64,000 nt of DNA, from the NCBI RefSeq assembly GCF_900177045.1, contig NZ_LT841358.1:1451396-1515395 (forward strand), written 5' to 3'. Both the position numbers and the translations under genes were made by a program. Below, piece after piece: positions 1-64,000 of the stretch (its first letter is position 1; every line of letters begins with the position of its first letter). The stretch is from Candidatus Nitrosotalea okcheonensis. Its GTDB lineage: Archaea; Thermoproteota; Nitrososphaeria; Nitrososphaerales; Nitrosopumilaceae. The notes beneath the pieces were generated by a model, which did not search any database, was not told the DNA's origin, and worked only from the letters and a program-made list of their open reading frames with translations.

Positions 1-280
1 TCGTTCCTTTTGGTTGACAAAGCCAATTACAGCCAGTCGTAGCAATAGAAAATATGTTGGTGCCTGGCCTATAGTGAGTTACGGGTTTTTTCTCAATTGG
101 GTCTACATGTCCAGTGATTACTTTGCCATATGCAAGAAGATCAAGCTTGCCGCTGTTGTTTGCTCTTATTCCACATAGACCGATCTGATCTTTTCCAATT
201 TCACAATATCTAGCGCATGCTGTGCATTTGACCTTGTCATTAGGTAACTTTTGATAGAGAATTGCTTCCTTTGCCGTCAC
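1..280 (-). CDS. amrS: AmmeMemoRadiSam-type radical SAM enzyme (AmrS), N-terminal part
   Basis: This gene runs off the window start, so only about 93 N-terminal residues are seen. They include CTACARYC and the phrase VDPIEKKPVTHY, typical of the pyruvate-formate-lyase-activase-like radical SAM protein of the AmmeMemoRadiSam group. The only usable start is GTG at 280, because an in-frame stop lies just upstream. The radical SAM motif should read CxxxCxxC. Here CNWLC is followed by QPK, so the third cysteine is not present in the last readable codons. This may be a real change, a small deletion or a sequence error near the window edge. It lies 18 bases after the Cdc48 gene on the same strand and is probably co-transcribed with it. 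Substrate unknown. Confidence 0.75.
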   Translation of the reverse strand, partial: MTAKEAILYQKLPNDKVKCTACARYCEIGKDQIGLCGIRANNSGKLDLLAYGKVITGHVDPIEKKPVTHYRPGTNIFSIATTGCNWLCQPKGT

Positions 281-298
281 GTGATATCAACTAATTTA

Positions 299-2449
299 TC
301 ATATAATTGCTGGTGTTATCACTTGTTTTGGTTTTGCAATAGGTGGTCTCATCTTCTGTATTGCGGTCTCAAAATCTTCCTGAGTTATCTTGATTGTTTT
401 TACATTTTTTTCTTTTTTATCTACATAGCGTCGTATGGAGCTCATTGCTGATCTATTGCAAACTCCTTCTATTTCTGCGCCGCTAAAGCCATCAGTCAAC
501 TGCACTAGTTTTGCAAAGTCAATATTCTCCGCAAGTGGTTTCTTTCTTGTGTGTATTTTGAATATGTTTTCGCGTCCCTTTGTGTCTGGTAGTGGTACCT
601 CAATGATTCTATCAAATCTTCCAGGTCGTAGTAATGCACTGTCTATGAGATCGACTCTGTTAGTAGCACCTATTATTAGCACATCCTGTAATTCCTCAAG
701 ACCATCTATCTCAGTCAATAGTTGAGATACTACCCTTTCTGTAACGCCAGAATCAGAACTACCTGAGCTTCTACTTGGAGCCAATGAATCAAGCTCATCA
801 AGAAATATGATACATGGAGAAGCTTGGCGTGCCTTTCTGAATATTTCACGGACCCCTTTTTCAGACTCTCCAACCCATTTTGAGAGCAATTCGGGACCCT
901 TTATGCTAATGAAATTAGATTCTGATGTGTGCGCAACTGCTTTTGCAATCAATGTTTTTCCTGTTCCAGGAGGTCCGTAAAGTAAGATTCCTTTTGGTGC
1001 TGCAACATCAGCGTGTTCAAAGGCCTCTCTGTGTTTGAGTGGCCATTCTACTGACTCATAAAGCTCCTCTTTTAGAGATTCCAATCCACCAACGTCATCC
1101 CATGTTACATTTGGTACCTGAACCAAAACTTCTCGTAATGCAGACGGTCTTACATCTTTTAGTGCATCCTTGAAATCATTATCTGTAATGATAATTTTTT
1201 GAAGAATTTCTACTGGAATTTTTTCAGCTTCTAGATCCAAATCAGGTAAAATTCTTCTAAGAGATCTCATGGCAGCTTCCTTTGCAAGTATTTCCAAATC
1301 AGCGCCTACAAATCCATGAGTCACTTTTGCAAATTGATCCAAGTTGACTTTTTCTTCAATTGGCATTCCTCTAGTGTGGATGTTTAGTATCTCGGTTCTT
1401 CCTTGTTGATCTGGAATTCCAATCTCTATTTCACGATCAAATCTTCCAGGTCTACGCAATGCAGGATCTATCGAATCAGGTCTGTTGGTTGCTGCAATTA
1501 CAACTACCTTGCCTCTTGATTTCATTCCATCCATCAAAGTGAGAAGTTGGGAGACAATCCTCTTTTCCACCTCACCTGTTACTTCTTCCCTCTTTGGAGC
1601 AATAGAGTCAATTTCATCTATGAATATTATACTTGGAGAATTTTCCTCGGCTTGCTTGAATATCTCTCGTAATCTCTCTTCACTTTCTCCATAGAATTTT
1701 CCAATAATTTCAGGACCACTAATAGAAGTAAAGTGAGAATTGGTTTCTCCTGCAACAGCTTTTGCCAGTAGTGTTTTTCCTGTGCCAGGAGGTCCATAAA
1801 GCAATACTCCTTTTGGTGCCTCAACTCCCAGTTTTTCAAATAATTCGGGATGTCGCATAGGAAGTTCCACCATTTCTCGTATCTTTTGAACCTCGTTTCG
1901 TAGTCCGCCAAGATCATCATATGTTATTCTAGGAATAGAATTGTCAATGGCTTTGGTCATAGACCCTAGTTTGAACTCGGTTTGTTCTGATACTATAACC
2001 GGCTTTGCAGATGGACTTGTACCACTAACAACAAGTTGTGTTTTTCCACCCATCTGAGTAGTTACGATTAATGTATCACCAGTAGTTAGCACATGATCCA
2101 TATAGTATGTTTGCATATACTCTTGAAGTCCATCCTCACCTAGTTTTTCTATAGGTGAAAGTGTTACCTGTTCAGCTTCTATTGCATCTACTTTCTTTAC
2201 TGTGATCTTTTCGCCTATCCCTGACCCTATGTTATGACGGGTAATTCCATCTATTTTGATTATTCCCGTACCATAATCTGGAGCATATCCAGACCAGAGT
2301 TTAACATGACTTTTCCTGTTTCCTATTAACTCAAGAATTTGGCCAGCTTCCCATCCATTATCTTCAACAATTTTAGGATCTACTACAGCTATTCCTTTTC
2401 CAACATGTCTCTGTGCGGCCTCTGCAATTTTTAATGTAATTTCACTCAT
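299..2449 (-). CDS. cdc48: Cdc48/VAT-type AAA+ ATPase
   Basis: A 716-residue double AAA+ unfoldase of the Cdc48/p97/VAT family, which pulls substrates apart with ATP, often ahead of the proteasome. The N-terminal double-psi-barrel region (about 1-180) is followed by D1 with Walker A GPPGTGKT near 219-226 and Walker [10 protein letters not shown]2 follows with GPPGTGKT near 492-499 and IIFLDELDS. The arginine-finger regions RRPGRFDR and LRPGRFDR are present in both rings. Length is usual for archaeal members. The C-terminus (ITPAII) lacks an HbYX proteasome-docking motif. A GGTGAT ribosome-binding motif lies 7-8 nt before ATG 2449. It is 25 nt downstream of the Hsp20 gene, so chaperone and unfoldase are probably one transcript. 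Confidence 0.97.
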
Positions 2450-2474
2450 AATTTTATCACCATAAAAAATAAGG

Positions 2475-2990
2475 TCACTCGACCTGCACCGTCCTTCCTT
2501 GCGGTCGATCCTCTTCTTTGAGTTTGAATTTTACTTCCAATATTCCGTTAGAATATGTTGCCTTGACGGAATCTTCGTCAACCTTTTGTTTGATTGGGAC
2601 TTTGGTGTGGTATTTTTTGTCATTATTTTCTGCATCAAGATTTACAGCTCGTCCTACTACTTCGATCTTGATATCTTTCTTTTCTACTCCTGGCATCTCG
2701 GCCACAATTTTGAGAATTTTTTCTTTGTTGTCCACGATAACGTCTACAAATGGTTCTCGTGTCTCTGATTTCTGGAGAAGACCAGGTTGGACATTTCCGT
2801 ATTCTTTAATCACGGGTTTCCCATCAGGTCCTACAGTTAGGGAATACCCATAGTAGTAAGGACCAAATGTCTGTACGTTCTCAGAGCTGGTCATGTCATT
2901 CCACATTTTGTCTAATCCCTTGAAAGGTCGCATCATTTTTTGGAAGAGATGGTCAAACTCATCCCATTCATTTATGTCATAGTTATGCAT
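2475..2990 (-). CDS. hsp20: small heat-shock protein (Hsp20/alpha-crystallin)
   Basis: An ATP-independent holdase. The alpha-crystallin domain covers roughly the last 100 residues, with the strand phrases [20 protein letters not shown] and [10 protein letters not shown]. The latter is the usual G-I-L-E-V signature. The longest frame starts at 3011, but a TATA-like box (TTTATATAA on the minus strand, 3011-3020) lies about 26 nt upstream of the internal ATG at 2990. This suggests a leaderless mRNA beginning [13 protein letters not shown] (171 residues). The N-terminal arm is rich in aromatic residues and Met, as expected for oligomer formation. It is the first gene of the operon with Cdc48 and AmrS. 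Confidence 0.9.
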
Positions 2991-3010
2991 ATTATGTAAT
3001 ATGTATGACA

Positions 3011-3020
3011 TTATATAAAG
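3011..3020 (-). promoter_or_regulatory. TATA box of the hsp20-cdc48-amrS operon
   Basis: Minus-strand TTTATATAA is centred about 26 nt before ATG 2990. The position matches a leaderless archaeal promoter and decides the hsp20 start. It overlaps the ATG of the longer frame at 3011, which argues against that start. Confidence 0.6.
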
Positions 3021-3083
3021 ATTATGGAGTAACCAATTATTATATTACATAAATTAATATAATTAGCAATAGCAATTACTATT

Positions 3084-3746
3084 ATGCGAACCCCTAATCT
3101 TTCAGTTCCTGATGCTGTAAGAGAGATAATTACAAAAAATAGATCTATTTACGACTGCATCAAAATGGGCTTGATCAATTACACATCATTGGCGATAAAA
3201 CTCCAAAAGGAAGTCGAGTCTCAAGTAGGAGGCCCAGTGAACCCCAATACAATTGTGGTTGCAATCAAAAGATACGCAGACTCTTTCGAAAAAAAAGATG
3301 AAATGCAAAATGAGACAGTATTGAAAAATGCAAGACTTTCTCTGACTGATGGAATTGTAGACATTAAATTTTTCTCAGAAGATTTTGAAATGAAGGATGC
3401 TATAGATTTGATGGATAGATTTATGCGAGTTGATCCAGACTATGAGTTTTTTCGATCTACCGATTCTTTTAGGTTTTTGACTGAGGACATAAGTGATGTA
3501 AGAAAAATTTTAGAATCTTTTTCATCACATAGGAACTTCTTTCAGACCGGGTTGGCAAAGATAACCATACACATTCCCGAATCTGAGCACAGTTCTGATG
3601 TGGTTTCGTACGTGTCTGAGATTTTACATGATAATGGAATCGAGCTTTTTAATGCGTTTTTCGGACAAGATTACATAGTAACAGTCTTGCATGAAAAAGA
3701 TGCTGCCAGAGCATACCAAATTTTAAGAAGTGAAATTTCTCGCTAG
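3084..3746 (+). CDS. ACT-domain-like conserved archaeal protein
   Basis: A 220-residue protein. The N-terminal 75 residues look helical (VREIITKNRSIYDCIKMG), like a DNA-binding or ligand-coupling module. After a short linker, two beta-alpha-beta repeats follow (about 82-150 and 155-218) that resemble ACT domains, with phrases such as ARLSLTDGIVDIKFF and LAKITIHIPESEHSSDVV. ACT domains commonly bind amino acids. It is therefore plausibly a ligand-sensing regulator, but no ligand or target can be named. A TATA-like TAATATAATT (3054-3063) sits about 26 nt before the ATG. It is divergent from hsp20 with a 93-bp shared promoter region. Confidence 0.75.
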   Translation: MRTPNLSVPDAVREIITKNRSIYDCIKMGLINYTSLAIKLQKEVESQVGGPVNPNTIVVAIKRYADSFEKKDEMQNETVLKNARLSLTDGIVDIKFFSEDFEMKDAIDLMDRFMRVDPDYEFFRSTDSFRFLTEDISDVRKILESFSSHRNFFQTGLAKITIHIPESEHSSDVVSYVSEILHDNGIELFNAFFGQDYIVTVLHEKDAARAYQILRSEISR

Positions 3747-3761
3747 TATTATAATCTCTTC

Positions 3762-4082
3762 CTAGATTCCAGTAGTTTCTGCTCTTGTCATTTCGAGGTA
3801 GACCTTGTCTCCTACTGCAAGATTCAGTTCTTTGTACTCGTGCATATCAAGCTTGATCGAGGTTGTGGAACTTGATTGGCCCATGCCACCTCCAGAGAGC
3901 ATTTTGTTGAGGTTTTTTACCATATCGTCCATATTTGTAAAACCCATTACTCCTCCGGCACCAAATGGCGATGGAGGGGTACTCTGTTCTCTGAAATCTT
4001 TTGATGTAGAAAGCGAGACTATCACGTATGGAGATCCATCAGGTGATGCATCTATTCTTACAATAATGTACTCTTTCTTCAT
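3762..4082 (-). CDS. conserved hypothetical protein, 106 aa
   Basis: Not recognised as a named family. The N-terminal half (MKKEYIIVRIDASPDGSPYVIVSL) and the C-terminal half (SIKLDMHEYKELNLAVGDKVYLEMTRA) look like beta strands. A flexible Gly/Ser/Met-rich stretch (GGGMGQSSS) joins them. The phrase LAVGDKVYLE suggests a small beta-barrel. It has neither a signal peptide nor membrane segments. It converges on the ACT-domain gene with a 15-bp gap. Codon use looks like its neighbours, so it is probably a lineage-conserved housekeeping protein. Confidence 0.65.
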   Translation of the reverse strand: MKKEYIIVRIDASPDGSPYVIVSLSTSKDFREQSTPPSPFGAGGVMGFTNMDDMVKNLNKMLSGGGMGQSSSTTSIKLDMHEYKELNLAVGDKVYLEMTRAETTGI

Positions 4083-4183
4083 GTCTTAACTTCATAAATC
4101 AGCATATTTTACCTTTCGCTCAAATAACATGTAGAATACAATAAGAATCATTATTACCTTTTTCATCCCCGGAGATAGCATAG

Positions 4184-5545
4184 ATGGATACAGTATCTAA
4201 AGCCAAAAAAATTCTTGTTTTAGGAGGCGGATTTGCAGGGGTAGAATGTGTACGAAAACTTGAATTATATTTTAGAAAGGAGGAGGACATTCAGATTACC
4301 CTAGTAAGCGAGGATAATTTTTTCTTGTTCACTCCAATGCTTCCCCAGGTAGCTTCAGGAACAATTGAGACTAGACATATTGTGATTCCAGTTAGAACCT
4401 TGTTGAAGAGGGCCAAGTTCTACGAGGCCGAAGTCAAAAATATTGATCCGTATGGTAAAACAGTAACTCTTAGCGGTACAAAAGAAAAACGTGGAATTTC
4501 ACTGCATTATGATTATCTTGTATTGGCTCTTGGCAGTCAGACGAATTTCTTTGGAATGGATAAATTAGAAGAATTAGCTTATTCAATGAAAACTCTCAAT
4601 GATGCAGTGGTACTGCGAAATCGAGTCATAGATATGTTAGAGCAAGCAGATAATGAAACAGATCCGGTTCTCAAGAAAAGTTTGCTTACTTTTGTAATTG
4701 TGGGAGGGGGATTCGCAGGTATAGAAACTGCAGGGGAATTAATGGACTTGTTACATGATGCTAGAAAATTTTATCCCAATATTGAAAAAACTGACATTAG
4801 AGTTATCGTTCTTGAGGCAATGTCAGCTATACTTCCAGGCTTTAATGAAAAGCTTGCAAAATTTGCATTAGAAAAACTTCACGGACGTGGAATAGAGGTT
4901 AAGGTAAGTACAAAACTTTCTAGTTTTACAGGTGATGAAGTTTTAATTGAGGATGCTCATCCACAGGTAGATCCCAATAAACAATCTTTGGTGAGTGCAA
5001 TACAAACAAGAACCCTGGTGTGGACTGCAGGTGTTACGCCAGTAGACATTATAAAAAAATCAGTCTTCAAAACCAATAGAGGTGGAATCGTGGTAGACGA
5101 ATTTCTTCAAGCAATTGACTTTCCCGAAGTTTTTGCAGTTGGAGATTGTTGTTACATTATTGATCCCAAGACAAATAGGCCTCTTCCACCAACAGCACAA
5201 AGTGCAGAATCAGAAGCTGAAATTGTTGCAAAAAATCTTCACGCTCTGATCACAAATAGAAAAAAAGAAAAATTTGTGTATTCACCTAAAGGCCAGATGG
5301 CAGTAATAGGAAAACGGAGTGCAATTGCAAGTATGTTTGGAATTCATTTGCATGGAATTTTTGCTTGGATGCTTTGGAGGATAATATATCTCTCAAAAAT
5401 TCCGCGATTGGACAAAAAAGTAAGAATTTTTCTTGATTGGTCAATAGACATGTTTTTTGACAGAGATATTGCTCGATTAAAGGTAATGCGTGAAAAGCCC
5501 GTTGAGGAATTCAAAGAACTTGACGAAGTGGATGATGTTTGGTAA
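4184..5545 (+). CDS. NAD(P)/FAD-dependent oxidoreductase (NDH-2 type)
   Basis: A 453-residue flavoprotein of the pyridine-nucleotide-disulphide-like family, closest in layout to type II NADH:quinone dehydrogenase. The FAD-binding GGGFAGVE is near residue 14, the second (NAD) nucleotide-binding GGGFAGIETAGEL near 173, and the FAD-contacting VFAVGDCCYI near 318. The C-terminal 60 residues contain an amphipathic or hydrophobic stretch (GIFAWMLWRIIYL) that could attach it to the membrane. Its likely role is feeding electrons from NADH to the quinone pool without proton pumping. The exact donor is inferred, not shown. Confidence 0.85.
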   Translation: MDTVSKAKKILVLGGGFAGVECVRKLELYFRKEEDIQITLVSEDNFFLFTPMLPQVASGTIETRHIVIPVRTLLKRAKFYEAEVKNIDPYGKTVTLSGTKEKRGISLHYDYLVLALGSQTNFFGMDKLEELAYSMKTLNDAVVLRNRVIDMLEQADNETDPVLKKSLLTFVIVGGGFAGIETAGELMDLLHDARKFYPNIEKTDIRVIVLEAMSAILPGFNEKLAKFALEKLHGRGIEVKVSTKLSSFTGDEVLIEDAHPQVDPNKQSLVSAIQTRTLVWTAGVTPVDIIKKSVFKTNRGGIVVDEFLQAIDFPEVFAVGDCCYIIDPKTNRPLPPTAQSAESEAEIVAKNLHALITNRKKEKFVYSPKGQMAVIGKRSAIASMFGIHLHGIFAWMLWRIIYLSKIPRLDKKVRIFLDWSIDMFFDRDIARLKVMREKPVEEFKELDEVDDVW

Positions 5546-5595
5546 AATAGAATTCTGCATTGCTGAAATATATTGAACATTACAAGACGGCATTT

Positions 5596-6297
5596 ATGGG
5601 AAAGGTCTATGCTGTTGGTGTTGGACCAGGATCACCAAAGTATGTAACTGAGATAGTAAAGGAAATAGTACTAAATTCTGATATTGTTATTGGATACAAA
5701 TACACACTCAAAACCATAGAGGCGTTCCTGAAAAATAAAGAGATACATGAAATTACCATGAAAGACCAGGAAGAGGCATACCAGAAGGTCTCAAAGACTC
5801 TGGGAAACAAGACATGTGTTGTTCCTTTTACAGGAGATGTGAATTTCTCAGAATCAGAAGTTGTAGACAGATTGATTGAGATATTTGGGGATGTACAAAT
5901 TATTCCAGGGATTAGTTCGACACAGGTTGCTGCGTCAAAGGCACGAGTACCAACAGACAAGAGCAAGGTCATCACTATGCATATTTCTACAAGCATAGAG
6001 GAAAAGAAACTTGAGCTTCAAAAGGCACTCATTGATGGATTTAGTGTGATACTTGTGCCAAGACCTTGGCCAAAAGAACCCTCTAAACACTTTATGCAAT
6101 CAGAGATAGCAGTATACCTAAAAGATCATGGCTTTGACACTTCAAAGATTAAGGTACATGTCTTTGAATTTCTAACTACCGACAAAGAGACATATTTTAT
6201 AGGCAAAGTAAAAGACTTGGAAGGAAAGCAGTTCTCTGATCTATCCGTAATGGTTTTTGATCAGACGAAGCTAGAATCATACATTAATTTCAAATAA
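5596..6297 (+). CDS. cbiE: cobalt-precorrin-7 (C5)-methyltransferase CbiE
   Basis: A SAM-dependent tetrapyrrole methyltransferase of the cobalamin corrin-ring pathway. The N-terminus MGKVYAVGVGPGSPKYVTE carries the family's GxGPGxP loop. GDVNFSES and IIPGISSTQVAASKARVP are also family signatures. The longer frame from TTG 5560 would add 12 residues ahead of the conserved start. A TATA-like AAATATATTG (5566-5575) 26 nt upstream supports ATG 5596 as a leaderless start. The CbiT partner is not in this window. It follows the NDH-2-like gene on the same strand, but the TATA box suggests its own promoter. Confidence 0.88.
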   Translation: MGKVYAVGVGPGSPKYVTEIVKEIVLNSDIVIGYKYTLKTIEAFLKNKEIHEITMKDQEEAYQKVSKTLGNKTCVVPFTGDVNFSESEVVDRLIEIFGDVQIIPGISSTQVAASKARVPTDKSKVITMHISTSIEEKKLELQKALIDGFSVILVPRPWPKEPSKHFMQSEIAVYLKDHGFDTSKIKVHVFEFLTTDKETYFIGKVKDLEGKQFSDLSVMVFDQTKLESYINFK

Positions 6298-6314
6298 TTT
6301 AATGAAGATTGTAG

Positions 6315-7982
6315 TTATTGTGGTGGTGTTCTGCCAATTACATATGATGAAGTTGGAGGCATTGAAATTATTACGCCATTCATCCATGTGTACTGTGGAT
6401 CATAAAATCTGACAATTCCAGTATCATTTACAATAACTGTGAATGATTGCCCGGGGGCTATCTTACCACTTGCTATTTTTCCATCAGGAGTAAATGGATT
6501 ATTATTTTTTTGTGTGCTAACACCGCTGAAAATGGTATGATCTATGGAATCATTGTTGGTCCAAATGATAGGAGTGCCAGGAACTATTTGTATGGTATCT
6601 GGTGTATAGTATGTATTGTATTGATTATACGTCTGCTGAGTTGCGGTTCCCTTTGGTGATGATGAGCCCGGGTTTATACTAATTTTCACTGGAGCAATTT
6701 GACCTGTAGTTGCAGGTGTTGAAATAATAATTCCATTTATCCATGTATATGTTGGATCAAAGATTTGTGTAGAGCCAGTTCTACTAAAAGTAACTTGATA
6801 ACTCTGTCCTGGAGCTATTATACCACTATCAATACTTCCATCTGAAATAAAGTTAGGACTAACTGTTTTTCCAGCAGCACCTTTTCCGCCCGCACTCTCT
6901 GTTGTTGATATTAACTGGCCACTCATTATTCTATGCGGGACAGAATCATTGTTGGTCCAGACTACAACTGTACCTGGTGTAATTTGGAGTGATGATGGTG
7001 AAAGGAACTGTCCATTATTATAATTAGATGCGCCATTAACTATGTTCATTTGAACTGTTTGTGTTTGCGTTGTTTGTGAAAGCGGTGCAATTATTCCTAC
7101 CATGAATTGGTAAGTGGGATCAAAGAAGGTAATGTCGCCTATTGTTTCGTCTTGTGGAATATTGTAACGTGTTGCAACCCTAGGGTCTAATGATTGGGAA
7201 GTATCAAAATTAGTTATTGTGTATTGGAATGATTGCCCGGGGGCTATTATACCACTATCGATCTTGCCATCTGAAATAAGTGTGGTGGATGATTGATTGG
7301 TAGTTAGTACTTTTGCCACGCCACTCATTATTCTATGCGGTACAGAATCATTGTTGGTCCAGACTATGGTGGTGCCAAGAGTAACTTGTACGTTTGACGG
7401 AGAATAGTGAACTTGGTTGTTGATATTATATGCACCTGGTAGGATGCTTATGTTCACTGTAGACGATGATGATATAGACGGAGGAAGTGTGGTTATTGGT
7501 TTTGTGATTACAGCATTGGTGGCTAATATTTTAGCACTATAACTTACTTTCATAGTTTCAGATCCAGTTATCTTCCCTGATATGCTAAAAACAGAACCAC
7601 CTTGATTACTATCTATTATTCTTCCAAACAAATTGAGATGAATCATGTTTCCGTTTTCATCCTGCGCGTTACCTTGGATTACAAAGTACTTGCCATCTCG
7701 CAAGATTGAGACTTGCCATAATCCAGAATTAAGATATTGGGTATTTGCTATAGTAACAAGGCCATTATCAAGTGTGGCTTGCGTGCTGCTTCCATTGTTA
7801 GCTCCTGCAGTAATCTGTAAAGCAATATTTGAATCGAAAATAGTTTTATTTCCTGAAAGATAACCTGATGCATCAATCAAGTATTTCCCATTAGGTGAGA
7901 AATCAGAATAAGCGTTAGGCAAATACACCATGGCAGAAGCAAGTCCTGCAATTACCATTAGAAACAGAAATACATATTTCAT
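6315..7982 (-). CDS. secreted triple cupredoxin-like repeat protein with degenerate copper sites
   Basis: A 555-residue exported protein with signal peptide MKYVFLFLMVIAGLASA. Residues about 30-165 form an unassigned beta domain. Three cupredoxin-like domains follow (about 175-305, 310-430, 435-550), each with IVWTNNDS-type strands and the phrase SGxIAPGQS. All three keep the first ligand-position His (VPHRIMSG, VPHRIMSG, IDHTIFSG). The Cys-His-Met ligand loop is replaced by FFDPTYQFM, IFDPTYTWI and FYDPQYTWM, so the Cys and second His are absent. Normal blue-copper chemistry is therefore unlikely. The ATG at 7982 fits a TATA box at 8003-8013 (26 nt upstream) better than TTG 7994. Confidence 0.85.
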   Translation of the reverse strand: MKYVFLFLMVIAGLASAMVYLPNAYSDFSPNGKYLIDASGYLSGNKTIFDSNIALQITAGANNGSSTQATLDNGLVTIANTQYLNSGLWQVSILRDGKYFVIQGNAQDENGNMIHLNLFGRIIDSNQGGSVFSISGKITGSETMKVSYSAKILATNAVITKPITTLPPSISSSSTVNISILPGAYNINNQVHYSPSNVQVTLGTTIVWTNNDSVPHRIMSGVAKVLTTNQSSTTLISDGKIDSGIIAPGQSFQYTITNFDTSQSLDPRVATRYNIPQDETIGDITFFDPTYQFMVGIIAPLSQTTQTQTVQMNIVNGASNYNNGQFLSPSSLQITPGTVVVWTNNDSVPHRIMSGQLISTTESAGGKGAAGKTVSPNFISDGSIDSGIIAPGQSYQVTFSRTGSTQIFDPTYTWINGIIISTPATTGQIAPVKISINPGSSSPKGTATQQTYNQYNTYYTPDTIQIVPGTPIIWTNNDSIDHTIFSGVSTQKNNNPFTPDGKIASGKIAPGQSFTVIVNDTGIVRFYDPQYTWMNGVIISMPPTSSYVIGRTPPQ

Positions 7983-8002
7983 TAGATTATCCAATCTCTT
8001 AT

Positions 8003-8013
8003 TGCATATTTAA
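8003..8013 (-). promoter_or_regulatory. TATA box for the cupredoxin-repeat gene
   Basis: Minus-strand ATTAAATATGC is centred near 8008, 26 nt before ATG 7982. It supports a leaderless transcript and the shorter start. Confidence 0.55.
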
Positions 8014-8063
8014 TTACTAGGTATAATTTATCACACAATTAGGCAATTCCCGGTTAATTATCT

Positions 8064-8606
8064 TTACAAACTAGATTTTGTATGAATTACATTTGATCCA
8101 AAATGCTGGATCATATAATATTCAATGAATCCCCCAGCAAGAAGAAGAGCCACTACAATTCCTATTTCTATCGCGGTATGACGTAGTTCTGTTTTTAGGG
8201 ATTTTTTTCTTATTATTACAAGTACAAGCAAAAGGCTTCTTGACATTCCAATTGAATAAGCCATCAGCTCCATTATGCCAAAGGGAGACAAGTAAAGCAA
8301 TGCAAGTGGGGGAACTTTTGCAAGTGTTGGAGTTGTTGTCACTAGAGCTTCAAACGCAACCCCTGTGGACCAAGCTGCAAAAGTTCCCCAGGCCAGTCCT
8401 AAACCTGGAATAAACATGGGCAGTGCAACTGATGCATTGTGTTCAAAAATTCCTATAGCATCAATTCCTTTAACTACTTTTTGAAATTCTTTGAGAAATG
8501 TCTGTGATTCATCATTAGATAATTTGCTTTGAGTTCCAATTAAATAAGATAAAGAGAAAATACCAATGAAAATAACAAATACTAGAATTCTTTGTTTACT
8601 GAACAA
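8064..8606 (-). CDS. SpoIIM-like (DUF95) membrane protein
   Basis: An integral membrane protein of the stage II sporulation protein M-like family, which is widespread outside spore formers and of unknown function. About five hydrophobic segments are seen (FVIFIGIFSLSYLIG, the FIPGLGLAWGTFAAWS region, LALLYLSPFGIMELMAYSIG, LLLVLVII, IGIVVALLLAGGFIEYY). The phrase FxPHGxxE/FGIMEL is the usual family landmark. The open frame extends back to 8744 and into the PolD small-subunit gene. TTG 8606 lies about 25 nt after a TATA-like AAATATAG (8624-8632), so I prefer that start; the choice is uncertain. Confidence 0.75.
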   Translation of the reverse strand: MFSKQRILVFVIFIGIFSLSYLIGTQSKLSNDESQTFLKEFQKVVKGIDAIGIFEHNASVALPMFIPGLGLAWGTFAAWSTGVAFEALVTTTPTLAKVPPLALLYLSPFGIMELMAYSIGMSRSLLLVLVIIRKKSLKTELRHTAIEIGIVVALLLAGGFIEYYMIQHFGSNVIHTKSSL

Positions 8607-8650
8607 TAATCCATTTTTATGAGAACTATATTTGAGGTTGGCGGTTGGAT

Positions 8651-8664
8651 CAGATTTAATTAAA
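8651..8664. promoter_or_regulatory. palindromic TATA element between SpoIIM-like gene and polB
   Basis: The stretch TTTAATTAAA reads nearly the same on both strands. On the plus strand it lies about 26 nt before TTG 8682 (PolD small subunit). On the minus strand it faces the SpoIIM-like gene. It probably positions polB; use in both directions is possible. Confidence 0.45.
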
Positions 8665-8681
8665 AGTCGTATTATGAGACC

Positions 8682-10115
8682 TTGTTGAGAGAAGAAGTTT
8701 CGTCGGCTATAACATATGCATTGAGTAAAGGCTTCCAAATTCACCCTGATGCGTTTAAGATATTAGAAAAAATTGACATAAAAGAACTTCAAAGCATAAT
8801 CAAACAGGTTGTTCGGGAAAAAGCTAAACAAAATATGTTTTTAATTAATCAAAGTGATCTCAAAATGTTTGTAGAATCAGAAATAGACGACAGCATGGAA
8901 AATAATCATGTGATTTTATTTGATCCCACGAAAAAGGTTACATCTGCAGAAGGGATTGAAGGTTTTCATGCATTATTCAAGGACAGATATTCAAAACTAC
9001 TTAAAATCATGATGCAACGTTCACAATCAAAGAAACTAACTCCCATCTCAAACGTGACAAATGGTAAGTTAGATGATGAGACTTACATCGCAGGTCTGTT
9101 GATGGATAGGAGGATAGACAGAGATGTTACCAAGATAGTAATTGATGATCCTACAGGCTCAATAGAACTATTAATTTTTAATAAAGAGATACAGGAAACT
9201 GCGAATTCTCTGCAGATTGATCAGTTTGCTATGATATCAATTGCAAGTGGGAAAAATGGAGGATTTTTTGTTAAAGAAATTCTTGTTCCAGATATACCTG
9301 AGCATATAGCAAATCGTTCAAAGAGTGAGACCTATGCTGTATTCATCTCGGATTTACATGTGGGCAGTAAATTCTTTATGGAAAAAGAGTTTACTGAGTT
9401 TGTTTCATGGCTTTCAAGCCCTGATCCTGTAGCAAGAAAGGTCAGATTTGTGCTGGTGGGAGGAGATATTATTGATGGAATAGGCATATTCCCAAATCAA
9501 GACAAGGAGCTCTTGCTATTAGATGTAGACCAACAGATGGCAAAGGCTGCCGAGCTTTTAGATAAGATTCCAAAACACATCAAGGTCTTCATCATTCCAG
9601 GGAACCATGACCCAGGAAGAAGGGCTCTTCCCCAGCCAGCAATTCCAGAAAAGCACAATATGCACCTCTGGAATAGAGAGAATTTCTTCATGTTGGGAAA
9701 TCCCTCTATGCTTGAGCTAAATGGTATAAAGATACTGATGTTTCATGGCCAAAGCCTTGACGATGTTGTTGGCAGTACTCCTGGACTGAGCTATGCACAA
9801 CCAGCAAAAGCCATGCGGGTTTTGCTAAAAACTAGGCATCTTAGTCCAATATATGGTAAGAGAACTCCGATTGCACCAGAGTTGGAAGATATGATGGTGA
9901 TATCTGAAGTTCCAGATATCTTACATTCTGGTCACATACATGTTGTTGAGCTTGACATGTACAAGGGAACACTAATTGTAAACTCTGGTGCATGGCAAAG
10001 CCAGACTCCATTCCAAGCCAGCGTTGGAATTAGCCCTACTCCGGGAATCGCCATTATTGTGAACCTTGCCACAATGAAGGTTTTTACAAAAAACTTTACA
10101 GACAATTCTAGCTAA
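8682..10115 (+). CDS. polB: D-family DNA polymerase small subunit (DP1)
   Basis: The 3'-5' exonuclease subunit of PolD, the probable main replicative polymerase. An N-terminal helical region and an OB-fold (about 130-205) precede the calcineurin-like phosphoesterase domain. Metal-binding motifs are SDLHVG (223-228), GGDIID (260-265), GNHDPGRR (307-314), the FHGQSLDD region and SGHIHV near 417. All catalytic residues look intact, so the exonuclease is probably active. The start is TTG at 8682 or 8685, fitted to the TATA-like box 26 nt upstream. It converges on orc1 with 2 bp between stops. The large subunit lies 4.3 kb away at 14391. Confidence 0.96.
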   Translation: MLREEVSSAITYALSKGFQIHPDAFKILEKIDIKELQSIIKQVVREKAKQNMFLINQSDLKMFVESEIDDSMENNHVILFDPTKKVTSAEGIEGFHALFKDRYSKLLKIMMQRSQSKKLTPISNVTNGKLDDETYIAGLLMDRRIDRDVTKIVIDDPTGSIELLIFNKEIQETANSLQIDQFAMISIASGKNGGFFVKEILVPDIPEHIANRSKSETYAVFISDLHVGSKFFMEKEFTEFVSWLSSPDPVARKVRFVLVGGDIIDGIGIFPNQDKELLLLDVDQQMAKAAELLDKIPKHIKVFIIPGNHDPGRRALPQPAIPEKHNMHLWNRENFFMLGNPSMLELNGIKILMFHGQSLDDVVGSTPGLSYAQPAKAMRVLLKTRHLSPIYGKRTPIAPELEDMMVISEVPDILHSGHIHVVELDMYKGTLIVNSGAWQSQTPFQASVGISPTPGIAIIVNLATMKVFTKNFTDNSS

Positions 10116-10117
10116 GA

Positions 10118-11359
10118 TCACAGGAGATCTTCTAAGGCCAGATCTTCCTTGAATGCTTTTTTCACTATATCGGCGTTTAGTGTAAGATTGAATTTTTTTG
10201 TCCTTCCATGCATTCCTTGATGAATAATTTTTCCTGTGATTAATCCAGTCATTTCTATTTCACTTAGCATTTGTGTAATTCTACGTTGGGTTAGTTCTTT
10301 TTGTCTTGTAATTTTACAGAGGTTTTTGTATGATTGATATATCTCGCCGGTTGTGTTTCCGCTTGCCTTCATTACTGCAAGTATGAGTAGTTTTTCATGT
10401 AAGGGATATGAATTCAATGCGGTGGTTTCCTTATCTTCTTCCATCTTAAGAGAGGCTCTTCGTATGTGGGCTTCCTTTACTGTATCAGATTGTTCACGTT
10501 CTGCAATCTCACCTGCAACACGCAAAAGATCAATTGCTCTCCTTGCATCCCCATGTTCTTGGCCAGACATAGCAGAACATAGGTTTAGGGCTGCTTGGTC
10601 CACAGTATCTGGTATAAAGGCTACCTTGATACGTTCTTCAAGTATTTCATTGATTTGCCCAACAGTATAGTTGGTAAAGATTACCTCTTCCTCACTCAAA
10701 CTGCTTAAGACTCTAGGGTCCAGGCGTTCTTTGAATGTGAGATCATTAGAAATTCCGATTAGGGTTAATGTGCCTTTTTTAAGCCTCTCGTTGGCTCTAG
10801 TTAGTGAATAAAATACATCTTTGCCTGACTTGGAAACAAGTTCTACAAGATAATCGATCTCATCGATTACAAATACTGTGTTTAGGCTATTTTTCTCAAT
10901 TACTGAAATAATGCGATTGAATACTTCACTAATTGAAAGTCCTGTAGAAGGTAATTCTTTTTGTGATGTTAGACCTAGTTGTCTGCCCAATTTTACTAGT
11001 AATCCGTAGAGGGTTGTCTCTTCTTTTGCATTAGCATAAAGTAGTTGAATTGGGAAAGAATTGTCCTTTACTCGTTCTTGTATCTTGCCAAGAACTTTCT
11101 TTACTACTAGAGTTTTCCCCGTACCGGGCTTTCCATAAACTAGTAGGTTAGAAGGACGTGATTTTTTTAATAGTGGTAATAATGATTGGGTGACTTTTTT
11201 TTGTTCATCTTCACGGTGTAAAATTACATCTGGAATAAATGTAAAATGTAAGACTTCACGATTTTTGAATAGGGATTTTCCACTTTGAGCATCATCTAGT
11301 AATTTATCAATTGGATCTTTTGTCATTGACGCACACACCATTGTTTCTTCTCTATCCAC
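10118..11359 (-). CDS. cdc6: Orc1/Cdc6 replication initiator
   Basis: The origin-recognition AAA+ ATPase of 413 residues. Walker A GKPGTGKT is near 76-83 and Walker B VFVIDEID near 168. Sensor-type LIGISNDL and the arginine-rich DARRAIDLL (sensor 2) are present. A C-terminal winged helix (about 320-413, QRRITQMLSEIEMTGLI) contacts DNA. The frame opens with GTG 11359; ATG 11341 and 11326 are alternatives that leave the AAA+ core intact. A TATA-like TAATTAATTG lies at 11375-11385. The gene faces away from the origin-like region 11400-11780, which carries ORB-like repeats this protein would bind. Confidence 0.96.
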   Translation of the reverse strand: MDREETMVCASMTKDPIDKLLDDAQSGKSLFKNREVLHFTFIPDVILHREDEQKKVTQSLLPLLKKSRPSNLLVYGKPGTGKTLVVKKVLGKIQERVKDNSFPIQLLYANAKEETTLYGLLVKLGRQLGLTSQKELPSTGLSISEVFNRIISVIEKNSLNTVFVIDEIDYLVELVSKSGKDVFYSLTRANERLKKGTLTLIGISNDLTFKERLDPRVLSSLSEEEVIFTNYTVGQINEILEERIKVAFIPDTVDQAALNLCSAMSGQEHGDARRAIDLLRVAGEIAEREQSDTVKEAHIRRASLKMEEDKETTALNSYPLHEKLLILAVMKASGNTTGEIYQSYKNLCKITRQKELTQRRITQMLSEIEMTGLITGKIIHQGMHGRTKKFNLTLNADIVKKAFKEDLALEDLL

Positions 11360-11406
11360 ATATGGATTCTACTCAATTAATTAGATTAGAATAGAATAAC
11401 TAAACC

Positions 11407-11462
11407 AAATTTAGTATATCATTAATTATTTTTATTTTTATTAAAAAAATTTTTTTAATAAA
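11407..11462. other. AT-rich candidate duplex-unwinding element
   Basis: Fifty-six bases made almost wholly of A and T, including seven- and eight-base A and T runs, lie between the orc1 promoter and the ORB-like repeats. The composition stands out from both flanks. Its role as unwinding element is inferred from its place in the origin. Confidence 0.6.
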
Positions 11463-11556
11463 GCTAGAGTGGAAGTATAGGTGTGTGAGTCTTCCTAATA
11501 GGTATTAACAATTAGTGAACTTTCTGTTAATATTAGGTCTTGAAAAGCCAGAAATG

Positions 11557-11581
11557 ACCCCCTTATTTCCAGTCCAGGCGT
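11557..11581 (+). repeat. ORB-like origin repeat, copy 1
   Basis: An exact 25-bp match to the copy at 11619-11643. Core TTTCCAGTCCAGGCGT is preceded by a C-run and TTA. The C-run resembles the G/C-run beside archaeal ORB cores. Same orientation as copy 2, 62 bp apart (about six helical turns), so bound initiators would lie on one face. Confidence 0.75.
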
Positions 11582-11600
11582 GAAGATGACTCTTAACATT

Positions 11601-11776
11601 GTTAACATCCTAAAGAATACCCCCTTATTTCCAGTCCAGGCGTCAGTTTTGAGTATTTTTAAATATAAAGCCAAAAGGGCTGTTAAGGTATCAATCACAT
11701 CCATTCGTGGCCTAGGCAGTGAATGTTAACAAACCTCTATGTTAACAATTCTTCTATGATCTATTCAAGTGTTAAC
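11601..11776. repeat. cluster of four GTTAAC palindromes
   Basis: GTTAAC occurs at 11601-11606, 11725-11730, 11741-11746 and 11771-11776, with half-matches (TTAACA, TGTTAA) between. Four hits in 176 bp is far above chance for a 6-mer. The last three stand immediately ahead of the gene at 11797. They may be sites for an unidentified DNA-binding protein, possibly that gene's product. Confidence 0.6.
11619..11643 (+). repeat. ORB-like origin repeat, copy 2
   Basis: Identical over 25 bp to copy 1 (11557-11581) and in the same direction. No inverted copy was found nearby, unlike the paired inverted ORBs of some crenarchaeal origins. Confidence 0.75.
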
Positions 11777-11796
11777 GGGTTACCAGATCGATCTCA

Positions 11797-12195
11797 ATGG
11801 CCAGAAAAAGAATTAGAATAGACTTGGAAGACTCGGATGGAGCCAAATACAACTTTAGCCTAGAGGGTAATGTTACTCGTGAAAAGATGTTAAAAATATT
11901 TGAACTGATGAACCTTATGAATATAGAAGAGCCAGAGGGAGGAGGAGTACCATTGGACTCTATAGGAGCCAAGATCTGGAATATTATAGATAAGAATTTT
12001 CCCATGGGAAAATTTACCTCTTCAATGATATTGGAAAAATATGAAGATGAGTATGAAGAACCAATTAAGCTGAGCGTGATTTCCACCTATCTATCCAGAT
12101 TTGCAGTAAAGGGTAAGGTGATGAGAGAAAAACAGGGAAAAGAGTGGGCCTACCAAATACTAAAGATAGCCCAAAGGGAAAAGAGTGGGCCCTAA
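11797..12195 (+). CDS. origin-adjacent winged-helix-like protein
   Basis: A 132-residue protein not recognised by name. Residues 1-40 (ARKRIRIDLEDSDGAKYNFSLEG) suggest a beta hairpin. Residues about 58-125 look like a winged helix: TSSMILEKYEDEY, then LSVISTYLSRFAVKGKVMREKQGKEWAYQI, where the second phrase resembles a recognition helix plus wing. It begins directly beside the origin repeats and GTTAAC palindromes, so an origin-binding or self-regulating role is plausible. The final codons lie in a 17-bp direct repeat (12134-12150 and 12175-12191), so the C-terminus may have changed recently. It converges on the AbrB-like gene with overlapping stops. Confidence 0.7.
   Translation: MARKRIRIDLEDSDGAKYNFSLEGNVTREKMLKIFELMNLMNIEEPEGGGVPLDSIGAKIWNIIDKNFPMGKFTSSMILEKYEDEYEEPIKLSVISTYLSRFAVKGKVMREKQGKEWAYQILKIAQREKSGP
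12134..12191 (+). repeat. 17-bp direct repeat at gene end
   Basis: AGGGAAAAGAGTGGGCC occurs at 12134-12150 and again at 12175-12191, at different reading-frame phases. The second copy supplies the last codons of the gene at 11797. It looks like a short duplication that set a new C-terminus. Confidence 0.6.
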
Positions 12196-12344
12196 GAAAT
12201 TACTACCTTTTTGACCACAAGATGATCTTCTTCTATTGTGATCCTGACGTAATCTCCTTTCTGAAGTTCCAAGAATTTTCTAAAGTCTTTGGGAATTGAG
12301 ATTGTTCCCGCAGTAGTTATTTTAATTAGTTGTTCATTAGGCAT
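12192..12344 (-). CDS. AbrB/SpoVT-type small DNA-binding protein
   Basis: A 50-residue protein beginning MPNEQLIKITTAGTISIPKD. The swapped-hairpin AbrB fold is clear: IKITTAGTISIPKDFRKFL, then LQKGDYVRITIEEDHLVV. Such proteins act as dimers, as transcription regulators or antitoxins. No toxin gene adjoins it, so a regulator is more likely. Its stop overlaps that of the plus-strand gene ending at 12195. A TATA-like AATTTATAATT lies around 12375-12385, though that is slightly far for a leaderless start. Confidence 0.85.
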   Translation of the reverse strand: MPNEQLIKITTAGTISIPKDFRKFLELQKGDYVRITIEEDHLVVKKVVIS

Positions 12345-12518
12345 GTTATTATATTATAAGAACAATAATTTAAGAATTTATAATTATCTAAGATTATTAA
12401 ATTATCATGATTTTTAACGAGTTTGGTAGAAAATTAAAGAGATTACGAATTAATCAATTAGAAAATGACTGGGACAAGTCCCTAATTCTCTGATCTGAAA
12501 ACTATTGTATTCTAAAAG

Positions 12519-13079
12519 TTATTGGGCTGGAGCCATCTTGACAATCCCTATTCTTGTAAGACCCTTATCAGTTATTTTATAAGAAAATGGCTTTGTTGTC
12601 ATATCTCTTTCGACCAAGCCCTCCTCAAACAACTTCTTTAACATCCGTGACGTATGCTCTCTGGTCCTTCCTAACGTGACTTGGATATCACGTGATGTCA
12701 TAGATTTCTCTGTGATTAATCGTAGAACATGATCAGTGACATTTCCAAATTGCATATTCTGGATTCTCTCTCTTGGCTTCTCTTCTCTAGTCGTTACCGG
12801 CGGCTCTTGTTGCACTTTTTGTTCCTTGGGCTTTGGAATTTGTGCTTGCGGAATTTCTTGTGTTTCTTGTGCCATTTCTACTGAATCTAAACGAATTTTC
12901 ATATCAATTAACAAATTTTCATAATACTGTAAGCGTTCTGTTAGAATTTTTGCATTTTTAGCATCTGATGTCAGTCGTGGCTTTATTTTGTTGTATGCTG
13001 TAATAGCTACTAGTCCACCAATAAATGATGCAAATATACCTAAAATGACCCCTACATCTGGTATGTCTACTAACATCAC
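12519..13079 (-). CDS. membrane-tethered winged-helix DNA-binding protein
   Basis: A 186-residue protein in three parts. An N-terminal membrane segment (VGVILGIFASFIGGLVAITAY, about 8-28) is followed by a coiled coil with a Pro/Gln/Glu-rich linker (about 40-105). A C-terminal winged helix (about 112-180) contains SRDIQVTLGRTREHTSRMLKKL as the helix-turn-helix and VERDMTTKPFSYKITDKG as the wing. This layout holds a DNA-binding domain at the membrane. It may be a one-component regulator or a DNA-membrane tether; its place about 0.8 kb from the origin makes the latter worth testing. ATGs at 13079 and 13076 are equivalent. Confidence 0.8.
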   Translation of the reverse strand: MMLVDIPDVGVILGIFASFIGGLVAITAYNKIKPRLTSDAKNAKILTERLQYYENLLIDMKIRLDSVEMAQETQEIPQAQIPKPKEQKVQQEPPVTTREEKPRERIQNMQFGNVTDHVLRLITEKSMTSRDIQVTLGRTREHTSRMLKKLFEEGLVERDMTTKPFSYKITDKGLTRIGIVKMAPAQ

Positions 13080-13210
13080 GATGTAACATCAGATGATGTG
13101 ATTTATCATGTTTGAATAAAATTATTTTACATCTTACACATCAATATCAAACATATTTGTCACAACTTATCACAACCCTTCACCAAAATATGCCTAATTT
13201 TGAAGCCAAA

Positions 13211-13573
13211 TTATAGGTTACAGGTTCGTTTTAGTAATTCCTGTATCACAGACATGATTTGTTCCTCACGTTCTGGAAAAACATCACTACTTTGTATCAC
13301 AGAAACCTGTTCGGAAAGGCGATTTATCACATCTATATCATCATCACTGAGCACACCTAGGCTCCTAAGTAGGATCCACGAATAACATAGTGCAGTCAAC
13401 TTGTCTTTAGATTGAGTTACTTGTCGGTAAAATGCCCCTTTACTAATAGTAAACTGTGAATCGACAAGGTTTCTACGTTTTAAAATAATTGCAATTTGTC
13501 TTTCAGTAAACAATGATTTTTTTATAATTTGCCTAATAATATTACTAAAATTATCATCAGGGAGATTGCTCAT
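13211..13573 (-). CDS. small helical DNA-binding-like protein
   Basis: About 120 residues, all-helical in appearance. FSNIIRQIIKKSLFTERQIAIILKRR looks like a helix-turn-helix. ISKGAFYRQVTQSKDKLTALCYSWILLRSLGVLSDDDI follows, and ends in a helical EREEQIMSVIQELLKR. No known family is recognised. The ATG at 13573 is preferred over 13603 because a TATA-like TTGAATATAGT (13592-13602) lies about 25 nt upstream. It is divergent from GGGP synthase with 66 bp between starts. Confidence 0.7.
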   Translation of the reverse strand: MSNLPDDNFSNIIRQIIKKSLFTERQIAIILKRRNLVDSQFTISKGAFYRQVTQSKDKLTALCYSWILLRSLGVLSDDDIDVINRLSEQVSVIQSSDVFPEREEQIMSVIQELLKRTCNL

Positions 13574-13639
13574 AGCTATACAGATTTGTATAACTATATT
13601 CAATTAAACTTTTAATCAATAGATATTCAACCATTCCTT

Positions 13640-14389
13640 ATGCAACAAACGGAGAATTATCTTCATACTACACGGAAGAAAAAGGGAACACTTCTTTTTG
13701 TGTTAATAGATTCTGAAAATTCTGCAGGACACTCTGCTTCAACATTGGCAAAAGAAGCGGAAAAAAATGGCGCCTCTGCAATTTTGGTTGGCGGCTCATC
13801 AGCTACTGATCAACTCACTATGACTGAGACCGTATCTAGTATCAAAAAATCAGTCAAGATACCTGTAATTCTCTTTCCTGGAAACGTTACAGGCGTGGTT
13901 CCTGGTGCTGATGCAATACTTTTTAGCTCACTTTTGAACTCGGATAATCCATATTTTATATCACAGGCACAAGCCTTGGGAGCACCAAGCGTTCTAAAAT
14001 TTGGCCTCGAACCTCTTCCTACAGCCTATATCATTATTGGTGAAGGAACCACTGTATGGCATGTAGGCTCGGTGAGAACAATTCCCTTTGACAAGCCAAG
14101 CCTAGCCGTCATGTATGCTTTGTCTGCCCAATTCATGGGAATGCGATTCGTGTATTTAGAAGCAGGCTCTGGAGCCAAATCTAATGTGAAACCTGAAATG
14201 GTTGCTGCAGTAAGGAAACTTTTCAAGGGATTTCTTATAGTAGGTGGAGGCATTCGCAGTCCAGAAACCGCCGAGGCAGTGGCAAAAGCTGGAGCAGACG
14301 CTATCGTAATTGGAACTTTCATCGAAAAGGGCGGAAGTTTCAAAACAATTTCCGATATCGTAAAAGCCATCCAATCCATAAGGAAATAA
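13640..14389 (+). CDS. geranylgeranylglyceryl phosphate synthase
   Basis: Makes the first ether bond of archaeal membrane lipids by joining geranylgeranyl diphosphate to sn-glycerol-1-phosphate. It is a TIM barrel of 249 residues. LIDSENSAGHSA near the N-terminus replaces the usual DPxK-type loop. GGSSATDQ, ILFPGNVTGVVPGADAILF, YLEAGSGA and the phosphate-binding GGGIRSPETAEAVAKAGAD are diagnostic. It ends one base before the PolD large-subunit start, so lipid and replication genes share a transcript. Confidence 0.94.
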   Translation: MQQTENYLHTTRKKKGTLLFVLIDSENSAGHSASTLAKEAEKNGASAILVGGSSATDQLTMTETVSSIKKSVKIPVILFPGNVTGVVPGADAILFSSLLNSDNPYFISQAQALGAPSVLKFGLEPLPTAYIIIGEGTTVWHVGSVRTIPFDKPSLAVMYALSAQFMGMRFVYLEAGSGAKSNVKPEMVAAVRKLFKGFLIVGGGIRSPETAEAVAKAGADAIVIGTFIEKGGSFKTISDIVKAIQSIRK

Positions 14390-14390
14390 C

Positions 14391-17300
14391 ATGTCTGAGA
14401 ACCTAGCATTGAGACTTGAAGAGGTCCCAATGCCTCAAGATTACTTTGGGTATTATACCAAGATATCAGAGAAAGTCTTTACTATTTTTGAACAAGCCGC
14501 GTCTGCCAAGGCAACACTCGCAGATTCTTCTGGGATGGTGGAACCAAAGATCGCTTTTGATCTTGCAGATCGTGTATCGAAGATGCACGACATTGACGTA
14601 ACTGACAATCTGAGGGCTCTCATTCAAAATACCACTAAAGAATTGGCTGCACTGAGGCTTGCAGAAGATATAGCCCAAGGCAAGTATTCAGGACCAGATA
14701 CAGATCTTCAAGAAAAACTTGATCTTGCAGTGCGTGTGGCTTTGGCCATAGTTACAGAAGGAGTCACAATTGCCCCACTTCAAGGCATAAGTGAGGTTCT
14801 GATCAAGAAAAATGCAGATGGCACTGAATATCTATCTGTATCATTTGCAGGTCCTATCAGATCAGCAGGTGGAACAGAGGCTGCATCCACCATGCTCATT
14901 GCGGATCATGTACGAAAGATAGCTGGACTTTCAAAATATCAGGCAAATTCATTTGATGATGAGACTGGACGATTTGTAGAAGAGTTGAGGGTGTACGAAA
15001 GAGAAGTTGGGAGCTTTCAATTCCATGTTCCTGATCAGGATGTGATAAATGTCATCTCTAATCTTCCAGTAGAACTTGATGGTGTAGATACCGACCTAGT
15101 TGAGATTGTGAGCCACAGAAACATGGTACGAATAGGTACCAATAGAGTTAGAGGAGGTGCACTTCGTGTTCTAAATGATGGCCTAATCGGCAGATCTCGC
15201 AAACTACTCAAACTCATTGAATTATACAAACTCGATGGCTGGGACTGGCTCAAAGATCTCAAGGGAGCCATTCAGACAGGAGATGCTGATGCAGCAGCCC
15301 ATAGGATGAGAGAGGTGATTACAGGAAGATCAGTACTTTCTATGCCTAAGAAGCTTGGGGGATTTCGACTAAGATATGGCCGTGCCTGCAATACTGGATT
15401 TGCTTCAATTGGTATTCATCCAGTAGTTGCAGAAATACTTGACCATACAATAGCAGTAGGCACCCAGATTAAGCTTGATGTACCTGGAAAGGCCTCGACA
15501 GTAGCCTTTGTGGACTCGATTGATACGCCCATTGTCAGACTAGTCAATGGAAATGTTGTAAAAATAAGGGATACTGCACATGGGGTTTCCCTAAAGCCAC
15601 AAATTGCAAAGATTTTGCATCTTGGTGATATTTTGATTAGCTATGGAGACTTTTTAGAAAACAATGCTGAGCTTATACCAACTGGATATGTGGAAGAGTT
15701 TTGGGCTCAGGAACTACAAGATAAAGTATCCGAGTACGAACCAAATGACACTGAACTTCTGAGTTATGTATCAAAGATACCAGATCTGGAAGAAGCCTTT
15801 AGGATATCATTGAATTTTGGCATTGGTCTTCATCCACATTATCTGTACTATTGGGATCAAATTTCAATTGAAGAATTTGAAAAAATTCTCAAACCTACAA
15901 AATTTGATTCAGACCTTATCATTTATTCCATGGATACAAAAGATGTTCTGGAAAAATTGGGTGTTCCACATGAAATTGCAGGAAACACTCTTCTGCTAAA
16001 AGATATAGAAGCCAAGATCTTTTTCTATTTGTTATTTAGAAAGCAAATTCAGCTTGAAAAAGATCTTTCTGTCCCACAAATCATAACAAAATCATCTGGC
16101 ATAAAAATACCAAATAAATTTTCAACCTCTATTGGAGTGAGGGTAGGAAGACCAGAAAAAGCTGCACTACGAAAAATGAAGCCCCCGGTACATACTTTAT
16201 TTCCAGTGGGAAACAAGGGTGGAGCATCCCGTGATTTACTCAAGGCAGCAAAACAGCCTAACTTTTACTGTAACATATACAACAGATTCTGCAAAAAGTG
16301 TAATGTCCCTTCTATTAGTATAGCATGTCCCAAATGTAACACAAAAACAAGTACGATTTTCATATGTAACAAGTGCAGAGATGAACTTGAGACGGACTAT
16401 TGCACAAAATGCAAGAGCAGGGCACATGGGCACTCGTATCGCTCATTTCCTCTCAAAGATCTCTTGTATGCTGCTCAAGAGAAGACTGGATTTAGGGCCC
16501 AGGAGCCATTCAAGGGTGTAAAGGAGCTCATAAACCAAGACAGGGTACCAGAACCGCTTGAAAAGGGTCTAATAAGGCAAAGTCTTGGACTTAATGTCTT
16601 CAAGGATGGAACGATAAGATTTGATACAACCAACGCACCTCTCTCGCATTTTAAACCATCTTGGATTGGAACAACTCCAGAAAAACTAGTTGATCTTGGA
16701 TATACCCATGATGCAAACGGCGATCCGCTACAAAACTCTAATCAACTCGTTGAGCTAAGAGTGCAGGACGTAATAATACCCAAAGAGTGTGGAGACAGTC
16801 TTGTTTCTGTCTGTCAATATATTGACCGAGAACTTACAAAACTTTTTGGCCGTCAGCCGTTTTACAATGTGAAAAGTACTGACGATCTTGTGGGCCACCT
16901 CATAATTGGTCTTGCACCGCATACATCTGTTGGAATTGTGGGTAGAATAATTGGATATACCAATACCCAAGTGTGCCTTGGAACTGCGGTATGGCATTCT
17001 GCAAAAAGACGTGATGCTGACGGTGATGCAGATTCTATCATGTTATTAATGGACAGTCTTCTTAATTTCTCAAGATTATTTTTGTCTGACAGAATAGGCG
17101 GACTGATGGATGCACCACTTCTTGTTCAACCTATTGTAATTCCACAAGAAGTACAAAGACAAGCTCACAACTTTGAGGTTGTAAAGACTTACCCACTTTC
17201 ATTCTTTGAGGCTACACTTAGAAGGGAAAAGGCAAGTGAGATCAAAGATGTTGAGATCCTAAAATCAAGATTAGAAACAGAAAAACAATTTCTTGGACAT

Positions 17301-17765
17301 GATTTTACACACATGACATCTACATTAACTACATCAAAATCAAGGAGTGCCTATTCCACACTGGGTTCATTGCTTGAGAAGCTTGACATGCAAATAAGAA
17401 CTGCAGACATCATAAATGCAGTTGACCCAAGCGAAGTAGTTTCAATGGTGATGACCACTCACCTGCTTCCAGACATCATGGGAAATCTTCGAGCATACTC
17501 TGGCCAATCGTTCCGATGTACTACATGTGGTGCAAGCTACCGAAGGATTCCTCTTGTTGGAAAATGTCTTGAATGTGGCAATAGGCTAATTCAAACCATG
17601 ACTAGGCCCTCTGTACAAAAATATCTCAAACTGGCAAGGAGAATGCTGAACAAGTATACAATATCACCATATCTTCGAGGACGTGTACTTTCCCTCTTGG
17701 ATGAACTGGAATTAGTTTTTGGTAAAGAAGAAAATAGCCAATCTATTCTTACAGACTTTGCCTAG
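14391..17765 (+). CDS. polC: D-family DNA polymerase large subunit (DP2)
   Basis: The catalytic subunit of PolD, 1124 residues, the usual length and without an intein. The double-psi-beta-barrel active site is seen as RRDADGDAD (about 873-881), which carries the metal-binding aspartates. A large zinc-binding cluster lies near 627-690 (CNIYNRFCKKC, ACPKCN, CNKC, CTKC). A C-terminal zinc ribbon near 1043-1065 (CTTCGASYRR...CLECG) precedes the tail, which in other archaea contacts the small subunit and PCNA. It starts one base after the GGGP synthase stop and overlaps the convergent SHMT gene by 4 bp. Confidence 0.97.
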   Translation: MSENLALRLEEVPMPQDYFGYYTKISEKVFTIFEQAASAKATLADSSGMVEPKIAFDLADRVSKMHDIDVTDNLRALIQNTTKELAALRLAEDIAQGKYSGPDTDLQEKLDLAVRVALAIVTEGVTIAPLQGISEVLIKKNADGTEYLSVSFAGPIRSAGGTEAASTMLIADHVRKIAGLSKYQANSFDDETGRFVEELRVYEREVGSFQFHVPDQDVINVISNLPVELDGVDTDLVEIVSHRNMVRIGTNRVRGGALRVLNDGLIGRSRKLLKLIELYKLDGWDWLKDLKGAIQTGDADAAAHRMREVITGRSVLSMPKKLGGFRLRYGRACNTGFASIGIHPVVAEILDHTIAVGTQIKLDVPGKASTVAFVDSIDTPIVRLVNGNVVKIRDTAHGVSLKPQIAKILHLGDILISYGDFLENNAELIPTGYVEEFWAQELQDKVSEYEPNDTELLSYVSKIPDLEEAFRISLNFGIGLHPHYLYYWDQISIEEFEKILKPTKFDSDLIIYSMDTKDVLEKLGVPHEIAGNTLLLKDIEAKIFFYLLFRKQIQLEKDLSVPQIITKSSGIKIPNKFSTSIGVRVGRPEKAALRKMKPPVHTLFPVGNKGGASRDLLKAAKQPNFYCNIYNRFCKKCNVPSISIACPKCNTKTSTIFICNKCRDELETDYCTKCKSRAHGHSYRSFPLKDLLYAAQEKTGFRAQEPFKGVKELINQDRVPEPLEKGLIRQSLGLNVFKDGTIRFDTTNAPLSHFKPSWIGTTPEKLVDLGYTHDANGDPLQNSNQLVELRVQDVIIPKECGDSLVSVCQYIDRELTKLFGRQPFYNVKSTDDLVGHLIIGLAPHTSVGIVGRIIGYTNTQVCLGTAVWHSAKRRDADGDADSIMLLMDSLLNFSRLFLSDRIGGLMDAPLLVQPIVIPQEVQRQAHNFEVVKTYPLSFFEATLRREKASEIKDVEILKSRLETEKQFLGHDFTHMTSTLTTSKSRSAYSTLGSLLEKLDMQIRTADIINAVDPSEVVSMVMTTHLLPDIMGNLRAYSGQSFRCTTCGASYRRIPLVGKCLECGNRLIQTMTRPSVQKYLKLARRMLNKYTISPYLRGRVLSLLDELELVFGKEENSQSILTDFA

Positions 17766-19084
17766 CGGATCTTTATGTAATCGTAACCGCCATGCTTGCT
17801 TTCAAAACAATAGCGAACTTTCTGAAAATCCTTTCTAAATTTCTTGACGTCTAATGCCACTTTTTTCTTGTCTTTTTTGTCTATTACTACTTTTTTGATA
17901 AATCTAGCCACTTCTTTCATATCTGATTCCTTCATACCAAGCCGTGTGAGTTCTGCAACACCGAGTCTCATTCCACCTGGATGGAAGTAGTTACGTCCAG
18001 CCTTGATATCTCCTGGTATGAGTTGTCTGTTTACGATAATGTTTGCTTTTTCAAGATCTGCCTCAATTGTTCCACCATCACCAAATGAAAGCACATTTAC
18101 AACTATCTGATGAGATTTTGTAAATCCTCGTTTTTCACCAAGCACTGAAAAACCAAATGAACTAAGGCTCTCTGCAAGAGCCCTTGCATTCTTTATGACT
18201 TGGACTGCATATTTTTTACCAAATTCTAGCATCTCTGCATAAGCAATTGCCTTTCCTGCCATATGGTGCAAATGATGATTACTGGTCATTCCTGGGAATG
18301 TAGCTTTTTTGATACTTTCACCATATTTTTCAAATGAACAGACCATGCCGCCCTGAGGACCAAACAAAGTCTTATGCGTGCTCATTGTCATTGCGTCTGC
18401 ACCTTCTCTTAGTGGATCCTGAAACTGGCCTCCTGCAATAAGACCTGCAACATGTGCACCGTCATAATTGACAAACATATTGTAACTCTTCAGAAAATCT
18501 GCCAGCTCTTTTACTGGATGTGGAAACAAGAAAACTGATCCTCCAAACATTGCTAACTTGGGAATCTTTCCAGCTTTTTCAAGTTCCTTGACCTTGTCTT
18601 TTGTCTTGTCAACATCAATTGTCATCTCTTCAGCATCAAATGGATAAAATTCAATGTCTAGTCCATGGACAAGACCCGCAGTACCGGAATGCTCTTTTTT
18701 ACCATGTGATATGTGACCGCCAGACGGAATGGAGGGAGCAAGCATGACATCGCCTGGATTTGTAAACGCGGAATAGATAGCTAGGTTAGCAACAACCCCT
18801 GAAATTGGTCTTACATCCACAAACTCTGCCTTGAATAGTTTTTTTGCCAGTTCCATGCACTTGAATTCTACCTCATCAATGTAGATACAACCAGCATAGA
18901 CCCGTTCACCAGGCCAGCCTTCTGCATATCTATTGGCAAAATCTGATACGGTTGCTTCTCTGACTGCTGGGCTTGTTACGTTCTCGCTTGCAATAAGGGG
19001 AATTGAATTTGCAAACCACTGGTTATGCGTCTTTAGCATTGAAAGTACTTCATTATAGGATGATCGCGGTGAAGAACGAGACAT
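17762..19084 (-). CDS. glyA: serine hydroxymethyltransferase
   Basis: A PLP enzyme interconverting serine and glycine with a one-carbon carrier. The 440-residue frame shows NRYAEGWPGERVYAG, the PLP-lysine motif STHKTLFGPQGG (near 245-256), VNYDGAHVAGL and the family's SGVVANLAIYSAF. The C-terminus carries a Lys-rich stretch (KKVVIDKKDKKK). Its stop overlaps the PolD large-subunit stop on the other strand by 4 bp. In Nitrososphaerota it probably feeds glycine and one-carbon metabolism; the carrier identity is inferred. Confidence 0.95.
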   Translation of the reverse strand: MSRSSPRSSYNEVLSMLKTHNQWFANSIPLIASENVTSPAVREATVSDFANRYAEGWPGERVYAGCIYIDEVEFKCMELAKKLFKAEFVDVRPISGVVANLAIYSAFTNPGDVMLAPSIPSGGHISHGKKEHSGTAGLVHGLDIEFYPFDAEEMTIDVDKTKDKVKELEKAGKIPKLAMFGGSVFLFPHPVKELADFLKSYNMFVNYDGAHVAGLIAGGQFQDPLREGADAMTMSTHKTLFGPQGGMVCSFEKYGESIKKATFPGMTSNHHLHHMAGKAIAYAEMLEFGKKYAVQVIKNARALAESLSSFGFSVLGEKRGFTKSHQIVVNVLSFGDGGTIEADLEKANIIVNRQLIPGDIKAGRNYFHPGGMRLGVAELTRLGMKESDMKEVARFIKKVVIDKKDKKKVALDVKKFRKDFQKVRYCFESKHGGYDYIKIR

Positions 19085-19210
19085 GTTTAGTTCCGACAGT
19101 TTTCCTAATTTAAAAACATCGTTCAGGGGGATATTGAAAATTATTTATTTTAAATGTAAAGAAGTCTGTTCTCATAAGACATAATAAGGGAAAATTGACC
19201 TCATGCAAAT

Positions 19211-20908
19211 ATGTCAATTCAGTCTTCTGCTGGTGGAATACCAGTTGTCATTCTCAAGGACGGTGCCCAACAGACCAAGGGTCGTGATGCACAAAAAAAC
19301 AATATTGCAGCAGCCAAACTAATTGCTGAAATTGTTCATTCTAGTCTTGGTCCACGTGGAATGGACAAAATGCTTGTTGATTCTCTAGGAGATGTTACAA
19401 TTACAAATGACGGCGCTACTATTCTAAAGGAAATTGATGTTCAACACCCAGCTGCAAAAATGCTGGTTGAAATCTCAAAAGCAACTGATAATGAAGTGGG
19501 TGATGGAACCACATCCGCTGTAGTCCTAGCAGGCGCATTATTGGAAAATGCCGAGGCCTTAATTTTGCAAGATGTACACCCAACAATTATCGTGGATGGT
19601 TATAGAAAGGCTGCCCAAAAGGCAGTAGAACTCTTGGAAAAGATTGCAGACAAAGTTTCTGCAACTGACAAGGATGTACTTGAAAGAATTGCAAGGACAT
19701 CAATGCAGACAAAACTTGTCAGAAGAGATTCTGCTAACCTAGCAGACATGATCGTAAAATCTGTAATTGCAGTAGCCGAGAGAAAAGAAGACGGTTATCT
19801 AGTTGACATTGATGATATTAAAGTAGAAAAGAAGGCTGGTGGCTCTATCAAGGACTGCGCAATTATCAAAGGAATAGTACTTGACAAAGAAGTTGTTCAC
19901 AGTGGAATGCCAAAGAAAATTGATAATGCAAAGATTGCTCTAATTAACAATGCACTTGAGATTGACAAGACCGAGTTTGATGCAAAGATAAACATCACAA
20001 ATCCGCAACAGATGAAATCATTTCTAGATGAGGAACAAAAAATGATCAAAAATATGGTAGACAAAGTAATTGCTTCTGGTGCAAATGTTCTGCTTTGCCA
20101 AAAGGGAATTGACGATATGGCACAACACTATCTTGCAAAGGCTGGAATACTTACAGTAAGAAGAATAAAAGAAAGTGATATGACAAAACTGGCAAAAGCA
20201 ACAGGTGCCAGAATTATTAGTAATTTTGATGACTTGTTTGAAAAAGATCTTGGTTCTGCTGAACTAGTAGAAGAAAGAAAAGTAGAAACTGATAAATGGA
20301 CTTTCATTGAAGGCTGCAAACATCCAAAAGCAGTTACTCTTCTCCTAAGAGGTGGTTCCCAACGAGTAGTTGATGAGGTAGAAAGATCAGTTCATGATGC
20401 ACTAATGGTTGTAAAAGATGTAATGGAAAAACCATTCATAGTAGCAGGTGGAGGCGCTCCAGAAACTTATGCTGCAACAAAATTACGTGAGTGGGCAAAA
20501 ACACTTGAAGGTAGGGAACAACTTGCAGTAGAAAAATTTGCAGACTCTTTAGAAGTAATTCCAATTACACTTGCTGAGAATGCAGGAATGGATCCAATTG
20601 ATACATTGGCATCGTTACGCTCAAAGCAACTTAAAGGAAACAAATGGACAGGCATTGATGTTATGAAGGGCCAGGTTGCTAGCATGCATGCTAGCGATAT
20701 CTTTGAACCACTCTCTGTCAAGATCCAAATAATTACATCCGCAACAGAAGCAGCATCGATGATACTAAGAATCGATGATGTTATTGCAACTGCAAAATCT
20801 GCAGGACCACCGCCAGGAGCTGAAGGCATGGGCGGAATGGGAGGCATGGGTGGTATGGGCGGAATGGGAGGCATGGGTGGTATGGGCATGCCACCTATGG
20901 ATATGTAA
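19211..20908 (+). CDS. thsA: thermosome (group II chaperonin) subunit
   Basis: An ATP-driven double-ring chaperonin subunit of 565 residues. Family signatures are [38 protein letters not shown] (near 97) and the late VAGGGAPE. The C-terminal tail is a glycine-methionine repeat (GGMGGM type, about 535-565) that projects into the cavity. The upstream AT-rich element TTTATTTTAAATG (about 19142-19155) is the likely TATA region. It leaves a leader containing an overlapping out-of-frame ATG at 19203; the true ATG at 19211 opens [11 protein letters not shown]. Confidence 0.97.
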
Positions 20909-20962
20909 TTAACAAATTCATATTCTCTCAAAGTTTATTTGACTATTCCAGATAGGAATTAT

Positions 20963-21241
20963 ATGCAAATAGGCGGAACCAAAATTCTAACTGGCGCAAG
21001 ATACATCTACCTTGTAGTATTCTTTGCATTACTCTCTGGAATGTTCTATCCTATAATCACTCATAGCGCATGGGATCCAGTAATCGTGGGAACTCTCATT
21101 CTCTTTGTAGGCCTTGCAGGAACTGTTTCCATATACAAAGCAACTACTGCTGAAAGGCACAAGAAAGCCTATCTCATTATTGGTTTAGTTATTACTTCAC
21201 TTGCATTGTTCCTTGTGTATGGTGCAATTGGTAAAGTCTAG
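20963..21241 (+). CDS. small three-helix membrane protein
   Basis: About 92 residues (MQIGGTKILTGARYIYLVVF...). Three hydrophobic segments are evident: IYLVVFFALLSGMFYPI, PVIVGTLILFVGLAGTVSIY and AYLIIGLVITSLALFLVYG. No family is recognised. The frame is open from TTG 20939, but TTTATTTGA (20931-20940) lies about 26 nt before ATG 20963, which favours the shorter form. It follows the thermosome gene by 54 bp. Confidence 0.65.
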   Translation: MQIGGTKILTGARYIYLVVFFALLSGMFYPIITHSAWDPVIVGTLILFVGLAGTVSIYKATTAERHKKAYLIIGLVITSLALFLVYGAIGKV

Positions 21242-21311
21242 AGGACACGTACGCAATTAAATTTACAAATTCAATCAATCGCGAAAGATTTAATCAAAAA
21301 TTTCCTATTTT

Positions 21312-22796
21312 CTAAATATCAAAATAAAGATAGAATTCATGTGGATGAGGTCTTATTGAAACCTCGTGATCATCTGCTCTTTCTACCTCGATTATCTTAT
21401 CGATTGTATCATTTGAGAAGATTGGCGAAAGGAACTTTCTATCACTCTCCAACTCATCAAGTGCCTCTCCCAAAGTTGCAGGAAGGTCTTTAATTCCCTT
21501 TGCAACTCGCTGAGCTTTTGTCATCTTGTAAATATCCTCATAAACTGGTCCACCAGGATCCATTTTCTTTTTAATTCCATCTAACCCTGCTGCCTGTACT
21601 GCTGCAAACACCAGATATGGATTTGATGATGGATCAGGTGCCCTGAATTCAATTCTCTTAATCTTGGAATATTTTTCTCCCTTGAAGTGTGAAGGAATTC
21701 TAATTATTGCTGATCTGTTGCTTGGGCTCCATGCGATATACACCGGTGCCTCATAGCCTGGAACTAACCTATGGTAAGAATTTGTAGTGGGTGCAACAAT
21801 TGCAGACAATGCTCTTGCATGATTCATTATTCCTCCACAATAGTATCTTGCAATTTGACTGACTTCTTCCTTGTCATCTTTATCGTAGAACATGTTCTTG
21901 TCATCCTTCCATAGACTGACGTTTGTATGCATTCCAGAACCTGCATCCATTGAAATTGGTTTTGGCATCATGGTTGCAACTTTATCATATTTTTTGGCAA
22001 TGTTTCTTATGACATACTTGTATGTCTGGGCTCCATCTGCTGCATTTGTCAGGTTATCGTACCGTATATCTATCTCACACTGTCCTGCGGTAGCTACCTC
22101 ATGGTGATGATTATCACATAAAATTCCAAAATATTCATTCAAACACTCGACACAATCATTTCTAAATTCTGTCAAGGTGTCAGCTGGTGTGCTTGGGTAG
22201 TATCCTTTCTTTAATGCCATTGGATAGCCCTTGCCCTCTTGATTCCATGGGGCTTCTTTGGATTCTATTGAATACGACTGGCCTTTGTATGGAGTGAGCA
22301 CATCCCAGGTAATTTTATCAAATACGAAAAATTCTACTTCTGGGCCCCAATAACTATTATCAAATCCTTGAGTTTGTAGATATTTTTCTGCCTTTTGTGA
22401 AATACCTCTTGGATCTGATTCTAATCTACCCTTGTTCTTTCCCCAATATACATCACAAATCAACCTAGCAGTCTTTGCATTTGTCATCCATGGGATTATT
22501 GCAAAGGTGGTCGGATCTGGTTTTAAGATCATGTCGGAGTCTTCTATTGATGCAAATCCTACTATTGAAGAACCATCAAGTTTTGGTAGTCCATCTTGCA
22601 TTTGTTGTGGAGTAAACAGATTTGCAGAAATTGTAGTATGGTGGAATCTTCCTCTTAGGCCGGTAAATTGTAAATCGATAAATTTTATCTGGTCATGCTT
22701 TATTTTTGAAAAAACATCTTCTGCAGAGTAAGAAACTGGTACTGGTTCTCCACCAATCACTTTATATGGCAATTTTGCACCTTGATCATAACACAA
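21312..22796 (-). CDS. glnA: type I glutamine synthetase
   Basis: Assimilates ammonia into glutamine with ATP. It has GS-I landmarks: KFIDLQFTGLRGRFHH, DGSSIVGF, the metal-binding WGPEVEFF, GQCEIDIRY, MDAGSGMHTNVSLW, and APTTNSYHRLVPGYEAPVYIAWSPSNRS. The C-terminus ends HPHEFYLYFDI. The adenylylation-type tyrosine loop (NLY) is not evident. The conserved fold begins near SAEDVFSKIKHDQ, so the first 20-25 residues from TTG 22796 may not be translated. GTG 22760 is an alternative. It is divergent from the GINS gene with only about 35 bp between starts. Confidence 0.94.
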   Translation of the reverse strand: MCYDQGAKLPYKVIGGEPVPVSYSAEDVFSKIKHDQIKFIDLQFTGLRGRFHHTTISANLFTPQQMQDGLPKLDGSSIVGFASIEDSDMILKPDPTTFAIIPWMTNAKTARLICDVYWGKNKGRLESDPRGISQKAEKYLQTQGFDNSYWGPEVEFFVFDKITWDVLTPYKGQSYSIESKEAPWNQEGKGYPMALKKGYYPSTPADTLTEFRNDCVECLNEYFGILCDNHHHEVATAGQCEIDIRYDNLTNAADGAQTYKYVIRNIAKKYDKVATMMPKPISMDAGSGMHTNVSLWKDDKNMFYDKDDKEEVSQIARYYCGGIMNHARALSAIVAPTTNSYHRLVPGYEAPVYIAWSPSNRSAIIRIPSHFKGEKYSKIKRIEFRAPDPSSNPYLVFAAVQAAGLDGIKKKMDPGGPVYEDIYKMTKAQRVAKGIKDLPATLGEALDELESDRKFLSPIFSNDTIDKIIEVERADDHEVSIRPHPHEFYLYFDI

Positions 22797-22831
22797 AGAG
22801 GTCTATGATTTAAGTATTGTTGGATATGGAA

Positions 22832-23389
22832 ATGTCAGAAACAAAAAAAATTGATGTAAATTTATTGTATGCTATTCTTCTTCGCGAAGTAGAAAACGAT
22901 ACAGTTCAGGAGGTCGATCCTAATTTGTATCGTAACATTGCAGAATTTCTCGGAAACATAAAGAATCATGATTACGATGGAATAGAATCAAAGATTACTG
23001 AATCGCTTGTAAAAATGATAACGGAGATGACTTCAATTCTTCTGAAGATCAGAATTGAAAAGGCAACATCGTTAGATGAAATTGATTATTCTAATCTTCT
23101 TGATGAAGAGAGATTCATTTTAGATTCTGAAGATGAGTTGAGGCAAAGAAAAGAAACCATTCTTTCTGCAACACTCAATGGAAGACTAAAACTTTTAGAA
23201 ACTGTAGGAGAAAATCACAGAGCAAGATCAATTGTGATACGATTTCTCAAACCCATGGATCAGATAATGGGTACTGATCTCCAGTCTTATGGACCATTTG
23301 AAGCAGAAGATGTTGCTACATTGCCCTTTGAAAATGCCCGTTCACTGATTGGAAAGAAAGTGGCAGTAAAGGTAAGCTGGGAAGACTAG
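22832..23389 (+). CDS. GINS complex subunit (Gins51/Gins15 type)
   Basis: A replication helicase partner (CMG-type complex with MCM and a Cdc45/RecJ-like protein). The helical A domain occupies the first 115 residues. The C-terminal small B domain contains FLKPMDQIMGTDLQSYGPFEAEDVATLPFENARSLI. That phrase (YGPF, D-V-A-T-L-P, LI) marks GINS, and the A-then-B order marks the 51/15 type. Sequence identity is low, as is usual for archaeal GINS. The ATG at 22832 (MSETKKIDVN) is preferred over TTG 22817 because TTTAAGTA (22808-22815) would then be the TATA box. It adds a fourth replisome gene to the cluster. Confidence 0.8.
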   Translation: MSETKKIDVNLLYAILLREVENDTVQEVDPNLYRNIAEFLGNIKNHDYDGIESKITESLVKMITEMTSILLKIRIEKATSLDEIDYSNLLDEERFILDSEDELRQRKETILSATLNGRLKLLETVGENHRARSIVIRFLKPMDQIMGTDLQSYGPFEAEDVATLPFENARSLIGKKVAVKVSWED

Positions 23390-23418
23390 AAATTAGACAA
23401 CTGATATTGTGATATATC

Positions 23419-23691
23419 ATGCATAATGGGATAGATCTTGATGTCTATTTTGAGATCATAATATACCCAGTTGTTGGGATATTTGTTATAGAAATGATCT
23501 GCAGACTGGCAAAGATTCCAAACTGGGCAAAACTCTTGACCCAGGCAATAATGTGTGTGGGCTTTGGCATAGCATATCTTACAATGCAGGTTGCTCATTG
23601 GTTAACAGCTGGTGTATTGCTTGTACTTTCAATAGCCCTGTTTTATCAAGCAAGACTCTCAAAGATTAATCCGCAAAAAGCTCTGTACTAG
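23419..23691 (+). CDS. small membrane protein, 90 aa
   Basis: Three hydrophobic stretches are seen (FEIIIYPVVGIFVIEMICRL, AIMCVGFGIAYLTMQV, LTAGVLLVLSIALFY). There is no known domain. It follows GINS51 by 29 bp on the same strand and overlaps the AN1 gene's end by 4 bp on the other strand. Base composition is like its neighbours. Function unknown. Confidence 0.6.
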   Translation: MHNGIDLDVYFEIIIYPVVGIFVIEMICRLAKIPNWAKLLTQAIMCVGFGIAYLTMQVAHWLTAGVLLVLSIALFYQARLSKINPQKALY

Positions 23692-23912
23692 CCGAATTTT
23701 CCAAAAATTCGCTTGACAAAACTTTGCCTGCCTATACCTTTTGTTCTATGGATCTTTTTTTCTCCAAATCTCTTTGCTCTAATTTGAAATAGTTTTACAC
23801 ACCTGTGTGACTCGGGTAACCTATGCTCTGCACAAAATTTATCGTTGCAATAATTGCACTCAAAAGGCAAATCTTGTGTTTCTCCACAGTATGCACAATC
23901 AAATTGTTCCAT
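23688..23912 (-). CDS. AN1-type zinc-finger protein
   Basis: About 74 residues starting MEQFDCAYCGETQDLPF. The pattern CAYC, C-x2-C (CNYC), C-x4-H (CAEHRLPESHRC) is the AN1 finger. In eukaryotes it is found with A20 and ubiquitin-linked stress proteins, but here it stands alone. It is followed by a basic tail (RAKRFGEKKIHRTKG). The frame opens earlier (23969), but the zinc finger begins right after ATG 23912. Possible roles are nucleic-acid or protein binding; not resolved by sequence. Confidence 0.85.
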   Translation of the reverse strand: MEQFDCAYCGETQDLPFECNYCNDKFCAEHRLPESHRCVKLFQIRAKRFGEKKIHRTKGIGRQSFVKRIFGKFG

Positions 23913-24012
23913 ACTTGTAATTAATTGAGATCCTAAATTAGTGTTAGTGAACAAAAGTACTTTTAACAAAACTTATTTACGCAAGAAAGCATGATGAAAA
24001 ATAGTTTTCAGT

Positions 24013-24753
24013 ATGATAAAAGACCAAGTAGCTGTAGTAACGGGCGCTAGCAGCGGAATAGGATATGCAACTGCCATTGCAATAGCAAAGGCTGGTGCAA
24101 AGGTTGCAATTGGTGCCAGAAGGGTTGACAAATTAGAACAGCTAAAAAAAGACATTGAAAAAATTGGAGGAGAATGTATTACTGTATCATGTGATGTAAC
24201 AAAGCGCAATGATTGTGAAAATTTAGTTAATTCTGCACTAAAAAAATGGAATAGAGTCGATATATTGGTAAATAACGCAGGACTGATGCCCTTGAGTTTT
24301 GTAAAAAACCTCAAAATAGACGAATGGGAACAAATGATTGACGTAAACATCAAAGGAGTGATGTACTGTACAGCAGCTGCAATTCCTCACATGATCACAC
24401 AAAAATCTGGTCATATAGTAAACATTTCATCAATTGCAGGTAGAGTGGTCTTTCCTGCAGGAAGTGTTTACTGTGCAACTAAATTCGCAGTATGGGCTTT
24501 TAGCGAGGGACTCAGACAAGAGCTATCTGTCAGAAACAATATTCGAGTTACAACAATAGAGCCTGGAATAGTAGATACTGAACTTACAAATACCATTACC
24601 GATAAATCTCTTGAATCGTTTGTGACACATTCAAAAACAATCCAGTCCCTCAAGGCAGAAGATATCGCAAATTCCATAATCTTTGCACTCCAATCTCCAC
24701 CTCACATGAATGTAAATGAGATTACAATCAGGCCAACTACACAAGAAAAATAG
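24013..24753 (+). CDS. short-chain dehydrogenase/reductase
   Basis: A classical SDR of 246 residues. TGASSGIGYATA binds NAD(P); NNAG is near 87; the catalytic Ser is in VNISSIAG and the catalytic YCATK near 155. ARRVDK after strand 2 suggests NADP preference. It closely resembles the widespread YdfG-like oxidoreductases. Substrate unknown. It sits 5 nt before a flavoprotein gene, so the two are probably co-transcribed. Confidence 0.9.
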   Translation: MIKDQVAVVTGASSGIGYATAIAIAKAGAKVAIGARRVDKLEQLKKDIEKIGGECITVSCDVTKRNDCENLVNSALKKWNRVDILVNNAGLMPLSFVKNLKIDEWEQMIDVNIKGVMYCTAAAIPHMITQKSGHIVNISSIAGRVVFPAGSVYCATKFAVWAFSEGLRQELSVRNNIRVTTIEPGIVDTELTNTITDKSLESFVTHSKTIQSLKAEDIANSIIFALQSPPHMNVNEITIRPTTQEK

Positions 24754-24758
24754 GGACT

Positions 24759-25907
24759 GTGACTTTGAGACCAATAAACATTGTAATTTTAGGTGGGGGC
24801 TTTGGAGGTCTTGCTGCTGCAAATGAACTCCGAGAAAATCTTACACAGGATACAAGAATCACAGTAATTGATAAAAAAGATTGGTTCATGATGGACCTAG
24901 TCAAGTTATGGATAATAAATGGAACAAGAGAGTTTGAATCTTCCAAGAGACCGCTGGAAAATGTTACCAAGAAAGGCATTGAATTTGTAAATGAAGATAT
25001 ACTAAAGATAGATCCTATCAACAGATCTGTCCGAACAAAGTACAGGCAATTTCATTATGACTATTTGATAATAGCCCTAGGTGTAGAGCTTGCACCAGAA
25101 CAAATTCCGGGTTTGAAGGAAAATAGTTTTGTACTTTATGACATTAATGATGTTCCAAAAATCAGAGACACATTAAGGCAGGTCAAGTCCGGCAAGATTG
25201 TAATGGCAATCACTGGCCTTCCATACAAATGTCCTCCTGCACCCTTTGAGGCAGCTCTTCTGATACGATCTGTACTCGAGGAAACAGGGGCAAGCGATTC
25301 TGTCCAGATGGATTTCTACAGCCCTACTCCAATCACACTTCCTGCAGGAGGTCCGGATGTAAGTGAAAAAATATTTCAAATTCTAAAATCAAAAAAGATA
25401 GAGTTTCATGGAAATCACAAAACCATTGCAGTAGAGCCAAACAAAATAAAATTTGAAAATGGGGAGACAAGTTTTGATATTTTAATTTCTATTCCACCTC
25501 ACAAGGCTCCTTCAGTTGTGATAGAATCTGGTTTTGCAGAATACGGCAAGTTTGTGGCAGTAGACAAAACTTGCAAGACAAAATATGATCATGTCTATGC
25601 AATAGGGGATGTAAATCAGATAATGGTGACAGAAAAGATAGCTGTACCAAAGGCAGGAATTTTTGCCGAATCCGAGGGAGTAACTGTTGCAAGAAATATT
25701 GTTGCACAAATAAAAAACGAGTTTGAAAGTGCAGTATTTGATGGAAAAGGAGGATGTTTTCTAGAAACTGGCAAGGGAACTGCAGGATATATTCAGGTTG
25801 ACATGTTTGCAACACCAGATCCTCTGACCCAACTAAAATCTTCATCAACAGAACACTTTGCAGAAAAAGAAAAATTTGAGCAAGAAAGACTGAAAAAATG
25901 GCTCTAG
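24759..25907 (+). CDS. FAD/NAD(P)-binding oxidoreductase (SQR-like)
   Basis: A 382-residue flavoprotein. N-terminal GGGFGGLAAANEL binds FAD. TGLPYKCPPAPFEAALL resembles the cysteine-bearing loop of sulfide:quinone reductases, but only one cysteine is visible there. HVYAIGDVNQI contacts the flavin, and the tail is rich in charged residues (AEKEKFEQERLKKWL). Starts at GTG 24759, five bases after the SDR stop. It is probably a quinone-linked or NADH-linked oxidoreductase; sulfide oxidation is not supported by cysteine content. Confidence 0.8.
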   Translation: MTLRPINIVILGGGFGGLAAANELRENLTQDTRITVIDKKDWFMMDLVKLWIINGTREFESSKRPLENVTKKGIEFVNEDILKIDPINRSVRTKYRQFHYDYLIIALGVELAPEQIPGLKENSFVLYDINDVPKIRDTLRQVKSGKIVMAITGLPYKCPPAPFEAALLIRSVLEETGASDSVQMDFYSPTPITLPAGGPDVSEKIFQILKSKKIEFHGNHKTIAVEPNKIKFENGETSFDILISIPPHKAPSVVIESGFAEYGKFVAVDKTCKTKYDHVYAIGDVNQIMVTEKIAVPKAGIFAESEGVTVARNIVAQIKNEFESAVFDGKGGCFLETGKGTAGYIQVDMFATPDPLTQLKSSSTEHFAEKEKFEQERLKKWL

Positions 25908-25981
25908 ATTTTCAAATACAAATTTCTTGGCATCAAGTCAATACTACAATTTAATAATTTCAACAATAGCCAGCACCTTGA

Positions 25982-26056
25982 GGGGCCGTAGTCTAGCTTG
26001 GTTATGATGCTAGCCTGGGGTGCTAGAGGTCGCCGGTTCAAGTCCGGCCGGCCCCA
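25982..26056 (+). tRNA. tRNA-Pro (GGG)
   Basis: A complete cloverleaf. The acceptor GGGGCCG (25982-25988) pairs with CGGCCCC (26049-26055), and A is the discriminator. The anticodon stem is CTAGC/GCTAG with loop CTGGGGT, giving anticodon GGG. The T arm is GCCGG-TTCAAGT-CCGGC (26032-26048). CCA is not encoded, in keeping with the CCA-adding enzyme at 31524. No intron. Confidence 0.95.
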
Positions 26057-26132
26057 TTATGTACAAAGATATGGTTAAGACTAGGTTTTGTGCAGATAAG
26101 TCAATACGAACAAATCCACGAATTTTTCGTAC

Positions 26133-26516
26133 TTGATAAATCCTGATCTGAAACCGAGGGAAGTAATAACATTATTTGTTAATTCTGGCATTAAGAGACC
26201 TGTCAATAATGTTGTAAGAATAAAACGCATGATTGAAAATGCAAATCTGATAATATGTGCAAGAAATGACACAAAGCTAGTTGGAATATTGCGCGCTGTG
26301 ACTGACTTTAGTTATTGTTGTTATGTATCTGATTTGGCAGTTGATAAAAAATACCAACGCCTTGGAATTGGAAAAAAACTGCTCAAATTAGCGCAAAAAA
26401 CACTTGGAAAAGAAACCATGATACTTTTGTTATCTGCCCCAGAAGCAGACTCATTTTATTTGCATATTGGGATGGAAAACATACAAAACGCTTGGAAGAT
26501 TGCTCGCAAAAGATAG
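26133..26516 (+). CDS. GNAT-family N-acetyltransferase
   Basis: About 127 residues. The acetyl-CoA-binding motif is VDKKYQRLGIGKKLLKLA (near 70-87). Strands SDLAVD and TMILLLSAPEADSFYLHIGM complete the fold. The only start after the upstream in-frame stop is TTG 26133 (MINPDLKPREV). Substrate unknown. The phrase YLHIGMENIQNAWKI is usual for small-molecule or protein N-acetyltransferases of this size. Confidence 0.8.
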   Translation: MINPDLKPREVITLFVNSGIKRPVNNVVRIKRMIENANLIICARNDTKLVGILRAVTDFSYCCYVSDLAVDKKYQRLGIGKKLLKLAQKTLGKETMILLLSAPEADSFYLHIGMENIQNAWKIARKR

Positions 26517-26669
26517 AGTTCATAATATGGTGTAAAATCAGCTGCCTAGAAATCATGTCTCATCTATTTTCATATCGCATACAAAGCAAATTTTGTCATA
26601 ATTTACAATCTACTTGCTAATGTCAAATTGTCAAGTCATTTTTTGTATAATTGTGATTGTAATGGATAC

Positions 26670-26978
26670 ATGGGAAAACGAAAATTCACTATTGATCTTG
26701 GCAGCGAAAAGATTGAGGTAGAAGGACATCTTCACAAGAATGTTGCAATCAAGTACCTCATGAAGAGACGAAGATCACTGCTTATGACGCGAGACAAAGA
26801 AAAGGTAGAGAAACTCTTCCAAGATGCGCCAAAAACAATCTCAATAGTGGGTGGTCATCTGATCAAATCTTACAAAGTAAACTGGGAAAGAGAAGGAACA
26901 ACTGAATTTGAAGGTTCCAGATTTGTCTTCACCTTAACCGATCTACCTGACAAATCAGTACATGCAATTACAAATTGA
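26670..26978 (+). CDS. conserved hypothetical basic protein, about 102 aa
   Basis: Starts MGKRKFTIDLGSEKIEVEGHL. The start is supported by TGTATAATT (26643-26651) about 24 nt upstream. The sequence is strand-rich at both ends with a basic centre (AIKYLMKRRRSLLMTRDKEKVEKLF), suggesting nucleic-acid binding. It shows no known motif. It converges on the XPD-like helicase gene. A T-run at 26991-26997 between the two may terminate transcription. Confidence 0.65.
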   Translation: MGKRKFTIDLGSEKIEVEGHLHKNVAIKYLMKRRRSLLMTRDKEKVEKLFQDAPKTISIVGGHLIKSYKVNWEREGTTEFEGSRFVFTLTDLPDKSVHAITN

Positions 26979-26987
26979 TTTCCCATC

Positions 26988-27016
26988 GGTGCTTTTTTTG
27001 AGTTAGAAAATTTTTC
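26988..27016 (+). terminator. T-rich terminator between convergent genes
   Basis: GCTTTTTTTGAG (26989-27000) followed by a second run AAATTTTTC lies directly after the stop at 26978. Archaeal termination uses T tracts, so this is a likely terminator. It is only compositional evidence. Confidence 0.4.
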
Positions 27017-28744
27017 TTACATGGTAGACTTCATGCTTGATTCATAGCTTGGAAATCCCAGTACATCTTGGTATGATTTTGGAATCATTGATTTTGATTG
27101 AAGCAAGAGATCACTTGCGGCAGAATCAAGAACATATGTAACAGCCCAATCCTCCTCACTTCTGATTGATCTACCAAAACCCTGCAATAGCTTTGTAAGT
27201 GTCTGTGATTTGTACCATAAAGGAAACTTTTGCATCTTGATCTTGGTTCGTTTCTCGCTAAGGTTTGGATATGGTACCTTTGCTATTATCTGAAATCTTG
27301 ACAAGTCATCTTTCAAGTCAACTCCTTCCCATAATGATGATGACAGCAATACACCATCTTCATCAAAAGAATGTTCATGTAATACCTCGTCTTGTGTCAT
27401 ACCGTTTTCATTCCTGCTATGGCATATTCTGATTCGCCGTCTATTTTTTTCAGAGAGATTATTTTTTATGTCAAAACATCTTTTCTCTGAGGAAGTAAGT
27501 ATCAAACCCCTCTCTGTACCATGCTGTGTCATTAATTCATCAATTTTTTTTATTACAGCAAGCTCATCATCCTTACTTGAAGAATAGCTCAGTTTTTTTG
27601 TATTAAGAAAATTGATTCTTCTCTTATCAGGTGGAAATGGAGATCTTGGGGTATCAACAAATCCGACTTTTGATGGATCAAGTCCCGTATTTTCGCAAAA
27701 ACTATCCTTGTCTATAGTAGCAGACATGAAAACCTGATTTTCAATGTCAAAGAATGTCTTAACATACTTTGAAATGTCAAGTGGCTTTACAGAAATTGAT
27801 CTGAAATTTCCTCGTTCATCATTAAATGGATCATTTACCACAAAATTATTCTTGTTTGAATATATCTCTGCATGGGAATTAGCCATCTTTTCATATCTTG
27901 ATTCTAGTTTTGCAAGCAAGGCGTAGTCAGGGTTTAGCATAAATGACTTGCTTTCCTGCAAATCAAGTATCTGCTTTGAATATGATCGTGCCAAGTCATC
28001 AAGCAATTGAACTATCATACCAATATCTCCAAGATCGTATGTCTTTGCATCAATGCCACATTCAGATAGATATCCATTGTAGATGTCTACACCTATGAAC
28101 TGGATTATCTGGTCTTCTATCTTATGTGCCTCGTCAAAAATTGCTATTGGTTTTGAGACATATTCGGAATAGGACTTTCTGTTGAACTTCATTAATTGAA
28201 AATATGCGGCATAGTTCCAGATAGAGTGGGGCGAAGTTAGTGCACGATATTTCTGTTCATAATAGTGACACAAATCCTTGGTTACATCTTGCGGCTCTCC
28301 AAGTTTTGGCTTGAACTGACAAATCTCCTTGATTTTCTTCCCGTTCTTCATTATTGTCTCTTCACAAAGGCCTTTCTCACAAGTAAGGCCTTTCTGGACT
28401 GCACTTCTTGTATCTAATTTTCCAATTGATTCTTGTTCCATCAGTTTAAGGCAAGCAAAATTTGATTTTCCCTTTACAGGCATGAGAAATTTTAGGTCTT
28501 TAGAATACTGGTCCTGTAATTGTTTTGACGCAGTAACTATGAAAGAACTACCATAATATCTTGCAAGTGTAGCAGCAATGAGAGATTTCCCAACTCCTGT
28601 TGGTGCAGACAAAATGATTGTCTTGTATCCAGACTTGATCTTTTGCTCCATTCCCTGCAAAATTTCTTTTTGTATTTCTCTTGGCTTGAAATCATCTGGA
28701 AAGTGTTCTAGAACAGTATTCATGTTGCTCGGTTGATAAAACAT
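27017..28744 (-). CDS. XPD/DinG-like superfamily 2 DNA helicase with Fe-S cluster
   Basis: 575 residues. Walker A is APTGVGKS near 46-53, the DEAH box is FDEAHKIED, and motif VI reads QGFGRSIRSEEDW. Four cysteines between motifs I and II (FACLK, LTCEKGLCEE, KEICQF and KDLCHYY) match the 4Fe-4S domain of XPD-type 5'-3' helicases. It probably works in repair or in resolving structured DNA. MFYQPSN precedes a second Met at 28723 that is also a possible start. Confidence 0.9.
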   Translation of the reverse strand: MFYQPSNMNTVLEHFPDDFKPREIQKEILQGMEQKIKSGYKTIILSAPTGVGKSLIAATLARYYGSSFIVTASKQLQDQYSKDLKFLMPVKGKSNFACLKLMEQESIGKLDTRSAVQKGLTCEKGLCEETIMKNGKKIKEICQFKPKLGEPQDVTKDLCHYYEQKYRALTSPHSIWNYAAYFQLMKFNRKSYSEYVSKPIAIFDEAHKIEDQIIQFIGVDIYNGYLSECGIDAKTYDLGDIGMIVQLLDDLARSYSKQILDLQESKSFMLNPDYALLAKLESRYEKMANSHAEIYSNKNNFVVNDPFNDERGNFRSISVKPLDISKYVKTFFDIENQVFMSATIDKDSFCENTGLDPSKVGFVDTPRSPFPPDKRRINFLNTKKLSYSSSKDDELAVIKKIDELMTQHGTERGLILTSSEKRCFDIKNNLSEKNRRRIRICHSRNENGMTQDEVLHEHSFDEDGVLLSSSLWEGVDLKDDLSRFQIIAKVPYPNLSEKRTKIKMQKFPLWYKSQTLTKLLQGFGRSIRSEEDWAVTYVLDSAASDLLLQSKSMIPKSYQDVLGFPSYESSMKSTM

Positions 28745-28821
28745 TCAAAGAACAATACTTAATCGCTTGTTTTGGCATTACAATTTTTAGCCACGTTCAA
28801 TATCCGGTAAATAATAAATCA

Positions 28822-29427
28822 TTAAATCTTGTTGAATTGTCGCAGGCTCTTCCAAATATACCATGTAGCTACAGTTCTGTATGGTTTCCACCTCTGACCA
28901 AGTTTTTCAGTTTCTATTTGTTTTGGAATTTCAGGTAACGAAAACAATATCTGTATCCCTTTTCTCAAAGCAAGGTCACCAACAGGAAAAATGTCTTGCC
29001 TTCCAAGAGAAAAAATGAGAAACATCTCTGCTGTCCACCTTCCTATTCCCTTGACCTGAGTTAGGTGGGATATCACATCCTCATCATTCATCCTTGAAAT
29101 CGATTGCATATTCAATTTTCCATCATCCACATGTTTTGCCAAGTCTTTCAGATACTCAATTTTCATGCTAGATAGCCCAACTTGGCGAAGTGTGGATTTC
29201 CTAGTGGCAAGAATCTCAGAGGCAGTTGGAAATTTTGGGTATAATCTCTTGAATCTCTTAAAAATTGCATCTGCCGCGCTGGTTGCAAGCTGTTGAGAAA
29301 TTATTGATTCAACAAGTACAGAAAAATGGTGATTTCTTTTCTTTAGTTTGTATTCCCCAATCATATCTATGACTGGGGCCATTGCCTGGTCTTTTTGAAG
29401 AAATGTTATTGCATCATCAATTGTCAT
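28822..29427 (-). CDS. alkA: DNA-3-methyladenine glycosylase (AlkA-type HhH-GPD)
   Basis: Removes alkylated bases. The helix-hairpin-helix is LTQVKGIGRWTAEMFLIFSLG, followed by the catalytic aspartate in FPVGDLALRKGI. 201 residues is usual for the short AlkA form without the N-terminal domain. It starts two bases after the CDF transporter stop and is the last gene of the operon beginning with ThpR. Confidence 0.93.
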   Translation of the reverse strand: MTIDDAITFLQKDQAMAPVIDMIGEYKLKKRNHHFSVLVESIISQQLATSAADAIFKRFKRLYPKFPTASEILATRKSTLRQVGLSSMKIEYLKDLAKHVDDGKLNMQSISRMNDEDVISHLTQVKGIGRWTAEMFLIFSLGRQDIFPVGDLALRKGIQILFSLPEIPKQIETEKLGQRWKPYRTVATWYIWKSLRQFNKI

Positions 29428-29429
29428 TT

Positions 29430-30788
29430 CTAGTTTGGCTCTGGATGTATGGTAACTATGGCATTTTTTATCTGATCTTTAATCTTGCTTTCTATATCTG
29501 AGACAATATCGTGAACTTCTTCTATTGTAAGATTTTTTTCAAATGAGCAATCAATGTCCACTTTGAAGATATCTTGTAGATGTAATGTTATCACCCGGCC
29601 AATTTTTTTTACCTTAGTGTATTCTCTTATGATATTGGTAACTTGTTCTTCTATCGTTATGTCCTCTACTGGAACGCTCTCAGGAATTGAAACATATGGT
29701 TCAAGATGAATAGTAATGTGATTGACATTTGCAACAGATTTTTTTATTTGAGATTCTATTTCATCTGATACGTGATGAGCATCTTCAAGTGACATGTTTC
29801 TATCAACCATTACATGCAAGCTAATGAAGATGCCATTCTCTGCAGAAAATGAGGTTACATTATGGATTTCCTTTACTCCTTTGACTGAAGTTGCAACTGT
29901 ATTTATGACATAGTTTGCTGGAACATCTTTCCATGTTGGTTCAAAGTGAATAGTGACATTTGAATTTGCAATTGCATTTTTGATGTTTTTTTCCACATTA
30001 GCACTAATCTTATGGGCTTCCTCAAAACTTGAGGCAGCACTCAATGATATTGTAATTTCAGTAAAGATGTCACTACCTGATCTGCGTATTTGTACAGACT
30101 CTGTCCTCATTACTCCTTTGGTATTGTTTACTATATCGTGTACTCTTTTGACCATGTTTGCAGGAACTGCGTCAGTTAACTCAAGACCACTTTTGTGGAT
30201 CAATTTCAAGCTCAGTGCAGCAAGCAAGCCTCCAAGAATCAATGCTGCAATGTTATCACCTTGGTAGAATCCCATTATGACAAGCACAATCCCTACAAGT
30301 GCAACAGAGGTTGCACCCATGTCCGTGAGGGCATGGTACAGGTCTATCTGAAGTGAGGAACCATCTGTTTTTTTGAGTGCTCTTCTCAATATAGTAATCC
30401 TGAAAAAGATTGACCCTAGCGTATACATTGCCGCAATTACTGCAAGAATTCCAGGCAAAACTAGGGGTTTTGGTTCCTGGAATCTTGATATCGATTCATA
30501 AACAAAAAACAATGAAATTACAAGAATTATGATCCCTGCTACAAAACTGCCCATCGTCTCAATCTTTCCATGACCATAGGTGTGTTCTCTGTCCGGCGGC
30601 TTGGTAGACCATTTTGCAGCAACAAGCAAAACCATAGTTACAATGGAATCTAGTATAGCATGGATACTATCTGTAACAAGGGCAAGACTGTTAGACAAAA
30701 TTCCGATCAAAAATTCTACTACAAAGGCAGAAAGTATCACTCCAAGCGAAATTTTTAATGCATTTGTCTTGATGTCATGCAAGCTCAA
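29430..30788 (-). CDS. cation diffusion facilitator with three tandem cytoplasmic domains
   Basis: A divalent-metal antiporter. Residues 1-205 form the six-helix CDF domain with DSIHAILDSIVT and DLYHALTDMG, which supply the metal site (D/H residues of helices 2 and 5). Ordinary CDFs have one C-terminal ZT-dimer domain and about 300 residues. This one has 452, and three copies of the domain follow (about 206-285, 286-370, 371-452). Each ends in VTIHxEP or ITIHLEP and contains EEAHKIS, EDAHHVS or EEVHDIV. The extra histidines could sense metal. It overlaps the kinase gene by 4 bp. Confidence 0.92.
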   Translation of the reverse strand: MSLHDIKTNALKISLGVILSAFVVEFLIGILSNSLALVTDSIHAILDSIVTMVLLVAAKWSTKPPDREHTYGHGKIETMGSFVAGIIILVISLFFVYESISRFQEPKPLVLPGILAVIAAMYTLGSIFFRITILRRALKKTDGSSLQIDLYHALTDMGATSVALVGIVLVIMGFYQGDNIAALILGGLLAALSLKLIHKSGLELTDAVPANMVKRVHDIVNNTKGVMRTESVQIRRSGSDIFTEITISLSAASSFEEAHKISANVEKNIKNAIANSNVTIHFEPTWKDVPANYVINTVATSVKGVKEIHNVTSFSAENGIFISLHVMVDRNMSLEDAHHVSDEIESQIKKSVANVNHITIHLEPYVSIPESVPVEDITIEEQVTNIIREYTKVKKIGRVITLHLQDIFKVDIDCSFEKNLTIEEVHDIVSDIESKIKDQIKNAIVTIHPEPN

Positions 30789-31552
30789 TTCTTGTCCAAC
30801 CCCAACATCTTCAGTATTTCATCGAAGTTTTCTCTTGTTTGATCATGTTTGTATTTTTTGAGTGGACCTATCATTTTTCTCTTGCTTGGTATCTTGATTA
30901 TATTTTTGACCATGCTTGAAAGTACAGAGCCTATGAATATTGATTGGGTGGCAGATGTAACATTAGAAGTTCTTCTGTTTGTACTGGAGCTTTCAAAATC
31001 AATCAAGCATGGAAGTTTTCCCACAATTACATGCTTGTGTATATAGCTAAGCTCTCCATGATCAAGATGTATCTTATCCAAAGTGTGACAATCTTCCAAG
31101 ACTTGTCTTACAACAGATCTGAGTGCAGCAGCTCTTCCCCTGCCCTTTAAATCTTGTACCCAATCAGTTATTTTTTTACCCTCAACATATTCCATTACCA
31201 AAAAATTTCTGCTACTGTCTATCATCTTTGGGCCTATATTTGCCATATTTGCAATCTCGAGAAGTTTTGCCTCACTTTGCATCTCTTGTCTGCTAGAATC
31301 TATTCTACGAATCTTGAGGGCTACATTTTTTTTGCCAAGCCTTGACAATACAACAACTCCCACATAGCCCTTACCAAGTACATGAATGTTGTTCAAAATT
31401 GTCTCCCCCTCAAACATAACTCCTGTAATTCCAAGTTTTTTAAGCTCGGTTAGCCTTTTTGTAATCTCACTCTTTGTTGCCTTTGGATATCCTAATATCA
31501 GAGAGTATGGTTCTTTGACAAGCTTACTTGTTGGAACCAAAGATGAGTTCAT
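30785..31552 (-). CDS. atypical Ser/Thr kinase (COG2112-like)
   Basis: 255 residues. The N-terminal 45 residues look like a winged helix (SEITKRLTELKKLGITGVMFEG). The kinase fold follows: glycine loop LGKGYVGVV, ATP-lysine in VALKIRR, a hinge-like LVMEYVEGK, catalytic loop LDHGELSYIHKHVI and metal-binding IDFESSS in place of DFG. It is a small archaeal kinase-like family; the target is unknown. It overlaps the CCA-adding enzyme gene by 29 bp and the CDF gene by 4 bp, so it is translated with tRNA-repair proteins. Confidence 0.82.
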   Translation of the reverse strand: MNSSLVPTSKLVKEPYSLILGYPKATKSEITKRLTELKKLGITGVMFEGETILNNIHVLGKGYVGVVVLSRLGKKNVALKIRRIDSSRQEMQSEAKLLEIANMANIGPKMIDSSRNFLVMEYVEGKKITDWVQDLKGRGRAAALRSVVRQVLEDCHTLDKIHLDHGELSYIHKHVIVGKLPCLIDFESSSTNRRTSNVTSATQSIFIGSVLSSMVKNIIKIPSKRKMIGPLKKYKHDQTRENFDEILKMLGLDKN

Positions 31553-32858
31553 TGGTAGAGGTTAACTCGGCCAGAGCCTTTTTAATGGATTTGCTTGTCA
31601 CCTGATGACCTCCAGATATCACAAAGCCACGTTTCATGTCAGATATTATACCGCTTGGAATGCCTGCTTTTGATAGGTTTCTCTTCAAAAGTGAGTGCAG
31701 GAATTTTTTGACATCATGAAATTCTCTTTGTTGCAGTGATAGGATTCTTCCTTGATCATCAACCCAGGTTATCTCGTTCTTGGAATTTCGTAAAATAAAG
31801 TTCTCTGATTCTGGTTTTCTAAATACCTCTGGACCATTTTTAACCATGAATTTTTCAATTATTGTAGATTGTAGAAGGAAAAGCATGGCAGCCTCTGATT
31901 TTTCATCGGTTGTAGCACTCTTGCGTAATACCTGAAATCCACCAAGCTCAAGTTGGCCAGAAAGTGCGGATGCTCCCCTTTTTACCTGACCCCAAATTAT
32001 GTCAGGGCTTCTGTGTTTGTAATTGAACTTGACAACTAGAACATTTTTTAGGCTCTTTGTCTTTGGCAACAATTTTTTGCTATTGAAAAATTCAAGTGAT
32101 GGCTTTTTGAGGTAAGCCCTTGCCGCAAGTATGAACTTGCCAAAATTTTGAGCAGAGATTGCGGTGCCAAGGTTTCTGTTGCTATCTATGGGATCTATTA
32201 ACACCAATGATGTCTCAAACTTTTTTGTGGGATTTCCTATTGTTTGTCCTTGGGAAAAGTTTGCCGCAGCCTCTAACATTTTCATAAAGCTTCCATAATG
32301 GTAAATTAAAACCTCAGAAACATATCCTCCAAATCCTTCTATTGCTATCTCTGCACCGTAGATGCCAACTCCACCGAGAAATTTTTTGAGTAGCCTTACC
32401 TCATTTTTTCCCTCTGCATCTAATTTTTCAAGTATGAATTTGGTATGAAATGATGACCTGTCAGCTGCACTCTTCCACTGGCCTTTTTCTACGTCATAGC
32501 ATGGAACAACGTTTACCTTGGTATCTTGAACTACTGCCTCAACGTATGGATGTTCCGAATATCTAACATACGGATGAAATTTTTTCATGGATTCAAAACC
32601 GATCTTTCTACCAATCTCCTCAAATCGCTTTTCGTCCGTCTCTTTTTTCATCTTGACAAAAATGTCAAGGTCCAGATTGCCCTTGAGCCATGTTCCCTTT
32701 GCATAAGACCCGCCAAGCTCAACAGATGTAATCTCTGGATATTTCACAATTTCTTTTTTTACCAAGGTGAGGAGATTTTCTGCAAGTATGCCTATTTTTT
32801 CCTCTTCCTGTCTTGTGGGAATTGATATTTTTCTTGCCTGTTCCAAAACGTTTCTCAT
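31524..32858 (-). CDS. cca: CCA-adding enzyme (archaeal class I)
   Basis: Adds or repairs the 3' CCA of tRNA without a nucleic-acid template. The nucleotidyltransferase signature is GGSYAKGTWLKGNLDLDIFV near 48-67, with both metal-binding aspartates. 444 residues is the usual class I length. The tRNA-Pro gene in this window encodes no CCA, so the enzyme is needed. It starts inside the ThpR 3' end (4-bp overlap). Confidence 0.95.
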   Translation of the reverse strand: MRNVLEQARKISIPTRQEEEKIGILAENLLTLVKKEIVKYPEITSVELGGSYAKGTWLKGNLDLDIFVKMKKETDEKRFEEIGRKIGFESMKKFHPYVRYSEHPYVEAVVQDTKVNVVPCYDVEKGQWKSAADRSSFHTKFILEKLDAEGKNEVRLLKKFLGGVGIYGAEIAIEGFGGYVSEVLIYHYGSFMKMLEAAANFSQGQTIGNPTKKFETSLVLIDPIDSNRNLGTAISAQNFGKFILAARAYLKKPSLEFFNSKKLLPKTKSLKNVLVVKFNYKHRSPDIIWGQVKRGASALSGQLELGGFQVLRKSATTDEKSEAAMLFLLQSTIIEKFMVKNGPEVFRKPESENFILRNSKNEITWVDDQGRILSLQQREFHDVKKFLHSLLKRNLSKAGIPSGIISDMKRGFVISGGHQVTSKSIKKALAELTSTNELIFGSNK

Positions 32859-33394
32859 TGAGCTAAAATCACCTGTAAATCAGAGTAAATTGGTCCACTA
32901 GGGGTTAAGATGCTTTGCTTGAACTTTAATTCTGTCATGTTATATTTTCCCAGATCAACTTTCTTGAATTTTTCCATGATGCCTAAGATATCCCCAACCT
33001 TGTTCTTTATCCTAAATATTGTCAGGTGTGGTTTGAAAGGCTTGTCTGGCCTAAATCCAAGGGGCTCTAGTTTTTTTTCTACCTGAGATGCAAGATCTAC
33101 TAGATGTTTTGATGATGTGTCATCTACACCAATCCAGATAACTCGTGGAGATCTTGGGTTTGGAAACGCACCCACATGTGTAAAATTTACATCTATTTTC
33201 TTGAATGAAATTGTGCTCAATGCTTTTTTTACGCTTGACGCAGTATCTTCAGTTATTTCCCCCAAGAAAAGCAATGTAAAGTGCATATTTTTTTTGCTTA
33301 CTGGCGTTGCACTTATCTTAAATTCAGATTGAATCTTGGCAATTGCGTCAAGTATACTCTCATCCTGAATCTCTATTGCAACAAAGGCGCGCAT
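32855..33394 (-). CDS. thpR: RNA 2',3'-cyclic phosphodiesterase (ThpR/LigT)
   Basis: A 2H-phosphoesterase with both catalytic motifs, HFTLLFLG (near 43) and HLTIFRI (near 126). It opens 2',3'-cyclic phosphate ends and has been linked to tRNA ligation. It is the first gene of the operon with the CCA-adding enzyme, consistent with tRNA end repair. 179 residues is the usual size. Confidence 0.93.
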   Translation of the reverse strand: MRAFVAIEIQDESILDAIAKIQSEFKISATPVSKKNMHFTLLFLGEITEDTASSVKKALSTISFKKIDVNFTHVGAFPNPRSPRVIWIGVDDTSSKHLVDLASQVEKKLEPLGFRPDKPFKPHLTIFRIKNKVGDILGIMEKFKKVDLGKYNMTELKFKQSILTPSGPIYSDLQVILAQ

Positions 33395-33509
33395 TAGTGG
33401 AACTCAGTTGTGGCATCTATAATGATTTTCGGTAACATCATTGACAAATTTTAGTGGTATATTGTAATTACCTTGTATTTTTAAGGGAATTTCTCTTCTT
33501 GGTTGCACC

Positions 33510-34682
33510 GTGAAAGTAACAAAATGCGTATGGCAGTACCATAATAAAAAAAACGAATTTGAACCAGTTTTTGATTATTTCAAGTATTGTGCTAATGAAG
33601 CAATTCGAATTGGTATTGAAAAGAACCTAACATCAAAATTTAATCTACATTATCAGTTGTATCATATACTTCGCTTGGATTCTCAATTTCATTGTAAATA
33701 TGTATATGGTGCACTAGAATGTGCTGCTTCAAAGCTTAAGTTATACAAAAAAATAATTAAGAAAAAACCTGATGCTAAAAAACCACATGTTTCAACAAAT
33801 CATTTGATAATGGATAACATGTCATATAAAATTGATCAAGACATAATTAGAATCCCGACAGAACCTGAAAAATATGTATTCATTAAATTAACAAAATATG
33901 TGTTAGAAAAGATAAGAAATATGAAACTTGGTCAAATCACAATAACTATTGACAAACTGATTATCTCATACTCCAAAGAAATTCCTGTACATAAATCAAC
34001 TAATTTTCTTGGAATAGATAGAAACTTGAACAATCTCACAACATGTGATTCTTCTGGAGATTACATTATCCATGATCTAGCAAACGCCCAAAAAATAATC
34101 ACATTATATGGTATAGTGAAAAGCAAATTCAAACGTAATGATGTAAGAATAAGGAAAAGAATATTTCAAAAATGGTAGATTACAAAGAAATAGAGTAAAT
34201 AATATCCTGAATTGTACTTCAAAGAATATTACATCTAAAAATGCTGGAATCATAATGGAGAACCTAAAAGGCATTCGTAAAATATACAAAAAGGGAATGG
34301 TCAAGGAACAAAATATAGAGGAAAGATGAACTCTTGGTCATTCTATGAACTGCAACGACAAATTGAGTACAAAGCAAGATGGCTTGGTTTGCCGGTAAAT
34401 TATGTAAAAGCAGGTGGAACAAGTACAAAGTGTGCAATATGTGGGTCAAAGCTAGTACCCGAAGAGCACCGAAAGATGTTTTGTTCAATCTGCAAGACAA
34501 GTGTTGATAGAGATATCAACGCTGCTCGTAACATCTTGCTTAGAGGCACCAAGGTTGTGCCAGACGGGATCACAAGTGAAGCGGTGATGGCGGAATCTGG
34601 AATAATTTCTGAAATTTTTCCAATAATACGTCGAGTCGATGTGATCAAATCAATTGTTGAAACAAAAATCTCAACAACTTGA
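33510..34682 (+). pseudogene. tnpB: decayed TnpB (IS200/IS605-type OrfB)
   Basis: One TnpB reading split over three frames. The first part (33510-34178) has FLGIDRNLNNLTT with the first RuvC aspartate and ends at a stop after KRIFQKW. The reading then continues in another frame (about 34172-34329, GRLQRNRVNNILNC...IIMENLKGIRKIYKKG) with the catalytic Glu. A further one-base shift near 34300 leads to NSWSFYELQRQI and the zinc ribbon CAICGSKL...CSICK with SVDRDINAA. All three RuvC residues survive, so the decay is recent. No TnpA and no clear inverted ends were found. It resembles the intact TnpB at 53220 but is not a copy of it. Confidence 0.88.
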
Positions 34683-34715
34683 TAGTACCTTTCCGGTAGC
34701 TTCATAGACTAGGGG

Positions 34716-35276
34716 ATGAAATTTGTGAGTGTGAAACTAATCATATGTCTTACAGGAATGCCCGGAGCTGGAAAAACCACAATAGCTGAGGGCTTGAAAT
34801 CAAAAGGCTTTGATAAAATTACAATGGGCGATGCTGTAAGGGAAGAAGCTACGAGAAGAAAGATAGATCCTACGGGGGCTAATCTCGGTAAAATCATGAT
34901 TGAACTGCGAGAAAAAAATGGTCAAGGCGCAGTGGCTGAACTCATAAAAGACGTAATCCAAAATTCCAAGTCTGATGTTATACTTGTAGATGGGGTGAGA
35001 TCGCTTGCAGAGGTAAATGTCTTGAAAAAAATCGGCACTGTCAAAGTTCTTGCAATTCATGCATCTGGCGATACAAGATACAAGTTTCTAACAGGGAGGG
35101 GAAGATCCGATGCTCCATCTGACCGTGAAGACTTTACAAAAAGGGATTCAAGAGAAATTGGGGTAGGCATGAGCGAATCAATTGCACTTGCAGATGAAAC
35201 AATCTCAAATAACAATATGACAATTCAAGAACTTGTTGATACTGCATATCGAGTAATCAAAGGTTGGATGAATTGA
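34716..35276 (+). CDS. UPF0200-family P-loop nucleotide kinase-like protein
   Basis: 186 residues with P-loop GMPGAGKTT (near 14-22). MGDAVREEATRRKIDPTGANLGKIMIELREKNG is diagnostic of UPF0200, and VILVDGVRSLAEV and GRGRSDAPS follow. It is related to adenylate and dephospho-CoA kinases; the true substrate is not established from sequence. It overlaps the next gene by 13 bp. Starts at ATG 34716 or 34734 region (VKLIICLTG); the former is the longest. Confidence 0.85.
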   Translation: MKFVSVKLIICLTGMPGAGKTTIAEGLKSKGFDKITMGDAVREEATRRKIDPTGANLGKIMIELREKNGQGAVAELIKDVIQNSKSDVILVDGVRSLAEVNVLKKIGTVKVLAIHASGDTRYKFLTGRGRSDAPSDREDFTKRDSREIGVGMSESIALADETISNNNMTIQELVDTAYRVIKGWMN

Positions 35277-35677
35277 AGATTCCAAATGTTGTCTGCAAGA
35301 TCGAAGTCTATGCTGCAGTAAATCCATCTGAAGATCCAGACAAAGTCAGGCTTGCCGTATCTCATGTCATACTGGAAACAGATTACCAGTACAAGGAAGG
35401 GAGTATCAAGGCAACCTCAAACCAGTTGAACTCGCTTGTAAAAATTCAGGAGACAATCAAGAAGCATCGAACCAACAAAATCTACCGAAGACAGATGCGA
35501 TTTAATACCAAAGGAGATACTACTTGGTTTTACCTCAACAAGCAGGCAGCCTTTGTGGATGTCATTGCAGCATGCGAGGAGGCAGAAGAATCTGCTATGG
35601 GTCCAATCAAGGTAATACTTCATTCCAAAGACCTTGATAAGGTAGTAGACTGGCTTGCTCCTGAGATGACAGAATAA
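35264..35677 (+). CDS. COG1325/DUF54-type RNA-binding protein
   Basis: 137 residues with the family pattern VVCKIEVYAAVNPSEDPDKVRLAVSHV. A later FNTKGDTTWFYLNKQAAFVD and GPIKVILHSKDLDKVVDWLAP complete it. This archaeal family is predicted to bind RNA and often neighbours UPF0200 or exosome genes. The 13-bp overlap with UPF0200 indicates translational coupling. Confidence 0.82.
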   Translation: MDELKIPNVVCKIEVYAAVNPSEDPDKVRLAVSHVILETDYQYKEGSIKATSNQLNSLVKIQETIKKHRTNKIYRRQMRFNTKGDTTWFYLNKQAAFVDVIAACEEAEESAMGPIKVILHSKDLDKVVDWLAPEMTE

Positions 35678-35752
35678 CTGGATAAATTTACTACATTTAC
35701 TCAACTAGTGTGCATTTGTGCTTTTTTATGAAAACCCCAAGAAAAGTATTGC

Positions 35753-36613
35753 TTGATAGGAAAATTGATCATTATTGGAATTATAATAGCTACAATAGCT
35801 ATCTTGGTACCAAATGCATCAAAATTATTTCAAAGCGTACCATCATCTATCGATACTGTAAAAGGCAAGATTGATCAAGTTGCAGGCAGCAAGGGAATAA
35901 TCAACGATTCCAAGTTAGCCATAAAGGAATTGGGCCTAGGTGCAAACTCGATCTTAAATACATCTTCAACAAATAACAACTTGACATCTGTTTATCAGCT
36001 TGCTCCACAATACGTAACTCAACAAAACTATACGGGCCAAGTCTTTGAAAAGACTGGCAATACATGTCAAATCTCTGTTCCAGGATTGGCCCAGACAATA
36101 AATGGAATAAAGCAGCTGACTGGAATAATTCAACTTGATCAATGTACATCAAATGTAGGTGATCCTGTGCAGGTGACAAAACTCACAGCAAAACCGAATT
36201 CTCCACCGGTAGATGTTCCAAGTGGCCTAACCATTTCCCCTTATTCTAATAACGGTAACACGGTCCCAACTGGTGCCACATCATCCAATACGCCTGCCTT
36301 GCCAACTCTCCCATCTTATTATCAAACAGTCCAGCTAACTACAATAAACCAAGGAAACAGTGCAATGCTAAATTTTGATGATACATCTGGTCAAACAAAA
36401 TCAGTCATAGTCACAATGAGAAACAGTAACACTGTCTTGTTTACTGGAACATTTTACTCTTCAAAGTTTTCGACCGAAGTCAAGGATGTTCCAAACACAC
36501 CACACATAATAGAGATGACAATAGATAATACAATTTATGGAACATTGCATGCATCTGTATATGCACCATCAAATATGCAGAACTCTACTATAACTGGAAT
36601 TTTATCACAATAG
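35753..36613 (+). CDS. membrane-anchored or secreted hypothetical protein
   Basis: 286 residues. An N-terminal hydrophobic segment (LIIIGIIIATIAILVP) is followed by a Ser/Thr/Asn-rich extracellular-type region. The last 80 residues look like a beta-sandwich (VQLTTINQGNSAMLNFDDTSGQ...). Starts at TTG 35753, about 26 nt after CTTTTTTATG (35721-35730), which fits a leaderless start. No family is recognised. A single Cys pair (TCQ and QCT) may form a disulphide. Confidence 0.65.
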   Translation: MIGKLIIIGIIIATIAILVPNASKLFQSVPSSIDTVKGKIDQVAGSKGIINDSKLAIKELGLGANSILNTSSTNNNLTSVYQLAPQYVTQQNYTGQVFEKTGNTCQISVPGLAQTINGIKQLTGIIQLDQCTSNVGDPVQVTKLTAKPNSPPVDVPSGLTISPYSNNGNTVPTGATSSNTPALPTLPSYYQTVQLTTINQGNSAMLNFDDTSGQTKSVIVTMRNSNTVLFTGTFYSSKFSTEVKDVPNTPHIIEMTIDNTIYGTLHASVYAPSNMQNSTITGILSQ

Positions 36614-36951
36614 GGTCAATAAGCAAATTTTGTATCACTTGATCTAGAATTTTGTAAAAACAGGAAAAGGTGTAATGGCGTGATCCTGTATAGGCAAAAG
36701 CATTCTCTTGCCGCTTCGTACAACGAATTGTACTTAACTATATACCATTTTTCACAGGATCACGCAAATTCATTTGTCAGAATTTGCATCTTTCCGCATT
36801 GTTCTTCATACGTTCTTCTCTTATTTAATAATTAGTGTGATTTATTTCATAAATAAATTTTATTTAATATAAATTATTGCGATTATATCTAAAATAATCA
36901 ACAATCTCCTGTCAACTAGTAGAATTAATCTGAAAAATTTGAATCCTGAAA
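36614..36951. other. intergenic region with structured element
   Basis: 338 bp between convergent genes. It holds the multi-hairpin element at 36678-36787, described separately. An AT-rich tract (36820-36900) follows, with nothing else recognised. Confidence 0.7.
36678..36787. ncRNA. candidate structured RNA: three-way junction plus hairpin
   Basis: GCGTGATCCTGT (36678-36689) pairs perfectly with ACAGGATCACGC (36754-36765). Inside are two hairpins: GGCAA/TTGCC (36693-36697 with 36708-36712) and GTACAA/TTGTAC closing a CGAA loop (36718-36733). A further hairpin GCAAATTC/GAATTTGC (36764-36771 with 36780-36787) shares two bases with the first stem and may be an alternative fold. It has no open frame, tRNA T-loop or ORB motif. 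Strand is uncertain because the fold is symmetric on both strands. It could be a small RNA or a mobile palindromic element. Confidence 0.5.
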
Positions 36952-37683
36952 CTAGGATAATATGTCAACAAGTCTTGGAAGTGCCTTTGCAGCAGATGTT
37001 CTAAGGGATAGGTACATGCTTGAGGACATTGGGGTTTGATCAATATTTACCTCAACCATTGTAGCACCATTCTGTCTGGCATAGACTGGCAATAGGTTTG
37101 CAGGAGAAACTACAAGCGAGGTTCCGACAACCACCATCACATCACAAGATCTTGCCTCTTCTATGGCAGACTCCCACACCTTCTGCGGTAAAGCCTCACC
37201 AAACCATACAACATCAGGCCTTAACATATTTCCACACTTGCAGAGCGGTGGAATCTGGGAGAACTCAGATGTAATCTTGTCGTTAAAATCACAAACAGTA
37301 CACCTGATTGTAATTATACTTCCATGTAATTCATAAACACTTGAGCTTCCAGCCCTTTGGTGAAGACCATCAATGTTTTGGGTCAGAACAGAAATTTGTT
37401 TATACTTTTCAAGTTCTGCAATTGCAACATGGCCAGGATTTGGATTTGCATCAAGTATATTTTTTCTTCTCTCTTCGTACCACTCCCATACAAGTTTTGG
37501 ATCCTCATAGAATGCATCTATTGTTGCAAGCTTCATTGGATCATATTTTCTCCAGAAACCATCTTTTCCGCGAAATGTGGGAATTCCACTCTCCTGAGAA
37601 ATTCCTGCCCCTGTCACAAACACAATTTTTTTCGCTTGTCTTAGTTTATCAGATATGACATCCCACATTTTATTTGATATCAA
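36952..37683 (-). CDS. cobB: Sir2-type NAD-dependent deacylase
   Basis: 243 residues. Rossmann signature [20 protein letters not shown], catalytic region [12 protein letters not shown], catalytic His in VYELHG, four zinc cysteines (CTVC...CKCG) and [12 protein letters not shown]. The tyrosine/arginine pair of SIRT5-like desuccinylases is seen as YEERRK. It removes acyl groups from lysine, in archaea for example on Alba. It overlaps the RNase Z gene by 14 bp in an operon beginning with Prs. Confidence 0.93.
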
Positions 37684-38569
37684 TCTCTAAGAGATCCCTT
37701 GCAGCAGTAACTGAACCATGAATTGTCTTTGCCTCATTGACAAGCTCCTCCACATCTTCATATCTTGCAGAAAAGTGTGTCAAGATAAGATTTGAAACAC
37801 TTGCTTTTTTGGCAAGCTCTGCAGCTTCCTTTGATGTAGAGTGATAGTTTTCTTTTGCCTTGTCTTGCAATGCACCAGAATATGTAGAATCAAATGTCAT
37901 GTAATTGCAACCCTTAAAAAATTCTGCAAGCTTGTGTGTAGGTCTCGTATCTCCTGATATGCCAATCTTGATACCCTGACGCTTTTCTCCTGTTACATCA
38001 GATGGCCTAACCAATCTCTCCCCAATTTTTATCTCATTGCCATTTTGAAGTTCATGCCAGAGCCTTCCCTCTGGAATGCCAAGTTCCTTTGCCTTTTCCG
38101 GGTAAAACTTACCAGGCTTGTCTTTTTCTGTAAAAAGATACGAATAGGCAGGAATCGAGTGCTCCGCCTCACATACGTGAATATTAAATCCTGAATCGTC
38201 AAAGACAAGCCCCTCCTTAATCCTAGTTATCCTGACAGGAAATGTCAGCCCAAAATTCAGTATTTTGAGATTTGCCGCAATAAATTCTTCAATTCCAGTT
38301 GGGCCATAGATGTCAACAGATTCTGTTCTATTCTGTAATGACATGGTCTGCAACAAGCCAAGTATTCCTACACAATGGTCTCCATGCAAATGCGTCACAA
38401 AGATTCGCATCTTTTTGTTCCAGCCAAGCTTTGCCTTTGAAAATGCAATCTGTGCACCCTCACCTGCATCAAACATCAGTATCTCCCTGTCAAGTACCAG
38501 ACAGATGCAGGTCATGCCGCGTTCCGCAGTTGGCTGTGCTGCCGATGTTCCTAAAAATACTAGCTTCAT
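37670..38569 (-). CDS. rnz: ribonuclease Z
   Basis: A tRNA 3'-end endonuclease (short form, 299 residues). The metallo-beta-lactamase motif is [40 protein letters not shown] and the late [10 protein letters not shown] are also present. It cleaves trailers ahead of CCA addition. It overlaps the methyltransferase by 4 bp. Together with Trm-G10, ThpR and Cca in this window, it belongs to tRNA maturation. Confidence 0.94.
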
Positions 38570-39498
38570 CTTACTGCAATCACTCTGGTCAAGCTCTTAT
38601 GCCTGTAGATCTCGTATTTCTTTGCTTTGCTTATTTCTTCCACCTCTAGACCTTTTTTGTATACCATTACAAGTTTTTTTCTCTTTGGTATGACTGACAC
38701 AAAATCTTGGATCAATTTCTTTGGAGAAACAGATGACCTTGACGATATTCCATATGGAAGATCAGTTACGATAGCATCTATCTTATCCGTAATATTTTGT
38801 ATCTCTTCATAGCCAGAATTTATCACCCTAGAATCAAATCCATTTGCAGCAAGATTTTTTCTTGTAATCTTACACATTATTTTATCAAAATCAATTCCAA
38901 TAGAGTTTATTCCCATAGACTCTGCCTCTAACAAAATTGTACCAGTGCCGCAAAAGGGATCACAAATAGTATCTTTCTCCTTTAATCCAGACAAATTTAC
39001 AATACATCTTGCAAGCTTCATGTCTAGTTCATGCGGATGCTTGATTAACTTTGTTGAAAATTTTGGTCTACTATTACAATCAGAATATCCTAGATATTTT
39101 TCCGAGTCCGTAATGATAAGATATACTGTAATCTGTGGGTCTGAGAGTGATACTCTAGAGCCCCATTTTCTTGAGAGTATTCCACCGACTTGTCTTTCAA
39201 GTGCAGACGAGCCTATATTTTTTGACGTCAAGTTTATTGTTCTGCATACAAATGACTGCGGCACAGGTATTTGCGGGTCAATCTTTGTGACATCATTAAA
39301 TGTACCTGCTATAATTCCAGAATACCTGACAAATGTTGCCCTGCCTGATATCCTGTACCATGGTATCTTTGATGATACCATGACAAGTCTTGGATTTGAT
39401 TTTATAGTTGACTTGGGATCATAGCTTTTTGATATTGTGATTATCTCGTCTCTTGCAAGGTCTTCATATTGTTTTTGCAATACAAAAAAGCTTGACAT
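38566..39498 (-). CDS. THUMP-domain tRNA (guanine-N2) methyltransferase (Trm-G10 type)
   Basis: 310 residues. The N-terminal half has a THUMP-like fold; the C-terminal half is a Rossmann methyltransferase with [17 protein letters not shown] and catalytic DLPYGIS. It probably makes m2G or m2,2G at position 10 of tRNA. The stop-to-start join with Prs (39498/39499) and the 4-bp overlap with RNase Z indicate one transcript. Confidence 0.88.
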
Positions 39499-40377
39499 TC
39501 AGGTTATTGCCTTTGCAATTAATGGCGATACATCAACAATCGATGTCTTGCCTGGTATAGTATTCGCGCTGATTATCTTTGTAACTCCAGCTCTTATGAT
39601 ATTCTTCTCTGCATCTCCAATTAGCAGTGAATGTGTACAACATGCATAGACCTTGCCGCTTTTTTGTTTCTTTAAAAATTCTGCAGCCTTTACAATACTA
39701 CCTCCTGTACTTATCATGTCATCAACTAGTATGATGTCTCTACCCCTGACTCCTTCAAGACCCTTGGATTTTATTGCAACATTTCCAGTCTTTCGGTCTC
39801 TATGTTTTTCTAGCGCGATATAGTCAACACCAAGAAATTCTGCAAAATTTCTTGCTCTTTCAACTCCTCCCTTGTCGGGTGATACCACAAGAGGAAAATT
39901 AAGAGACATTTTCTTGAAATGTCTTGCAAGCTCTTCTACTGCACTGATGTTTTTTACAGGGATATGGAAATGTTCTAGCGCAATCATACTGTGAATATCA
40001 ACTACAATTATCTTGGTTGCCCCTGCTGCCTTGAACATTTTTGCAACAAGTTCCATGGTAGTAATCTCGCCTGGCAGAAACTGTCTATCTTGTCTTGCAT
40101 ATCCCATATATGGAATAACAACATATACTTGAGAAGAAAATACTCTTGCCTGTGATGTTATTGCCAAGCAGCGAAGAAGATTTGAGTCAACTGGTGGATA
40201 GATTGATTGTACCACTAGAATCTTTCCACTAGGTTTTCCCTTGAGTGTAATCTTACTTTCCCCATCTGGAAATACCCGTAATTCACAGCCAATGAATTTT
40301 GATTTTAATTTAAAAGCAATTTTTTTTGCCAATTGTTCAGAAGATGGTCCGCCAATAACTGTAAAATCAATCATCAA
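39499..40377 (-). CDS. prs: ribose-phosphate pyrophosphokinase
   Basis: Makes PRPP from ribose-5-phosphate and ATP. 292 residues. PDGESKITL, the catalytic lysine region and RQDRQFLPGE (near 95) are present. IVVDIHS and the PRPP-binding loop ILVDDMISTGGS (near 216-227) follow. The archaeal class lacks the allosteric ADP-site length of bacterial enzymes. First gene of the Prs / Trm-G10 / RNase Z / Sir2 operon. Confidence 0.94.
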   Translation of the reverse strand: MMIDFTVIGGPSSEQLAKKIAFKLKSKFIGCELRVFPDGESKITLKGKPSGKILVVQSIYPPVDSNLLRCLAITSQARVFSSQVYVVIPYMGYARQDRQFLPGEITTMELVAKMFKAAGATKIIVVDIHSMIALEHFHIPVKNISAVEELARHFKKMSLNFPLVVSPDKGGVERARNFAEFLGVDYIALEKHRDRKTGNVAIKSKGLEGVRGRDIILVDDMISTGGSIVKAAEFLKKQKSGKVYACCTHSLLIGDAEKNIIRAGVTKIISANTIPGKTSIVDVSPLIAKAIT

Positions 40378-40490
40378 TCAAATCGAGCCTTGGGCTATTC
40401 TTAAGTTTTGAGGGAAATATGAATAGGAGAATTTACAATCATACAAAACTTGAATACATGTTTAAAGCAAATGTCATTAGATGTTCACTC

Positions 40491-41408
40491 ATGAAATTAG
40501 TCTCTTTTCTTCCAAGTGCAACTGAGATATTGTATGAGCTAGGAGTAGAAGATCAGGTCCTAGCTGTAACACACGAATGCAACTATCCAGCAGAGGCCAT
40601 GACAAAGCCAAGAGTTATTCATTCCTCCTTTGATCCGCAAAAAATGTCTAGCCAAGAAATTGACAACAAGGTAATGGAGCTGGTAGATGCAGGAAAAGAC
40701 ATCTATATCATAGATGAACAAGTTCTCAAAAAAGCAAATCCAGATCTTATTGTAGCACAGGGAATATGTGAAGTGTGTTCGCCTTATACAAGAGAAATAA
40801 ACAAAGCAGTAACACTACTTGGAGGCAAGCCAGAGGTTCTTGTTCTAGATCCGAAAAATCTTGACGGCATACTAGAAAACATCATTGAGGTGGGAAATAA
40901 AGTAGGAAAACAGGAAAAGGCAAAAGATTTTGTTATAAAATTACAGAAAAGAATTGATTACATACAAAACACCCCAAAAGTTTCAAGACCCAAGATACTC
41001 TGCATAGAGTGGCTTGATCCGTTCTTCTCAGCAGGTCACTGGATCCCTCAGATGGTGGAAATTGCAGGTGGCATAAACGGAATCAGCTCAACCGGAGACA
41101 GGTCAAGAAAAATACAGATTGACGAGATGATATCATTTGATCCAGACATTGTAATCCTAATGCCCTGTGGATTTGATGTAAACAGAACACTTGTTGAATA
41201 CGAAAAATTGCTTGAAAACAACAAATGGAAAAAGATCAAGGCAGTAAGCAGGGGAGAAGTTTATGTGGTAAATGCAAATGAATACTTTAGCAAGCCAGGC
41301 CCAAGAACTGTAACAGGCCTTGAGATTTTGGCCAAAATAATTCATCCTGACACATTCCGAGAACTACAAATTCCTAAACAATCTGTTCAAAAAATTGATT
41401 CTGAATAA
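40491..41408 (+). CDS. BtuF-like cobalamin-binding protein without signal peptide
   Basis: 305 residues from MKLVSFLPSATEILYELG, a typical start of this binding-protein family. LIVAQGICEVCSPYT and SRGEVYVVNANEYFSKPGPRTVTGLEIL follow. A TATA-like GTTTAAAG (about 40458-40466) lies 26 nt before ATG 40491, favouring this start over 40419. No signal peptide or lipobox is visible, and no permease or ATPase adjoins it. It may act inside the cell or be exported in another way. Confidence 0.85.
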   Translation: MKLVSFLPSATEILYELGVEDQVLAVTHECNYPAEAMTKPRVIHSSFDPQKMSSQEIDNKVMELVDAGKDIYIIDEQVLKKANPDLIVAQGICEVCSPYTREINKAVTLLGGKPEVLVLDPKNLDGILENIIEVGNKVGKQEKAKDFVIKLQKRIDYIQNTPKVSRPKILCIEWLDPFFSAGHWIPQMVEIAGGINGISSTGDRSRKIQIDEMISFDPDIVILMPCGFDVNRTLVEYEKLLENNKWKKIKAVSRGEVYVVNANEYFSKPGPRTVTGLEILAKIIHPDTFRELQIPKQSVQKIDSE

Positions 41409-41420
41409 TAAATCAGCTGA

Positions 41421-41479
41421 CATCCTCAGGGTAGGATGATGAGGATGCAAGCTAATTTGATGATATGTACCAGACCTGA
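41421..41479 (+). ncRNA. candidate box C/D sRNA
   Basis: Box C ATGATGA (41436-41442), D' CTAA (41452-41455, off consensus), C' TGATGA (41458-41463) and D CTGA (41476-41479) are in order. The D guide is 12 nt (41464-41475), the archaeal norm; the D' guide is 9 nt. The weak D', the two-base D'-C' spacer and the lack of a terminal stem lower confidence. A hairpin CATCCTCA/TGAGGATG (41421-41447) overlaps box C and may be the real feature. Confidence 0.3.
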
Positions 41480-41637
41480 GATTATTTATTTGAGATCAAA
41501 TTTTTACTTTCTTATTCTAAAATTCTAGAATGATATCATGCCAATTCTAGTCACAAATGAATTTATGTAGGATCTTTTTCCATAAATCAATTCCTCACAC
41601 AAAAAATTTCAAATTAGGCTAAAAAACAACAGGTTCA

Positions 41638-42477
41638 TTGGATCTAGTTTTTTCTGATATTCACGCAGACCTGAGCGGTCTTGACCTTATAATACAGACT
41701 GTATCAAGTGATGATTTTGTAAAAAAGTATGGTAATTTTTCAAGAATTATCAATCTAGGTGACTTGCTTGAGCGTGGTGTCCATCCAAAGCAAGTCATAT
41801 CAAAATTACGCTTACTTGAAAAAAACTATCCAATATTTTCCGTGATAGGTAACCATGATGAAGGATTCTTGAGCGGAAAAAAAGTGAGTGCCAGTTCTCT
41901 TGAAAGTATGGATGCGCATGAAAGGCTTGGCGCTGAAGACCTATCATTTTTCAAGCAGAACAAAGACGGAACATTTGGTAATCAGGAATTCATCGATGTA
42001 AAAAATGGCCTATTCTGCGTTCACGGGGGACCACTAGATCCTAAAAAAATAACCCCAAAAAATGCCAATAGCGAAGCTTGGCTATATCAAAGAAATTGGC
42101 AGCGACTCACTGATGAAGGCTTTGAGTTCTTTAGTTACCATGGATATCATTACAAAGCGTCATCCGCCTTTGGAGAGGCGGGAAAACATGTACGCAATCA
42201 TATCATACTATGCGGACATCAGCACATGGAGGCCGCTCTGGTCCACCAAGCGGGTAAAATTCGTGAGATTTACTCTAAACTTGAGTCAAAAAAAGAAAAA
42301 ATTTCGGGGCATGTATTAGAAAGAAAAGAAATTGAAATCAATCCTACAAGTGATTATCTAATAAGATTGGGTCTTGGGGGACCTGCTGGATATTACGGTG
42401 TTGGCTCTTCCATGCCACATTTTGCCATAATCCAATACAACCCAAAAAAGGTAATACTATTTACAGTAAATCCCTAA
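41638..42477 (+). CDS. calcineurin-like metallophosphoesterase
   Basis: 279 residues. Metal motifs are FSDIHADLSGL, LGDLLERG, GNHDEG, FCVHGG and CGHQHME. This is the serine/threonine phosphatase or ApaH-like subgroup layout. Starts at TTG 41638 because the first conserved motif begins five codons later. The substrate could be phosphoprotein or a dinucleotide polyphosphate. It is followed by a hemerythrin gene 20 bp downstream. Confidence 0.85.
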   Translation: MDLVFSDIHADLSGLDLIIQTVSSDDFVKKYGNFSRIINLGDLLERGVHPKQVISKLRLLEKNYPIFSVIGNHDEGFLSGKKVSASSLESMDAHERLGAEDLSFFKQNKDGTFGNQEFIDVKNGLFCVHGGPLDPKKITPKNANSEAWLYQRNWQRLTDEGFEFFSYHGYHYKASSAFGEAGKHVRNHIILCGHQHMEAALVHQAGKIREIYSKLESKKEKISGHVLERKEIEINPTSDYLIRLGLGGPAGYYGVGSSMPHFAIIQYNPKKVILFTVNP

Positions 42478-42497
42478 GATATCAACAGAAACTTGAC

Positions 42498-43040
42498 ATG
42501 AGCGGAACTGAGATACTAAGAAACGATCATAGACAAATACGTAGACTAGAAAAAATAATTGTTAAATGCTATTCCATATTAAATGAGGGCAATGATGTTC
42601 CATTTTCTGATATGCAAATAATGGTTTCAATCATGTCAGAATTTTTGGATGCAATACATTATGCAAGAGAAGAAAACCAGTATTTTCCATGTGTTGCAAG
42701 CTATGACTCCTTAAAACAAGAGATCCGAGTATTTATGATCGAACACGAGTTTGGAAGAAGAATAGCATTAAACATTTCAAAGCATCTACAAAGGTGGAAA
42801 TCAGGAGAGGACCAAAGAGAACCCGTTGCAAGATTTCTCAAGGCATATGCAATTTACCTAGATGATCATCTGACCAAGGAAAACAAATTCTTTGACACTG
42901 CAGAAGAACAAGTGCTATCCCCGGATGAGGAAAAAATGATGTATGAAGAATTTCAAGCAGTCACTGCAGTTGCTACAAAGCTTGATGAGATGATAAAATT
43001 CATAGATTATCTAGAATCTACGCCATGGGTGAAGGATTAA
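42498..43040 (+). CDS. hemerythrin-domain protein
   Basis: 180 residues of a four-helix bundle with likely di-iron ligands: H (RNDHRQ), H and E in DAIHYAREENQYF, H in MIEHEFGR, and H/E in LDDHLTKENKFF. Such proteins bind oxygen, sense it or handle nitric oxide, all relevant to an ammonia oxidiser; which applies is inferred. Starts at ATG 42498, 20 bp after the phosphoesterase. Confidence 0.88.
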   Translation: MSGTEILRNDHRQIRRLEKIIVKCYSILNEGNDVPFSDMQIMVSIMSEFLDAIHYAREENQYFPCVASYDSLKQEIRVFMIEHEFGRRIALNISKHLQRWKSGEDQREPVARFLKAYAIYLDDHLTKENKFFDTAEEQVLSPDEEKMMYEEFQAVTAVATKLDEMIKFIDYLESTPWVKD

Positions 43041-43176
43041 TTTTCAAAAACCGATCTTATTCTAGGATAGACAGATGTTTTGTTTTGTTCCGATGTGAGT
43101 TTTTGTTGCATGTTTTTACATGGAATGCATAATTATTATATATCATCACCATAGTATGATAACTATACATACTAAC

Positions 43177-43920
43177 ATGAGTAAAATAGTAAATCTCCGC
43201 GTACATGTAGCACCTGTAGGCTTTGAAATTGACCGAATTGCAATTCCTGCAAAACAAATGAAAGCCGATAGAGTGTGGTTATTGATGCACGCAGAACCAT
43301 CAAAGGATCAAGCTCAAGGGTTCATGGAAAAAATTCAAACTCATCTAAAAAAAGAAAAGATCGAAGTACAAGTTGCGCATTCTAATAGATTTGATCTCTT
43401 CAAGATCCTAAAGGCATTACGAGAAATTGTACAAAAAGAGGATGGAAATGATATTTTTGTAAACTGCTCTTCTGGATCAAAAATCCAAGCAATCGCATGT
43501 ATGATGGCATGTATGATGTTCCAAGGGAAAACAAAACTCACTCCATATTATGCGGAGCCGGAAAGTTACTCTAGTGTAAAAGGGAAACAGCTATCATCAG
43601 GACTCAAGTCCGTTGTCAAGTTACCAGCTTATGAAATTCATACCCCGAAACCTGTCCTAGTACAAGCCCTGAAAATAATACAAGAAAATAATGGAAAAAT
43701 AACTAAAAAGGAGATGGCAAAAATTGCATACGAAAGAAAACTTATCATGGTAAATGCAAGAGAAGAAAATTTTCAACAAGCACGATTTGCAAGCCTTGAC
43801 AAAAATATCATCCAACCGCTTTTACACGAGTGGAAATTCATTGAAGTTGAAAGGATTGGAAGAACTAGGTGGATTAAGACAACTCCCGAAGGACTAGGCG
43901 CAGTAGAGTTTCTTGGCTAG
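43177..43920 (+). CDS. CARF-like/DUF6293-type transcription regulator
   Basis: About 247 residues from MSKIVNLRVHVAPVGFE. The N-terminal Rossmann-like domain contains IFVNCSSGSKIQAIACMMACMM, the N-x-S/T-G-x-K loop expected of CARF-type ligand-binding folds. A C-terminal winged helix (ITKKEMAKIAYERKL...LLHEWKFIEVERIGRTRWIKTTPEG) follows. CARF domains can bind cyclic oligonucleotides, but no CRISPR or effector gene is in this window. The longer frame from 43120 adds an unlikely His/Ile-rich leader. Confidence 0.75.
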   Translation: MSKIVNLRVHVAPVGFEIDRIAIPAKQMKADRVWLLMHAEPSKDQAQGFMEKIQTHLKKEKIEVQVAHSNRFDLFKILKALREIVQKEDGNDIFVNCSSGSKIQAIACMMACMMFQGKTKLTPYYAEPESYSSVKGKQLSSGLKSVVKLPAYEIHTPKPVLVQALKIIQENNGKITKKEMAKIAYERKLIMVNAREENFQQARFASLDKNIIQPLLHEWKFIEVERIGRTRWIKTTPEGLGAVEFLG

Positions 43921-44135
43921 CCACGCGTAGTAAGTTCTGGTTTTAAAGTCCAAGCAACTGCCATGGCAATAAATGGCACGGAAATCAAAGCTGCAATTTC
44001 TAGGTAGGTTTTGAATTGTTCAGATTGTTGGGGACTTGGATTAGACCACATGAAAGGTACAGGTAATGCTGCAGCAAACCAAATGATTGAAAGCATAATG
44101 ATTATCTTTAGGGCACTCTTCCTCCTTGGGGTCAT
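43917..44135 (-). CDS. small two-helix membrane protein, 72 aa
   Basis: MTPRRKSALKIIIML, then two hydrophobic spans (IIIMLSIIWFAAALPVPF and IAALISVPFIAMAVAWTL) joined by a short polar loop. A basic N-terminus suggests the N-in topology. No family is recognised. Its end overlaps the CARF-type gene's stop by 4 bp on the other strand. Confidence 0.6.
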   Translation of the reverse strand: MTPRRKSALKIIIMLSIIWFAAALPVPFMWSNPSPQQSEQFKTYLEIAALISVPFIAMAVAWTLKPELTTRG

Positions 44136-44219
44136 GATATAACCTTAGAATTAGGTTCTATTAATTTTATTAGGATACTATCAAATGATGAGATTTGTAC
44201 CATATGACTTGACAGTACC

Positions 44220-44963
44220 TTATTTAGTGATGACTCCACCATCTACAGGTAAAATTGCACCTGTAACCCACGAGGAATCCTCTGAAACAAGATAGAGTAT
44301 TGCTTTTGCAACATCCTCTGGCATTCCTATTCTTCCGATTGGATGTTCTGCTATTGCCATTGCTCTGTCAGATTCATTTCCAAGATACGGTCTTGTCATG
44401 TCAGTTTCTACAATTCCTGGACAGACACAATTCACACGTATCTTATATTTGGCATATTCTACTGCCCATGCTTTTGTAAGCAGGACCAGTGCTCCTTTTG
44501 AAGCAGTATACGCATCTGCTTCAAAATTTTCAAATGATTTCAGTCCGGCATCTGATGAAACATTGACAACACAACCGCTTGTTTTCATCAAATGAGGTAT
44601 CACAGCTTTTGTAAAACGAAACTGTCCGGTTAGATTTACATCTATTATGTCATTCCACTCCTCTTCAGAAATTTCATGCAAAGGTTTTACTTTGGGGAAA
44701 ATACCTGCATTGTTTACCAGAATGTCAATTTTACCAAAACTCTCTATAACATTTTTTACAACATTTTCTACATCTGTCCTTTTCCTAATATCCCCTGGTA
44801 TTGCTACAACATTTTTCATTTCTGCCGCAGTCTTTTGAAGACTGGACTTGTCTTTTGATGTGATTATCACATTTGCTCCATGTTGTGCAAGTAACATTGC
44901 AGTAGCTTTTCCAATGCCTCTACTACCTCCTGTAACAATTGCAACCTTGCCAGAAAGTTTCAT
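44220..44963 (-). CDS. short-chain dehydrogenase/reductase (FabG-like)
   Basis: 247 residues with TGGSRGIGKATA, VNNAGIFP, catalytic Ser in VNVSSDAG and YTASK. VNCVCPGIVETDM and the GAILPVDGGV ending are usual FabG-type marks. ITSKDKS after strand 2 fits NADP use. It could reduce 3-oxoacyl substrates or serve another pathway; the neighbours do not decide it. Confidence 0.9.
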   Translation of the reverse strand: MKLSGKVAIVTGGSRGIGKATAMLLAQHGANVIITSKDKSSLQKTAAEMKNVVAIPGDIRKRTDVENVVKNVIESFGKIDILVNNAGIFPKVKPLHEISEEEWNDIIDVNLTGQFRFTKAVIPHLMKTSGCVVNVSSDAGLKSFENFEADAYTASKGALVLLTKAWAVEYAKYKIRVNCVCPGIVETDMTRPYLGNESDRAMAIAEHPIGRIGMPEDVAKAILYLVSEDSSWVTGAILPVDGGVITK

Positions 44964-45084
44964 CTATGTCTGATCACATGTTGCATCAATTTAGTCTGTC
45001 GAAGATTAAAGCAAAATTCCTTTCAACGAATCTTCAAAAAAACATGTTATACTAATATGATGATCGTAAATTATGTCTAGATTT

Positions 45085-45110
45085 ATTGAAATATTTTATT
45101 GAAATATTTT
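45085..45110 (+). repeat. 13-bp tandem duplication
   Basis: ATTGAAATATTTT is repeated exactly and head to tail. It lies about 120 bp upstream of the SDR start codon on the minus strand. It may be a regulatory repeat or simple slippage. Confidence 0.6.
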
Positions 45111-45201
45111 AGAAATATGTAAAAATATATATGAAATAATAAATATGATGATGTATTACAATAAATAATGCAGAAAGATGTAAGATCTACTGCTTAAGAG
45201 A

Positions 45202-45288
45202 GCGTGGCTCCGTAGACTCGAATTGTGGATCCCACTTGGGTGGGATAAAAGGAGGTAATCTCTATCTGTCTACGAATAAGGGCCACGC
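45202..45288. ncRNA. candidate structured RNA with long closing stem
   Basis: GCGTGGC (45202-45208) pairs with GCCACGC (45282-45288). CGTAGAC (45211-45217) pairs with GTCTACG (45268-45274). Inside, ATCCCAC-TTGG-GTGGGAT (45229-45246) forms a perfect 7-bp hairpin, and GAG-GTAAT-CTC (45252-45262) a weak one. GC content exceeds its AT-rich surroundings, as expected for RNA genes in AT-rich genomes. It matches no tRNA, 5S, SRP or RNase P landmark that I can see. Strand cannot be fixed; TATA-like tracts upstream favour plus. Confidence 0.55.
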
Positions 45289-45351
45289 CATTAAATTCGA
45301 ACCACTGAAAAGTGAAAACTAGTTTTGACGCAAAAACGATTTTACAAAAAT

Positions 45352-46266
45352 TTAGAGTTTGAGTGATTCCTTCAATCCCTTGTATCTATTTCTAATTGTA
45401 ACTTCGGTTACTCCGGCAGCTTGGGCAACGTCCTTTTGTGTTTTATTTTCTCCATTCATGACACATGACAAGTATAATGCAGCAGCTGCAAGTCCCATCG
45501 GATCCTTTCCAGCAGAGATCTCAATTTCAGCTGCATCTTTTAGAATCTGTAAAGCTCTTCTTTTTGTCTTTTCACTCAAGCCTGCCTTGCTTGCAATCCT
45601 TGCAACACATTTTATTGGATCTACAACTGGCATTTTTAGATCGAGTTCTCGTAACAACAATCTATAACATCTTGCAACATCCTTTCGCTTGATGTTGATC
45701 CCATTTGCAACATCCGTAAGTGTTCTTGGAGTTTCAGTGTCTCTACATGCTGCATATAGCGCAGCAGCTACAAGTCCCGGAATTGATCTGCCTCTAACAA
45801 GACCTTTGTCAAGTGCTTTTCTGTAAATGTAAGCAGTCTTTTCAATCACTGCATCAGATAATGCAAGTTTATCTTTTAGTCTATCAAGCTCACTGAAAGC
45901 CTGTCTAAAGTTTCTGTCTACTGGTTCATGAACCTGACTTCTGCTATCCCAAGTTCTCAATCTTTCTATAGTACTCTTCATGGATGCAGAAAGTGGTTTT
46001 CCTGATGCATCCTTGTCAGCAGGACCAATTATTGTTGCAAGTCCCATGTCGTGCATTGCAAGTGATGTGGGTGTTCCAGTTCTACTTCGGTCCTCATGTT
46101 CTTCTTTAGAAAATGATCTCCATTCTGGACCGGATTCTTCTACACGTTCTGTAAGTACAAAACCACAACCTCCGCAAAACATCTCTCCCGTAGTATTATC
46201 AGTTACCATTGGACCTTTTCCACAACGAGGACAACGTCCGCCAGAACCAAAGGATTCACGAGTCAT
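45352..46266 (-). CDS. tfb: transcription initiation factor TFB
   Basis: The archaeal TFIIB homologue that recruits RNA polymerase to TBP-bound promoters. From MTRESFGSGGRCPRCG, the zinc ribbon is CPRCGKGPMVTD...CGGCGFVL. The B-reader/linker follows (GPEWRSFSKEEHEDRSRTG), then two cyclin-like repeats (about 115-210 and 212-304). The second has the DNA-binding helix-turn-helix TQKDVAQAAGVTEVTIRNRYK. ATG 46266 is preferred over 46296, which adds a leader before the conserved start. Confidence 0.96.
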   Translation of the reverse strand: MTRESFGSGGRCPRCGKGPMVTDNTTGEMFCGGCGFVLTERVEESGPEWRSFSKEEHEDRSRTGTPTSLAMHDMGLATIIGPADKDASGKPLSASMKSTIERLRTWDSRSQVHEPVDRNFRQAFSELDRLKDKLALSDAVIEKTAYIYRKALDKGLVRGRSIPGLVAAALYAACRDTETPRTLTDVANGINIKRKDVARCYRLLLRELDLKMPVVDPIKCVARIASKAGLSEKTKRRALQILKDAAEIEISAGKDPMGLAAAALYLSCVMNGENKTQKDVAQAAGVTEVTIRNRYKGLKESLKL

Positions 46267-46296
46267 ATAATATCTTATAAGAATTTCGATTAACAT

Positions 46297-46623
46297 AAAT
46301 AAAAAGGTTTAACTATGAGTTCTCAATCTATTAATTAGTTATTTTATCATCATAATATACGAAAATTATAGATTATCTTTAATTGTTATCTAAATATTAG
46401 AATTCATGTATTGGAATTTCTTACATTGCTCTTTTTTTTCTAGATGATTATTCATGAAACAAGATCAAATTTGATCTTCTCAAATAATATTTTTTGATTT
46501 ATTTTTTTAAAATTATTTTTGAAATTTTTTTACAATTTTTCTTGAAATTTTTTTACAAAATTATTTGAGGACTTGTGCAAAACCTTTAAATACATTTGTT
46601 CTGCAGAACCCGCATTAAATAAA
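46297..46623. promoter_or_regulatory. AT-rich regulatory region between tfb and the mini zinc-finger gene
   Basis: It contains an 18-bp perfect palindrome AAGATCAAATTTGATCTT (46461-46478). There is also a 16-bp direct repeat TGAAATTTTTTTACAA (46520-46535 and 46543-46558, period 23). A strong promoter, BRE-like GCAAAACC plus TTTAAATA (46585-46592), follows. A 10-bp palindrome TTCTGCAGAA (46599-46608) lies just upstream of the expected initiation site. These look like operator sites; the binding proteins are unknown. Confidence 0.5.
46585..46592 (+). promoter_or_regulatory. strong TATA promoter of the C2H2 mini-protein
   Basis: TTTAAATA preceded by purine-rich GCAAAACC is a near-consensus archaeal BRE/TATA. 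Initiation is expected about 25 nt downstream (near 46614), giving a leader of about 10 nt before ATG 46624. The palindrome TTCTGCAGAA lies between TATA and start. Confidence 0.6.
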
Positions 46624-46734
46624 ATGGAACAATGTCCACTTTGTTGTGAATTCCAGCAGTCGAATCAGGCACTGGCTATTCACCTAAAAAAAATCCATCC
46701 ACAGAGAAATACTGCTATTCAAATAATGCAATAG
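46624..46734 (+). CDS. 36-residue C2H2 zinc-finger mini-protein
   Basis: Begins MEQCPLCCEFQQSNQALAIH. The spacing C-x2-C, then L-x2-H-x4-H (LAIHLKKIH) is a single classical C2H2 finger, with the usual hydrophobic core residues F and L. The last residues are a short basic tail. A near-consensus promoter precedes it, and a T-rich tract (46790-46802) follows, so it is a compact transcription unit. Single C2H2 mini-proteins are known in archaea, where some regulate transcription. Its role here is unknown. Confidence 0.75.
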   Translation: MEQCPLCCEFQQSNQALAIHLKKIHPQRNTAIQIMQ

Positions 46735-46920
46735 GACTTTGCGCGGGGATTAGTCGTAGGATGTATCCAATCATGGTTATCCACGAGTTTTTAGTTTTTT
46801 ATTAAAATGAAAAGCAAGCGCAAGCTGAACCTGATCTTCTATATTTTGTCAGCTAAATTTAGTATACTGTGAACCGTATTTCACACCTGAAATTAAAAAC
46901 CAACTTTATCAGTGGTAACC
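46735..46920. other. spacer between mini zinc-finger and CdvB genes
   Basis: Contains a T-rich tract (46790-46802, two T runs) likely to end the mini-protein transcript, and an A-rich promoter-like stretch (46888-46900) before the CdvB-type gene. Nothing else is recognised. Confidence 0.5.
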
Positions 46921-47559
46921 ATGACAACATTTACAAACAATTGGCAAAGACCGCAAACACCAAGTCTTGGTGAAAAAATTAATGATGCACTAAAACCAAA
47001 AGGTGCGCTAAAACCAAGATTGGAGGCTGGAATAAAAAGACTCCAAACTCAAATTGTAAAACTTGATGGAATGATTACCAAACTAAAACAAAAAGATGAA
47101 AAGTTATTCAAAAGAATTGTAATTGCAACACAGAATCATGATATTACTGCAAGTAAAGTTTTATCAAAAGAATTAGCCGAGGTTAGAAAAGTAACAAAGC
47201 TTTTAGGAAACGCTAGGATTGCTCTAGAACAAATCGAGCTTAGACTAAGCACATTCCATGACCTAGGAGACACCGTGGTAACCATCATGCCAACAATAGG
47301 CTTGATGAAGAACCTCAAATCTTCTCTAGTCAAATTTATGCCAGAAGCTGACCGTGAGCTAACTGGAATGACTGAGATGCTCGGAGGTCTTATGACTGAC
47401 ACATTCCATAGTGGCGACTTTGGAATTGACTCGAGTGCAACAAGCGAGGAATCTGAAAAGATCCTCCAAGAGGCTTCTGCAGTTGCAGAGGCAGCAATTA
47501 ATGATAAACTGCCTTCAATGCCTGCTGATCAATCATCTTCCTCAGCACGCTACGTCTAG
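46921..47559 (+). CDS. cdvB: CdvB-like ESCRT-III protein
   Basis: About 212 residues from MTTFTNNW. The Snf7-like helical core runs about 20-150 (LKPRLEAGIKRLQTQIVKLDGMITKLKQKDEKLFKRIVIATQ... in part). It is basic at the N-terminus and turns acidic toward the end, as in ESCRT-III, with an Asp/Glu/Ser-rich tail (SSATSEESEKILQEA). It probably polymerises during cell division or membrane remodelling. A C-terminal MIM2 motif for CdvC binding is not obvious, so it may be one of the accessory paralogues. No CdvA or CdvC in the window. Confidence 0.85.
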   Translation: MTTFTNNWQRPQTPSLGEKINDALKPKGALKPRLEAGIKRLQTQIVKLDGMITKLKQKDEKLFKRIVIATQNHDITASKVLSKELAEVRKVTKLLGNARIALEQIELRLSTFHDLGDTVVTIMPTIGLMKNLKSSLVKFMPEADRELTGMTEMLGGLMTDTFHSGDFGIDSSATSEESEKILQEASAVAEAAINDKLPSMPADQSSSSARYV

Positions 47560-48827
47560 GTTATCATATTATTTGATAATCTGTAGCGGAAGTATATTTT
47601 ATACAATACTAGTGATACCACTAGTACTGCGGAAGCAGATAGAAACATAGTAGCATATCCCAAAAATTTTGTCAATTCCCCTGTAACAAAAGAGCCCACA
47701 AATACTCCTATACCTGTTATTGCACTGTTCACCCCAAGATATTTTCCCTCAAATCCCTGTGGAATGCTTTTGAAAAATATGACAGAGCTAGATGTACTAT
47801 AGATTGAAAATGCAATTACCATCATACAAGCAGATGTCATTGTAATTGGAAAACCCAAAGTTCCTACCATGAAGAATAACGAAACAGCAGGAATCATTAC
47901 TGCTAAAATTCGTGGTATATGTGCTAGAATGGTTGATCGTTCTTCTCCAAGCTTTGATATTATTTTTGGGGCTATGAAAAATACCAATAACATGGCTATC
48001 ATTTGAATCGTATAATTCAGGAAGACATCAGCATTTGAAAAATTCTGATTTTTTAAAAATGGCGTCCAGGCAGTAAGATACATGTTACTTCCAGAATAGA
48101 AAAAAAATGAAGCCAGGTAGAATATGCCTATCTCATTGCTTATTCTTCCCTTGAATAGCGTAATTATATGCCTGAAATCATATACTTCAAGAATCTTTGG
48201 GAAAACAAAATGATGATGACTAATTGAATAGCGTATGCCATGAAGTGAGTGAGCAATACTGCTTCTTTCAATATGAATACTATCGCTGTCCCTTACAGAT
48301 ATACTCAAAACCAGAGATATGCCGCTTGATACAGCGCATATCAAAAAGTATGGCCTAAGATCAAAATAAAAACTTCCAACTGTTCCAATTATCATAGCAA
48401 CTAACATTCCAAGTGTACTGATAATTGATGTCTTGGCAAATAACCAACTCCAGAGATTCTTTTGTACTGATTCCATCACAAGAAGTTGTGTAACTGGGCT
48501 TTTTGCAACCATGAAAAACCCAAGCACTGTTGCTAATCCATATAGAACGTAAATCGAATTGGTAAAATACATCCCAAGGCTACAGAGAAGAACAAAAAAG
48601 AATGATGTAACAAGTATTGGCCTTTTAGAATGAAATCTATCTATTATTTTCCCCCATGTCAACGAACCAATAGCTATCGAGCCATTTTGCAGAGCAGATA
48701 TGATAGCTACCTCTCCTATGTCACCCCCCAGAAAGATTACATATAATGGAATTACAGTGCTTAATCCCTGAGAAGTAATCTGGGATGGTAACAAATACCA
48801 CATCCATCGTTTATTCTGAAGTTGCAT
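47556..48827 (-). CDS. major facilitator superfamily transporter
   Basis: 423 residues with about 11-12 hydrophobic helices in two halves. The loop after helix 2 carries GKIIDRFHSKRP, the MFS motif A region. The central loop is basic (SSIAHSLHGIRYSISHHH). The substrate cannot be told; drug or metabolite export is the usual role for this size. Its stop overlaps that of CdvB by 4 bp on the other strand. Confidence 0.85.
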   Translation of the reverse strand: MQLQNKRWMWYLLPSQITSQGLSTVIPLYVIFLGGDIGEVAIISALQNGSIAIGSLTWGKIIDRFHSKRPILVTSFFFVLLCSLGMYFTNSIYVLYGLATVLGFFMVAKSPVTQLLVMESVQKNLWSWLFAKTSIISTLGMLVAMIIGTVGSFYFDLRPYFLICAVSSGISLVLSISVRDSDSIHIERSSIAHSLHGIRYSISHHHFVFPKILEVYDFRHIITLFKGRISNEIGIFYLASFFFYSGSNMYLTAWTPFLKNQNFSNADVFLNYTIQMIAMLLVFFIAPKIISKLGEERSTILAHIPRILAVMIPAVSLFFMVGTLGFPITMTSACMMVIAFSIYSTSSSVIFFKSIPQGFEGKYLGVNSAITGIGVFVGSFVTGELTKFLGYATMFLSASAVLVVSLVLYKIYFRYRLSNNMIT

Positions 48828-49220
48828 CGTCTAGCATCAGAGATTGGGCATTATTGTATAATGCATTTAAAAAATTTCCATGGTTTTGTCTATTCTTTGC
48901 TATTTATGGAAAAATTTTATCATGCAGAAGTGTGGAGATCACACATTGTGAGTGCTAGACTCAAAGCATGCTGACCTTTGTCATCATTTCCTTCGGGGTA
49001 CCTTGGGATGCTTTATGTGGAAAGATTGCTCTTTACACATCACACATTGCTTGCATGATACCTATCTTGGGAGGATGTCCTTTGATAGGGAGTACTAATA
49101 CGTGAATAAAATATTTAAGGCTTGTGTCCAATTTTATCGTAAATCTTTGATTTTTTTTGATTATTCAAAGTTGTTAGATAATTTCTCAGACATGTCCGCA
49201 AATTTTTCTATAAAGCTTTT
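48828..49220. other. intergenic region with multi-hairpin element
   Basis: 393 bp upstream of both the MFS gene and the gene at 49221. It has TATA-like stretches at about 48862-48875 and 48898-48908. The hairpin series 48928-49090 follows, and then a promoter-like AAATATTTAAGG (49109-49120) for the next gene. Confidence 0.65.
48928..49090. ncRNA. candidate structured RNA with four successive hairpins
   Basis: Hairpin 1 is GTGTG/CACAC (48930-48944). Hairpin 2 is AAAGCAT/ATGCTTT (48963-48969 with 49008-49014). Hairpin 3 is ATGTG-g-AAAG / CTTT-a-CACAT (49015-49040). Hairpin 4 is CCTATC/GATAGG (49061-49089) with inner GGA/TCC. ATCACACATTG is repeated (48938-48948 and 49039-49049). A TATA-like CTATTTATGG (48898-48908) about 25 nt upstream supports plus-strand transcription from near 48928. 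It matches no RNA class I can recognise. Confidence 0.45.
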
Positions 49221-49583
49221 ATGATACGACGACGTAATCCAGTCATGAAAAAGGATGGGGACGTGTATCAGCTTATTTATGAATCAAATCTAGACAGCAA
49301 ACTAGAGCAAATTCTAATTGGATTGGTAAAAGACAATCCTTCTCCGAAGATTGAATCAATAATTCAAAAGTTCCTTCTATATGTCCAACATTCCACAGAA
49401 AATTTCTGGACTACTTATTACAGTGCAAAAACATACGAAGAAAAACTAGATTGTTACTACCAGTATTCCAAAAACCAATGTCTTGCAACCGAGGTGTTAG
49501 TAAGGGATCTGGGTTCATTGTCCTCTGATGATGAAATAAAGGAAAATCTGGATGCACTAGTAAAAGAGAGTTTTACATTCTAG
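49221..49583 (+). CDS. hypothetical helical protein, about 112-120 aa
   Basis: Two starts are possible: ATG 49221 (MIRRRNPVMKK) and ATG 49245 (MKKDGDVYQLIYESN). A TATA-like CTATAAAG (49208-49215) is closer in position to the second. The sequence is acidic and helical, with aromatic patches (ENFWTTYYSAKTYEEKLDCYYQYSK). No family is recognised. It overlaps the end of the coiled-coil gene by 4 bp on the opposite strand. Confidence 0.6.
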   Translation: MIRRRNPVMKKDGDVYQLIYESNLDSKLEQILIGLVKDNPSPKIESIIQKFLLYVQHSTENFWTTYYSAKTYEEKLDCYYQYSKNQCLATEVLVRDLGSLSSDDEIKENLDALVKESFTF

Positions 49584-50173
49584 GTTAGAGAAGACTCGGT
49601 CTTTGGTCTAGTCTCTTTGAATTTTGCTATCTTGCTACCTTCTTCATTTACTACTTGATCAATGTTGACTAGCCTTTCTCGTAGGTTGGTGATCATTACT
49701 GCAACATCATCTGCTTCTTTTTCAACCTCACTTCTTTTTTGTTGTAATGTCTTGATGCCCTGTTTTTCTTCTTCTATGTATTGACCTACTTTGACAAGTT
49801 TCTCCTTTAGATTCTTGATATCGACTGATTCATCTTCAATATTTTTTTCTAGACTAGTTCGCTTGTCTTTGAGGTCCTTGATCATTAAACCTACATAGTC
49901 TATAGCTTCTTCTAACTTGGTTCTCTTGTCCATTAATGCCTGGATTCCTATATCTTCACCTGATGTGCTCATACGAGTTTGTTGAATAGGTTCCGGTATT
50001 TTTACTTGTTCTGAAGGGTGAAAATGGGATTCTTCAATGACTTCGGACGTCTTTATATTCCCTGCTTCTGGTTCATATTGAAAAACCTTGCCTGGCTGAT
50101 CAGCGATCTTGCCCTCCATTCCTGAAGAAATCGATCCGTTCTCATCCTTTTTCTTTCGGAATTTGTCAAACAT
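49580..50173 (-). CDS. coiled-coil protein with basic N-terminal patch
   Basis: 197 residues. The basic start MFDKFRKKKDENG is followed by a polar disordered stretch (to about 75). A long heptad-rich region about 80-190 follows, repeating DLKDKRTSLEKNI, NLKEKLVKVGQYI, TLQQKRSEVEKE and NLRERLVNIDQVV. It probably dimerises or forms filaments. Proteins with this layout are common in Nitrososphaerota; no function is established here. Confidence 0.7.
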   Translation of the reverse strand: MFDKFRKKKDENGSISSGMEGKIADQPGKVFQYEPEAGNIKTSEVIEESHFHPSEQVKIPEPIQQTRMSTSGEDIGIQALMDKRTKLEEAIDYVGLMIKDLKDKRTSLEKNIEDESVDIKNLKEKLVKVGQYIEEEKQGIKTLQQKRSEVEKEADDVAVMITNLRERLVNIDQVVNEEGSKIAKFKETRPKTESSLT

Positions 50174-50333
50174 ATTGCTTATGGGTTATTGTTATTTTTA
50201 ATATATAAAAAGTTAATAAGTAAAAAGCTGGTTTTGCGAAGTTTGGAATGACAATCTATTGAATATTTCATCTAAATGGGTTGGTATGGGGATTGAGATA
50301 TATTTAGAGACCTAAATCTTTGGTTCGAGTTAC

Positions 50334-50711
50334 TTGAATAATGGCAAAGTAAACCTACTTCCAATAGTAGAAGATATCATTGGATTAGATCAAATGATGC
50401 GATTTGCTGCAATAATAGATCTAAAAGGAAACATATCTGAAGCAATAATGAAAGAAGGCAAGACTTCGTTAAAGTCCCAAAAGGAGGAAGAGCATTTCTG
50501 CAAACAAGTGGCAACAAGGAGAAAAATTAGACAACAGTTTGACAAAAGCCTCGGACCCGTAAATTATGTACACATTGAACGTCAAAAAATTACTCAGATT
50601 GTTATCTATCCAAAACGTAAGACTGTCTATGTGACAATGGAACCAGATATGGATATAAAACGAAAGTTAGAAATTGTAGAATTAATCAAAAAGAAAACTG
50701 CAAAATTATAA
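50334..50711 (+). CDS. DUF6659-like thaumarchaeal protein
   Basis: 125 residues with FAAIIDLKGNISEAIMKEGK, a roadblock-like strand-turn-helix. VHIERQKITQIVIYPKRKTVYVTMEP follows, matching a small family typical of Nitrososphaerota. It starts at TTG 50334, about 28 nt after the TATA-like ATATATTTAG (50298-50307). Possibly a signalling or GTPase-associated fold; the family name is from memory and should be checked. Confidence 0.6.
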   Translation: MNNGKVNLLPIVEDIIGLDQMMRFAAIIDLKGNISEAIMKEGKTSLKSQKEEEHFCKQVATRRKIRQQFDKSLGPVNYVHIERQKITQIVIYPKRKTVYVTMEPDMDIKRKLEIVELIKKKTAKL

Positions 50712-50968
50712 AATTAAAGAGCATAGAACCTCTCAATAACCAGATTTTACTCTATTTGTTGACTATTCCTTGTCTATAGGTAGTAGCAAAGCGTTTGCTT
50801 GGCTGCATAATCTTTGTTTTGTATTCTGGCATGCTTGATTTCTGCTCTCCCGCGCTTCTCAATAACCAGAAAATTGACTGTTTCAAGGCCTGAAACTGTC
50901 GTTCCGCTATGCGTTCCGCTATGAAATTTCATGCTGTCCCTGATAAAACATCAATACTATAACACCTC
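50712..50968. promoter_or_regulatory. repeat-bearing leader of the membrane-signalling cassette
   Basis: TCTCAATAACCAGA occurs at 50731-50744 and 50857-50870. GTTTCA/TGAAAC forms a hairpin (50879-50895). CGTTCCGCTATG is tandemly duplicated (50900-50911, 50912-50923) and is followed by GAAATTTC. These lie just ahead of the HTH gene at 50969. They may be operators for that regulator or part of a structured leader. Confidence 0.45.
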
Positions 50969-51256
50969 ATGTCAAAACAACAATACAGGTCCGAAATGGG
51001 CATCATAGCCGATATCCTTGGTGTGGCCATGGATGGAGGAACCCAAGGAGTGATTATCTCCGCTATATCCCGAAGAGCAAACCTATCTCATTATGCAGTA
51101 CTTGAGAAATGTCAGAAATTAATAGATGCAGGATTGGTAGAATCAATGAAATCCGACAGAAATAGGCTTTTTAGGGTTACAGAGAAAGGAATCAGGTTCT
51201 CCCAGGAATTCCAGAGATTCCAAGGCGTAATGCAGGGACTTAATCTCAGGTATTAA
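50969..51256 (+). CDS. winged-helix regulator, 95 aa
   Basis: A small soluble winged helix. Helix 2-3 is GVIISAISRRANLSHYAVLEKCQKLIDAGL and the wing is VESMKSDRNRLFRVTEKG. It resembles the ArnR1/PadR-like group. It is the first gene of a three-gene unit; the next gene begins 3 bp after its stop and the third overlaps the second. The repeats at 50731-50923 in front of it are candidate binding sites. Confidence 0.8.
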   Translation: MSKQQYRSEMGIIADILGVAMDGGTQGVIISAISRRANLSHYAVLEKCQKLIDAGLVESMKSDRNRLFRVTEKGIRFSQEFQRFQGVMQGLNLRY

Positions 51257-51259
51257 GAA

Positions 51260-52483
51260 ATGTATCAGGAATACCAGATGATCGAGATACAAAAAGTATT
51301 ACCAGAAAGAATGCTTTTTGTAAGGATCAATTATACTCTCACAACAATGGTAAGGGCTCCAGTTGTAGCGATATGCTTTGTTTTACTCACCCTCTCTTCC
51401 TTTGTACAGTACGCTATAGGCAGCCCCAAAGTTCTTGATTTTACAGTTTATGCAGATGGAACAACCCATGTTTTCTATCAAACTGACGTAGACGCTCGAT
51501 CACCGGATTTCAGCCTGAATGTATATGGTAGTAATATTGAAAACCTTGTTGTACAGGACGAAAATGGAACACTGCTTTCAAGTAAGGTGAATGCAAATAC
51601 TATAACAGTAGCAACTCTGGGAGCTTCCGCGATAAAGGTAGACTATGATACGCCTGACTTGATATCTAAGAATGGAAGAACATGGACTTTTCATGTAAAT
51701 TCTCCTACTGATTATTCTATAATGTTACCAAAAAATACAGTAATTGTCGGAATGAGTGCATCTCCTTTAAACATGCAAATAGTTGATGATCAATCACTTC
51801 TATCGTTACCAAGTGGCTCGTCAGACATTGATTATGTCTTTGGTGTCCTAGGTACAAGCCAGACTGCTACTTTGGCAATTCAAAAAGCTCAAGATTTTAT
51901 CAATACTTTGAATTCTACAGGTGTGAAAACTCCTTTGGCTTTGGCAAAACTTCAGGAAGCTCAATTTGCTTTTAATCAAGGCAAGTATTCCGACGCAGAA
52001 TCTTTTGCTAACTCCGCAAAAAATCTTGCTCTACAAGAACAACAAACTGCCATCTCAAAACTATCCACTAACTCATCTGATAACCATATTCCAGTTAGCT
52101 CATCTGACAATTTATCGATCTATCTTTTAACTGGAGGAATTGTTGCTGCCGGAATAGCTGGAATCATAATCTTGAGAAAAGCAAGATCAACTAAGATAAT
52201 AACTTCTAGTAAAATCCCACAAAATAATGACTATATTCCATCGAAAAAGGAGGAAATTTACAAACTCAAACCAGATTTACGTCAAGATGACAAAGAAATC
52301 ATAGCATTCATTTCTGAAAAAGGAGGTCAGGTATACGAAAGCGAATTACGCAAAAAATTCTTGATGCCACGAACAACAATGTGGCGCGCTGTTAAACGAC
52401 TTGAAAGAGAAGATGTTGTTGAAATAGAAAAAGTTGATCAACAAAATCTTATTAAACTTCGTAAAATGGAGGATCAGAAATGA
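51260..52483 (+). CDS. transmembrane one-component regulator (extracellular sensor, cytoplasmic winged helix)
   Basis: Up to 407 residues. A signal-like segment (APVVAICFVLLTLSSFVQYAIG, about 33-54) is followed by an exported beta domain (55-210) and a helical repeat (about 215-265, LAKLQEAQFAFNQGKYSDAESFANSAKNLA). One membrane helix (LTGGIVAAGIAGIIIL, about 289-304) leads to a cytoplasmic winged helix (about 340-400) with LRKKFLMPRTTMWRAVKRLEREDVVEIE. The sensor and DNA-binding part are one chain. ATG 51347 would give the most typical signal peptide; 51260 couples to the upstream stop. Confidence 0.8.
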   Translation: MYQEYQMIEIQKVLPERMLFVRINYTLTTMVRAPVVAICFVLLTLSSFVQYAIGSPKVLDFTVYADGTTHVFYQTDVDARSPDFSLNVYGSNIENLVVQDENGTLLSSKVNANTITVATLGASAIKVDYDTPDLISKNGRTWTFHVNSPTDYSIMLPKNTVIVGMSASPLNMQIVDDQSLLSLPSGSSDIDYVFGVLGTSQTATLAIQKAQDFINTLNSTGVKTPLALAKLQEAQFAFNQGKYSDAESFANSAKNLALQEQQTAISKLSTNSSDNHIPVSSSDNLSIYLLTGGIVAAGIAGIIILRKARSTKIITSSKIPQNNDYIPSKKEEIYKLKPDLRQDDKEIIAFISEKGGQVYESELRKKFLMPRTTMWRAVKRLEREDVVEIEKVDQQNLIKLRKMEDQK

Positions 52484-53106
52484 AGAGTTTGACAATCTTT
52501 ATTGCAACACTAGTTGTAACATTAATCTTGAATGGTCCAATCCAATCATATGCTGATCCTCAACTTGACACATTGGTGAGTATTGCTACGCAGGCACAAA
52601 ACAATCTCAACATCAGCATATCTCAAATTCCTAATGTTCCAAATGAAATTGTTTCTCTATATGATCAAGGCTCTAATGAAACCGACGCCCTGACCAAGGC
52701 AGTAAATGCACAAGATATAGTATCAGCTAAACAACATTTTCTTTCTGCAATGAATTTTTTCAAGATTACAAACGATAAGATAAATTCTCTTAATGCAACA
52801 GGAATAAATGACCAAAAACATACAGACATAATAAAACTACAAAGTGAGATCACAAGATTGGCAAAGTTTGATGAAACGCTTCAATCTATAGCAATAACTA
52901 ACCATATGGATTTCAACTTTACACAATCTGATCAATTAATCCAAAAAGCAAAACAGGATCTTGATGCTGGTAAAGTTGATGAAGCATCAAAATTGATTGT
53001 ATCTGTAAACCAATTTCTAAATGATGCTCATGACTCGCTTACAAAAGTGGCAAAACAGCGAACCTCTGATAGGGCAAAAGATTTTACAAGTAAAACAAAC
53101 CAATAG
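52480..53106 (+). CDS. secreted helical protein
   Basis: 208 residues. The signal peptide is MKSLTIFIATLVVTLILNGPIQSYA; the rest is predicted helical with repeated Asn/Ser/Thr sites. The tail is basic (AKQRTSDRAKDFTSKTNQ). There is no cysteine. It overlaps the transmembrane regulator by 4 bp (ATGA type), so the two are made together. The helical stretch resembles the helical part of the regulator's exported domain. It may be its partner or ligand; this is inference. Confidence 0.7.
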   Translation: MKSLTIFIATLVVTLILNGPIQSYADPQLDTLVSIATQAQNNLNISISQIPNVPNEIVSLYDQGSNETDALTKAVNAQDIVSAKQHFLSAMNFFKITNDKINSLNATGINDQKHTDIIKLQSEITRLAKFDETLQSIAITNHMDFNFTQSDQLIQKAKQDLDAGKVDEASKLIVSVNQFLNDAHDSLTKVAKQRTSDRAKDFTSKTNQ

Positions 53107-53180
53107 GCTTGACAAATGGGCAGTATACAGTATCTCAAACTGTAAGTGCAGCTTCTGTTTAGTGGACAGAGATCCTTAAT

Positions 53181-53207
53181 TCGGTTCTGTCGGTTGTCGG
53201 GTGATAA
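53181..53207 (+). repeat. left terminal inverted repeat of the TnpB element
   Basis: Starts TCGGTTCTGTCGG and ends GGTGATAA. Reverse-complementary to 54429-54456 apart from one missing G and one G/A difference. Confidence 0.8.
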
Positions 53208-53219
53208 ATAATTTGGACA

Positions 53220-54425
53220 TCATTTCTTCCCTACAATCAACTTGCTTCCATCCACTCGCAGGATTACTGGCTGAAAGTTTTCCAGATTCCCGTTCACCGC
53301 TTCAACTAAAAGCCCTCTAGGATGGCAAAACCTACTCCACCCCTTGTAAGCAATGTTCATGGATGCTACTACATCCCTGTCAATTGATTTCTTACAATTA
53401 ATGCACAACAATTTTCGAAGTTGAAACTTGTCCTCTTGGAGTCTATCTCCGCATATTGGACAAAGCTTGCTTGTGCGTTTAGGATCTACGAATTGTACTT
53501 GAATCCCTTCCCATTCTGCCTTGTATGTAATCTGCCTTTGCAGTTCATAGAACGACCACGAGTTTAATCTTCGGCGATACTTGTTTCCCTGACCATTTCC
53601 AGTCTTGTATAGCTTACGGATTCCTTTTAGATCTTCCATAACTATGATTGATTTTGATTCTACGGCTCGTTGTACGATATCCTTTGATATTTTGTGTAGA
53701 TGTTGCTGGATACGTCTTGACCTCCTATTTCCCAGTCTTTGCTGGAATGACTTTTTCTTTCTGATGTCCAATCTTCTAAATGATGCTATAACATGGCTTG
53801 TGTTTTCCTTTATTGAAAGTAACTTGTTGGTCTTGTACATTATTGATTGCTTACCATCAAATGCAGTGATGTTTCTGAGGTTTCTGTCTATACCAATAAC
53901 GTTTTCTGGAATGATTTGCTCCATTTCCTTTCTGACTGAGATTGATATCGAATTAGGTGTTATCGTAAATGGCCTCGGTTCTACATTTTCTAGTTGTGAT
54001 ATTGTATAGTCATTTAATCTTACTAGAAACTTGTCATGGTTTGATATTGGAATTGACAATAACATGCCAATTATCTTGAAACCATAGCAAGAAACAAGAT
54101 ATGGTTTTGATACATATGGAGATTTTGGAGTTCTTCCCTTCTTGATGTCTTTTTTCATCAATGCTAACCTTCCAGATGCCTGAGATATTGCAGTTAACTT
54201 GTAATATGATAGTATTTTGTAATTGCTCAGTTCCTTGTATGATAATATCGATAGTCTTTTCATGGTTGAACAATTGTTTGCTATTCCAATTCTGATACAG
54301 TCATTTACCATTTGCCTGAATGTTTCCATCATTGATAATAGTTCAGGTGGTGATTGGTATGATTGTTTTATACATTTGGTTGCCAATAATGTCCAACATA
54401 GTTGTGTTTTTACATTATTTACCAT
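53220..54425 (-). CDS. tnpB: intact TnpB (RNA-guided nuclease-type OrfB)
   Basis: 401 residues, full length. The RuvC residues are present: Asp in IGIDRNLRNITAF, Glu in IIVMEDLKGIR, and Asp in SIDRDVVASMN. The zinc ribbon is CPICGDRL...CINCKKS. The bridge region FQQRLGNRRSRRIQQ is basic. TnpB proteins cut DNA guided by an RNA copied from the element's 3' end; this one appears catalytically complete. It is similar to, but clearly different from, the decayed TnpB at 33510. The companion guide RNA would overlap about 53181-53350 on the minus strand. Confidence 0.93.
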   Translation of the reverse strand: MVNNVKTQLCWTLLATKCIKQSYQSPPELLSMMETFRQMVNDCIRIGIANNCSTMKRLSILSYKELSNYKILSYYKLTAISQASGRLALMKKDIKKGRTPKSPYVSKPYLVSCYGFKIIGMLLSIPISNHDKFLVRLNDYTISQLENVEPRPFTITPNSISISVRKEMEQIIPENVIGIDRNLRNITAFDGKQSIMYKTNKLLSIKENTSHVIASFRRLDIRKKKSFQQRLGNRRSRRIQQHLHKISKDIVQRAVESKSIIVMEDLKGIRKLYKTGNGQGNKYRRRLNSWSFYELQRQITYKAEWEGIQVQFVDPKRTSKLCPICGDRLQEDKFQLRKLLCINCKKSIDRDVVASMNIAYKGWSRFCHPRGLLVEAVNGNLENFQPVILRVDGSKLIVGKK

Positions 54426-54428
54426 TTG

Positions 54429-54456
54429 TTATCACTCGACAACCCGACAGAACCGA
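54429..54456 (+). repeat. right terminal inverted repeat of the TnpB element
   Basis: Starts TTATCACTCGACAACC and ends AGAACCGA. On the minus strand it is the 5' leader of TnpB and ends three bases before the ATG. Confidence 0.8.
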
Positions 54457-54498
54457 TTTACATAAAATTCATATAGATTTTTACCAGACCCAAAAGCG

Positions 54499-54696
54499 AT
54501 GGCTTCAAAGCAAATTTCTGCAGGCGTGGGAATACCAATGATAATAGTTGGCATTATACTTGCTTTCATTTTAGCACCAATACAAGCTGACTTGACAGAT
54601 ACTGTAGAATTTATTGGAAGTCTTATCGGAATCTTGGGAGTGATAATTTTCATAGCTGGATTCTTTTCAAGAACAGTACCTGCAATTACATCCTAA
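54499..54696 (+). CDS. small two-helix membrane protein, 65 aa
   Basis: MASKQISAGVGIPMIIVGIILAF, then a second hydrophobic span (IGSLIGILGVIIFIAGFF), separated by a short acidic loop. It has its own TATA-like TCATATAGAT (54468-54477), 26 nt before the ATG. It overlaps the NHL-repeat gene's end by 4 bp on the other strand. No family is recognised. Confidence 0.65.
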   Translation: MASKQISAGVGIPMIIVGIILAFILAPIQADLTDTVEFIGSLIGILGVIIFIAGFFSRTVPAITS

Positions 54697-57050
54697 ATCT
54701 TCATCGCTCCAATTGATAAGAGATGTTGGATAGCAGCCCAAAAAGTATTATCATCAATTTGGCCTGAATACCACTGTCTCACATTTCCCTTTAACCAATT
54801 TGGAATTTTCATAGTGTCATCTAGATTCATTGATGGTGTTTTGATTATGCCTTGATTTACTACATATATCACTGCTTGAGAAAAATCTTTTTTGCCTAAA
54901 ACTCCCTCCGCCCACCCAATGGATGTATTTTTTATCCAGCTAGGCAAAATGTTCGCAGTTCCACCATAGAGTGCAAATTTCTGTACACTGTTCTCTTGCT
55001 TATCTACAACATAGATATTATCTGCTGCGTCAATCGCAAGACCAACGGGCTGTTCAAACCCACCCTGCCCATTTTGTTGCATACTCCAACTCCAAAGAAA
55101 GTTTCCATGAGAGTCAAATTTTTGGATTCTATGATTGCCGGTGTCTGCTACATAGATGTTATCTTTAGAATCAATAGCTATTGCTGACGGATTGATAAAT
55201 CTGCCATCATCAGTTCCTGTGGATCCATACCAGTTTAGAAATTTTCCAATACTAGAATATTTCAATATCTTGTTGTCTGTTGAAATAGTGTACAAGTTAT
55301 CTCTTGAATCAAATGCTAATGCTTTAATGCCTGAGAAACTAGCCCCGTCTGCAAATGATGAGTCTATCTTATCTTCATAAGTGCCCTTGTTGTCAAACAA
55401 TTGAATAGATCCTCGTCCCATGTCTCCTACAACAAGATCACCACTGTGATCTGAATTTATTGCAGTTGGTATCTGAAACATGCCTGGATTATCACCATAC
55501 GTACCCCATGAATAAACAAAACTTCCAGTCTTGTTGAACATGATTATTCTTGAATTTCCACTGTCTGCTACATACACATAGTTTTCATTTACAAATATGC
55601 CTGATGGATTTTTGAATTGTCCACTTGCTGAACCTACATCACCCCATGAGAGAAGCAGGTTGTTTTTATCATCGAACTTTTTTATTTTCGAATTTCCGGA
55701 ATCTACAACGTAGATATTGTTGTCTTGATCAATGGCTATACCAGTTGGAGACTTGAATGTTGTTGAATTGATTGCTGAAACAAAGGTGGGAATGTTGTAT
55801 TGAACTGGATCTAGAATCTCTCCACTGTCAACTGGTGACCCATCTACGTTAAAAGATGAATTTTTTATAATTCCATCATAATTCACATACAGTTTCCATG
55901 TCCCCCGGCTGTCATTTTGAGCAATCTTGTGGGGTATGATAATTTCAGTTGTATCCATTGGCAATAATATGGCTGGGCTTGCATTACCGTTGGGACTTGT
56001 TATCCATGTACTTATTGAATTTGTAGTAACATTTGATACATGTATCTCAAAGTTAGCAATTTCGCCTGGTCTATAGTTTAGTTTGTTTGGAAATATGTCC
56101 AATTTAATGTTAGGCAGCTCCAGAGAATTCTGAACTATCTTGAAAGAACCTGTCTTTACTATGCCAGCATAATCGATTTCAAAATTATAGGTTCCAATTA
56201 TCTTGGGCAAGTTATTGAGCGCTAAAACATAATGTACAGATTGTGGGTAAAATTGACTGCTGGTTGTATTTCCCAAAGGATCTGTTATTTTTATAGTACC
56301 GCTTGATTCAGTTAACTTGGTAAATATCAAATCAAGCTCTACCTGATTTCCTGAATAAAAGGTGGCCGAATTCTCTACTGATATGTCTATTAGCTTGTTT
56401 ATGTCGCCTAAGATAAATGGTACATATTTGACAGAATTAAAATATTGAATTTTTAAGTTGTATAATCCTGGAGGATTGTATTTAGCAAATTGTAACATTG
56501 GAAAATGATATGTTACACTTGGCTGGTCTGCTTTTACTTCAATTTCTGTTATTCCAATTGCATTATTTCCGTTCTGATCATAAAAATCTAGAAAATAAGA
56601 ATGAGCAAATTTGGCATATGGGCTATAGTAAGATGAAGAAATGTTGATGTTCATTGTGTCCGGTTCATAATATGTTATCTTGTCTGTTATTACAGTTAAA
56701 TCAAGAGGCATGACATTGACACGAACTGTTTGATTACTGCCTTCATATGCATAATTGATTAACCATGGACCAAACTCATTATCGTTTGCACTTCGTATAA
56801 TTTGGTGTATTGCTTTTCCTGACCTTATTTGCTGGTCCAATACTCCTGATATTGTTGAATTGTCGGGTCTGTGGGCAACCCAATTTACCTGACCACCATT
56901 ATATCCCTGAATTGTAACATTGACCTTTATCCAATCATTTGCTCCAAACTCTTGTTTTTCAGGAACAGCATTTATCGTTAAGGCACTTGCATCTTGGTAA
57001 ACAACAAATGGCAAGGTCACAAGTACAAATAAGAAAATTAGCTTTTCCAC
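54693..57050 (-). CDS. secreted NHL-repeat protein
   Basis: 785 residues. The signal peptide is MEKLIFLFVLVTLPFVVYQDASA. The N-terminal 400 residues are beta-sandwich-like repeats (NPPGLYNLKIQYF, NLPKIIGTYNFEIDYAG). An NHL beta-propeller follows about 430-690 with at least five repeats of the form FKxPSGIxVNENYVYVADSGNSRI. The last 80 residues hold two copies of a W-x-K/W-F-AI motif (IPSWIKNTSIGWAEG... and IPNWLKGNVRQWYSG...), seen in other thaumarchaeal exported proteins. It is probably a cell-surface binding protein. Confidence 0.85.
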   Translation of the reverse strand: MEKLIFLFVLVTLPFVVYQDASALTINAVPEKQEFGANDWIKVNVTIQGYNGGQVNWVAHRPDNSTISGVLDQQIRSGKAIHQIIRSANDNEFGPWLINYAYEGSNQTVRVNVMPLDLTVITDKITYYEPDTMNINISSSYYSPYAKFAHSYFLDFYDQNGNNAIGITEIEVKADQPSVTYHFPMLQFAKYNPPGLYNLKIQYFNSVKYVPFILGDINKLIDISVENSATFYSGNQVELDLIFTKLTESSGTIKITDPLGNTTSSQFYPQSVHYVLALNNLPKIIGTYNFEIDYAGIVKTGSFKIVQNSLELPNIKLDIFPNKLNYRPGEIANFEIHVSNVTTNSISTWITSPNGNASPAILLPMDTTEIIIPHKIAQNDSRGTWKLYVNYDGIIKNSSFNVDGSPVDSGEILDPVQYNIPTFVSAINSTTFKSPTGIAIDQDNNIYVVDSGNSKIKKFDDKNNLLLSWGDVGSASGQFKNPSGIFVNENYVYVADSGNSRIIMFNKTGSFVYSWGTYGDNPGMFQIPTAINSDHSGDLVVGDMGRGSIQLFDNKGTYEDKIDSSFADGASFSGIKALAFDSRDNLYTISTDNKILKYSSIGKFLNWYGSTGTDDGRFINPSAIAIDSKDNIYVADTGNHRIQKFDSHGNFLWSWSMQQNGQGGFEQPVGLAIDAADNIYVVDKQENSVQKFALYGGTANILPSWIKNTSIGWAEGVLGKKDFSQAVIYVVNQGIIKTPSMNLDDTMKIPNWLKGNVRQWYSGQIDDNTFWAAIQHLLSIGAMKI

Positions 57051-57143
57051 TGTAAATTATTGTATTTGCTATTATATCCTCTTTGGCAAAAAATCATTCA
57101 TAAGAAGATCCAATTAAATAATGAATAAGTACAGATCGAATAC

Positions 57144-57857
57144 TTGAACGTACGGCTTTATGAGATATTTACATCTGTTGAAGGGGAAGGAATACTGTAT
57201 GGTACAAAGACTCTCTTTGTAAGATTGTCAGGATGCCCTTTCAAGTGTTTTTATTGTGATACTAAAGGGGCACTCCCAATGAATTCTGGAAAGGAATATT
57301 CAATTAGTAAAGCAAAAGAACTAATCAAAAAGAATCTCAAGAAAAATACATACAAAGTTAATTTTACTGGCGGAGATCCGCTTGCTCAGTCAAAAGCTGT
57401 TGCAGAATTGGCAAACTTTGTTCAAAGTAAAAAAATTCATACTTATCTAGAATCATCTTGTTATGATTCTTCCAAGTTTGCAGAAGTTCTTCCTTACATC
57501 AATTTTGTAAAAATTGAATTTAAAACTCCAGAATCAGGCTTTGTTGATTCAAAACATTATTCTAAACTTTTAGAAAATGAACTTGAATGCCTAAGGCTAG
57601 CGAAAAAATCAAAGAAAACAACCTATGTAAAGGTAGTAATAAGTTCAAAGACACAATTGGGCCCATTCAAGAAACTTCTCAGACAAATATTCAAAATAAT
57701 GTCAAAAACGGAACTTGCAGGATTTATAATACAGCCTACGTATGGTATTTCCGAACCTAGTTTGGAACATCTATTTAGCTTTTATGATTTAGTTTATGCC
57801 TATGATGATCAAGTTAGAATAGTACCACAGCTTCATAAATTCATAGGTGCACCTTGA
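57144..57857 (+). CDS. queE: 7-carboxy-7-deazaguanine synthase QueE
   Basis: A radical SAM enzyme forming 7-carboxy-7-deazaguanine. It has the CxxxCxxC motif in GCPFKCFYCD. SVEGEG before it and FTGGDPL after it are family marks. Starts at TTG 57144 (MNVRLYEIFTSVEG). It overlaps FolE by a few bases. With FolE and QueC it supplies preQ0 for archaeosine in tRNA; QueD is not in this window. Confidence 0.9.
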   Translation: MNVRLYEIFTSVEGEGILYGTKTLFVRLSGCPFKCFYCDTKGALPMNSGKEYSISKAKELIKKNLKKNTYKVNFTGGDPLAQSKAVAELANFVQSKKIHTYLESSCYDSSKFAEVLPYINFVKIEFKTPESGFVDSKHYSKLLENELECLRLAKKSKKTTYVKVVISSKTQLGPFKKLLRQIFKIMSKTELAGFIIQPTYGISEPSLEHLFSFYDLVYAYDDQVRIVPQLHKFIGAP

Positions 57858-58417
57858 TGAATAAAGAAAGAATCAAGAAATTAATTCGAGAGATAATTGC
57901 AGAGATAGGCGAAGATCCAACAAGAGAAGGCCTAGTTGATACTCCAAGCAGAATAGCGGATATGTACGAAGAAATCTTCAAGGGGTATGAGGGAGAATCA
58001 GAATTATCCGTAAAATTTTCTGAGGACTCTGATATTGTAATTGCAAAAGATATCCAGTTTTATTCCATGTGTGAACATCACATGCTGCCATTTTATGGAA
58101 AAGTAAGTGTTGCATATGCACCAGATGGTAAGGTATTTGGAATATCCAAGTTGGTTCGACTTGTGGAAAAATATTCTACTCGATTACAAATACAGGAACG
58201 AATTACAAAGAATATAGCTGACGAACTATACTCTGAAGGAGTCAAAGGCGTAGTTGTCATTGCAGAAGGCGAACATCTTTGTATGAAAATGCGAGGAGTA
58301 CGAAATGATGCTATAGTAACAACAATAGCATCAAGAGGAATTTATGATAAAAAAGAATCAAGATCAGATGTTCTGAATCTGATATATAATGGAAAATCCA
58401 AACCAAATATTGGTTAA
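57857..58417 (+). CDS. folE: GTP cyclohydrolase I
   Basis: 187 residues counting the optional first codon. Zinc-binding CEHHMLPF and CMKMRGV, EDPTREGLVDTPSRIADMY and FGISKLVRLVEKYSTR are the type IA signatures. It opens GTP to dihydroneopterin triphosphate, the first step of the preQ0/archaeosine route. ATG 57857 overlaps the QueE stop. A TTG at 57854 is less likely. Confidence 0.93.
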   Translation: MNKERIKKLIREIIAEIGEDPTREGLVDTPSRIADMYEEIFKGYEGESELSVKFSEDSDIVIAKDIQFYSMCEHHMLPFYGKVSVAYAPDGKVFGISKLVRLVEKYSTRLQIQERITKNIADELYSEGVKGVVVIAEGEHLCMKMRGVRNDAIVTTIASRGIYDKKESRSDVLNLIYNGKSKPNIG

Positions 58418-58456
58418 TCTAAAAAATTAAATAATAACAGTTAATCCAGAACTACT

Positions 58457-58711
58457 GTGGGAACACACAATAACATACACGTTCCAAAAGAATCATGGCC
58501 GGCCTTTATGTGGTATGCCATAGAATTCTTTATTGCACTGGGCGCTGGGTTGGGAATATCTCTTAATTCGATGGATTTCTTTAAAAAAATTGGCTTTGAT
58601 GATTCCATGACAGTGTGGGCCTTTTGGGGAATTGTCGGTGTAGTGTTTCTTGCCTATTATCTAATTATAAGACCAATTATACTAAAAAAGCCAATTTTAT
58701 CAAAAATCTGA
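58457..58711 (+). CDS. small membrane protein, 84 aa
   Basis: Two hydrophobic spans (MWYAIEFFIALGAGLGISL and WAFWGIVGVVFLAYYLIIRP) with a short polar loop (MDFFKKIGFDDS). Begins at GTG 58457. It sits between FolE and QueC and its end overlaps QueC by 12 bp on the other strand. No family or link with deazaguanine is established. Confidence 0.55.
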   Translation: MGTHNNIHVPKESWPAFMWYAIEFFIALGAGLGISLNSMDFFKKIGFDDSMTVWAFWGIVGVVFLAYYLIIRPIILKKPILSKI

Positions 58712-59374
58712 ATATCTAGTCTTGTCCAAAATTTTGGATTTAATAAAAGCCAATTTTCTGTTATTGCATGATTCGCATTTTCCACAATGGATCTTACCAC
58801 TTCCATAACAACTCCAACTTTTGAAAATTTGCTCGCCCAACTCTTTGTATCCTTTCTTTAGCAGATCACTCTTTGAAAGATTGTCCATAAATGGGCTCCA
58901 AATTTTTATCTTCTTTCTAAGACCTAGATTTATTCCATCAACTTCTCCTTCATTCAAAGCCTTTGCGAGTAATTTTGTAAATATTGGTCTACAATCTGGA
59001 TATCTAGTGTCTCCAATATGAGCACCATAGACAACAGCCTCTGCTTTTTTTGAAAATGCCCATGCTGAGGCTATGCTGAGAAAAATGGCATTTCTTATTG
59101 GGGCAACTATGGAATAATCAAATTTTGAAGGAATTGCTATTTTAGAATTAGTTAGGGCATTTGTATTTTCGTACAGGTCTTTCATAAATTCAATATTTAC
59201 TATCTTATGTTCTCTAAATTTTAATAATTGTGAAAATTGGTGTGCAATTTTTACTTCTCTGCTTGCCTTTTGCCCGTAAGAAAAAGTTATTCCATGCAAT
59301 TCATATCGTTTTTGAAGATAGGCTGCAGTGCATACTGAATCCAGACCTCCACTAAATACTATGACAGCTTTCAA
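58700..59374 (-). CDS. queC: 7-cyano-7-deazaguanine synthase QueC
   Basis: ATP-dependent conversion of carboxy-deazaguanine to preQ0. PP-loop FSGGLDSVCTAA, VYGAHIGDTRYPDCRPIF and the zinc site CGKCESC near the end. 224 residues is usual. It is encoded on the strand opposite to QueE/FolE but adjacent, so the deazaguanine genes are clustered. Confidence 0.94.
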   Translation of the reverse strand: MKAVIVFSGGLDSVCTAAYLQKRYELHGITFSYGQKASREVKIAHQFSQLLKFREHKIVNIEFMKDLYENTNALTNSKIAIPSKFDYSIVAPIRNAIFLSIASAWAFSKKAEAVVYGAHIGDTRYPDCRPIFTKLLAKALNEGEVDGINLGLRKKIKIWSPFMDNLSKSDLLKKGYKELGEQIFKSWSCYGSGKIHCGKCESCNNRKLAFIKSKILDKTRYSDF

Positions 59375-59412
59375 TTTGAAAACAATTCTATCATACCAAA
59401 TAAAATGCTTGA

Positions 59413-60252
59413 CTAGGCAATAGAGAGCAATGCTGCCCCAGACAAAATCATGACAGATCCGGTGATGACCCTAAGCATATTGTGCTTGTCAGATATTTCC
59501 TTAAAATACAAAACTCCCCAGGACACGGCAAAAAGTGTAGCTGTCTGGGAAATGGGATATGCTACTGTAATTCCTATTGATGCTATGGCTATCAAGACAA
59601 ACAAGCTACCTGCATTGAATAAACTTCCTGAAATTATTCCAGCCGTGATCTCTTTCTTGATCCAGCATCGTGATAAAAACAATAATGGGATCCCTATTGC
59701 AAAAATAGACAAGCTAGATGAAAAGAATCCAGATTGTAGCGTATGTGTTGCCTGCATTGGGATAACATAAGAACCTCCAATAATGCCTGACGCTGCAGCG
59801 ATCAAGTATCCCCTCCGTTGAATAGTTGAAGTCTTTGTAGCGCTTGCAATAACTGGTAAACCAGCTAACAGTAATCCGATTGCCCCAATTGCTAATGTCA
59901 TATAGCTAAACTTCTCCCCAAAGAACAAAATTCCCCACAGAAATGAAACTAGAATGCTAAAACCTGCAAGAAATGGTGAGGTTCTTGAGAGTCCAATGAG
60001 CTTGACTGAATAAAGTGCCAGAATGTTTCCCACCGTCCAAATTACTCCACTGAGAAGACCGCTAGGTAAAATTTCAAATCCCCAGAAAAAACCAATTGGT
60101 ATTGCAAAAAGGAGAACTCCTATTCCTGTAGATCCTTGGAGTTGCCAAATGTTTGCAACGTGAACCTTTTTGATTGGAACAAAAAAAGTACCCCAACAAA
60201 CAGCTGAGCCAATAGATGACACCAATCCAAATGGATTCAAAGACGGTTTCAT
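59413..60252 (-). CDS. GRP/DMT-type membrane transporter
   Basis: 279 residues with about ten hydrophobic helices in two repeats. GSAVCWGTFFVPIKKV near the N-terminus and GGSYVIPMQATHTL in the second half are typical of the glucose/ribose-porter (GRP) branch of the drug/metabolite superfamily. Substrate unknown. It sits 38 bp from QueC on the same strand, but nothing shows a shared role. Confidence 0.8.
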   Translation of the reverse strand: MKPSLNPFGLVSSIGSAVCWGTFFVPIKKVHVANIWQLQGSTGIGVLLFAIPIGFFWGFEILPSGLLSGVIWTVGNILALYSVKLIGLSRTSPFLAGFSILVSFLWGILFFGEKFSYMTLAIGAIGLLLAGLPVIASATKTSTIQRRGYLIAAASGIIGGSYVIPMQATHTLQSGFFSSSLSIFAIGIPLLFLSRCWIKKEITAGIISGSLFNAGSLFVLIAIASIGITVAYPISQTATLFAVSWGVLYFKEISDKHNMLRVITGSVMILSGAALLSIA

Positions 60253-60331
60253 TGTGAGAGCGGTATTATAACTCGGTTTCTATCTAAAACATGTCTCTAA
60301 AGTTTAATTTCTGCTAAAATATTTTTCATAT

Positions 60332-61084
60332 ATGACGTATCTAAAAGTTGAACGAGAAGAAGAAATTGTTCAAATTACAATCAATAGGCAAGACAAACTA
60401 AATGCAATGAATCTGGATGTCATGAATGAATTTATCTCTCTTCTTGATGACTTGGAAAAAGACTCTTCCAAAGTCATTATTATTACTGGTGACGGTCCAA
60501 AAGCTTTCTCAGCCGGTGCAGATATTGAATATATGAGTAGCATTGGCCCAGCCGAGGCAGAAAAATATGCACTTTGTGGACACGAAGTTTTGAACAGGAT
60601 TGAAAAATTAGAAAAACCTGTCATTGCAGCAGTAAATGGGTATGCTTTGGGAGGAGGATGTGAACTTGCACTCTCATGTGATATCAGATTTGCATCACCG
60701 AACGCACAACTTGGCCAGCCAGAGGTTACATTAGGAATTTGTCCAGGCTGGGGTGGTACACAAAGACTATTACGAATAATTGGTCCAGCCAGAGCCAAAG
60801 ATCTAATATTTTCCGGTAGAAAAATTCTTGCAGAAGAAGCATTTTCAATGGGCTTGATAAATAAAATATTTCCATCTGAGAGTCTACTTGCTGAAACTAG
60901 AGCATATGCAAAAGCAATATCTAAAAACAGTAGTTTTGCAATAGGAATCTCTAAGATGCTTGTAAACAGAGGAACTGATACAAATCTTGATACCGGATTG
61001 AAACTTGAAATCTATTCATGGGCTGTATGTTTTTCAACCAAGGATAGAGAAGAAAGAATGCGTAAATTCATTGCAAAGAAATAA
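60332..61084 (+). CDS. enoyl-CoA hydratase family; probable 3-hydroxypropionyl-CoA/crotonyl-CoA dehydratase
   Basis: 250 residues, crotonase fold. The oxyanion-hole residues lie in AFSAGADIEYM and ALGGGCELAL. The two catalytic glutamates are expected in GGGCELAL and GQPEVTLGI. In Nitrososphaerota a protein of this type serves both dehydration steps of the 3-hydroxypropionate/4-hydroxybutyrate carbon cycle. The same role is likely but inferred here. It lies alone on the plus strand, and no other gene of the cycle is in the window. Confidence 0.85.
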   Translation: MTYLKVEREEEIVQITINRQDKLNAMNLDVMNEFISLLDDLEKDSSKVIIITGDGPKAFSAGADIEYMSSIGPAEAEKYALCGHEVLNRIEKLEKPVIAAVNGYALGGGCELALSCDIRFASPNAQLGQPEVTLGICPGWGGTQRLLRIIGPARAKDLIFSGRKILAEEAFSMGLINKIFPSESLLAETRAYAKAISKNSSFAIGISKMLVNRGTDTNLDTGLKLEIYSWAVCFSTKDREERMRKFIAKK

Positions 61085-61999
61085 CTAAAGCACAAAAGCG
61101 CCTTTGCTTGGCCTACAAATTACAGTAGTACATTTTGTATCTGCTGATGCAAATCCTTTTTCCATTGCTTTACAGATCTTCTTATGATCAGCAGATTTTG
61201 ATGTGAATGAAATTACTGATGGACCTGCACCGCTTATTGTTACACCTAGCGCACCAGCTTTTAGTGCATTTGTCTTGACCATGTCAAAGCCTGGAATCAA
61301 ATGTTTTCTAGCAGGCTCTACAATTATGTCCTTTATTGAATGACCTATCAATTCTACATCTTTATTGATGAATCCTGTAGTTATTGCAGATGCATTAGCA
61401 AGATTTTTCACATAATCTGATAATTTTACTTGTTGAGGAAGAACTCCCCTAGATACTTGTGTCTTTTTTTTTGGAACATTGATTTTTGGTATTGCTACAC
61501 ATAAAACCAAATCCTTTGGAGGGTCAATTTTTATCACGTCAAGCGGATCTGTTCTTACTATCACAAATCCGCCTAGAACTGATGCACTAACATTATCATA
61601 GTGAATAGATCCGGCACTTGCTTTTTCTCCAATTCCTGCAAATTTTACAAGGCTATTTGGGTCAAGGCCAAGGTCAAATAATGCATTAAATGCAATTGCC
61701 GCAGCTGCAGCAGATGCTGCACTACTACCCATTCCAAACCCCGCTGGAACTCCTTTCTTGATTTTAATTAAAAGCCCGTCTTTTATCTTGAATTTTTTTG
61801 CCATTTCCCTGACTACTAGTCCTGCTGAATTTTTTTCTGGCTCCAAAGGAACAGAATCTGAACTCTCAATAGTTATTCCCCTTCCTTGCTTTGTTATCTG
61901 TACTTCATCATAATATGCGTCAAGAGCTAATCCAAACACATCAAAACCAGGACCCAGATTAGCTGTAGAGCTTGGAGCTCTAGCACTTACATTCTTCAT
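61085..61999 (-). CDS. thrB: homoserine kinase
   Basis: A GHMP kinase of threonine synthesis. PSSTANLGPGFDVFGLALD, GFGMGSSAASAAAAAIAFN (near 92-110) and the late GVTISGAGPSV fit ThrB. 304 residues is normal. It shares one base with the stop of the GPN-loop GTPase gene (TAATG arrangement), so they are translationally coupled. Confidence 0.93.
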   Translation of the reverse strand: MKNVSARAPSSTANLGPGFDVFGLALDAYYDEVQITKQGRGITIESSDSVPLEPEKNSAGLVVREMAKKFKIKDGLLIKIKKGVPAGFGMGSSAASAAAAAIAFNALFDLGLDPNSLVKFAGIGEKASAGSIHYDNVSASVLGGFVIVRTDPLDVIKIDPPKDLVLCVAIPKINVPKKKTQVSRGVLPQQVKLSDYVKNLANASAITTGFINKDVELIGHSIKDIIVEPARKHLIPGFDMVKTNALKAGALGVTISGAGPSVISFTSKSADHKKICKAMEKGFASADTKCTTVICRPSKGAFVL

Positions 62000-62757
62000 T
62001 AATCCTCTACCTCTTCGCCTAAATTGAGTACACGGCTTAGCGCAGCTTGAAGGTTTGCCATTCCTTCCCCAGTAGCATTAGAAATGGGAATTGTCCCCTG
62101 TGCAAATCCTCCCAAATTCAGGCCTCTAAGAATATTTATCGCAAGAGTATAATTTTCACCATCAGAATTTTTTGCAAGTGCATCTTCTAGACTTGTCATG
62201 TTTGTTGACCATTTTAATATCTCTTTAATCTTATCTTCAATAAGATCTGTTTTTGTTAGGACATTTATTTGTGATAAACCAAGTCGTAATTTTACTGAAG
62301 TAGCAAGTAATGCAATTGAAATAAAATTGCTAGGAGATGTCATAAGCGATCCATCGTGAAGAAATATAGACGCCTTTTCTTCTGCATTCAAGTTTTGTAT
62401 AAGAAATGGTCCACTGGCTCTATAAGCAAACAGCTCAATTTGGCCAGGTGTATCTATTATGAGATAATCTGGATTTACATTATCTATTTCATTTTGCAGA
62501 TCATCTATTTTTGACGCAATAAGATCATTTGCCATGATCATAGCTCCATTTGGGCCAAGATCATATTGTTTCATGATCTGCATGATGTCTATGTAATCCC
62601 TAACATCTATGTCACATGTATAGGGGAGATTCTCAACACCTGGATCTAGATTTAACATTCCAACGAAAGCGCCATTTCTAGAATAATAATCCAGAATTTT
62701 AGAAGCTAGCAAAGATTTTCCCGCTCCTGCAGTTCCTACTATGAAAATCGCCTTCAT
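61999..62757 (-). CDS. GPN-loop GTPase
   Basis: 252 residues. P-loop GTAGAGKS, the family-defining GPN in LGPNGAMIM, LIIDTPGQIELF for switch 2 and NVLTKTDL for guanine recognition. Eukaryotic relatives assemble RNA polymerase II; the archaeal role is not known. It is upstream of ThrB in the same operon. Confidence 0.93.
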   Translation of the reverse strand: MKAIFIVGTAGAGKSLLASKILDYYSRNGAFVGMLNLDPGVENLPYTCDIDVRDYIDIMQIMKQYDLGPNGAMIMANDLIASKIDDLQNEIDNVNPDYLIIDTPGQIELFAYRASGPFLIQNLNAEEKASIFLHDGSLMTSPSNFISIALLATSVKLRLGLSQINVLTKTDLIEDKIKEILKWSTNMTSLEDALAKNSDGENYTLAINILRGLNLGGFAQGTIPISNATGEGMANLQAALSRVLNLGEEVED

Positions 62758-62815
62758 TTTTCTGATAATTTATTTTATGTTGAGCTTATATTTCCATCTC
62801 TAAGTAAGGCAGGCA

Positions 62816-63832
62816 ATGAATTGGAAGATTCTTGCCATTCCTGTTAGTGTAATACCGTTTCTTATCATTGCAGCCACATTTAATGTGAATCTTGAAAATC
62901 TTCTTGCAATAGGCTTCCTACCTTTCTTGGGAGCCTCAATTGCCATGGCTGGTAAATTATTCACTCAAGGACTAAAATTTAATTATCTTGTAAAGAAATT
63001 CTTGGGTCCCGTGGATGTAAACTGGAGAACAATTTCTGTAAGGATAGGCAGCGAATTTGTAACGTCTACTACTCCATCTTTTGTAGGTGGTGAATTGGTT
63101 AGAATAATGTGGTTAGGAAAAAAAGGCGTTCCTATTGGAAAAGCATCCTGGGTAACAATAATAGAAATTGTAACTGAAGTACTGGTCTCAGGGGCATTTG
63201 CAATTGTTGCTGCAGCAATTTCATTTGTATATGGCGCTTATGCTATGGGAATAACAATACTTGCAATTAGTATTCCTATAACTGGACTTTGGGCTACTCT
63301 ATTCTTTTTGTCATCAAAAAGAACCTTTCAGATACCTGGCTGGGCTTCTAGAATTGCTACAAAAATAGGAAAAGAGCGCTCATTGAAATATGTTGATAAA
63401 ACCAATCTGTGGATGAAAGAAATTTGCGACATGAGTAGACAGACCCTTCATACCAAAGAGATCAAAAAAGCATTTACAGTTTCAATAATAATTTCTGTAT
63501 TTACGTGGTCACTTTATGGTTTATCCTTTATGATAATTGCAAATGGTGCAGGATATGTGATAGACTTTTTCCATTCTCTAATGGCTACAATGGCATCCAT
63601 CGCAGTAGGCAATCTACCAATTACCATTGGGGGTTCTGGTCTTACTGAATTTTCAATCTGGGCATATTTGGGACACTTGAATAGTTTGACATTTGAGGCT
63701 GCCAAGAATAGTCTCCAATGGAATATTGTGATTGCGTGGAGAATAGCTACCTATCACGTTGGCCTTGTAATAAGCTGGCTCTTCCTTATGAAAGTGGTTT
63801 ATCCAAGCATAAAGAAAGCAAAAACCGTATAG
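62816..63832 (+). CDS. UPF0104/lysylphosphatidylglycerol synthase-like membrane protein
   Basis: 338 residues with about eight hydrophobic helices. Marks of the flippase-like family are TPSFVGGELVRIMWLGKKGVPIG and GNLPITIGGSGLTEFSIWAYL. Relatives move lipids or lipid-linked molecules. Substrate unknown. It is followed by an SDR gene 36 bp downstream. Confidence 0.85.
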   Translation: MNWKILAIPVSVIPFLIIAATFNVNLENLLAIGFLPFLGASIAMAGKLFTQGLKFNYLVKKFLGPVDVNWRTISVRIGSEFVTSTTPSFVGGELVRIMWLGKKGVPIGKASWVTIIEIVTEVLVSGAFAIVAAAISFVYGAYAMGITILAISIPITGLWATLFFLSSKRTFQIPGWASRIATKIGKERSLKYVDKTNLWMKEICDMSRQTLHTKEIKKAFTVSIIISVFTWSLYGLSFMIIANGAGYVIDFFHSLMATMASIAVGNLPITIGGSGLTEFSIWAYLGHLNSLTFEAAKNSLQWNIVIAWRIATYHVGLVISWLFLMKVVYPSIKKAKTV

Positions 63833-63868
63833 AAAGCACTTTATTTTCAGTCTTTCAATTTTTAATTA

Positions 63869-64000
63869 TTGGATTATTCTGGTAAAGTAGTTGTTATTAC
63901 AGGCGCATCAAGTGGAATCGGCGAACAGTCAGCTGAAAAATTTGCAAAACTACATGCCAATGTTGTACTTGTATCCAGAAATGAGAAGCGATTGCAGGAA
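63869..64000 (+). CDS. short-chain dehydrogenase, N-terminal part
   Basis: Cut by the window end. The 44 visible residues begin at TTG 63869 (MDYSGKVVVITGASSGIG). TGASSGIGEQSAEKF is the NAD(P)-binding motif, and SRNEKRLQE after strand 2 suggests NADP. It is probably in one unit with the preceding membrane protein. Confidence 0.85.
   Translation, partial: MDYSGKVVVITGASSGIGEQSAEKFAKLHANVVLVSRNEKRLQE

What the first reader, a model, noticed from the sequence alone, without database searches (positions are those of the whole stretch)
53181..54456. TnpB element with matching terminal inverted repeats
TnpB-only elements of IS605 type are not expected to have 27-bp inverted repeats at both ends. 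Here they hug the gene (3 bp before the ATG, 12 bp after the stop). A transcript could form a panhandle, and the guide-RNA end would lie inside a repeat. It may be a different transposition mode or a guide-RNA design not yet described.
Basis: partly seen in the sequence, partly recalled or inferred. Interest (0 to 1): 0.62.

Follow-up and report, generated by a model that had tools for sequence, protein, structure and literature searches.

The report
TnpB cassette moved by IS6-type transposase
In these ammonia-oxidising archaea a gene for an RNA-guided DNA cutter (TnpB) sits in a small transposon with mirror-image ends that is probably moved by an unrelated transposase, yet almost every copy sits exactly where the cutter could attack the empty version of its site, which is genome-scale evidence that such cutters help transposons spread.

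Summary
The inverted repeats are real and are the element's ends (53183-54454), not host terminators. The same genome (Nitrosotalea group) holds about ten related tnpB copies, and all 16 matches to the repeat lie at tnpB copies or remnants. Eight other copies carry 8-bp (one 7-bp) target-site duplications; clean empty sites for seven exist in relatives. The genome has no detectable IS200/IS605 or IS607 transposase. A 4.9-kb relative with identical ends encodes an IS6-family DDE transposase. So this looks like a TnpB passenger of IS6-like transposons, not an IS605 element.

First further finding: in 30 of 31 insertions from many genera, T-A/G lies immediately 5' of the duplication, on the tnpB 5' side only (background 13.5%). 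Elements with such ends but no tnpB show it at 4 of 36 ends. The motif pre-exists in empty sites, so it behaves as a TAM. Second: the element's last bases (CAGAACC, the repeat itself) pair with a conserved guide-RNA hairpin loop, with compensatory changes, so the repeat is both transposon end and guide-RNA end.

Best reading: the transposase inserts widely; insertions whose guide can cut the empty allele persist or spread. TnpB-steered insertion is not excluded.

The parts
53183..54454 (-). whole element: TIR - tnpB with 3' guide RNA - TIR, 1272 bp
   Evidence: TIRs bound this and the other copies; empty sites of other copies confirm boundaries at the TIR ends
53183..53207 (.). right-end (RE) TIR, on the tnpB 3' side; its last seven bases on the minus strand, CAGAACC (53189-53183), form one strand of the pseudoknot
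   Evidence: pairing with loop
54429..54454 (.). left-end (LE) TIR, on the tnpB 5' side
53220..54425 (-). tnpB, 401 aa, RuvC residues D180, E264, D351; relatives begin near residue 12-19 of this frame, so the ATG at 54425 may not be the true start
53183..53343 (-). guide-RNA (omega/reRNA) scaffold, minimal extent inferred: overlaps the 3' end of tnpB and ends at the TIR end
   Evidence: synonymous codon conservation 0.86 against about 0.50; structure covariation; the exact 5' end is not known
53319..53343 (-). scaffold hairpin GGGGTGG-AGTA-GGTTTTG-CCATCCT; loop GGTTTTG (53332-53326) pairs with CAGAACC at the element end
53163..53182 (-). predicted guide of this copy, GAATTAAGGATCTCTGTCCA; right-hand duplication lost through an adjacent deletion
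   Evidence: inferred
54455..54462 (-). left copy of the 8-bp target site, TGTAAATC on the minus strand
   Evidence: same sequence uninterrupted in relatives L330 and L331
54463..54466 (-). predicted TAM, TTTA on the minus strand
   Evidence: position and sequence rule; present in relatives without the element

Best explanation
This is a non-autonomous cassette: TIR - tnpB with its 3' guide RNA - TIR. An IS6-like DDE transposase acts on the TIRs in trans and inserts the cassette with an 8-bp duplication (inferred from ends, duplications and sister elements). The guide RNA is the 3' part of the tnpB transcript. Its scaffold ends at the TIR end, whose last bases pair with a hairpin loop as a pseudoknot (supported by covariation), so the guide starts at the first duplicated base (inferred from that and from the motif's register). 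The empty allele then reads TAM (T-A/G) plus guide match and can be cut, while the occupied allele is safe because the element end, not a TAM, precedes the match (inferred). Cutting the empty allele leads to repair from the occupied one, so the element is kept or homes (inferred). Elements of this type without tnpB show no T-A/G preference (shown on 36 ends), so insertions beside a TAM are the ones that persisted. The TAM rule is thus upheld by TnpB activity, not by a TnpA that reads the same motif.
For: TIRs at all copies with recognisable ends, 8-bp duplications; empty sites with the motif already present for seven insertions; no Y1 or serine recombinase found in the genome; sister element L148 with identical TIR and an IS6-family transposase over the NCBIfam cut-off; T-A/G in 24 of 25 insertions, P 2e-20, oriented to tnpB, absent in tnpB-less elements (4 of 36 ends), and 6 of 6 in newly fetched genomes; RNA signature: synonymous conservation, hairpin and pseudoknot covariation; catalytic residues invariant. 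Homing as TnpB function is proposed for ISDra2 (PMC8612924).
Against: No expression, cleavage or transposition data. No transposase with a matching pair of TIRs was found in this genome. One exception, L198 (TGA). More distant TnpB clades with TIRs lack the motif (L054, L084, L227). A rule this strict demands strong selection if insertion itself is unbiased. The control set is 18 elements from mixed genomes.
Confidence: 0.72

Rival explanations
1. TnpB with its RNA actively steers the IS6-like transposase: it holds TAM-containing DNA and the element is inserted with one nick exactly at the TAM edge. The TAM bias would come from targeting, not from later selection.
For: The rule is nearly absolute, 30 of 31, also in three near-identical, apparently recent copies (L026-L028). 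In the window copy the DNA now touching the right end after an adjacent deletion again follows T-A in relatives (one case).
Against: No known interaction between TnpB and DDE transposases. Selection on working guides predicts the same zero-distance register. Sites are not guide-matched to other copies.
Confidence: 0.18
2. The motif is a target preference of the transposase itself; TnpB plays no part in site choice or retention.
For: DDE transposases often prefer certain target bases (general knowledge).
Against: Elements with such ends without tnpB show background levels (4 of 36 ends). The motif is one-sided and oriented to tnpB although the TIRs can be identical over 20 nt.
Confidence: 0.07
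3. An ordinary IS1341/IS605-type TnpB element that happens to lie between unrelated inverted repeats.
For: The protein is a standard TnpB.
Against: The repeats bound the copies throughout; 8-bp duplications; empty sites; no Y1 transposase found in the genome.
Confidence: 0.02

Closest known systems
IS200/IS605 TnpB elements and TnpB-only IS1341 (ISDra2 as type)
   Same: TnpB nuclease, guide RNA from the tnpB 3' end and right end, pseudoknot near the guide, TAM 5' of the target, scaffold ending at the transposon boundary (PMC8612924, PMC10097598, PMC10711439)
   Different: Here TIRs and 8-bp duplications, no Y1 transposase, and the TAM lies outside a duplication rather than being the transposase's own target motif
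Fanzor genes in eukaryotic TIR transposons
   Same: TnpB relative carried by a DDE-type element with TIRs and target-site duplications (PMC3627910, PMC10711439)
   Different: There the duplication is reported as part of the guide-RNA scaffold; here it is a free 8-mer that must be guide, with the TAM outside it. Prokaryotic host, IS6-like mobiliser
IS6 family and its transposase-less derivatives (MITEs, mobile insertion cassettes)
   Same: TIRs beginning GGTTCTGT, 8-bp duplication, IS6-family transposase in a sister element
   Different: The cassette encodes TnpB and no transposase; sister elements are multi-gene and their transposases have long N-terminal extensions
Homing endonuclease genes
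   Same: Proposed logic: cut the empty allele, be copied in by repair
   Different: The target is re-programmed at each new insertion because the guide is read from the flank
CRISPR-associated transposons (CAST)
   Same: RNA-guided Cas12-like protein together with a DDE transposon
   Different: No sign of guide-directed insertion: sites do not match the guides of other copies

Membership tests
TnpB (RNA-guided nuclease) | TnpB profile match and RuvC D-E-D plus zinc-finger cysteines | tested here: met
   guided_TnpB 140.9 bits against cut-off 100; residues invariant in 13 sequences; PDB profile matches to ISDra2 TnpB and Cas12f
TnpB (RNA-guided nuclease) | Guide-RNA scaffold overlapping the ORF 3' end, with pseudoknot | tested here: met
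   (sequence evidence only)
TnpB (RNA-guided nuclease) | RNA-guided DNA cleavage next to a TAM | not testable with these tools
   TAM predicted from insertion sites
IS200/IS605 (incl. IS1341) | Y1 transposase in the element or genome | tested here: not met
   no PF01797 match in the genome
IS200/IS605 (incl. IS1341) | No terminal inverted repeats, no target-site duplication | tested here: not met
   TIRs and 8-bp duplications, empty sites
IS607 | Serine recombinase; no TIR, no duplication | tested here: not met
   no PF00239 match in the genome; TIRs and duplications present
IS6-like transposon, non-autonomous derivative | TIR shared with an element that encodes an IS6-family transposase | tested here: met
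   L148 TIR identical over 23 nt to a tnpB-element end in G000 and both ends in G020; transposase 129.1 bits against cut-off 125
IS6-like transposon, non-autonomous derivative | 8-bp target-site duplication | tested here: met
IS6-like transposon, non-autonomous derivative | Movement by that transposase in trans | not testable with these tools
   needs a transposition assay
CRISPR-associated transposon | New insertion site matches a donor guide | tested here: not met
   guide starts of nine copies are on average no more alike than shuffled (3.4 against 3.5 of 12), best pair 9 of 12

The most novel reading that the evidence does not exclude
TnpB bound to its RNA directs a DDE transposase to TAM sites without guide pairing, so that each new insertion automatically creates a working self-homing guide: a TnpB-assisted, TAM-directed mode of DDE transposition.
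Probability: 0.18. Interest if true: 0.93.

Novelty: new variant of a known kind. Interest (0 to 1): 0.74.

Why it matters
What TnpB does for its transposon is usually inferred from elements in which the transposase and TnpB recognise the same motif, so the motif at the insertion site says nothing about TnpB. Here the two are uncoupled: tnpB-less elements of the same type show no T-A/G preference, yet nearly every tnpB insertion has it in the exact register needed to cut the empty allele. That is a natural experiment for TnpB-driven retention or homing, and it gives a TAM prediction (T-T-A/G), a guide start and many natural guide/target pairs to test at once. It also shows how a TnpB can be captured by a DDE transposon in a prokaryote: the transposon end doubles as the guide-RNA pseudoknot strand.

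Tried and rejected
IS605/IS607 membership: rejected. Host-terminator or chance repeats: rejected. Guide-directed insertion between copies: no sign. The motif as part of the element: rejected, because it is in empty sites. Symmetric transposase preference: no mirrored signal. Rfam match for the guide RNA: none. Viral contigs: no relative confirmed. A scripting slip used a wrong row for copy L031; one search is the corrected count. The L031 segment printed was also wrong and was left out of the query sent. Literature searches of the open PMC set found no prokaryotic TnpB in an element with TIRs and duplications; the passages read of the thaumarchaeal survey (PMC6563490) list IS200/IS605 and DDE families but do not mention this. 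Subscription papers could not be searched. A protein structure prediction was not run because sequence evidence was sufficient.

Full report
WHAT WAS CLAIMED AND WHAT IS THERE. The window holds a minus-strand tnpB gene (53220-54425, 401 aa) hugged by inverted repeats. The repeats agree in 24 of 26 columns and bound a 1272-bp element, 53183-54454. The protein is a TnpB by profile (NCBIfam guided_TnpB 140.9 bits, cut-off 100), with the catalytic D-E-D residues and zinc-finger cysteines invariant in 13 relatives.

THE REPEATS ARE TRANSPOSON ENDS. The genome (1.97 Mb, one contig) holds about ten related copies, one of them split by a 1.1-kb stretch. A search for the 18-nt repeat core gives 16 matches and 0 for the reversed-pattern control; all lie at tnpB copies or remnants. 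Outside the repeats, seven other copies carry an exact 8-bp target-site duplication and an eighth a 7-bp one; its relative in another genome shows that one base was lost. Joined flanks of seven copies were searched in 36 congeneric genomes. For all seven, an uninterrupted empty site exists in one or more relatives. One of these sites (L027) is empty in some relatives but occupied at the same place in two others, G003 and G006. Host identity: same-genus handle G004 has a contig of the same length (116,792) and the same tnpB copy as a MAG named Candidatus Nitrosotalea, so the host group is Nitrosotalea.

THE MOBILISER. The genome has no detectable Y1 transposase and no serine recombinase, so neither IS200/IS605 nor IS607 machinery is at hand. 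Related genomes contain 2.3-4.9 kb elements with GGTTCTGT-type TIRs, exact 8-bp duplications and an IS6-like DDE transposase. The clearest is L148: 4910 bp, TIR GGTTCTGTCGGGTTATCGAGACC, identical over 23 nt to tnpB-element ends in G000 and G020. Its transposase passes the NCBIfam IS6 cut-off (129.1 against 125), and it also carries a methyltransferase. The tnpB element is therefore best seen as a passenger cassette of IS6-like transposons. Which transposase moves the copies of this genome is not shown; the genome has three IS6-like genes, but none with a matching pair of TIRs was found.

THE TAM FOOTPRINT. In tnpB orientation, the two bases just 5' of the upstream duplication are T then A or G in 24 of 25 distinct insertions (17 of 25 also have T before). 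Local background is 0.135 and P is 2e-20; the mirrored position on the other side shows it in 2 of 25. Among 30 upstream offsets scanned, only this one stands out (22 of 23 against at most 8, one row of which was wrong and is corrected). Eighteen TIR/duplication elements without tnpB show it at 4 of 36 ends, which is background (Fisher 8e-12). The rule was then tested on newly fetched genomes from other genera and families: 6 of 6 new TIR-plus-duplication copies above the control threshold obey it. Thresholds were set with mismatched-flank controls; five of the 25 score at or below the highest control value (24) and were kept for their exact or near-exact duplications, which is a judgement. 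The motif is already present in the empty sites of relatives, so it belongs to the target, not the element. Since the two TIRs can be identical over 20 nt, a transposase alone could not orient the motif with respect to tnpB.

THE GUIDE RNA. At residues 361-380 of the ORF, codons for the same residue are identical in 86% of sequence pairs, against about 50% over residues 1-300: an overlapping RNA. A hairpin there (GGGGTGG/CCATCCT and variants) covaries at all seven pairs, and its loop (GGTTY) pairs with the element's last five bases (RAACC). Of 384 cells 95.8% are paired against 80.5% shuffled; covariation is 0.474 against 0.187; no shuffle of 500 reaches either. The pseudoknot has changes on both sides (U-A to C-G in five sequences, G-C to U-A in one). 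The hairpins were located by their stem pairing, so the stem percentages lean towards the structure; the loop/end pairing was not used to place them. A pseudoknot close to the guide is what ISDra2 has (bases -5 to -3 with -103 to -105; PMC10097598). So the TIR end appears to be both transposase substrate and scaffold end, and the guide starts at the first duplicated base, the register that puts the TAM in place.

HOW IT MOST LIKELY WORKS. Shown: ends, duplications, empty sites, oriented motif, RNA covariation. Inferred: insertion by an IS6-like transposase in trans; transcription of a guide from the flank; cutting of empty alleles; repair from the occupied allele (homing, as proposed for ISDra2 in PMC8612924). 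The occupied allele would be safe because the element end, not a TAM, precedes the guide match. The strict rule is explained either by loss of insertions with non-functional guides or by TnpB steering insertion; the data do not separate these two. Guide-directed insertion is unlikely, since guides are unrelated on average.

THE WINDOW COPY. It sits after TTTA with the 8-mer TGTAAATC on its left; relatives L330 and L331 have this sequence uninterrupted. Its right-hand duplication and roughly 130-150 bp of adjacent DNA were lost. In those relatives the DNA matching what now touches its right end follows GTA, again T-A. This is a single case and may be chance.

COMPARISON. TnpB-like Fanzors in TIR/duplication transposons are known in eukaryotes (PMC3627910, PMC10711439), where the duplication is reported as part of the guide-RNA scaffold. 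Here it varies freely and must be guide. I found no report of a prokaryotic TnpB in a DDE element in the open literature searched. Hence: new variant of a known kind.

LIMITS. One exception (L198). More distant TnpB clades with TIRs do not show the motif (L054, L084, L227). Many hosts are metagenome bins. Controls are 18 elements. Nothing was tested at the bench.

Noticed in passing
L148:3722-8631: A 4.9-kb transposon with an IS6-family transposase carries an 890-aa N6-adenine methyltransferase (Eco57I/PglX-like), a possible defence or modification gene as passenger.
   Followed up: partly
L159:476-2824: In the window's own genome a 2349-bp element with TIRs identical over 20 nt and an exact 8-bp duplication carries an aldo-keto reductase-like and an NAD-epimerase-like gene and no transposase: metabolic genes as transposon passengers.
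   Followed up: no
L035-L037; L148: The IS6-like transposases here are 370-455 aa with a long N-terminal extension (possible SWIM-type zinc finger, by eye) and in L035 and L037 a divergent gene that reads like a ribbon-helix-helix protein.
   Followed up: no
L234:957-1523: A 567-bp MITE with TIRs nearly identical to those of the tnpB elements, an 8-bp duplication, no tnpB detected, and no TAM-like motif on either side.
   Followed up: partly
window 33504-34661: A decayed, distant tnpB (34% identity to the window copy, five stops) lies in the same window.
   Followed up: no
L031:3587-5988: A tnpB element of this family is interrupted by about 1.1 kb of other DNA inside tnpB; the nature of the insert was not examined.
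   Followed up: no
L054, L084, L227: More distant TnpB relatives also have IS6-like TIRs and exact 8-bp duplications but lack the T-A/G motif; they may use another TAM.
   Followed up: partly
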